Shown here in pieces: positions 1-33,321 of a stretch of DNA of 33,321 nt. The translations under genes and the position numbers were made by a program. This DNA is from Spirochaetota bacterium. Lineage in GTDB: Bacteria; Spirochaetota; GWE2-31-10. Positions within the stretch are counted from its first letter, which is position 1. Each line of letters opens with the position of its first letter. The stretch is from assembly GCA_022361115.1 (NCBI GenBank), contig JAKSBL010000491.1, positions 1 to 33,321 on the forward strand, given 5' to 3'. The notes under the pieces were generated by a model, which worked only from the letters and a program-made list of their open reading frames with translations, was not told the DNA's origin and did no database searches.

Positions 1-46
1 AGGGGGTAAAAAAATTCTACAAAACTTAGAAAAATTAGCAGAATAA
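1..46 (+). CDS. C-terminal tail of an upstream gene (partial)
   Basis: Reading from base 2, the sequence stays open for 14 codons and stops at TAA 44-46, giving a helix-like, charged tail ending KLAE. The other two forward frames stop at once or by base 29. The composition resembles a normal protein C-terminus, but the fragment is too short to identify and could be chance. Confidence 0.35.
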   Translation, partial: GGKKILQNLEKLAE

Positions 47-65
47 AGAAAGAAATAAAAGTGGC

Positions 66-533
66 TTATTTTTCCCTGGCTTTTAATTTTTTCTTTATCT
101 GGTAAATCCATTTATGAATCACTAATAAATAAAAAAATATAAAAGTAATATTTACTGCAACAATCAGTAATATCGCTTTTATCATACTAAAACGAGAAAA
201 AAACAAATTAAATACTATTGCTTCCCCTAGTAAAAAAAATACAATTAGAAATAAAGGAAATAAAATATAGATCAGTATGTGCAGAAAAAAGCAGGAAGCA
301 GATGGATACTTTTGATAAATTTTACTTAGTCGCTTAAACATCAAAATTCCTATTATTCCCAAGATTAACACTAAAACAACCATTGAATAGATATCCGGAT
401 ACTGGTTTGATAAATAATATATAGGGAACAATATAATCAAAGCAAAAAGCAAAAAAGCAATAACAATAAAAAAAACAGTTAACATGATAAATGAAAACTG
501 TTTTAAATCTTTTTTAAGATTATAATCTCTCAT
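66..533 (-). CDS. Small four-span membrane protein, unknown function
   Basis: A 155-residue protein made almost entirely of four hydrophobic segments (about residues 13-40, 47-65, 81-107 and 118-142), with a lysine-rich cytoplasmic tail. I do not recognise the family. The start is set at ATG 531-533 because AGGTGG lies seven bases upstream; the longer frame from TTG at 539 would overlap that ribosome site. It follows hsp20 on the same strand with a gap of about 90 bases that shows no clear promoter, so the two could be co-transcribed. No catalytic motif is visible. Confidence 0.7.
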   Translation of the reverse strand: MRDYNLKKDLKQFSFIMLTVFFIVIAFLLFALIILFPIYYLSNQYPDIYSMVVLVLILGIIGILMFKRLSKIYQKYPSASCFFLHILIYILFPLFLIVFFLLGEAIVFNLFFSRFSMIKAILLIVAVNITFIFFYLLVIHKWIYQIKKKLKAREK

Positions 534-626
534 ATACAATCCACCTGAAAATATTTAATCACTCTTTTATCAAAAAGATAAAACAATTTCAATGTTTTGT
601 CAAAATCATAACAATAATTATTTATC

Positions 627-1025
627 TTATTGACCTTTCTTTTTATATAAAGTGACCGTTAAAATTCCTTTTTGAAGTGAGATAGCTTTCTTTTTCTGAT
701 TTATATCTGCTGGAAGTCCAAAGGTTTTAGTAAAATGTTTTGTTTTCTTTTTTTGAGCTACTGTTTTCTTTCCCCGCTTTATTTTATCTTCTTTTACCTG
801 GTACCCTGTAACAACTAATTTTCCAGGTTTTAGAGTAATATCCAAGTCTTTTTTGCTATACCCCGGCACTTTTAAGCGAATCACAAATTTACTTCCTAAA
901 TTCATAAATCCTGAATACTCACGATATGTCTGTGGAGGAAAGAGACATTCATTTCCCAGCAAATGATCGATTCGATTAAATACCCTTTTTATCCGTCTTC
1001 TACAAACTGATTGGATAGCTGACAT
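627..1025 (-). CDS. Small heat-shock protein, Hsp20/alpha-crystallin family
   Basis: An ATP-independent chaperone of 132 residues that would hold unfolding proteins in the cytoplasm. The alpha-crystallin domain covers roughly residues 45-130, with the typical VPGYSKKDLDITL strand pair, the FGLP loop before the last strands, and the closing GILTVTL strand. The C-terminal extension is very short and lacks a clear I-x-I/V anchor, so oligomer assembly may differ. The N-terminus is basic. The start is ATG 1023-1025, which has AAGGAG nine bases upstream; an ATG at 1056-1058 in the same frame has a purine run touching it and is less likely. A TATAAT box lies about 85 bases upstream. Confidence 0.9.
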   Translation of the reverse strand: MSAIQSVCRRRIKRVFNRIDHLLGNECLFPPQTYREYSGFMNLGSKFVIRLKVPGYSKKDLDITLKPGKLVVTGYQVKEDKIKRGKKTVAQKKKTKHFTKTFGLPADINQKKKAISLQKGILTVTLYKKKGQ

Positions 1026-1111
1026 TTCAGTGTTCTCCTTTTTCCTGTATAATCCCATCTCTCTCTTTTCTTAAAAATATTTTAAGTAATCCTTATCTAA
1101 GAATCTTTTAT

Positions 1112-1117
1112 ATTATA
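1112..1117 (-). promoter_or_regulatory. Probable -10 box of the hsp20 promoter
   Basis: On the minus strand this reads TATAAT. The hexamer 17 bases upstream (1135-1140, TAGTTT) is a poor -35, so an activator or alternative contact may be needed. I saw no CIRCE element. Confidence 0.45.
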
Positions 1118-1141
1118 CGGATTAATCGAGTAAAAAACTAT

Positions 1142-1177
1142 ATACCAAAAGGTATGTTTTTTTAGTTATTTTGGTAT
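1142..1177. repeat. Inverted repeat upstream of the hsp20 promoter
   Basis: ATACCAAAA (1142-1150) and TTTTGGTAT (1169-1177) are perfect 9-base inverted arms separated by 18 bases. The left arm also forms a smaller palindrome with the adjacent GGTAT. It lies just upstream of the weak -35 of hsp20 and has no T-run on the minus strand, so an operator is more likely than a terminator for the PilZ gene. Confidence 0.45.
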
Positions 1178-1215
1178 GATTTTTTAAAAAAGGAGATGTA
1201 AAAGAGAAATGCTTT

Positions 1216-1596
1216 TTATGCAGTAAAGTAACGATGAATCACTTTTTCAATAAACTGATGTTGAGAATCATCAAGCTGAACAAACTCTACACCAATGCGA
1301 ATACCATTTGTATTGGCAACTCGTGTTTTAAAAATAAACATTTTATCTTCAGTTCTTAATTTAAAATAAAGAATATCACCAGGTAAAATAATTTGAGAAA
1401 TCCGTACTGCTGCCCCGCTCAGACAAAAATCATATAACTCACATTCCTGCCATTGTTTTTTTAATGGAAAAGTAAAATACAATTGGTATTTATTCTGAAA
1501 TTTACGAATAGGAAAACGCATCTCACGCCGTCTATTATCATTAGTAAGAGGATTTTTTCGATAATGAACAGAGTTCAATTTAATATCAAGTAACAA
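1216..1596 (-). CDS. PilZ-domain protein (predicted c-di-GMP binder)
   Basis: A 126-residue single-domain protein. PilZ domains bind cyclic di-GMP through an RxxxR motif and a [D/N]hSxxG motif. Both are visible: R-R-E-M-R near residues 23-27, and D-F-C-L-S-G near residues 56-61, where the usual serine is cysteine. The start is TTG 1594-1596 with AAGGAG six bases upstream; no better ATG exists nearby. It sits upstream of hsp20 on the same strand but about 190 bases away with a promoter-like site between. A degenerate GGDEF-like protein at 4.2-5.4 kb is the only other hint of c-di-GMP signalling in the window. Target unknown. Confidence 0.8.
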   Translation of the reverse strand: MLLDIKLNSVHYRKNPLTNDNRRREMRFPIRKFQNKYQLYFTFPLKKQWQECELYDFCLSGAAVRISQIILPGDILYFKLRTEDKMFIFKTRVANTNGIRIGVEFVQLDDSQHQFIEKVIHRYFTA

Positions 1597-2021
1597 AATT
1601 TCTCCTTCTTATGATTTTTACAAATCAATAATCATCTAGTGGAATTCATTAAAGTTTTTATAATATTTAAAGAAATTAATATTTTCTCATAATTGAGTTA
1701 AATAATCTCTTATAAAGCTCTATAAACTTCAATTATTTTTATATCAAAAAAGTTGCAGATATTTATGTAATATATCTACAAATTTCAAAAATAACTAAAT
1801 ATTTAATATTTTTTTACAGATCAAAATTTTATCATTAAAAACCATCCTGAAAAAAATTATATATTTTTTTTCTACTCCCATCATTTGCATGAACAGTAAA
1901 AATAAATTATAATATTTTTGCTGTGCCAATTTGGAATCAGTATTTCATTTTCAAGCATTTTTTTATTTTTTTATTCTTTTATGTCAATGACATATAACAA
2001 ATAATTTACTGAGGTTATTCC
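1597..2021. other. AT-rich intergenic region
   Basis: About 425 bases between the divergent PilZ and Tim44-like genes. Apart from the promoter at 1885-1913 I see no reading frame with a ribosome site, no strong hairpin and no repeat; it is dominated by A and T runs. Confidence 0.6.
1885..1913 (+). promoter_or_regulatory. Sigma-70 type promoter of the Tim44-like gene
   Basis: TTGCAT (1885-1890), a 17-base spacer and TATAAT (1908-1913). It would give a leader of about 100 bases before the ATG at 2022. Confidence 0.65.
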
Positions 2022-3857
2022 ATGAAAATAAAAGCGAATTTAAAAAAAGTTACCCAATTTTTATTCTGGATCAGCCAAAGACGGTGGTTATTTTTATTAC
2101 TCATCGGTATTTTTTTTATTTTTCTGGATTTTTCCCTTTTTAGTCGAGCTGGTGGAGCAGGAGGCTCTAGTCGGAGTTCTGGTGGTGGAGGTGATGGTAT
2201 TGGCGCATTAATTTATTTCATTCTTTATGTAATCCCTTTTCCTTATAACTTCATTACGATTATCATCATCCTCATTATTTATGCCTATACTAATCGAAAA
2301 GTTAAACAAAAATCGGTTTTTAATCATGTTCCAGGTGATGCGCAATCCAGAAAAATTAACGATCCTGGTATAATAAACAATCATTTACAAGATTTTGACG
2401 AAGAACAATTTTACAGCAAAGTTCGAACAGCATTTATTCGAATCCAGCAAGCATGGATGGAACAGGATTTATCTAAAGTTCGCAAGTTTATTTCAGATGG
2501 AGTTTATCAAAGATTTCATACTCAATTTAAAATGATGCAATTACTGGATCAGAAAAATATTATTGATGATTTACAAATTCTGGATATGCAAATTTCAAAA
2601 ATCGAAGCAGATGGGCAATATGATATCATAGATGTAGCCATCCAGGCTCATATTATTGATCATTTTAAAAGCACAAAACACCCTTCTTTGCAATCTGGAG
2701 GGGATGAAATTTTTGTAGAATACTGGTCATTTCTAAAAAAGAGAGGGACAAAAACCGCTGATCTTTATCATTCCAATAATTGTCCCAAATGTGGTGCTGA
2801 ATTAACAGAAATGAGCGGTGAAATCAGTAAATGTGAATTCTGTCAAACGATCACTAATCTGGGAGAATTTGACTGGGTATTAGCAGAAATCACTCAAGCA
2901 GATGATTATGTGACTGGTAATCCCCGTTTAAACAACAACCAGCACCTAAAAAAACAATTAAAATTACTCCGTCAGGAAAATCCAGATTTTGCTGTTCAAT
3001 TACTGGAAGACAAGGTTAGCAATGGCTATTTACAAATTCTCACCAGCAGGGTATTAAAAAAACCAGAAATCATGCGTAGATTTGTATCAGATCAGGTTTA
3101 TGAAAAAATTAAAGCTTCCTTCTCATCTGACCAGATTGTATATAATCGTCTTTATCTAAATGATGTTACTCTCATAGGAATCCAGTCATTGGATACACAA
3201 AATATACTGGCAGTTGCTGTAAAATCTTCCTATCAACGAGTAAAACTTGCTGGCAATAAAGCCCAGCATATAGATGGACAACTCATGAGTAAAACTGAGA
3301 TCCTCTTATTAACTCACAATAAAAACCAATTTTTACCAAAAGGATTTCTCTACTCTCATTCCTGCCCTTCCTGTGGAGGGCCTTTAGAGGATACTCCGGA
3401 TATCAAGTGTTCTTACTGTGATGCAGTTTTAAACAGCCCTGATCATGAGTGGATTATAACAGATATCCAATCTATTCATGAATACCAAGGATACTTAAAA
3501 ACCAATCAAGCTTCCTTTGATTATAAAGCCGATCCAACTCTGCTGGATTCACTTTATGGAGTCAGAGACTTTGCTTTTAATAATGTGTTAATCATGATCG
3601 CAGCTGATGGAATTTTTGATCCAGAAGAAAAAGAATTTGCAGAAAAAATAGCCCGTAAATGGGGTTATAATATCAACAGGATTCAACCTATGTTTGAAAT
3701 GGCAAAAAACGGCAGGTTAGTTATCCGTATGCCGGAAAGTCCTAAGCAGAGAAGAAAAATTTATAAACTAATGGAAAAAACTGCTGCCATAGATCATAAT
3801 GTTTCACCTGAAGAAGAACTATTACTCAATAACGTTAAAATGACTTATTTGCAATAA
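2022..3857 (+). CDS. Membrane protein with two Tim44-like/zinc-ribbon units and a TerB-like domain
   Basis: A 611-residue protein. Order: a membrane segment at about 22-42; a serine/glycine-rich linker; a second membrane segment at about 60-90; a Tim44-like domain at about 125-250; a zinc ribbon (C254, C257, C271, C274); a second, more diverged Tim44-like domain at about 305-445; a second ribbon (C448, C451, C463, C466); and a C-terminal helical domain (about 525-611) with the acidic IAADGIFDPEEKEF motif of TerB-like proteins. The ordered repetition suggests an internal duplication. Tim44-like domains bind membranes or unfolded chains; the role in bacteria is not established. GAGG sits seven bases before ATG 2022. 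Probably monocistronic: a separate promoter precedes the next gene. Confidence 0.85.
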   Translation: MKIKANLKKVTQFLFWISQRRWLFLLLIGIFFIFLDFSLFSRAGGAGGSSRSSGGGGDGIGALIYFILYVIPFPYNFITIIIILIIYAYTNRKVKQKSVFNHVPGDAQSRKINDPGIINNHLQDFDEEQFYSKVRTAFIRIQQAWMEQDLSKVRKFISDGVYQRFHTQFKMMQLLDQKNIIDDLQILDMQISKIEADGQYDIIDVAIQAHIIDHFKSTKHPSLQSGGDEIFVEYWSFLKKRGTKTADLYHSNNCPKCGAELTEMSGEISKCEFCQTITNLGEFDWVLAEITQADDYVTGNPRLNNNQHLKKQLKLLRQENPDFAVQLLEDKVSNGYLQILTSRVLKKPEIMRRFVSDQVYEKIKASFSSDQIVYNRLYLNDVTLIGIQSLDTQNILAVAVKSSYQRVKLAGNKAQHIDGQLMSKTEILLLTHNKNQFLPKGFLYSHSCPSCGGPLEDTPDIKCSYCDAVLNSPDHEWIITDIQSIHEYQGYLKTNQASFDYKADPTLLDSLYGVRDFAFNNVLIMIAADGIFDPEEKEFAEKIARKWGYNINRIQPMFEMAKNGRLVIRMPESPKQRRKIYKLMEKTAAIDHNVSPEEELLLNNVKMTYLQ

Positions 3858-3954
3858 GTAAATAGGTCCTTGTGGATAGTTTTGAATATTACTTAAAATA
3901 AATACTCAAATGCAAATAAAAATAAGCAAGTTATTAGCCGGCAATTTATTTTAC

Positions 3955-3983
3955 TTGACGATTTGGCAAAATAACATCATAAT
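3955..3983 (+). promoter_or_regulatory. Sigma-70 type promoter of the PspC gene
   Basis: TTGACG (3955-3960), 17-base spacer, CATAAT (3978-3983). The predicted transcript starts near 3990, about 28 bases before the ATG, with AAAGGGG as ribosome site. Confidence 0.7.
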
Positions 3984-4017
3984 ATTGATCAAAATATACT
4001 CTTAAAAAGGGGTTATC

Positions 4018-4209
4018 ATGGCAAAAAGACTACACCTATCCAGTACCAATAAAAAAATTGCTGGTGTATGCGGCGGTATAGCAGAGTATTTTGATGTTGA
4101 TCCGCTACTCATCCGGGTATTATGGATAGTAGGAACCTTAATGGGTGGAGCCGGAATACTGGCTTACTTAATTGCCTGGTTTATTTTACCAAAAGATGAT
4201 AATATTTAA
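4018..4209 (+). CDS. PspC-domain protein
   Basis: A 63-residue protein made of one PspC domain: the N-terminal KRLHLSSTNKKIAGVCGGIAE signature, then DVDPLLIRVLWIV leading into a hydrophobic segment with GGAG, ending in the typical FILPKD. In enterobacteria PspC is a membrane partner of PspB that senses envelope stress and sequesters PspA; short stand-alone PspC proteins are widespread and their role is less clear. No pspA or pspB is in the window. The start is fixed by AAAGGGG five bases upstream and a strong promoter. Confidence 0.9.
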   Translation: MAKRLHLSSTNKKIAGVCGGIAEYFDVDPLLIRVLWIVGTLMGGAGILAYLIAWFILPKDDNI

Positions 4210-4220
4210 TAGTAAATTGA

Positions 4221-5423
4221 TCAAGTTAAAATATAATCTTGCTTAAGTGCTAATATAATTTCTTTCTCTTTATGTTTTTTTAGACGATAAAACAAAACTC
4301 TAAAAATATAATTTAAATTGATTAAATGCCAGTGCTGACGATCAATTGAACAATAGGCACAATAAAAATCTGTTTTATATACTTTCTCCAATTGACTTTT
4401 TAAATCATCAATGGCTTCAGGACTTCTTCCAGGAATAATAGAACAAATAAACTGCTTGTTGGCAATAAAGAAACGGGATTTAATACTTTTCGTTGTTACA
4501 GGAATCGTTTTGATAAAGTCTCCCTGATAAAAACAAATAAAAGTCAGTGAATAAATCGATTTATTTAATACCCTATCTAAAGATAAGTTACGATTAACTG
4601 GCAAAAAAGGGAAAATAGCCTTTTGATAAATAGGGATTGGTTGAAAAAACGAGTGAAGAGCATAAAAAAGATTATTATCATATTCTTTTTTGGTAATATA
4701 GCTAGTCAGGTAAACTCCTACTGCTAAGAAGGAAATAAAAAAGGCACTGTTGAGCAAACCGATTTTTTGATAAACACTGCCAAGGATCAGAGAAAAATAG
4801 ATAAAAAGAAAATCAATGACTATGTATGGAAGGGTATGTTGGAAAAAATTATAATACTTTCTCTGAAAGAGTCGTTCTGTTGTTACCAAAATTGCTTTAA
4901 TTGTCAAATGAATTAGAATTAACAGTAAAACAATTAAAATATCGCGAATCGTTAAATTCACAATATCTATTTTAAAATAAGCTGTTAAATAATTAAAAAT
5001 ATAAATCAATACATACCACATAATGATTCGCATCATTATTGATTCAATTATTTCTAAAGAATATTTCTTTCCGATCAGAGATACAAGTAACTGGGACAAA
5101 AAGTAAACAACAATGAATAAATAAACCAGCTCAATTCCTTTAAAATAATCTCCTTTTAATAAAAAATTGCTGATATATATGATAAATGTATTGAAAGTAA
5201 TTGGAATTCCTAATACCTCATACCTTAAACTATAAAGAAAATGGCCAGTAAAAAGCAGAAATAAAAATTCAATAAAATATTTTTGAAAAAGAATAGTTAA
5301 GCGAAACCGGATACCAATTAATTGTGTAATGATTTCAATAATCACTAAAATTCCAATTACTATAACCACCATACAATAGAAAAAGGGTATTCTTTTTGAA
5401 AACCACTTGATAAAATTTTCCAT
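4221..5423 (-). CDS. Multi-span membrane protein with a degenerate GGDEF-like C-terminal domain
   Basis: A 400-residue protein with about eight hydrophobic segments (residues 10-265) followed by a soluble tail of about 130 residues. The tail follows the strand and helix order of a GGDEF domain: LTFICFYQGDFIK at the place of the first core strand and D-x-D-x-F-K; FIANKQFICSIIPG where R-x-GGDEF-x-x-L-x-P is expected; then FYRLKKHKEKEII like the final ALYxAKxxGRN helix. The catalytic signature is gone, so cyclase activity is not expected; this assignment is my inference by eye. The start is ATG 5421-5423: an in-frame TTG at 5475-5477 falls inside the promoter. The ribosome site is weak (AAAGAAAAAATT). 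Confidence 0.7.
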   Translation of the reverse strand: MENFIKWFSKRIPFFYCMVVIVIGILVIIEIITQLIGIRFRLTILFQKYFIEFLFLLFTGHFLYSLRYEVLGIPITFNTFIIYISNFLLKGDYFKGIELVYLFIVVYFLSQLLVSLIGKKYSLEIIESIMMRIIMWYVLIYIFNYLTAYFKIDIVNLTIRDILIVLLLILIHLTIKAILVTTERLFQRKYYNFFQHTLPYIVIDFLFIYFSLILGSVYQKIGLLNSAFFISFLAVGVYLTSYITKKEYDNNLFYALHSFFQPIPIYQKAIFPFLPVNRNLSLDRVLNKSIYSLTFICFYQGDFIKTIPVTTKSIKSRFFIANKQFICSIIPGRSPEAIDDLKSQLEKVYKTDFYCAYCSIDRQHWHLINLNYIFRVLFYRLKKHKEKEIILALKQDYILT

Positions 5424-5466
5424 AATTTTTTCTTTATTCAGCAAAATTTGTAAAAATATTTTATTA

Positions 5467-5494
5467 ATTATAAACAATCGTTTATTTAATACAA
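5467..5494 (-). promoter_or_regulatory. Promoter of the membrane/GGDEF-like gene
   Basis: On the minus strand: TTGTAT (5489-5494), 16-base spacer, TATAAT (5467-5472). It implies a leader of roughly 37 bases to ATG 5423 and rules out the TTG start at 5477. Confidence 0.6.
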
Positions 5495-5541
5495 GTAATT
5501 TTTCTGAAATATCAAATATAGTATTTTTTATTGTGAATCAC

Positions 5542-5570
5542 TTGAATTCTATTTTGCAATGTGTTATATT
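5542..5570 (+). promoter_or_regulatory. Promoter of the tetR-methyltransferase operon
   Basis: TTGAAT (5542-5547), 17-base spacer, TATATT (5565-5570). The predicted start near 5577 falls directly at the palindromic operator. Confidence 0.65.
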
Positions 5571-5578
5571 ATTAATAG

Positions 5579-5591
5579 ACCGACGGTCGGT
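5579..5591. promoter_or_regulatory. TetR-family operator, ACCGAC-G-GTCGGT
   Basis: A perfect 13-base palindrome, GC-rich in an AT-rich neighbourhood, covering the predicted transcription start of the TetR gene. The position and the ACCGAC/GTCGGT half-sites are typical of self-repressing TetR/AcrR regulators. Confidence 0.8.
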
Positions 5592-5609
5592 TTATTAATA
5601 GGAGTCAAA

Positions 5610-6293
5610 ATGGCTAGAACAAGAAAAAATCATGATGAAAGAAAAACAGAGCTCTTAACATTAGCAGAACAGTTATTTTTACAAAAAGGTTACGATAATA
5701 CTACAATAAAAGATATTATAGATACAGCTCAAATCGCTAAGGGAACATTTTATCATTACTTTACCGCAAAAGAAGATCTCTTGGAAGGGATTGCACACCT
5801 AAAATTCCAGCCATTAATTCAAGCAGCAAAAGAAATTATTAATGACTCAACCATAAATTCCTTAGAAAAACTCAATTCCTTGTTTTCGGCTATTCAACTC
5901 TGGAAAACAAAAAATCAAAAAATCTATATTACGACTATGAAAGTTCTAAATCGGGATGAAAACCTCATATTTCGTTACAAATTATTAACTCATCAATTCA
6001 AAGCCCTATTGCCTTTCTATATAAAAATCATTGAGGAAGGAAAGAGAACAAATCTTTTTTATATTGATTCACCCGAAATCACTGCAGGAATTCTGAATGA
6101 TCTTCTTGCTGGTTTAAAGAATCAGATTGCATCGAAAATATTTTTTTTACCTGATGATCCAGATGAAAAGCAAATGCTGATGATAAAAAAATTTTTTATT
6201 TCCAGAGTCACAGCTTATGAAAAAGTGATAGAAAATGTTCTGGGTTTACCTGAAAACTCAGTTATTTTGATAGAGCGCCCTTATTTTCAATAA
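5610..6293 (+). CDS. TetR/AcrR-family transcriptional regulator
   Basis: A 227-residue repressor. The N-terminal helix-turn-helix is at about residues 13-55, with the family signature A-E-x-L-F-x-x-K-G-Y-x-x-T-T-I-K-D-I and the recognition stretch AKGTFYHYF. The C-terminal helical ligand domain (about 75-220) gives no clue to the inducer. The start is ATG 5610, with AGGAG five bases upstream; earlier in-frame codons lie across the promoter and operator. It lies 38 bases before the methyltransferase gene with no terminator between, so the two form an operon. The 13-base palindrome at its transcription start predicts autorepression, with the membrane methyltransferase as the co-regulated target. 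Confidence 0.93.
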   Translation: MARTRKNHDERKTELLTLAEQLFLQKGYDNTTIKDIIDTAQIAKGTFYHYFTAKEDLLEGIAHLKFQPLIQAAKEIINDSTINSLEKLNSLFSAIQLWKTKNQKIYITTMKVLNRDENLIFRYKLLTHQFKALLPFYIKIIEEGKRTNLFYIDSPEITAGILNDLLAGLKNQIASKIFFLPDDPDEKQMLMIKKFFISRVTAYEKVIENVLGLPENSVILIERPYFQ

Positions 6294-6331
6294 AAAGGCC
6301 ATTTCATATTGTATTTTTTAGGAGGTATTCT

Positions 6332-7039
6332 ATGGACAAAAAAGAAAAATTTCAATTTTCAAAAAAAGGTTTAAGAGGCATACTCCGCAGCCTGATTTTA
6401 TTTGGTTTCATTTTTGGTGTTTGTCTGCTCATTGCCGGCAGGTTAGATTATTATCATGCCTGGTTGATGTTTGGATTATACTTGAGTTTACAAATTATGT
6501 ATGTATTAGTGTTGTTAAAAACCAATCCGGAACTCATCAATGAAAGAGGGTCTTTTATACAGGAAAATACGAAAAAATTTGATAAAATTTTTTATGCACT
6601 CTGGATTCCCCTACGTTTCGTCATATTTATTGTAGCAGCCCTGGATGCAGGCCGTTTCAGCTGGTCGCATATGCCTGTTTATATTGTTGCAGGAGGGGCT
6701 ATCATAACCATTTTGATGTCAATACTTGGTATATGGGCCATGTCTGTTAACCGCTTTTTTGCTACTACTGTCAAAATCCAAAATGATCGTGGCCATGAAG
6801 TTTGTGATTTCGGGCCTTACCGTTTTGTTCGACATCCTGGGTATGTGGCAATGTTTTTTTCTGCTATTACACTCCCGGTGATCATGGGTTCCTGGTGGGC
6901 TATGATACCAGGAGGTATTACAGGTATATTGGTGATTATCCGGACAGCTTTGGAAGATCAAACTCTAAGGCGAGAGTTAAAGGGCTATGAAGAATTTACC
7001 TCAAAGACTCGTTATCGATTGATTCCACTCCTATGGTAG
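6332..7039 (+). CDS. Isoprenylcysteine carboxyl methyltransferase-family membrane protein
   Basis: A 235-residue integral membrane methyltransferase of the ICMT/PEMT-like group. Several membrane segments (about residues 18-36, 45-62, 85-104, 116-135, 170-195) precede or flank the conserved C-terminal cofactor region: GPYRFVRHPGYVA (RHPxY), then the E-D-x-x-L-x-x-E-L-x-G-Y-x-x-F segment and the TRYRLIP ending. Bacterial members methylate lipids or unknown small molecules; the substrate here is unknown. AGGAGG lies six bases before the ATG. It is the second gene of a TetR-controlled operon, suggesting a response to a membrane-active or hydrophobic compound. The reading frame stays open for 38 codons beyond the TAG stop. 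Confidence 0.85.
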   Translation: MDKKEKFQFSKKGLRGILRSLILFGFIFGVCLLIAGRLDYYHAWLMFGLYLSLQIMYVLVLLKTNPELINERGSFIQENTKKFDKIFYALWIPLRFVIFIVAALDAGRFSWSHMPVYIVAGGAIITILMSILGIWAMSVNRFFATTVKIQNDRGHEVCDFGPYRFVRHPGYVAMFFSAITLPVIMGSWWAMIPGGITGILVIIRTALEDQTLRRELKGYEEFTSKTRYRLIPLLW

Positions 7040-7176
7040 GTTCCTCAACCGGAAGGATCTCGGTCCATTCTTATAAATTTAAGCTGCGGAATTGCCCTCA
7101 AAATAATAATTGCAAGCATTCTTCTAACAGTTTTACTCTGTGCACATCTGTTTTAAATCAGTGAAAATCCTATGTG

Positions 7177-8112
7177 CTATAGTTTTTTAAACCCTTCCCC
7201 TAATACTTCGTAGACTTCGTTGACTACCACAAATGCTTCGGGATCTACTTTTTTAATTTCTTTTTTTAACATTGGCAGCTCTCTACGGTAGATGATAGCA
7301 TAAATAATTTTTTTGTTCTGATTGGAATAGCCGCCTAATCCCTCAAGGATAGTACAGCTCCTTTCAAACTCATCAATAATAAACTGTTTAATCTGGTCAG
7401 ATTGATTACTGATGATCAGCAAAGCTTTGGACCGGGAAAAACCTTCCAGAATGATATCAGTTACTCTTGCACTGATATAAAGAGAGAGCAACCCCCAGAG
7501 TATAATATTTCCATTTTTAAATACAATACCGATAAAAAAGATGATAATTGTCTCTATAATTAAATAACCATTTCCAACAGATATTCCCATATATTTACGA
7601 AGTATTAAAACAGGAATATCGGTTCCGCCAGTTGATCCATTAAAACGGATAATGATGCCAATACCTGCCCCTAAGAGAAGAGAACCAGCTAAAACTGCCA
7701 AAAATATTTCACTGGTAAAAGAATAAGCTCCAGCTTTTTCATAAATGACATAAAAAAAATCTTTAAGATAAGCAATTTTGGACAGATATTTATAGGAAGA
7801 TAATTCTGCAAATAATGATACACAGACAATAGCAATAATGGTTTTTAAACCAAATCCTTTATTGATAAATATCACTCCGATAATAAAAAGCGGGATATTA
7901 AATAATAACATGGTGATACTGATAGGCATATGAAAAAAGAAAAAGAAAATTTGTGCCAATCCAGAAACTCCCCCGGGACTGGCTTTAAAAGGAACTAAAA
8001 AAAGAGAAAAACTCATTCCACAAAGTAAGGAACCAAAAACAATTCCAGCAAAATCTCTAAAAAAAGTGGTATGGAGTTCCTGGTTGACTATTTTTCTAAA
8101 AAGCTTCTTCAT
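7177..8112 (-). CDS. YitT-family membrane protein (DUF161 plus DUF2179)
   Basis: A 311-residue protein. Five to six hydrophobic segments occupy residues 20-215, with the characteristic first helix ending in VPFKASPGGVSGLAQI and a second related stretch RFNGSTGGTDIPVLIL, a repeat pattern typical of the family. The cytoplasmic C-terminal domain (about 225-311, ALLIISNQ... YAIIYRRELPML... EAFVVVNEVYEVLGEGF) is DUF2179. The biochemical role of YitT proteins is not established. The start is ATG 8110-8112, where AAGGA sits seven bases upstream; the TTG at 8127 has no ribosome site. It lies downstream of the two-cNBD gene on the same strand, 124 bases apart. Confidence 0.92.
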   Translation of the reverse strand: MKKLFRKIVNQELHTTFFRDFAGIVFGSLLCGMSFSLFLVPFKASPGGVSGLAQIFFFFFHMPISITMLLFNIPLFIIGVIFINKGFGLKTIIAIVCVSLFAELSSYKYLSKIAYLKDFFYVIYEKAGAYSFTSEIFLAVLAGSLLLGAGIGIIIRFNGSTGGTDIPVLILRKYMGISVGNGYLIIETIIIFFIGIVFKNGNIILWGLLSLYISARVTDIILEGFSRSKALLIISNQSDQIKQFIIDEFERSCTILEGLGGYSNQNKKIIYAIIYRRELPMLKKEIKKVDPEAFVVVNEVYEVLGEGFKKL

Positions 8113-8236
8113 ATTTCTATCCTTCAATATATAAAATACTTTTCATTTTTTTCAATTTTGTAAAATTAAGATAAATAGATATGAGATCATTCGGTAATAA
8201 GGAAGATTAAATGACTAATCTTTGCTATTTTGACAG

Positions 8237-9436
8237 CTACGATCGGTTATGAATTTTGAGTTCCAATAAAGCTCGGGAATAAAAATAGCTATTTCTATCC
8301 AGGAGCTCACCTATTTTTTTGACTTTTATGGAGTCATAAGTAAATACAAAATTATGATCATTTAAAAACTCATGAATTTGGTTATCTCGTTCTTCTTTAC
8401 TTAAATCAGTCATGGAGTATAGTTCATTTAAGGGATATTGAAAAGTGTAAGACTTATCCATTTCATGTTTTAAATTGCGGATAGTTTGCTTTATTCTGGC
8501 TGTGAGAAAATAATAAAGACGAGCTGTAGGGTTGGGCAGTTTAAAAGCAATGATTTGTTGTTGAACAAACCAGATTCGGTCTGTTAAGAACTTCAATATA
8601 GTTACAAAAAGCGGTGGAGGTAAGGAATTAATCCCTTTTTTATCTATTACCATGATATCACAGGCTTCGTCGGCTACTGCTGTTGCCATACGAGGTTTGT
8701 CATTAAGAATGGACATTTCCCCAAAAACTTTACCCTCTCCTAATATTGCCAATACAACTTCTTTGTTGTTTTTTAATTTAGTGATTTTAACCTTACCTCT
8801 TCTTATTAAAAAGAAATTGCGGGCTTTTTCTAATTCTGTAAAAATCACACTGCCTCTCTCATAAGGAAAGACCTGCATAATATCTGTTGTATCCACTAAC
8901 TCTACTTTGGGGAGCTTTTTTAATTTATCCTGCACTTGTTGTACAACTTTCTCATTATGTTGCTCTTCTTTAAGATAAGAATGGAGCAGGTGTGCGGCTT
9001 TTTTTAACTGGTTCAGTTTAGCATACTGATCAGCCATTGATAGAACACTTTCTGTTCGGTCAAAGAAAACATCATAAGAATTGATTTGCATTAAATCATC
9101 ATCTAAGTCCCGCAGAATATCTGAGTATTCACTTAAAATTTTCATTATAATAGCTGGATGTTCTTTATAAAGCTCTCCTAATCGATCTCCATCTATCGTT
9201 ATAATCTCACAATCCGTTGAGGTTTCTGCTCGTTCATCCTCTGAAATCCCGGTAATACATTGAATAATTCCAAAAATATATCCACTTCCTCTGGTTTCTT
9301 CTCGATCACCAATAATGGGATTTTTTTTGAATATTTTAACCTTTCCGGTTTTTACTATATAAAATTTCTTTTGAGGAAATTTCCCTTCCAAATAGATTAC
9401 AGCACCACTACAATATTTTTTGACTTCTACCAGCAT
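8237..9436 (-). CDS. Protein with two cyclic-nucleotide-binding domains and a CRP-like C-terminus
   Basis: A 399-residue soluble protein. The first cNMP-binding fold (about residues 8-115) is degenerate: the binding cassette reads FGIIQCITGISEDERAET rather than FGE-x-ALL-x-x-x-x-RxA. A helical linker follows (about 125-175). The second domain (about 188-290) keeps the cassette FGEMSILNDKPRMATA with the ribose-binding glutamate and phosphate-binding arginine, so it should bind a cyclic nucleotide. The last 110 residues look like the CRP dimer helix and a worn winged helix (LNELYSMTDLSKEERDNQIHEFL), so DNA binding is possible but unproven. ATG 9434-9436 has AGGA about seven bases upstream. Confidence 0.88.
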   Translation of the reverse strand: MLVEVKKYCSGAVIYLEGKFPQKKFYIVKTGKVKIFKKNPIIGDREETRGSGYIFGIIQCITGISEDERAETSTDCEIITIDGDRLGELYKEHPAIIMKILSEYSDILRDLDDDLMQINSYDVFFDRTESVLSMADQYAKLNQLKKAAHLLHSYLKEEQHNEKVVQQVQDKLKKLPKVELVDTTDIMQVFPYERGSVIFTELEKARNFFLIRRGKVKITKLKNNKEVVLAILGEGKVFGEMSILNDKPRMATAVADEACDIMVIDKKGINSLPPPLFVTILKFLTDRIWFVQQQIIAFKLPNPTARLYYFLTARIKQTIRNLKHEMDKSYTFQYPLNELYSMTDLSKEERDNQIHEFLNDHNFVFTYDSIKVKKIGELLDRNSYFYSRALLELKIHNRS

Positions 9437-9479
9437 GCATCATTCCTGCTTATTATAACTTTTTTTACTTTTTATTATT

Positions 9480-9508
9480 ATCGTATAAATTCTATTATAA
9501 ATTATCAA
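9480..9508 (-). promoter_or_regulatory. Promoter of the two-cNBD gene
   Basis: On the minus strand: TTGATA (9503-9508), 17-base spacer, TACGAT (9480-9485). A TATAAT closer to the gene (9452-9457) would start transcription within the ribosome site and is less likely. Confidence 0.45.
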
Positions 9509-9617
9509 TAAAGTAAATACTTCATTAAAAATTGCTGTTTTTAATCTAAATGTCTCTAATAAATATTACATTTCAAACTAAACCTATACAAATCAAAGGT
9601 TATTGCTGAAAAACATA

Positions 9618-9646
9618 TTGACGCAAAATAGAAAAATCCCTATCAT
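9618..9646 (+). promoter_or_regulatory. Promoter of the family-3 binding-protein gene
   Basis: TTGACG (9618-9623), 17-base spacer, TATCAT (9641-9646). The transcript would start near 9653, only about 13 bases before ATG 9666, which decides the start codon. Confidence 0.65.
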
Positions 9647-9665
9647 TAATGTAGAGAATAAAAAA

Positions 9666-10496
9666 ATGATGAGCTTTCCAATCAAGTTATCAAAAATTAT
9701 TTTTATCCTGCTAATCATACTGCCCATTACTATGGGCTGTAAGAAAGACAAGACCCAGGAAATAATCAATAAACAAAATAATCAATCTCAATCTTTGGAT
9801 GATAAAAATATCATGATCTTTAATACTCAAAATTTTCCCCCCTTTACTTATGAAGAAGGCCAACTTCCTCAGGGGCCAGCAGTTAAAATTATAGAAGCAG
9901 TTTGTCAGGAAATGGGAATGGAATATAAAATCAATATTTTTCCCTGGTCTCGTAGTCAAATGTTAACCAGAACGAATAAAGCTCATGCAATGTTTCTCAT
10001 TGGCTGGAATGAAGAGCGCTCAGAATGGCTCCATTTCTCTCACCCTATAATTGAAACAGAGTATGGTTTTTTCCTTAATAAAAACAGCTCAATGAAATAT
10101 CAGAATATTAACGATCTGGAAGGCTGGAACATTGGAGTATATGGCCCTTCTAACACCTCTCATAATCTGGATTTAATAAAGCAGGAGATCAACTCTATCC
10201 AAATATTGATAAATCCAAAAAATGAAACAGGTTTTATCAATTTAGAATTAGAAAGAATCAATGCCGTTTATTCGAATAGAGATGTTGGATCAATACTGAT
10301 GAAACAAATGGATTTAAAAAATATTTATTATGCTGGTATGCATAAAAAATTAAAATATTATATTGGTTTTTCTAAAGAAAATGTAGAGATAGAAAGGGTA
10401 AACCAGTTTAATCAGGCCTACTTTAAACTTTATCAAGAAGGAAGCATAAAAAAAATACTGACCCAATACAATCTGGATATTGCAGTACTGGAATAG
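9666..10496 (+). CDS. Lipoprotein substrate-binding protein, SBP family 3 (PBP2 fold)
   Basis: A 276-residue exported binding protein. The signal peptide runs to C25 with a lipobox-like ITMGC; then a polar linker and the SBP family-3 domain (about residues 48-270). The DKNIMIFNTQNFPPFTYEEG opening, GPAVKIIEAVCQEMG helix, PWSRSQ and the hinge region GWNEERSEWLHFSHPIIET belong to the amino-acid-type (PBP2) family, in the sub-group often found without a transporter. No permease or ATPase gene is adjacent, so it may serve a distant transporter or signalling. The start is the first of two adjacent ATGs at 9666; an in-frame TTG at 9603 lies upstream of the promoter. The ribosome site is weak (GTAGAGA). 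Confidence 0.85.
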   Translation: MMSFPIKLSKIIFILLIILPITMGCKKDKTQEIINKQNNQSQSLDDKNIMIFNTQNFPPFTYEEGQLPQGPAVKIIEAVCQEMGMEYKINIFPWSRSQMLTRTNKAHAMFLIGWNEERSEWLHFSHPIIETEYGFFLNKNSSMKYQNINDLEGWNIGVYGPSNTSHNLDLIKQEINSIQILINPKNETGFINLELERINAVYSNRDVGSILMKQMDLKNIYYAGMHKKLKYYIGFSKENVEIERVNQFNQAYFKLYQEGSIKKILTQYNLDIAVLE

Positions 10497-10643
10497 ATTT
10501 TCCCTGTTTAAATCAGTCTTTCACACCAATTTTTCTTTATTTATGATCATCGAGTCTAAATCAAGATAAAATTTATTATTACTACTTTAAAAGTTATAAA
10601 TTCAGAAAAAAAATTGAAAATATTAAAAATTCATATTTACTTT

Positions 10644-10671
10644 TTTACCCTTACTTTTTTTATGTTACACT
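10644..10671 (+). promoter_or_regulatory. Probable extended -10 promoter of the isocitrate dehydrogenase gene
   Basis: TTTACC (10644-10649), 16-base spacer, TACACT (10666-10671), with TG one base before the -10 (extended -10). Immediately downstream, TGTTTA-AGTAA-TAAACA (10674-10690) is an inverted repeat at the predicted start. It implies a leader of about 180 bases. Confidence 0.45.
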
Positions 10672-10673
10672 AT

Positions 10674-10825
10674 TGTTTAAGTAATAAACAGGGAGACTTT
10701 ATCCTGCTCATAACACTATTATTTGAGGTGTTTGCATGCGTAAAGATTGCTTTTAGTAATCTCAGTTTTACCTATGTGAGCAACTGATATCTCTCTATTT
10801 ATTGATAAAAGCGGCACTGCCGCTT
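10674..10825 (+). promoter_or_regulatory. Structured leader of the isocitrate dehydrogenase gene
   Basis: Consecutive potential hairpins in a leader without a reading frame: AACAC/GTGTT with an 11-base loop; GATTGC/GTAATC with one G-U pair; TCAGTT/AACTGA with a longer loop; and AAGCGGCA-C-TGCCGCTT (10809-10825), a perfect 17-base GC-rich palindrome that ends 34 bases before the ATG. None is followed by a T-run. I do not recognise a known riboswitch class. The last palindrome could be a protein operator instead. Confidence 0.4.
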
Positions 10826-10856
10826 AATATGGAAAAAAAGAATAAAAGAAGGATGA

Positions 10857-13079
<2,223 letters not shown>

Positions 13080-13098
13080 AATGGGATAAAGCGAGTCA

Positions 13099-13135
13099 AA
13101 AAGGGGGATAATTCCCCCTTTTAACTTTCTTTTTA
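13099..13135 (+). terminator. Intrinsic terminator after icd
   Basis: AAAAGGGGG (13099-13107), loop ATAATT, CCCCCTTTT (13114-13122), then a T-rich stretch AACTTTCTTTTT. The nine-pair stem is the strongest GC block in this area. Confidence 0.88.
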
Positions 13136-13330
13136 TCAGGATTTCTCTTTTCTCCTTCATCATAATTATCAATCCAGTAACGGCTACAGCTAAACCCATT
13201 GGCGGATTATGTAGTTATCTTTGTTTAGCTGAAAAAAAACTGACAGCTCAAATAGCAGAACAAAAAAGAATTTAAAGCTGTTCACTTTTAGCAATAAATT
13301 TCACAGTTTTTAAGGAAGATAAAATTTTAT

Positions 13331-13972
13331 ATGAATAACAACAAATATGTGTATTTCGATTTTGATGGAACCATTGCAGATACCATGTTGATCGTTGCAG
13401 AAATATTTAATGAAATCCATCAGAAATATCATTTACCGCCATTAACAGAAGCTATTGGCCATCAATTAAGAGAAAATCATCTCCTTGCTATGATAAGACT
13501 TTTAAAAATTAAGTTTTATCAACTTCCATTTATTTTAACGGATATAAAAACAAGACTTAACCAGAGAATTAAAACTATTCCTGTTTTCGAAATAAAGGAT
13601 TTAATAAAAAAACTTCAAAATCAGGGGATTAAAATTGGTATTCTATCTTCCAATACAGTAAAAAACATTGATCAGATCAGTAAAAATCACCAAATGAATG
13701 ATTTTTATGAGATCATATCTGTTCCCAGATTAGGAGGAAAAGCTACAGCAATTAAAAAATTATTAAAGAAAAGAAATATTCAGCATAACAATTTTATTTA
13801 TGTAGGCGATGAGGTACGAGATATCATAGCAGCAAAAAAAGCTAATGTTAAAATTATCAGTGTTACCTGGGGTTATAATAGTAAAAATATCTTAAGTCAT
13901 TATCAACCAGATGCAATAATTGAAAATCCAGATGACGGTTTTGAGATAATCTGTCAATTTTTCAATTTGTAA
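13331..13972 (+). CDS. HAD-superfamily phosphatase (phosphoglycolate phosphatase-like)
   Basis: A 213-residue cytoplasmic hydrolase. Motif I FDFDGT gives nucleophile D10 and general acid D12; the helical cap follows (about 20-85); motif II is ILSSNT near residue 110; the motif III lysine lies in RLGGKATAI; motif IV is VGDEVRDI near residue 160. The order and cap size fit the PGP/Gph-like subgroup, but substrates of HAD enzymes cannot be read from sequence. The ribosome site is unusual: AAGGA is about 14 bases before the ATG, longer than normal. The gene is 77 bases upstream of cbiZ, so the two may be co-transcribed. Confidence 0.9.
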   Translation: MNNNKYVYFDFDGTIADTMLIVAEIFNEIHQKYHLPPLTEAIGHQLRENHLLAMIRLLKIKFYQLPFILTDIKTRLNQRIKTIPVFEIKDLIKKLQNQGIKIGILSSNTVKNIDQISKNHQMNDFYEIISVPRLGGKATAIKKLLKKRNIQHNNFIYVGDEVRDIIAAKKANVKIISVTWGYNSKNILSHYQPDAIIENPDDGFEIICQFFNL

Positions 13973-14049
13973 ATCTCACATATCCAGCTCTTGTTTCATT
14001 TTAATATTTAAAACTAAACTAAAATGCACCAGCATCTAAAGGAAAATAA

Positions 14050-14745
14050 ATGCTTTATCAAACAGAATTAGCAGATACTCAATTATTTTTAACTGATCAA
14101 TGTTTCTATCTGGCCTTTAAGAAAAAAAAGCAGATATTAAGCTCCGCTATCTTAAATGGAGGTTTAAAATCTGGAAAACAAATGATCAATTTAAAGGTTG
14201 AAGAAAATTTTCAGGGAAAGAAAAAAAAATTTTCTCATCCTGCAGATACGATTGCCCACCATTGTACTCAATTAAGATTAACCGGCACAACAATTGGCAT
14301 GATGACTTCTGCATCAATGCAGTCCTTTCAGCAGGCCACAATAACACAAAAAGGGATTACTGTTGTTTGCTTTTTAACTTCTGGTTTATCTAATGCCAGG
14401 AGAGCGGGGGACCCTGCTGACTGGCCTTATTTCTCTGCTACAGATTTATCTCCAGGTACGATTAATATTATTTTAGGAACCAATGCTCATTTGTCCTCTG
14501 CTGCGCTGGTTGAAGCAATCATGATTATCACAGAAACTAAAGTTGCTGTTCTGAATGAACTGGCAATAACCAGCCCTATTAGTGATAAATTAGCAACTGG
14601 CACAGGGACTGACTCAACTGCAATTTTTCATGGAAATGGATTAGATATCAGTTATTGCGGAAAACATGTATTACTAGGGGAAATGATTGCTAAATGCACA
14701 GCAAAAGCTTTAAAGGCATCCTTGGAATGGTATCAAAAAAGATAA
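14050..14745 (+). CDS. cbiZ: Adenosylcobinamide amidohydrolase CbiZ
   Basis: CbiZ hydrolyses the aminopropanol (or nucleotide-loop) amide bond of corrinoids, turning adenosylcobinamide or salvaged pseudo-B12 into adenosylcobyric acid that the cell can rebuild into its own cobamide. The 231-residue length fits. Recognisable family sequence: MMTSASMQSFQQATITQKGI, TSGLSNARRAGDPADW, TINIILGTNAHLSSAALVEAI, and the GTGTDSTAI loop. AAAGGA sits six bases before ATG 14050. No other cobalamin gene or cobalamin riboswitch is visible here, so this is an isolated salvage gene, perhaps joined to the HAD phosphatase upstream. Confidence 0.93.
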   Translation: MLYQTELADTQLFLTDQCFYLAFKKKKQILSSAILNGGLKSGKQMINLKVEENFQGKKKKFSHPADTIAHHCTQLRLTGTTIGMMTSASMQSFQQATITQKGITVVCFLTSGLSNARRAGDPADWPYFSATDLSPGTINIILGTNAHLSSAALVEAIMIITETKVAVLNELAITSPISDKLATGTGTDSTAIFHGNGLDISYCGKHVLLGEMIAKCTAKALKASLEWYQKR

Positions 14746-14808
14746 AACACAGAGTACCAGTTATATGATTTTAAATTGAACAGTATAGGGGGAAATTTTC
14801 ATCTTTTT

Positions 14809-15417
14809 TTATAGAAGTTTTTGATCAGCTCCATATTTTAATCCATTCATATAAATGGCTATCAACTCTCCTGTTTTTTTCAAATCATAAAGCAAGGGAT
14901 CACTATTATCCTGAAGTTGTTTAAAACCAGCTCTTATTAATTTAAAATAATTATTCACTGTTTCATCAGTTAAATCAGGATGAATAAATCCCTCTTTTTT
15001 TCCTTGCTGAATAAATTTTTGCATGATCACAGCTATTCTTTCTATTAGATCTATTGTAACTACCCCTCCTAATTCACCATCATTACCAATTGTTGACTCT
15101 ATAAACTGATTATTCGTCAATTCACTGATATCCTTTTTTAAAAGAATAATTCTTTTAAATTTTTCTGGAAAGGGCAAATCATTTTGAATAATTTTTTCAA
15201 TGCTTTCAGTGGTTTGCAAAGCAAGATTTTTTAAAATTTCGGTTTGTAAATTTTCTTTATCTTTAAAATATTTATAAATTGTAACTCTGGATACTTTTGC
15301 TTTACTGGCAATTTCTTCTAAAGTCACTTTTTCAAACCCATATTTATCAAAAAGCTCTGAGGCACACCGTTGAATAATCCTCTTTTTAGCCTCTGTTCTC
15401 TTTTCATAACCAGTCAA
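14809..15417 (-). CDS. TetR-family transcriptional regulator
   Basis: A 202-residue repressor with the N-terminal helix-turn-helix at about residues 8-54 (ASELFDKYGFEKVTLEEIASKAKVSRVTIYKYFKDKE) and a helical C-terminal ligand domain. The start is TTG 15415-15417, supported by AAGGAG seven bases upstream; the nearby ATG is out of frame. It is downstream of the alpha/beta hydrolase on the same strand, 114 bases apart, and has its own extended -10. The likely target is the triple ATGTACAT array between the hydrolase and the MFS exporter. Confidence 0.92.
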   Translation of the reverse strand: MTGYEKRTEAKKRIIQRCASELFDKYGFEKVTLEEIASKAKVSRVTIYKYFKDKENLQTEILKNLALQTTESIEKIIQNDLPFPEKFKRIILLKKDISELTNNQFIESTIGNDGELGGVVTIDLIERIAVIMQKFIQQGKKEGFIHPDLTDETVNNYFKLIRAGFKQLQDNSDPLLYDLKKTGELIAIYMNGLKYGADQKLL

Positions 15418-15461
15418 CCCTACTCTCCTTAAAAAACCAGCTATTTCGAATTATGTATAAC

Positions 15462-15470
15462 AGTATATCA
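15462..15470 (-). promoter_or_regulatory. Extended -10 of the second tetR gene
   Basis: On the minus strand this reads TGATATACT, a TG-n-TATACT extended -10 about 45 bases before the TTG start. No good -35 is visible. The adjacent TTATGTATAAC partly resembles the ATGTACAT operator units at 16.5 kb. Confidence 0.45.
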
Positions 15471-15531
15471 TATTTTATTTAAATTAAAAATAATCCAATC
15501 GATAATGAGATCCTAAAAAATTTCAGTGCTC

Positions 15532-16395
15532 TTAGATTTTGCTTAATATTTCACTTAGATGTAAAAGCTGCCACAAATGACCAGCATTGTCATAGCAATA
15601 CAGTTGATTATTAGGAATAATTTGTGAGAAATACTCACCTACTGCAGGTGGTGATGAAGTATCATCATTAGCCTGGAAGATAATCACCCTGGGCTGTATC
15701 TGTCTCAAATCAAATCCCCAATCATTAGCTTGCAAGATAACATCTCTAGCATACCCTTTCCAGGTTTTTTTATAACTATTTAAATAAATATCTTTCATAA
15801 TTGCCTGAACTTCAGCCCTCTTAATCGCATCTTGATCAGGACCAGATAATTTATATGCCATTTTTTGTATAAATTTAACAGGACTTTTCCTTTGCCAGGA
15901 AATAAGCAATCTCATATTCAGGTTCATCAACCAGGGAAACCTGCGGGCAATTTTATAAACTATCCGATTAGTTGAAGAAATGGCTTCTGTTATTGACCCT
16001 ACATTTGATGGACCAGCACTGCTGACAACAACTAACTGATCAACTTTATCTGGTATTTTGTATCCACAGGCCAGGGTATAGGGACCTCCTCCTGAAACCC
16101 CCAAAATTGTTACTTTATCAATCTGGAGATAACTTAATAATTCTTCAATATCATCCACATAATTTAAAAAAGTATTATCACTTTTATAATCTGAAGTACC
16201 ATATCCCCTGCGGTCAACTGAAATAAATCGGTAATTTTCGCAAGCTTCTGTGAAACCAGGCAATTGATTCCAAAATAATGAGTGACCAGGTGTACCATGT
16301 AAAAGTAAAACTACTTTTCCTTGAGGATTCCCCTGGTCACAATAGGTCAACCTTCGACCATCCTTTAAATTAATTTCAAATTGTTTATTACTCAT
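15532..16395 (-). CDS. Alpha/beta hydrolase
   Basis: A 287-residue cytoplasmic hydrolase. The oxyanion HGTPG (33-37), the SVDRRGYGTSDY strand, the nucleophile elbow G-V-S-G-G with S101, the acid loop IFQANDDTSSP and the catalytic histidine in DNAGHLW are all in order, so the triad is complete. The family includes esterases, lactonases, epoxide hydrolases and haloperoxidases; the substrate is unknown. AAGGAG is five bases before ATG 16393-16395. A near-consensus promoter and a triple palindromic operator lie upstream; the divergent neighbour is an MFS exporter and the next gene is a TetR, so a xenobiotic-response role is plausible. Confidence 0.9.
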   Translation of the reverse strand: MSNKQFEINLKDGRRLTYCDQGNPQGKVVLLLHGTPGHSLFWNQLPGFTEACENYRFISVDRRGYGTSDYKSDNTFLNYVDDIEELLSYLQIDKVTILGVSGGGPYTLACGYKIPDKVDQLVVVSSAGPSNVGSITEAISSTNRIVYKIARRFPWLMNLNMRLLISWQRKSPVKFIQKMAYKLSGPDQDAIKRAEVQAIMKDIYLNSYKKTWKGYARDVILQANDWGFDLRQIQPRVIIFQANDDTSSPPAVGEYFSQIIPNNQLYCYDNAGHLWQLLHLSEILSKI

Positions 16396-16451
16396 ATTTT
16401 CTCCTTATTATTGACTCTCCAGATACTCTCAACTTTACTCTCTTTATGATT

Positions 16452-16480
16452 AGTATAGAAAAATTTTAAAACTTTGTCAA
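16452..16480 (-). promoter_or_regulatory. Near-consensus promoter of the alpha/beta hydrolase gene
   Basis: On the minus strand: TTGACA (16475-16480), exactly 17 bases, TATACT (16452-16457). Such a strong promoter fits a gene normally held off by a repressor. Confidence 0.85.
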
Positions 16481-16483
16481 ACA

Positions 16484-16517
16484 TAATGTACATTTTATGT
16501 ACATTATGTACATAATA
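16484..16517. promoter_or_regulatory. Triple ATGTACAT operator array
   Basis: Three ATGTACAT palindromes with GTAC cores at 16488-16491, 16499-16502 and 16508-16511, centre spacings 11 and 9 bases. The outer right unit extends to the 14-base perfect palindrome ATTATGTACATAAT, and the left two form 11-base inverted arms around TTT. The array abuts the -35 of the hydrolase promoter. The half-site type fits TetR-family binding; the neighbouring TetR is the obvious candidate. Confidence 0.75.
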
Positions 16518-16623
16518 ATTCACAATAATCCTAATCTATCTGAAACGTTTTTCATTCAGCATCGTTTAATTCTAATGATGACAAATTTTTAAAAAATGAT
16601 ATTATAATTACAGGAGAAATATA

Positions 16624-17904
16624 ATGTATACAAAAAAATCATTATTGATAATTTTTACGATCAATCAAATTATTCATTGGTTTATAATTGGTATATTTAT
16701 TCCTATAATGTCATTATTTCAACTGCAAAAAGGCTTAAATTTGCTGCAAATTGGTATGACCTGTGCAATCTGGGCAGCTACAATTATTTTATTGGAACTC
16801 CCGACAGGAGGGCTGTCCGATACTATTGGTAGAAAAAAAGTATATCTTCTTTCTATGTTCATGAATTTCATCAGCGTTATCACTCTATTGTTTGCCTTTA
16901 ATTTTTGGACTATTGGTTTGGGTATAGCCTTTTTAGCAGCCAGCCGTGCCCTTTCATCTGGATCTTTGGATGCCTGGTTTGTTGATGAATTTAATAAAGT
17001 TGGTCATCCGGACAACTTGCAAAAGGCTTTGGCAAAAGTAAATATTTTTGTTCCCATAGCTTTGGGAGTTTCAAATTTATTAGGCGGAATTATTCCTTCT
17101 ACAATTGGACAGTTTGCTTCTAAAAATCAATATTTAGATATTTATTCTTCAAATTTTCTGGTAATGGGCTTATTGATACTAGCTCAAGTATTATTTACAT
17201 CCGTCTTTATTAAAGAAACTTTACACCCTCATCAGCAGCAAGGCGTTGTTGCAGGTTTTAAAAAAGTTCCAGAAATAGTAAAAATCAGTATTAAATATGG
17301 ATTATCCAGCCCGGTAATATTTTATCTCCTCCTTTCAGGTGTAGGATTTGCAATGGGTATGGTGAGTTTAGAGCAATACTGGCAGCCACAAGTAAAACAG
17401 ATCATGACTATTAATTTTCAACCCTGGATTTTAGGGGTTATTGCTGCTTTAGGCTGTATATCAATGGGTACAATTGGCAGTGCTTTAAGTATACCTCTGT
17501 GTAAAAAATTTAAGAACAATTACCCTCTTATACTATTTTTTAACTATATGATTACAGGTTTTGTGTTTATCATATTAGCCTTTCAAACTAATATAGCAGG
17601 ATTCATTATCCTTTACCTTACCTTATTCTCAAGTTGGGGTTTTTCCTCATCGCCTTTGATGGCTTTATTTAATCACCATGTACCTGAAGATAAACGCTCT
17701 ACACTTTTATCCTTTCAATCTTTATCTCAACAACTTGGAGTTTTAATCAGTGGATTTTTTATGGGCTACTTATCACAATTTCATTCTATTTCTTTTGCCT
17801 GGTTAATCGGTGCTACAATCATTGGTTTATCGAGTTTATGTTTTCTAAAAATTTTAAATAAACTAAAAACAGCAGAATTAGGAAATGATTTTTACCAGGC
17901 ATAA
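16624..17904 (+). CDS. MFS transporter (12 membrane segments)
   Basis: A 426-residue major facilitator. The first half shows the MFS signature LPTGGLSDTIGRKKVY between segments 2 and 3, a WFVDEF loop after segment 4-5, and a central loop at about residues 200-220; the second half repeats the fold. The GLSDTIGRKKVY form and ARALSSGSLDAWFVDE are usual in multidrug/unknown exporters. AGGAG is seven bases before the ATG. It is divergent from an alpha/beta hydrolase across the triple palindromic operator, so both are likely controlled by the TetR at 14.8 kb. I find no convincing promoter for it; a TATAAT at 16603-16608 is too close to the ribosome site. Confidence 0.92.
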   Translation: MYTKKSLLIIFTINQIIHWFIIGIFIPIMSLFQLQKGLNLLQIGMTCAIWAATIILLELPTGGLSDTIGRKKVYLLSMFMNFISVITLLFAFNFWTIGLGIAFLAASRALSSGSLDAWFVDEFNKVGHPDNLQKALAKVNIFVPIALGVSNLLGGIIPSTIGQFASKNQYLDIYSSNFLVMGLLILAQVLFTSVFIKETLHPHQQQGVVAGFKKVPEIVKISIKYGLSSPVIFYLLLSGVGFAMGMVSLEQYWQPQVKQIMTINFQPWILGVIAALGCISMGTIGSALSIPLCKKFKNNYPLILFFNYMITGFVFIILAFQTNIAGFIILYLTLFSSWGFSSSPLMALFNHHVPEDKRSTLLSFQSLSQQLGVLISGFFMGYLSQFHSISFAWLIGATIIGLSSLCFLKILNKLKTAELGNDFYQA

Positions 17905-17934
17905 TAATTTTGGACTTTTAAAAGTTACTCTTGA

Positions 17935-18132
17935 AATAATGGAATACCAATTGAGTTCCAATCTGCCTGGATACCTGCAGTTATCAATGGAAAAAAATTT
18001 CGATCCTTAATGGGAGGATTACCAGGTTACGGCAGCTTAGTTCTTCATTCTATTGATGCTATTCCACTTGCTAATACCAATGAGAAATTTATTGAAGGTC
18101 TGATTATTTTATTTGGTCCATGTTTTTATTAG
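17935..18132 (+). pseudogene. Possible gene remnant between the MFS and GlpV-like genes
   Basis: An open stretch of 65 codons without an early start codon, in the same frame as the MFS gene after three stops. Its translation has a protein-like mix of residues (EFQSAWIPAVINGKKF ... GGLPGYGSLVLHSIDAIPLA ... EGLIILFGPCFY) instead of the I/N/K/F-rich noise usual for AT-rich spacers, and its end overlaps the last codons of the GlpV-like gene on the other strand. It lacks a ribosome site. I do not recognise a family; chance cannot be excluded. Confidence 0.35.
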
Positions 18133-19836
18133 TTCATCATAATCAATAGTTAGGGGCAACTCATCTGGTTTCTCCCATTTTGGAGATCCCGGTTGATTTA
18201 ACCAGAACTCAGCAGGATTTTTTGAATTTAACTGGGGAGAATACTGCATTAATTTCATTTTAGACATTTGCATATCCATCATTTCAGCCAGATTATTCAT
18301 CGATTCTGCCGGAGTAGTTTCACCATGAATGGCAGTAGCAATATTTCTCCACCATAATTGAGACAATATTGGATAATGGGGAACATTTGGACCAGAATCA
18401 GTCCATTGATTAACCATTGAAGATTTATAAAAAGTTAAAAGGCCACCAAAATGATCTTCGATTAAAGCCAGGTATTCAGAATTCACTGTGGATTTGCGAA
18501 TCGGGGCTTTACCAACAATAAATTTTTTTAAGGAAACTGATTTGGAGATACAAAATTGAGCCCATAACCAGGCTGCTTTTCGAATATCCCCTTTTACACT
18601 ATGTTTTAAGATAGTCCAGCTGCCGGCATCCTGATATCCAACTTTCATGCCTGATTCCCAGTATTTTCCATGAGGTGAGGGAGCAACTCTCCACAATGGT
18701 AATCCCTGATCATTGGTCACTTTACTATCTACTGATGTATATTCTTCTTGTGAGAGCCAGGTCGAATATTGAAAAATCATTTGTGCAATATTACCACCAG
18801 ATGGATAAATCCCAGCTTCATCCCAGGTCATATTAATGGCCTCAGAGGGTGCATATTTCTTTAACCATTCAATATATTTAGTTAAAGCATAAACAGCAGC
18901 CGGACCATTCACCGCACCTCCCCTTTCCACTGAAGCACCGACAGGTATTTTATTAATGACCCGAATTCCCCATTCATCAACTGGTAAACCATTGGGCAAA
19001 CCTTTGTCTCCCACACCAGCTATAGAAAGCCAGGCATCGGTAAAACGCCAGCCTAAGGAAGGTGATTTCTTTCCATAATCCATATGGCCATAAACTTTTA
19101 CTCCATCAATAGTCTTGCCTGTAAAAAATTCAGCAATATCCTCATAGGCTGACCAGTTAAGCGGCACACCCAGTTCATACCCATATTGTGTTTTAAATTC
19201 TTTTTGAATCTCAGGATTGGTAAACCAATCATACCGAAACCAGTAAAGATTAACAAACTGTTGATCAGGTATTTGTAATTGATTACCATCATAGTCCTGT
19301 CCAAATTCAAGGTTTAAAAAATCCTCCAAGTCTAAGTAGGGATTGGTTACATCCTTGCCTTCTTCTGTAATATATTCACTTAAATTAAGAGCACTATCTG
19401 CCCGCAAATGGGTTCCAATCATATCCGCATCATTGACATAAATATCATAAATACGCCTTTTTGAAATCATTTGCTGTAATATTTTATCAACGACTTCACC
19501 CTCACTCAAAATTTCATGTGTCACTTCAATACCAGTTATCTCGGTAAATGCCTGAGTTAAGACTTCAGACTCCCATCTATGAGTACGGATGTCTTCTGCA
19601 ACTGATTTCAGTTGAAAATTTTCTAAATTAAGAGCTTGAGCAGCTTGAGCAAACCATTTCAATTCTTTGATTTGTTCTTCCTGTGCAATAGCAGAAGGTT
19701 GAAAATTATCAGCCCATTTTTCAATGGTTTTCATTTTTTCTTTTGATATACGATTACCACAACCAGAGAGAAATAGAATGAGAAAGAAAAAAATTACTAT
19801 TTGAAAGGCAAAATGCAACAGATTTTTTCTGTTCAT
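18109..19836 (-). CDS. glpV: GlpV-like glycerol-binding lipoprotein
   Basis: A 575-residue exported binding protein. The signal peptide ends at LSGC with C26 as lipidated residue. The mature part matches the unusually long GlpV glycerol-binding protein of the rhizobial GlpSTPQUV ABC system as I remember it: EFQPS-like start, QIKELKWFAQAA, TRHRWESEVLTQAFTEITGI-like sequence, IYDIYVNDADMIGTH, LQIPDQQFVNLYWFRYDWF, NWSAYEDIAEFFTGK, YGHMDYGKKSPSLGWRFTDAWLS, NGPAAVYAL, VAPSPHGKYWESGMKVGYQDAGSW and NVPHYPILSQLWW. The start is ATG 19834-19836 with GGAG six bases upstream. No permease or ATPase gene is adjacent. It fits the glycerol genes 5 kb away; a related carbohydrate or polyol ligand is possible. 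Confidence 0.85.
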   Translation of the reverse strand: MNRKNLLHFAFQIVIFFFLILFLSGCGNRISKEKMKTIEKWADNFQPSAIAQEEQIKELKWFAQAAQALNLENFQLKSVAEDIRTHRWESEVLTQAFTEITGIEVTHEILSEGEVVDKILQQMISKRRIYDIYVNDADMIGTHLRADSALNLSEYITEEGKDVTNPYLDLEDFLNLEFGQDYDGNQLQIPDQQFVNLYWFRYDWFTNPEIQKEFKTQYGYELGVPLNWSAYEDIAEFFTGKTIDGVKVYGHMDYGKKSPSLGWRFTDAWLSIAGVGDKGLPNGLPVDEWGIRVINKIPVGASVERGGAVNGPAAVYALTKYIEWLKKYAPSEAINMTWDEAGIYPSGGNIAQMIFQYSTWLSQEEYTSVDSKVTNDQGLPLWRVAPSPHGKYWESGMKVGYQDAGSWTILKHSVKGDIRKAAWLWAQFCISKSVSLKKFIVGKAPIRKSTVNSEYLALIEDHFGGLLTFYKSSMVNQWTDSGPNVPHYPILSQLWWRNIATAIHGETTPAESMNNLAEMMDMQMSKMKLMQYSPQLNSKNPAEFWLNQPGSPKWEKPDELPLTIDYDELIKTWTK

Positions 19837-19871
19837 GATGATCTCCATGATTATGTATGGGCTCTTTTCTT

Positions 19872-19900
19872 ATCATACAAAAATAGTTAAGAAATGAAAA
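19872..19900 (-). promoter_or_regulatory. Probable promoter of the glpV-like gene
   Basis: On the minus strand: TTTTCA (19895-19900), 17-base spacer, TATGAT (19872-19877), giving a leader of about 30 bases. Confidence 0.5.
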
Positions 19901-19973
19901 CAAAAATAACTGATATATAAAATCACGAAATTGATTTTAAATTTACCTGGTAAAAACAGCGAATAAATTAATA

Positions 19974-20019
19974 AACCAATAGTTATGGCTAAAAAATTAA
20001 TCCCTTTGTTTTATTGGTT
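19974..20019. repeat. Inverted repeat AACCAATA/TATTGGTT
   Basis: Perfect 8-base arms at 19974-19981 and 20012-20019, 30 bases apart, in the spacer between the divergent glpV-like and phosphatase genes. Too widely spaced for a simple operator; a regulator pair or chance. Confidence 0.3.
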
Positions 20020-20097
20020 AAATATTATATAATAAAAACCTAAATTAAAACTAAGTTCATTTTTCTTAGAGGTTCTTGCAGAATTGATAATTACTCT

Positions 20098-20126
20098 TTG
20101 GTGTTGGCAAAAATATCATTTATATA
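20098..20126 (+). promoter_or_regulatory. Possible promoter of the SpoIIE-phosphatase gene
   Basis: TTGGTG (20098-20103), 17-base spacer, TATATA (20121-20126). A second possibility is TATAAT at 20177-20182, five bases before the ATG, which would give a leaderless messenger. Confidence 0.35.
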
Positions 20127-20174
20127 GTACTTTCAAATAACGATTAATATAATAAGGTTATTTTTACCAACACC
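20100..20174. repeat. 15-base inverted repeat in front of the phosphatase gene
   Basis: GGTGTTGGCAAAAAT (20100-20114) and ATTTTTACCAACACC (20160-20174) are complementary except for one C-A pair; one further A-T pair extends the arms inward. The left arm overlaps the possible -35 and the right arm ends 13 bases before the ATG, in the place where a ribosome site would be expected and is absent. Confidence 0.55.
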
Positions 20175-20187
20175 TCTATAATAACTA

Positions 20188-22152
20188 ATGAAAATTAAAG
20201 ACAAACTCCATTATGCCTTCATTATTCTCATATCCACGGTTTTACTGACAACCGGTTTATTTATTATGATAATAACTCAAAACCGGATTTCCAAACGGGT
20301 TGAAAAAGATCTCGCACAAACCTCATATTTAATATACAAAATTGTGAAAAATGTTTTTGATCTTAATAAGAAAACCTTATTAAGTAATCTCTATTTATTA
20401 GATTTTTATGTAAAAGATATTCAGATTGATCCCAATACCTTGATTCAATCTGATGCTGAACATTATATTACCCGACTGACTGATTTTGTGACTATCCCCT
20501 CCCTGATTGTTAATAACAAGCCAATCTTTGAGGATTCTGTTTTAGTTGATGATGTAGCCAGAATTACAGGTGGTAATGTGAGTATTCTCCAACTGATCCC
20601 CCAGGGATTACTACGAGTATCTACAAACATGATGCGGACGGATGGAACTCGGGCAACTCAGGTATATATACCCAGACAACATGAAATTGTACAAACCCTT
20701 CAAATGGGTAGAATTTATATCGACAAAGCATTTCATATGAGCCAGTGGCACATTGTAGCATACAAACCCATTTTTTATAATAATGAAGTAGTAGGGGCAA
20801 TTCATGTAGGGATCAAACCCGACATTAATGATTTAAAAAAACATATTCTGGATATTGAGATTGGTGAAACCGGACATCCATTTGTAGTTGATACAGAAGG
20901 TATCCTCATCATTGCTGCCAAAGAAGAAAATGAAAATGTATACCATCTCCCGTATATTCGTAAGATGATTATAGAAAAAAAAGATGGCAAAGTAACTTAT
21001 ATTGATAAAAATGAAGGGCCCAAAAAAGGCAAAAAGATTATTATTTATTATAAATATATGTCTGAAATGGATTGGATTATTGCTTCTGGATCTTATAGTC
21101 ATGAATTTTATGGTGAACTGGAAGCTATTTCTCAAGTAATTATTATTTCCATTGTCATTGCTATTTTAGTTGCTATACTGATTTCTTTTAAAGTTTCTGA
21201 TAATTTAACCCGGCCTATCAATTTCTTAACAGACAGTATGAATGAGATAAAAGTGATGGAATACAATTTTAGTGATTTTACTGCCATTGATTTAATCAAA
21301 GACCGGATAAAATCCGCCCAATTTACAGAGGACGAAATTGGCCTGATGACCAATACCTTCTATAAGATGCTGGATGAACTGGAAGAGGCTCAAAAAAAAC
21401 TGATTTCAAAACACCGTATGTACCAGGAAATGGAAATTGCCAAAAAAATACAAACATTGCTTTTACCTGAAATCAAAAAATTACCTGGTTTTGAAATTTC
21501 TGCCAATATGTCTCCAGCCGAGGAAATCGGTGGAGATTATTATGATTATTCAATTGGCCCTAACAATCAAATATGGTATGCAATTGGTGATGTTTGTGGT
21601 CATGGTATTTTAGCTGGATTAATTATGATGATGGCTCAATCTTCTATTAATTCCATTATTAAGGCTATTCCTGATATTACTCCCCTTGAGCTGGTGAACA
21701 TGGTTAATAATTTCCTGGTGGAAAATATTAGAAGTCGAATGAAAATGACCCACTTTATGTCCTTAGCCATTTTAGTCAGTACAGCAGAAGGGAAATTTTA
21801 TTATGCTGGTAAACATGAGAGCTTTATTGTCTATCGAAAACAAAAAAGAAAGTGTGAGTTAATCCATACAGAGGGGGTTTGGGTTGGGATTAAATCAGAA
21901 GTAGAAAAAACCTTTCGTAATAAATCTTTTTTCTTAGACACAGGAGATATTCTCCTTCTTTATACTGATGGTTTAATTGAAGCAAAAGATAAGAATGACG
22001 ACTTATATGGCCCGGAAAGAGTTATGGAACTCATCCAAAAAAATTCACAAATGTCTGCTAATGATTTGATTGAAATGATTATGAAAGATGTGAGAAATTT
22101 TATGCAAACTCAAATGGATGACATTACACTCTTTTTGATCAGAAAAAGCTAA
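20188..22152 (+). CDS. Membrane sensor serine phosphatase: Cache-HAMP-SpoIIE (PP2C)
   Basis: A 654-residue signal protein. Order: membrane segment about 10-32; extracytoplasmic Cache-type sensor about 33-310 (VAYKPIFYNNEVVGAIHVGI, GHPFVVDTEGILIIA); membrane segment about 317-335; HAMP about 336-395; short coiled coil; SpoIIE/PP2C phosphatase about 415-654. Metal-binding residues are present in GGDYYDY (448-454), GDVCGHG (467-473), LLYTDGLIEA and QMDDITLFLI, so it should be active on a phosphoserine protein such as an anti-sigma antagonist. No Shine-Dalgarno precedes ATG 20188. It converges on the kinase-like/LuxR gene with stops overlapping by four bases. The ligand is unknown. Confidence 0.92.
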   Translation: MKIKDKLHYAFIILISTVLLTTGLFIMIITQNRISKRVEKDLAQTSYLIYKIVKNVFDLNKKTLLSNLYLLDFYVKDIQIDPNTLIQSDAEHYITRLTDFVTIPSLIVNNKPIFEDSVLVDDVARITGGNVSILQLIPQGLLRVSTNMMRTDGTRATQVYIPRQHEIVQTLQMGRIYIDKAFHMSQWHIVAYKPIFYNNEVVGAIHVGIKPDINDLKKHILDIEIGETGHPFVVDTEGILIIAAKEENENVYHLPYIRKMIIEKKDGKVTYIDKNEGPKKGKKIIIYYKYMSEMDWIIASGSYSHEFYGELEAISQVIIISIVIAILVAILISFKVSDNLTRPINFLTDSMNEIKVMEYNFSDFTAIDLIKDRIKSAQFTEDEIGLMTNTFYKMLDELEEAQKKLISKHRMYQEMEIAKKIQTLLLPEIKKLPGFEISANMSPAEEIGGDYYDYSIGPNNQIWYAIGDVCGHGILAGLIMMMAQSSINSIIKAIPDITPLELVNMVNNFLVENIRSRMKMTHFMSLAILVSTAEGKFYYAGKHESFIVYRKQKRKCELIHTEGVWVGIKSEVEKTFRNKSFFLDTGDILLLYTDGLIEAKDKNDDLYGPERVMELIQKNSQMSANDLIEMIMKDVRNFMQTQMDDITLFLIRKS

Positions 22153-24200
22153 TCCTTTGCAATTTCATAATTAGAAAGAAGTTTAATAAACTCCACTCGG
22201 CTACTAATCCTGCATTTTTTAAGAATATTTTTTACATGCGTTTTAACGGTTTCATAGGAAATAAACAGTTCATCACTAATCTCTTTATTCGTTAACCCTT
22301 TTAATATGCAGCGAGCCACATCCAATTCTCTTTCAGAAAAGTTATACTCTGCACAAATTTGATCAAAAGTTTTAATATCTTTATCTGTTTCATTATCAAA
22401 AGAAAATATTTTATCAATTTGATTCTGTATTTTATTGAATTCCATGGCTTTTTTGGCTTCTCGAAAATGAATAATTGATTCAATTTTTCTAAATAAATCT
22501 TCCACATCAAATGATTTACAAACAAAATCCTTTGTCTCTTCATCTGGAACAAAAGCGTTAGAGGATTGCTGGTCATCAAATTCTTTCACAAAGGAAGGAA
22601 ATTTATCCATTTGTGATTCATCGCTTTCATCTTCAAATAATTTCATCTGGCTCATTCCCTCCAGCATAATATAGGAAAAAATCACCTCTGGATTAGGAAT
22701 GGATTTCAAAGAATTGAGCATGTCTTTACGGTAAAGGACATAAAATTCATCTTTTTTTTGAATAATCATATTAATAATTTCAGACAGTTGCTCATAACTA
22801 TTATCAATGATATTTTTTTGTGAAATATTTGCAGTTGCTAATTCATAAGCGGGTTGACTGATTTGTAAATCAGTAGCTTGATAATGATTTAAAACAGGAT
22901 ATGCTGTTCCCATGGTATTTTTCATCAGTTCAACAGCAATTTTTGTCCCCTTACCTTCATTACTGTCTATGCTAATCTCTCCCCCCAAAGAGTCAACGAT
23001 ATTTTTTAAGATAAATAATCCCATACCTTTGGATTTTTTCTCTTTCTCTTCTGCCACCACCGGGAAGTTTGGTAAAAATATTGTTTTTAAATGCTCTTTT
23101 GAAATGCCCACACCATTATCTTTTACAGAAAAAATGATCTTTTTTGGTGCAGTTTTAAGGCTAATATTAATTTCTCCGCCTTCAGGAGTATATTTCAAAG
23201 CATTATCGATCATATTAGTAACAATCTGATCAAAAGCATGAGGATCGGCTTTCAGTATAATATCAGAATCAATATCCCTTTTTAGTGTAATATTTTTAAA
23301 GTTTGCTTTTTCCTGATAAAATGCTGATTTGCTGATCAAAAAAGTAGAAACATTAAACTGCTGATCATGGTTAAATATAATATTATGTTCCTGCCTTTGA
23401 GCATTTAAAAAGTTTAAAATGATCTGAGAGAGTTTTTGATTATTGTTTTTTAAAAAAGTGATATTTTTGGTGAGATTAGGTTCTTGAATATAGTCATCCA
23501 GATTATCATGAATACGGGATAATTTTTCTTTAATTTCCAATGCTAATTTATAAAAAAAAATGGTTTGCTGTTGTTTTAACCTTTTCATATCTTTTTGAGA
23601 CTGATGGTAACTATCTAAAACTGCTACCATAATCCTGTCAAAAACCAAAGAAATGGAAGCGAGTGTGAAAAAGGAAACTAAAATCCGCAATTTTAATTCT
23701 TCTGAATAGATACTGACTGGATAAACAGGCTGAAAAAGAAAAGCTAGTAAAAAAATAAAAAAAACTGAGTTTAAATAAAGACCCATTCGAAAACCTAGTG
23801 AAAATACTGTTATGACAGACCAGGGAAGTATCCAGATTAGTCCTGTTTCTTGTGCATCCACGGTAACTACTAAATAACAGCAAAGAGAAGTTAAAATTAA
23901 AATAAAAAACAAATCAGCAGGAAAAGCCTTTTTCTTTAAACGGATATAAAAAAGAATGATAGAAAATAAAGAAACAGCCACCACTTCAATGATGGCTGTT
24001 ACAAATTTCATTCTACTCAGATCTGTGTAAAAGGATTGGAAAAGATTTCTTAAACCTAGATATAAAAAAACCAAAATACAAATCGTAATTATAATATTGA
24101 GTAGAATTAACCGTATTCTTTTTTTTAAGGGATAATGATCATATGTCCCACTGGTGATAATATTATAAATAAAGGAATTAAAATTAAAAATTTTTCTCAT
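22149..24200 (-). CDS. Membrane kinase-like protein fused to a degenerate receiver and LuxR-type HTH
   Basis: A 683-residue protein. Six hydrophobic segments (about 30-200), a coiled coil, then a DHp-like helix in which the phosphoaccepting histidine position reads leucine (L221 in ALEIKEKLS, aligned with SHEIRTPLN). The HATPase domain looks intact: N333 in the N box, DNGVGI from D361, KGMGL at 391-395. About residues 470-575 follow the receiver pattern but the acceptor aspartate aligns with Y510 (FSYIMLEGM for LLDIMMPGM) while K562 is kept (CKSFDVEDL). The C-terminal LuxR/NarL helix-turn-helix (about 618-675: SERELDVARCILKGLTNKEI...TVKTHVKNIL) is complete. Predicted: a membrane-tethered regulator switched by ATP or ligand rather than phosphorelay. 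Confidence 0.9.
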   Translation of the reverse strand: MRKIFNFNSFIYNIITSGTYDHYPLKKRIRLILLNIIITICILVFLYLGLRNLFQSFYTDLSRMKFVTAIIEVVAVSLFSIILFYIRLKKKAFPADLFFILILTSLCCYLVVTVDAQETGLIWILPWSVITVFSLGFRMGLYLNSVFFIFLLAFLFQPVYPVSIYSEELKLRILVSFFTLASISLVFDRIMVAVLDSYHQSQKDMKRLKQQQTIFFYKLALEIKEKLSRIHDNLDDYIQEPNLTKNITFLKNNNQKLSQIILNFLNAQRQEHNIIFNHDQQFNVSTFLISKSAFYQEKANFKNITLKRDIDSDIILKADPHAFDQIVTNMIDNALKYTPEGGEINISLKTAPKKIIFSVKDNGVGISKEHLKTIFLPNFPVVAEEKEKKSKGMGLFILKNIVDSLGGEISIDSNEGKGTKIAVELMKNTMGTAYPVLNHYQATDLQISQPAYELATANISQKNIIDNSYEQLSEIINMIIQKKDEFYVLYRKDMLNSLKSIPNPEVIFSYIMLEGMSQMKLFEDESDESQMDKFPSFVKEFDDQQSSNAFVPDEETKDFVCKSFDVEDLFRKIESIIHFREAKKAMEFNKIQNQIDKIFSFDNETDKDIKTFDQICAEYNFSERELDVARCILKGLTNKEISDELFISYETVKTHVKNILKKCRISSRVEFIKLLSNYEIAKD

Positions 24201-24247
24201 TTCCCTTTTTTCGCCTAATATTTTGTCTTTTTATAAAGAAGTAATAG

Positions 24248-24275
24248 ATTATAGCATAATATACCCATCTGTCAT
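24248..24275 (-). promoter_or_regulatory. Promoter of the kinase-like/LuxR gene
   Basis: On the minus strand: ATGACA (24270-24275), 16-base spacer, TATAAT (24248-24253) preceded by TG-C, an extended -10. Leader about 40 bases. Confidence 0.65.
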
Positions 24276-24313
24276 CTAAAAAAGCTGGTTTTTGGGTAAC
24301 AAATGGCTGAGTT

Positions 24314-24691
24314 TTATGAGCTTTTTTCTTCCATACTTCTAGTGGCAATAAGATCAATGCCTGTATTGCAAATATTTTTTAAAATCACATCACCGATCTT
24401 TACTGGTGCTTTAACTTCTACCTGATTTATTGCCTGCATACATTTAAAAATTAATTCTTTGGGAATCACCTCTTTGGTTCTAACTGGCAGTCGATTTAAA
24501 AAACCATTTTGAAGTTTAACTGTAGTTGGTAACATTCGTGTCGGAAAAGTTAATTCTTTCTTAGCATAAGCAATTCCCCTTTTACACTGGTTACCCTCTA
24601 TTTGAATATTTTCTATATCATTATCCTTTAATTCAACATTGAGCCGACATCCCATTGGGCAAACAATACATATCAATTCTTGATCATTCAT
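24314..24691 (-). CDS. DUF1667 protein of the glycerol-3-phosphate dehydrogenase cluster
   Basis: A 125-residue protein with C8, C11, C15 and C36 near the N-terminus (ICIVCPMGCRL ... GNQCKRG), a pattern suited to an iron-sulfur cluster, then a domain with RMLPTTVKL, IPKELIFKCMQAIN and PVKIGDVILKNI. DUF1667 proteins typically follow a GlpA-like and a GlpB-like gene, as here, and probably act as the third subunit carrying electrons from FAD. AGGAGG is six bases before the ATG, and only 12 bases separate it from the preceding gene, so it is translated from the same messenger. A weak AAAAAAGCT/AGCTTTTTT repeat follows. Confidence 0.92.
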   Translation of the reverse strand: MNDQELICIVCPMGCRLNVELKDNDIENIQIEGNQCKRGIAYAKKELTFPTRMLPTTVKLQNGFLNRLPVRTKEVIPKELIFKCMQAINQVEVKAPVKIGDVILKNICNTGIDLIATRSMEEKSS

Positions 24692-24703
24692 TGATGACCT
24701 CCT

Positions 24704-25963
24704 TTATTCTACTTCAACTGATAATTCATGAAAATTATTCCCCCGTATTAAGGCAGAATCTATGGTCAGGTGCTGCATTTCACCTGGTGCAACATACCTT
24801 TTTTTAAACGATTTCAATGGCTTACCATCGGCTTTAACCACCAGATTAATATCACGATAAACATTTTTAACCCGCATAAAAAGTTCAACATCGCTTTGCA
24901 AATTTTTCTCTCTTAATACTTGAGAAATGACATAATTAATACCATGCCTCCCTTTTGTCCGAATAACCGGTGTTTCAATCTCTTTCTGTTTTTCATTTTT
25001 TATGTAATTAGCAGCAAAATACCCGGCCTTTTGACTTTCTCTGGTAACAAAATCAACTAGATCATGAACATGAACCACATTGCCACAGGCAAAAATTCCT
25101 GGAACAGTTGTTTCCATTGCTTCATTAACAATAGGTCCACTAGTGAGTTTATCTATTTTAATTCCTGCCTTGCTAGACAATTCATTTTCTGGAATTAAAC
25201 CGACAGATAACAAAAGTGTATCACAGTCATAATGAATTTCTGTGCCTGGGATTGGTTGTCGATTTTCATCAACTTCTGAAACAATCACTCCCTCCAATCG
25301 TTCTTGCCCAAAAATTTTTGTAACTGTGTGACTGAGCAGTAATGGTATATCAAAATCATTGAGACACTGAACAATATTTCTGGTCAATCCACTGGAGAAA
25401 GGCATAATTTCTGCCACAGCATGAACTTTAGCACCTTCCAAAGTCATTCTTCTGGCCATAATCAGCCCAATATCACCAGAGCCCAAAATGACCACATTTT
25501 TACCTACCATGTAACCTTCCATATTGATAAATCGCTGAGCCGTTCCAGCAGAAAAAATCCCCGCAGGCCGGGTACCTGGGATTGCTAATGCTCCACAAGC
25601 TCTTTCACGGCATCCCATTGCTAAAATAACCGCCTTTGCTTCTAGTTTTACCATTCCCATTTTTCGATTGATGGCTTTGATTGTTTTGTCTGCTGTTAAA
25701 TCAATGACCATTGTGTCTAACCAGTACTCAATTCCTAAATCTTGCAGTTCATTGATAAATCTTTCTGCATATTCCGGGCCAGTTAATTCTTCCTTAAATA
25801 TATGTAAGCCAAATCCATTATGGATACACTGTTGAAGTATTCCGCCTAATTCTCTGTCTCTTTCTAATACCAAAATACTACTAATTCCATTTTTTTTTGC
25901 TTCTATTGCAGCAGCTAAACCAGCAGGTCCGCCACCAATAACAATTAATTCATATTTTTTCAT
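24704..25963 (-). CDS. FAD/NAD-dependent oxidoreductase, GlpB-like subunit
   Basis: A 419-residue pyridine-nucleotide-disulfide-type flavoprotein. The FAD-binding GGGPAG motif is at residues 10-15, CRERACGALAIPGTRPAGIF is the family-typical central stretch, the second Rossmann motif GSGDIGL (about 160) should bind NAD(P)H, and GIFACGNVVHVHDLVDFVT closes the FAD site. With the GlpA-like and DUF1667 proteins it would form an anaerobic glycerol-3-phosphate dehydrogenase that passes electrons to an acceptor other than oxygen. AGGAGG precedes ATG 25961-25963; it starts 14 bases after the glpA-like gene. The acceptor cannot be read from the sequence. Confidence 0.93.
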   Translation of the reverse strand: MKKYELIVIGGGPAGLAAAIEAKKNGISSILVLERDRELGGILQQCIHNGFGLHIFKEELTGPEYAERFINELQDLGIEYWLDTMVIDLTADKTIKAINRKMGMVKLEAKAVILAMGCRERACGALAIPGTRPAGIFSAGTAQRFINMEGYMVGKNVVILGSGDIGLIMARRMTLEGAKVHAVAEIMPFSSGLTRNIVQCLNDFDIPLLLSHTVTKIFGQERLEGVIVSEVDENRQPIPGTEIHYDCDTLLLSVGLIPENELSSKAGIKIDKLTSGPIVNEAMETTVPGIFACGNVVHVHDLVDFVTRESQKAGYFAANYIKNEKQKEIETPVIRTKGRHGINYVISQVLREKNLQSDVELFMRVKNVYRDINLVVKADGKPLKSFKKRYVAPGEMQHLTIDSALIRGNNFHELSVEVE

Positions 25964-25977
25964 ATGGCCTCCTTAAT

Positions 25978-27417
25978 TTAAGCTTTGGTTTTTCCAGTCA
26001 AAACCACTGATTTGACACCTTCTTTTCTGACTTCTTCTATATCAATAGCCAGCTCTCTGGCTAAAATTTCCATAACCCGTGGAGAACAGAATCCACCCTG
26101 ACAACGGCCAGCTCCGGGGCGTACTCTTCTTTTAATACCATTTAAGGTTCTGCCTCCAGCTTTTCGATGGATTGCATCAATAATTTCTCCTTCAGAAATC
26201 ATTTCACAGCGACAGATAATGTTGGCATAACGGGGTTCTTTTTTAATCATTGCTGATTTTTGCTCATCAGTTAATTTTTCCATTTTAACGCGAGGTTTTC
26301 TGACTGGATTAAAATCAGATTTAGTTTTTAACTGGCCTTTTATTTTCTTAACTATATCAACAACTTCAAAGGCAATGGCAGGTGCTGATGAAAGGCCAGG
26401 TGATTTAATACCTGCTACATTGACAAAACCTTTGACTTTTGATTCTTCAATGATAAAATCACCTGTTGAAGGCTCGGCCCGCAAACCAGTAAAAGTAGTT
26501 ATGGTTTGATGATAGGGTATATCAGCAATTAGCTTACTAGCCATTGATCGAACTAATTGTAAACGCTTTGCAGTGGTTTCTACTGCTTCTCTTTCTTTTT
26601 CTGCCAGATCTTCTGCATCTGGACCGATGAGAATATTTCCATCAACCGTTGGAGTCACCAAGGTCCCTTTTCCCAGTTTAGTTGGGCAAGGAAAAATAAC
26701 AGAATTAACCAGACCTTTGGCAGTTTTATCCAAGAGAAAATATTGTCCTCGTCGGGGATGAATCACAAACCCAGGCTCTGGAGTAATCATTTGATAGACT
26801 TTATCAGAATGGACTCCGGCACAATTGATAACAATTTTTGCCTGTATCTTTTCAGCCTCTGAACAGATAACAAAAGAATCACCCTCTTTGGTTATTTCTT
26901 TTACTTCAAAATTAAGTTTTAATTCCGCACCATTTTCTAAGGCATTTTCAGTATATGCGACAGCCAATTCCCAGGGTTCTGTAATTCCAGCACTAGGAGC
27001 AAGTAAAGCTGCTTTAATTTCTTCGGAAAGATTAGGTTCTTTTTTTCTAATCTCATGAGCAGAGATGATTTGTAAATCAGGGATTCCTAGCTTTTTTCCA
27101 TTTTCCAAAAGATGCTGTAATGTATGAATTTCTTCCTGTGTAAAAGCACAAACCAGTGAACCAACTCTCATAAATGGGACAGATAATTCCTGACAAACCC
27201 GGGAGTACATCCGATTCCCTAAGGCGTTGAGTCGTCCTTTTTTACTAGTATGACTGGCATCATACCCAGCATGAACAATGGCACTATTGGCTTTGGTAGC
27301 ACCAGTTGCTATATCATTATTTTTTTCTAATAATATTATATTTAAATCATAACGGCTTAATTCTCGAGTAATAGCGCTTCCTATTACTCCAGCACCAATG
27401 ACAGCTATATCAAACAT
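25978..27417 (-). CDS. glpA: Glycerol-3-phosphate dehydrogenase, GlpA-like with a BFD-like [2Fe-2S] domain
   Basis: Oxidises sn-glycerol 3-phosphate to dihydroxyacetone phosphate. The 479-residue protein opens with the FAD motif GAGVIG (8-13), followed by the DAO fold (KANSAIVHAGYDASH, EPNLSEEIKAALLAPSAGITEPWELA, FTGLRAEPSTGDFIIE). A C-terminal domain carries C402, C404, C439 and C444 (CRC, then CQGGFC) in the BFD-like [2Fe-2S] pattern, as in GlpA-type enzymes of anaerobes. GAGGAG is six bases before ATG 27415-27417. It begins a three-gene unit with the GlpB-like and DUF1667 genes, preceded by a long inverted repeat related to that in the glpK leader. A lactate- or hydroxyglutarate-type substrate is less likely given glpK next door. 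Confidence 0.93.
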   Translation of the reverse strand: MFDIAVIGAGVIGSAITRELSRYDLNIILLEKNNDIATGATKANSAIVHAGYDASHTSKKGRLNALGNRMYSRVCQELSVPFMRVGSLVCAFTQEEIHTLQHLLENGKKLGIPDLQIISAHEIRKKEPNLSEEIKAALLAPSAGITEPWELAVAYTENALENGAELKLNFEVKEITKEGDSFVICSEAEKIQAKIVINCAGVHSDKVYQMITPEPGFVIHPRRGQYFLLDKTAKGLVNSVIFPCPTKLGKGTLVTPTVDGNILIGPDAEDLAEKEREAVETTAKRLQLVRSMASKLIADIPYHQTITTFTGLRAEPSTGDFIIEESKVKGFVNVAGIKSPGLSSAPAIAFEVVDIVKKIKGQLKTKSDFNPVRKPRVKMEKLTDEQKSAMIKKEPRYANIICRCEMISEGEIIDAIHRKAGGRTLNGIKRRVRPGAGRCQGGFCSPRVMEILARELAIDIEEVRKEGVKSVVLTGKTKA

Positions 27418-27439
27418 CTTTTTCTCCTCTTCTCTTACT

Positions 27440-27520
27440 AGAGAAAGTCATTTTCATCCTATCCGGATATAGATTTTGTAATCACTTTAGCAAATGGATA
27501 TGTTCAAAATGACTCTCTCT
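27440..27520 (-). promoter_or_regulatory. Leader inverted repeat upstream of glpA (candidate GlpP RNA target)
   Basis: Arms 27506-27520 and 27440-27454 are 15 bases each; on the minus-strand RNA they pair with a single G-U. The arms (AGAGAGAGTCATTTT and AAAATGACTTTCTCT) and the loop motif TATCCA...AAAGTG match the glpK leader terminator. No T-run follows. Instead the downstream arm overlaps a second small hairpin (TTCTCT-AGTA-AGAGAA, 27430-27445) that abuts the Shine-Dalgarno GAGGAG at 27424-27429, so alternative pairing could affect translation. Confidence 0.6.
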
Positions 27521-27585
27521 CCTCCTGTCATCTGGTACTTAACTTACCGAACAAAATCCTTTTTTTAAAAAGTTTTTGATCATGT

Positions 27586-27625
27586 TAAAAAAATCATGGA
27601 GAGAAGATATCTCCCCTCCATGATT
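27586..27625 (-). terminator. Intrinsic terminator after glpK
   Basis: On the minus strand a 34-base near-perfect hairpin (27592-27625, two G-U pairs) beginning AATCATGGAG and ending CTCCATGATT is followed by a run of T. On the plus strand the same two positions become A-C mismatches, so the element is built for the minus strand. It should reduce read-through from glpK into glpA. Confidence 0.88.
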
Positions 27626-27643
27626 AAAGAAGGGTGTAATATT

Positions 27644-29149
<1,506 letters not shown>

Positions 29150-29190
29150 CTATTTTATTTCTATCAAGATATACAATTTATCTTATTCAC

Positions 29191-30096
29191 TTAAAAAACT
29201 AGTGGAATCGCACTATATATTCCTACTGTAGCAAATAATATTGATATTGAAGTCATAGTTGCAATGGCACCAGCTGGCGGATCAATATGAGTATCCCCCC
29301 AGATATTAAATAACCTTGCGTACAGCTCACCAATCAATGCACCTCCAATACCAAAAATTGCTCCCCAGAGAATACTGCCACCACTAGCAACAGTAGCTAC
29401 AGCAGCCGGCAAAGTAATATGATGTGTAACTGGAACTTTTGTACCAAACTGGATAAATACTAAACTGGCAGCTGAGATACCAAATCCTAAAACCATCCCG
29501 CCATTAGGTACGCTAACTGCTAAATAAGAACCAAAGAGTCCGGCTCCGAGACCAATTACTAACACCTGTAATAAACTACTCTGCCAGGGAACCCAGCAAT
29601 AGGAACTACTAGGTGAAAAACGGGATTCACCAGCAGGTACTTTTCCAAGTAAACCTGTACTACTAAACAGAACCCGTGATAACATTCCAGATAAGAAAAC
29701 AGTTAAAGCAACTGTATCTGTCCAACCACCTGGCATTGCTAACAATATGTTTAATACATAACCAAGAACTCCAAAAATACCACCAATTAATAATACATCA
29801 AAGCTATTGGCTCCCATCATGGCCAAATTTACACTTCTTCCACTTTCACCTTCGCCAAGTTTATTTCTTTTAGCAGCAAATGCTGTAGCAGCAACACCAG
29901 CAGCAAATCCACCCACATGAGGGCCCCAGGCACCAAAAGCAACTGTACTGGTAAAATCTCCATTACCGGTTGCTACATTAATTGCTACACCTGCTATAAC
30001 AAGAAAACCTACGAATATAAACGCTGTTTGCGCACCAATTGCCGCACCAAAAACACCACTGGCAAATGCCAGTAAAAAACCAGTTAAACTAAACAT
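29191..30096 (-). CDS. Multi-span membrane protein in the glycerol operon (candidate glycerol uptake protein)
   Basis: A 301-residue, glycine- and alanine-rich integral membrane protein with about nine or ten hydrophobic segments. Conserved-looking polar spots sit between them: STVAFGAWGPHVGG, PVTHHITLPAAVA and DTHIDPPAGAIA, the last two with histidines and prolines that could line a pore or bind substrate. It lacks the two NPA motifs of GlpF aquaglyceroporins and I do not recognise its family name. Its place between the GlpP-type leader and glpK is where glpF normally stands, so glycerol transport is the simplest inference. AAGGAG is seven bases before ATG 30094-30096. The 53-residue membrane protein just upstream may be its partner. 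Confidence 0.88.
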   Translation of the reverse strand: MFSLTGFLLAFASGVFGAAIGAQTAFIFVGFLVIAGVAINVATGNGDFTSTVAFGAWGPHVGGFAAGVAATAFAAKRNKLGEGESGRSVNLAMMGANSFDVLLIGGIFGVLGYVLNILLAMPGGWTDTVALTVFLSGMLSRVLFSSTGLLGKVPAGESRFSPSSSYCWVPWQSSLLQVLVIGLGAGLFGSYLAVSVPNGGMVLGFGISAASLVFIQFGTKVPVTHHITLPAAVATVASGGSILWGAIFGIGGALIGELYARLFNIWGDTHIDPPAGAIATMTSISILFATVGIYSAIPLVF

Positions 30097-30206
30097 CTTT
30101 CAACTCCTTCAATTATTTTTGTCACTTTTTTTAATTTTTTGGATCACATTTTTTTTGCATTAAGTCATAACAAACCCCCTTTTCTCTGCAAAACAAGAAT
30201 ATTCGG

Positions 30207-30368
30207 CTAGCATAAATATTTCTTTAAAAAGAAATCTGCAATAATCAGAACCAAAAACCAGTTAATCCATTTTTGTCCCTTTTGATAAATTTTAATCGAA
30301 GAAACTGTCATTCTTTTAAACAGCTTCTGGGAACCATAATGAGTTTCTAATGCACCGGTAATCTTCAT
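30207..30368 (-). CDS. 53-residue small membrane protein at the head of the glycerol operon
   Basis: A short gene: MKITGALETHYGSQKLFKRM at the start, a basic middle (KIYQKGQKW) and one hydrophobic segment at about residues 35-47 (NWFLVLIIADFF), ending KKYLC. The Shine-Dalgarno AAAGGAG lies seven bases before ATG 30366-30368, and the codon usage looks normal for the window. It is the first gene after the leader terminator and 110 bases before the 301-residue membrane protein. I know no homologue. It may be a small subunit or regulator of that protein, or a leader gene. Confidence 0.72.
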   Translation of the reverse strand: MKITGALETHYGSQKLFKRMTVSSIKIYQKGQKWINWFLVLIIADFFLKKYLC

Positions 30369-30386
30369 AAGCAAACTCCTTTTTTT

Positions 30387-30419
30387 GAAGGACAGCTCCC
30401 TTAAATGGAGTTGTCCTTC
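30387..30419 (-). promoter_or_regulatory. Hairpin directly upstream of the small-protein ribosome site
   Basis: GAAGGACA (30387-30394) and TGTCCTTC (30412-30419) with inner CTCC/GGAG, one mismatch and a seven-base loop. On the minus strand it is followed by a run of A and then AAAGGAG, so it is not a terminator. Its CTCC could also pair with the ribosome site. Confidence 0.5.
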
Positions 30420-30430
30420 CGATTTTATTT

Positions 30431-30501
30431 AAAAAAAAGAGAGTCATTATAAACACTTGTCTACCCACTTTGGATAGCACTTAGTTTATAATGGCTCTCT
30501 T
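30431..30501 (-). terminator. Leader terminator of the glpK operon (candidate GlpP antitermination site)
   Basis: On the minus strand, 18-base arms (30484-30501 and 30437-30454, one C-A mismatch) enclose a 29-base loop that itself folds as CTATCC-AAAGT-GGGTAG, and the hairpin is followed by eight T (30431-30438). It lies about 90 bases after the predicted transcription start and before the first gene, just downstream of glpP, the same arrangement as glpP-glpFK in Bacillus, where GlpP with glycerol 3-phosphate prevents leader termination. Confidence 0.82.
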
Positions 30502-30576
30502 TTCTCTTGCCATTTTTTCTGTTACTAAGTTTACATATAAACTAGTTAATTATTATGTCTTTTATTTATGAGTTCC

Positions 30577-30621
30577 TGGCAAAAATGCAACGAATTATGG
30601 CAAAAGTGAGTTTTTTTGCCA
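30577..30621. promoter_or_regulatory. Repeated TGGCAAAA motif across the glpK-operon promoter
   Basis: TGGCAAAA occurs at 30577-30584 and 30598-30605 (21 bases apart) and as its complement TTTTGCCA at 30614-30621. The last two make an 8-base inverted repeat with 8 bases between, covering the -35 to -10 interval. A further pair, GCAAAAATGC (30579-30588) and GCATTTTTGC (30649-30658), brackets the promoter. Likely binding sites of an unidentified regulator. Confidence 0.5.
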
Positions 30622-30622
30622 A
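30594..30622 (-). promoter_or_regulatory. Promoter of the glpK operon
   Basis: On the minus strand: TTGGCA (30617-30622), 17-base spacer, CATAAT (30594-30599). Predicted start near 30587, giving a leader of about 220 bases. Confidence 0.7.
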
Positions 30623-30717
30623 TAGAGATATAAAACCTTCAATTTTTAGCATTTTTGCAAAGGCCTCTTATACTAATCATTTTTAAAAACATCTATTTTA
30701 AAATCTAAATCTTACAA

Positions 30718-31335
30718 TTAAACACTTTGTTTCAAACAATTTAGATTATCAGGCTGAATTGTTTGATTAAATATCCATAACCATTCATTGCTGGTAGATA
30801 TTCCAATTGCTCCAGAATTAATACTATTATCAATATCTACCTTATCCTTTATTAATCCACCAGTTATGATCGGTTTATTTATTTTTGTAGATACATATTG
30901 GGTTATTCTGGGCATGATACCAGGTAATATTTCTACAGCATTAGCTACCTTAACAGATTGAATTCCTGATTCTAAATTGAGAGAATCCAATAAAAACAAT
31001 CTTTGAATCGTAAATATCCCTTTTTCTTTGGCAAATTTAATCAGTTTTGGTTTAGTTGAGATAACTCCATCTGGATGAAAATTTTGAATAAAAAAGTTCA
31101 AACCTGTTGTATCTTTAGAAAATCCACCAATCAGGTCAAAATGTACATATACCATTTTATGTGCATCTTTTAGTTGATTAATAATAGATGTTAAATTAAA
31201 AATATTCCCGATTAAAACAAAAACATTTTTCGCTTTTGAAGCAATGACAGTATCAAGTTTTTTAATATTATTTAAAGCCGCTATAACAGGATACTCTTCT
31301 AAGTTATCTATTAAAAAATCATGATAATTTTTCAT
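30718..31335 (-). CDS. glpP: Glycerol-3-phosphate-responsive antiterminator GlpP
   Basis: A 205-residue RNA-binding antiterminator with a TIM-barrel-like fold. Family stretches are clear: PVIAALNNIKKLD, NVFVLIGNIFNL, HKMVYVHFDLIGGFSKD, PDGVISTKPKLIKFAKEKGIFTIQRLFLLDSLNLES, VEILPGIMPRI and KPIITGGLIKDKVDI...GAIGISTSN. With glycerol 3-phosphate bound, GlpP lets RNA polymerase pass terminators in glp leaders. Two starts are possible; I choose ATG 31333-31335 with AGGA eight bases upstream, because the ATG at 31342-31344 touches its purine run. Its target leaders are probably 30431-30501 and 27440-27520. Confidence 0.94.
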   Translation of the reverse strand: MKNYHDFLIDNLEEYPVIAALNNIKKLDTVIASKAKNVFVLIGNIFNLTSIINQLKDAHKMVYVHFDLIGGFSKDTTGLNFFIQNFHPDGVISTKPKLIKFAKEKGIFTIQRLFLLDSLNLESGIQSVKVANAVEILPGIMPRITQYVSTKINKPIITGGLIKDKVDIDNSINSGAIGISTSNEWLWIFNQTIQPDNLNCLKQSV

Positions 31336-31354
31336 TGCATTCATCCTAATCCGT

Positions 31355-31389
31355 TTTTGTTAACTTTTGTTAACTACACTTTTGTTATA
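31355..31389. repeat. Tandem TTTTGTTAAC repeats in the glpP promoter region
   Basis: TTTTGTTAAC at 31355-31364 and again at 31365-31374, then TTTTGTTATA at 31380-31389. The first two contain GTTAAC palindromes; the third covers the -10 of the glpP promoter. Possible operator. Confidence 0.45.
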
Positions 31390-31411
31390 AATTAATTCAG
31401 GAAATAATCAA
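31384..31411 (-). promoter_or_regulatory. Promoter of glpP
   Basis: On the minus strand: TTGATT (31406-31411), 16-base spacer, TATAAC (31384-31389). Confidence 0.5.
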
Positions 31412-31526
31412 TAGCTCATCCAGGTGATTTTTTATCCCTCACCAGGGTGAAAATGGGGTTGGAAAGGCCTTTTTAACCGTTTTTTCTGCAAAGCTTAAGA
31501 AAAAAACGGATAAGAATGATGAATTT

Positions 31527-32090
31527 TTAGTTTTTTATTAAAACAAATAAAACCGGAGAAACTTTGCGACTATTAGGAAAATGATATTGAATAACTTTAA
31601 CTTGTCTCTCATCCAGCTGATTTACTTTTGTCAATATTGCCTGGTATTCTTCCTCTCCTCCAGGATGGCTTCGATAAGCAATAACTGTAATCATTCCGCC
31701 TGGCTTTAAAGCCAGTAATGACTTCTCCAATGCTTGAATTGAAGATTGCTTTTGAGTAACGATTGAACTATTTTTTCCAGGTAAATAACCGAGATTAAAC
31801 ATAACCGCTTTTACTGGTTTAATGGTGTATTGGTCCAGGCAGGTATGAGATTTTTCAACTAACTTTACCTGATGATAATTTTTTTCTGCAAGAAATTTTT
31901 GTGTATGATTTAATGCAGCACTCTGAACATCAAAACCTAAAACCTCTCCGGATGATCCGACTTGTTCAGCTAAAAAAAGTGTATCATTACCATTGCCGAC
32001 TGTTGCATCAATAACAAAATCTCCAGGTTGAATAACAGTTGAAATAAAAAATTGTGCCATTGCAGTTAAGCTTGCCGGTTGTATAAACAT
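31527..32090 (-). CDS. mnmM: tRNA methyltransferase MnmM (YtqB family)
   Basis: A 187-residue class I SAM-dependent methyltransferase. SAM-binding motif I is DATVGNGNDTLFLA, followed by GEVLGFDVQ, the catalytic-site MFNLGYLPG, then LKPGG and YRSHPGGEEE, the signature of the YtqB/rRNA_methylase group. YtqB was shown in Bacillus to be MnmM, which methylates 5-aminomethyl-2-thiouridine at the tRNA wobble base to complete mnm5s2U. The length fits the family. AGGA lies seven bases before ATG 32088-32090. An A/T-rich inverted repeat with CCG/CGG ends (31478-31509) follows the stop but lacks a T-run. Transcribed away from the CDF gene. Confidence 0.88.
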   Translation of the reverse strand: MFIQPASLTAMAQFFISTVIQPGDFVIDATVGNGNDTLFLAEQVGSSGEVLGFDVQSAALNHTQKFLAEKNYHQVKLVEKSHTCLDQYTIKPVKAVMFNLGYLPGKNSSIVTQKQSSIQALEKSLLALKPGGMITVIAYRSHPGGEEEYQAILTKVNQLDERQVKVIQYHFPNSRKVSPVLFVLIKN

Positions 32091-32222
32091 ATTTAATTCC
32101 TAAAATTCCACAATTTCATGTTTTAAAATGAACTAAAAATAGTCAACAATCACTTTTTCCCAAAGTATTTCTCTGAATGAGTATATCATTTTTTTTATTT
32201 ATAAAATTGTTTTAAGGAAAAA

Positions 32223-32251
32223 TTGACTTTTTTATTTTGATAGTTTTAAAT
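32223..32251 (+). promoter_or_regulatory. Promoter of the CDF gene, predicting a leaderless messenger
   Basis: TTGACT (32223-32228), 17-base spacer, TTAAAT (32246-32251). The ATG at 32259 is only seven bases after the -10 and no Shine-Dalgarno is visible. Confidence 0.5.
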
Positions 32252-32258
32252 AAAAAAT

Positions 32259-33140
32259 ATGAACAAAAAACAAAAAACCAAAGCACAAAAAATCGCAGCA
32301 TTTGAGGGTTGGCTTTCGATTTTTATCAATATCATCCTTTTTATTTTAAAATACACAGCCGGAATTTTGACCCATTCTGTTTCCATCATTGCTGATGCCT
32401 GGCATACTCTCTCTGATTCATTTACTTCGATTGTAGTTTTGGTCAGTATTAAAATGTCAGGTCAACCAGCTGATCAGGAACACCCCTTTGGTCATGGTCG
32501 AGTTGAGCTAATTGCTTCAATTATGATTGGAACTATTTTAGGAATGGTGGGTTTCAATTTTTTATTTGAATCCATTTCAAAACTAATGGATCATCAACCA
32601 GCTAGTTTTAATAAAATCGCAATCATTGTCTTTATTATTTCCACTATACTGAAAGAGATCATTGCCAGCTTTTCAATCTGGGCAGGAAAAAAGTATCAAT
32701 TAAATATCTTAAAAGCTGATGGTTGGCATCACAGGAGCGATGCTATAGCTTCATTTGTAATACTCATTGCGATCATATTAGGCCGAAATTTCTGGTGGAT
32801 TGACGGGGTATTTGGAATATTGGTTTCCTTGTTGATTTTATTTGCAGCCTATGAAATTGTGAAAGAAGGAGCACAACCATTAATGGGAGAAAAACCAGAT
32901 TTAAAATTGATCACTAAAATTAAAGAAATAGCCTTTGCAACAGCAGGCAATCAAATAGACCTTCACCATATACACATGCACCGCTATGGTGCTCATATTG
33001 AGTTGACATTTCATATTAAGCTAACAAAAAATTTATCTTTAGAAAATGCACACTCCATTGCCAATGAAATTGAGGATAATCTAAGAAAACAGCTCAACAT
33101 AGAAGCAACTATCCATGTTGAACCCAAATTATACAATTAA
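32259..33140 (+). CDS. Cation diffusion facilitator (CDF) transporter
   Basis: A 293-residue metal/proton antiporter of the inner membrane, exporting zinc, manganese, iron or a similar divalent ion. Six membrane segments lie in residues 15-215; the metal site is formed by segment 2 (ADAWHTLSDSFTS) and segment 5 (ADGWHHRSDAIAS), an HxxxD pair in each. HPFGHGR follows segment 2. The cytoplasmic C-terminal domain (about 215-293) has HHIHMHRYGAHIELTFHI and ends IEATIHVEP, as usual. The H-D/H-D arrangement fits several metals, so specificity is not assigned. No Shine-Dalgarno is visible and a promoter lies immediately upstream. A hydrolase gene follows after 12 bases, probably in the same operon. 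Confidence 0.94.
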   Translation: MNKKQKTKAQKIAAFEGWLSIFINIILFILKYTAGILTHSVSIIADAWHTLSDSFTSIVVLVSIKMSGQPADQEHPFGHGRVELIASIMIGTILGMVGFNFLFESISKLMDHQPASFNKIAIIVFIISTILKEIIASFSIWAGKKYQLNILKADGWHHRSDAIASFVILIAIILGRNFWWIDGVFGILVSLLILFAAYEIVKEGAQPLMGEKPDLKLITKIKEIAFATAGNQIDLHHIHMHRYGAHIELTFHIKLTKNLSLENAHSIANEIEDNLRKQLNIEATIHVEPKLYN

Positions 33141-33152
33141 AAGAGGAAAGAT

Positions 33153-33321
33153 ATGCCATATTTATCAATAAACAATCATCAAGTCTATTATACAGATCAA
33201 GGTAAAGGTGAAACCCTCATCCTTTTGCACAATGGGTTTTATTCAGCAAAAACCTGGACAAATATCATATCCCGGCTTTCACAAAATTACCGGATCATTG
33301 CTTATGATCGATATGGTTATG
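33153..33321 (+). CDS. Alpha/beta hydrolase, N-terminal part (runs off the window)
   Basis: The first 56 codons of a hydrolase: a short strand pair, then LILLHNGFYSAKTWTNII, where HNG is the oxyanion-hole loop, and RIIAYDRYGY, the following strand. This is a different gene from the hydrolase at 15.5 kb. GAGG lies six bases before ATG 33153-33155, and the gene starts 12 bases after the CDF stop. The nucleophile region is beyond the window, so completeness cannot be judged. Confidence 0.85.
   Translation, partial: MPYLSINNHQVYYTDQGKGETLILLHNGFYSAKTWTNIISRLSQNYRIIAYDRYGY

Follow-up and report, generated by a model that had tools for sequence, protein, structure and literature searches.

A predicted non-MIP glycerol/diol permease in the glpF position of a Spirochaetota glp operon

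The glp locus and its leaders

The window, i.e. the whole stretch of 33,321 nucleotides analysed here, contains a glp operon on the minus strand. The order is glpP, a terminator-like leader, an ORF of 53 residues, the gene of a 301-residue membrane protein, glpK, glpA, glpB and a DUF1667 gene, with the following features.

30718..31344 (-): glpP, glycerol-3-phosphate responsive antiterminator (PF04309, 193.5 bits)
30430..30505 (-): leader hairpin followed by U8, candidate GlpP terminator/antiterminator (fold and stem arms)
30207..30368 (-): 53-residue ORF with one predicted span, probably translated, orphan (ribosome site, codons, homologue search)
29191..30096 (-): 301-residue membrane protein, predicted glycerol/diol permease of the GrpO/rrnAC0550 type (homologue contexts, AlphaFold2 model, 51% identity to E. 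coli GrpO)
27644..29140 (-): glpK, glycerol kinase (TIGR01311, 757 bits)
27440..27521 (-): second leader stem, 5' of glpA (arm motif AGAGAGTCATT, common to the first leader)
25978..27417 (-): glpA-type glycerol-3-phosphate dehydrogenase with DAO and BFD-like domains (PF01266, 226 bits; PF04324, 51 bits)
24704..25963 (-): glpB-like FAD oxidoreductase (PF07992, 121 bits; gene order repeated in loci L042, L061, L070 and L076)
24314..24691 (-): DUF1667 protein, last gene of the glp operon (PF07892, 121 bits)

The 301-residue ORF starts with an ATG preceded by the ribosome site GAAGGAG. It is located downstream of glpP and 50 nucleotides upstream of glpK; there is no hairpin of note in the gap to glpK, and no MIP gene at the glp locus. 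The ORFs, the gene order and the TIGR01311 and PF04309 matches confirm the original prediction that the small ORF and the membrane protein fill the glpF position, between the GlpP leader and glpK.

The first leader forms a long stem followed by U8, with arms at 30484-30502 and 30436-30454. Its folding energy is -54.3 kcal/mol, compared with a mean of -26.2 for shuffled sequences (z = -7.8). A copy of the arm motif AAAGAGAGTCATTATAAAC with three mismatches is found in another long stem immediately 5' of glpA; the chance expectation for such matches is 0.06 in the whole window. This common motif suggests one regulator for both leaders, presumably GlpP. With its glpP gene and a terminator-like leader 5' of the first catabolic gene, the locus has the layout of a GlpP-controlled glp operon, in which glycerol-3-phosphate would act through GlpP on the leader terminator and thereby on operon expression. 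A search of Rfam gave no match. By eye, a stem ending in a U run is absent 5' of the homologue in eight other loci (L009, L015, L027, L040, L042, L054, L071, L086), so that such a control element may be confined to the window locus.

Two other structures were observed in the operon. A second hairpin of 13 pairs (30387-30419) is found between the leader terminator and the ribosome site of the 53-residue ORF, and it could affect translation of this ORF. Between glpK and glpA, at 27590-27625 (-), a strong inverted repeat, ATCATGGAGGGGAGA...TCTCTCCATGAT, is followed by T's and is probably a terminator splitting two glp transcription units.

The 53-residue ORF has the sequence AAAGGAG seven nucleotides ahead of the ATG. 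On the codon score it reaches +0.085 bits per codon, compared with 0.033 for the 99th percentile of random sequence and a median of 0.207 for real segments; a stop-free run of 52 codons has a chance of about 1.8% at the local composition. Given the ribosome site and a codon score above random, the ORF is probably translated. In the related loci, the rest of its own genome and 100 relatives no convincing homologue was found, and the best match among the relatives (E 0.003) is interrupted by stops. The ORF could encode a leader peptide or a small membrane protein limited to this lineage; nothing found links it to transport, and it is at most a lineage-specific extra in the permease operon. On its 3' side, at 30158-30180 (-), a two-codon ORF with a ribosome site (GGGGG-TTTGTT-ATG ACT TAA) resembles the start of the 53-residue ORF.

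A membrane protein family with an internal duplication

The 301-residue protein has no match in Pfam at E <= 1 and none in NCBIfam, and 71 family members gave only isolated chance matches to either database. In a sequence search of the PDB one weak match was obtained, to methane monooxygenase subunit A (E 0.0097 and 0.026); we take it as chance and reject this kinship.

Relatives were collected by an alignment- and profile-guided scan of the GTDB genome contigs, as peptide patterns from the single sequence were too specific and gave no match. At least 352 relatives were confirmed, the best 80 of these were kept, and the survey comprises 88 loci. The kept loci cover nine bacterial phyla as well as haloarchaea. 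Plasmid members are found in Rubrobacter, Microbacterium, Rhodococcus and haloarchaea, and the family is rare in its own phylum, occurring in four of 393 Spirochaetota genomes. The homology extends over the full length and includes the motifs FGxxGPH, THH and THIDPPA, all present in the window protein; the conserved polar residues in the alignment are H60, D127, H225, H226, D268, H270 and D272. These sequences make up a true family, of which the protein is a member and for which Pfam and NCBIfam have no model. The closest homologue among those kept, from Desulfoluna (L009), is 58% identical and has no glycerol gene nearby.

The AlphaFold2 model, built from 64 sequences, is confident (pLDDT 96.9, pTM 0.94). 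It contains seven long helices and two pairs of short half-helices, residues 47-56 with 65-76 and 200-210 with 225-237, and not the nine to ten plain spans that had been proposed from the sequence. Comparing the profiles of the two halves with hhalign gives a probability of 78% and an E-value of 1.8e-5; GPH60 is aligned with THH226, and D127 with D272. Each half has a polar motif between two short helices (GPH60 and PVTHH226) and an aspartate motif (TD127T and DTHID272PPA). The protein is, on this profile evidence, an internal duplication. According to our model, each half would consist of three long helices and one hairpin, with an extra first helix ahead of them, which would make an inverted repeat with facing hairpins, the plan of several channels. 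Foldseek found no relative at E <= 0.001 in the PDB or BFVD; the best TM-scores against the PDB are about 0.2, and the aquaporin fold is not among the matches.

Gene contexts of the homologues and MIP channels

Among the 88 loci, 20 contain glpK or DHA-kinase genes, 17 a glycyl-radical enzyme (diol-dehydratase loci), 17 belong to other microcompartment loci and 34 to other contexts; the loci surveyed were kept for being closest to the query, so these proportions are not a census. glpK is present within the fetched flanks of 18 loci, and DHA kinase in two more. Under a rough null model (1.5 glpK per 4000 genes, 12 genes per locus) 0.4 loci with glpK would be expected. For 13 of the 88, glpK is on the same strand and at most 300 bp from the homologue. 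Counting propanediol genes as well, 54 of the 88 loci are in glycerol or propanediol contexts.

The set of glpP, glpA, glpB and DUF1667 genes is repeated in L042, L061, L070, L071, L076 and L086, and DHA kinase adjoins the homologue in L024, L042, L048, L049 and L086. In the haloarchaeal layout, the Natribaculum homologue directly follows glpK. A plasmid of Microbacterium sp. J1-1 (NZ_CP089591.1, L005 4293-8873) carries consecutive genes for an epoxide hydrolase, a haloalcohol dehalogenase, GlpK and the homologue, with transposases on either side. From its gene content, it looks like a mobile cassette for a halogenated-propanol degradation route ending in glycerol. The same plasmid has a second copy of the homologue (record 67850-68509).

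The maximum-likelihood tree places the window protein in one group with the Desulfoluna protein and two Chloroflexota proteins that adjoin glpK. This group is next to the glycyl-radical propanediol clade, and the archaeal branch is long. The glycerol label changes at least five times on well-supported branches, which means that the association with glycerol genes was gained or retained in several separate parts of the tree.

Of the 17 genomes with a microcompartment context, 15 encode PF02286, the large subunit of the B12 diol dehydratase, and from the contig coordinates this gene appears to be about 10 kb from the homologue in about 13 of them. The propanediol-type loci also have genes for BMC shell proteins, PduO, PduP-like proteins, PduL, DJ-1/PfpI, acetate kinase and PocR-sensor proteins. 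The neighbourhood survey suggested in the original prediction thus shows glpK recurring beside the homologues in many unrelated lineages, which supports uptake by a non-MIP protein in the glpF position. However, propanediol loci outnumber glycerol loci (34 against 20 of the 88), which indicates that the family serves small polyols and diols and not glycerol alone.

No glycerol or propanediol genes flank the homologue in the other 34 loci, and the substrate range may be wider. Sugar-diacid type (CdaR-like) regulators adjoin homologues in L058 (4448-5677) and L067 (4504-5706), and the contexts of L032, L036, L073 and L081 are unrelated. Given these contexts, the range of the family probably exceeds glycerol and propanediol. 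On a plasmid of Rhodococcus qingshengii (NZ_CP042915.1, L008 4815-12564) a distant homologue is found amid genes for an aldehyde dehydrogenase, an NDMA-dependent alcohol dehydrogenase and an acryloyl-CoA reductase, which hints that another diol or alcohol may be a substrate. A comparison of the glycerol-context with the propanediol-context sequences gave no clean specificity position.

It had also been argued that the lack of any MIP channel points to a replacement. While there is none at the locus, a PF00230 search of the window's own genome identified one MIP gene, on contig C46. Its product has 221 residues with an NPARS motif; the gene adjoins a LacI-type regulator and has no glp neighbours. 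We take this protein to be of the water-aquaporin type. A glpF may have been missed in this genome, as the bin is 85.8% complete. The bin has a second glpK-glpA pair, on contig C256 of 3.7 kb (L128 774-3743), with no permease gene visible; as the bin is 5.9% contaminated, this pair may belong to another organism.

MIP genes are absent from 12 of the 18 genomes with glycerol-linked homologues. They are, however, also absent from 44 of the 69 (64%) glpK-bearing genomes among 100, the window's own and its relatives, where glpK was counted from matches over the curated cut-off. The absence therefore proves little, and we rejected it as proof of replacement; what counts is the position of the gene.

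Predicted function and known systems

The 301-residue protein is probably a non-MIP permease of the predicted family that includes GrpO and the haloarchaeal glpK-linked proteins. Glycerol would cross the membrane through it, to be trapped inside as glycerol-3-phosphate by GlpK. The two hairpins would meet and let small uncharged polyols pass selectively. Transport would be facilitated diffusion pulled by the phosphorylation inside, as with GlpF, but coupling to protons is also conceivable.

At the locus, the permease reading is supported by the order of glpP, leader, permease and glpK and by the short, hairpin-free gap. Among the homologues it is supported by the excess of loci with glpK (18 against about 0.4), the two with DHA kinase, the recurrence of the glp gene set, the haloarchaeal layout, the Microbacterium cassette and the changes on the tree. 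The propanediol loci, with PF02286 in 15 of 17 microcompartment genomes and 17 glycyl-radical loci, the internal repeat, an independent prediction (PMC3102087) and the RefSeq name of GrpO, a permease, agree with it. Against it stand the 34 loci without glycerol or propanediol genes, a closest kept homologue that has no glycerol gene, and a MIP absence no commoner than in glpK-bearing relatives. The seven conserved histidines and aspartates could also serve catalysis or ion coupling, and glycerol also diffuses through membranes unaided.

The same seven residues would fit a transporter coupled to protons or other ions. The substrate here might also be dihydroxyacetone, 1,2-propanediol or glycerate instead of glycerol entering by facilitated diffusion, since homologues are found beside DHA kinase, beside the sugar-diacid type regulators and in propanediol loci, and the window protein is close to the glycyl-radical propanediol clade. 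We consider such a transporter rather unlikely, as glpK is directly downstream and its closest neighbours in the clade, L015 and L027, are encoded beside glpK. It is improbable that the protein is an integral membrane enzyme or sensor of glycerol or diol metabolism, whose histidine and aspartate cluster in THH and THIDPPA would bind a metal. The Pfam, Foldseek and PDB sequence searches gave no similarity to any known transporter, which would agree with such a role. The kinase, B12 and glycyl-radical pathways, however, miss no enzymatic step yet need entry of their substrate, and a duplication whose halves each hold a pair of short helices is typical of channels and transporters. Least probable is the two-subunit uptake system of the original prediction, formed by the 53- and 301-residue proteins. 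The small ORF does lie between leader and permease, its ribosome site is good and its codons resemble those of coding sequence, but it is an orphan in every set searched, its weak matches hold stops, and the proposal is unsupported.

The permease reading can be extended to the family, which, by gene neighbourhood, stands in the places of GlpF and PduF, both MIP channels. With about even chances, we propose that it is a widespread, structurally new and internally duplicated class of facilitators for small uncharged polyols that has repeatedly replaced these aquaglyceroporins in bacteria and archaea. If so, one family would explain glycerol uptake in many bacteria and most haloarchaea, and 1,2-propanediol uptake in many microcompartment bacteria, including about a tenth of complete E. 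coli genomes. In glycerol and diol bioprocesses it could be of use as a component that is not an aquaporin, and the question of channel or carrier design could be tested on it. Specialists may find it of interest that these tests gave the family no fold relative, that it keeps appearing where GlpF or PduF would stand, and that it can be tested directly.

We compared the window protein with three known systems. In haloarchaea, the glpK-adjacent membrane protein rrnAC0550 was predicted to represent a new family of glycerol transporters, and bacterial homologues by glycerol or propanediol genes were noted (Anderson et al. 2011, PMC3102087); the prediction is repeated in PMC3402447. We place rrnAC0550 in the family of the window protein by its gene position and through the Natribaculum relative, which is also by glpK, is 35% identical over its length and has the GPH, THH and DPPA motifs. 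The central idea of the original prediction is thus sound, but it was published in 2011 for haloarchaea and bacterial homologues.

E. coli GrpO, named "propanediol utilization system permease" in RefSeq, belongs to the grp glycyl-radical microcompartment locus and is 51% identical over 281 residues, with the same length and the same motifs. It differs in its surroundings, which are those of a propanediol locus, with genes for BMC shell proteins and a glycyl radical enzyme, and not those of a glp operon. DNA homologous to grpO is present in 537 of 5426 E. coli genomes. In the literature searched, to which the most relevant subscription papers did not belong, we found no transport experiment on the family, nor any experiment testing GrpO.

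The MIP channels GlpF and PduF are alike in gene position and presumed task, and a two-fold repeat with paired short helices appears to be a general plan they have in common with the 301-residue protein. Unlike them, it has no PF00230 match, no NPA motifs and no fold match in the PDB. What is new here is a confident model without a structural relative, the internal duplication, the recurring link with glycerol genes across the tree, and the stem motif of the two leaders.
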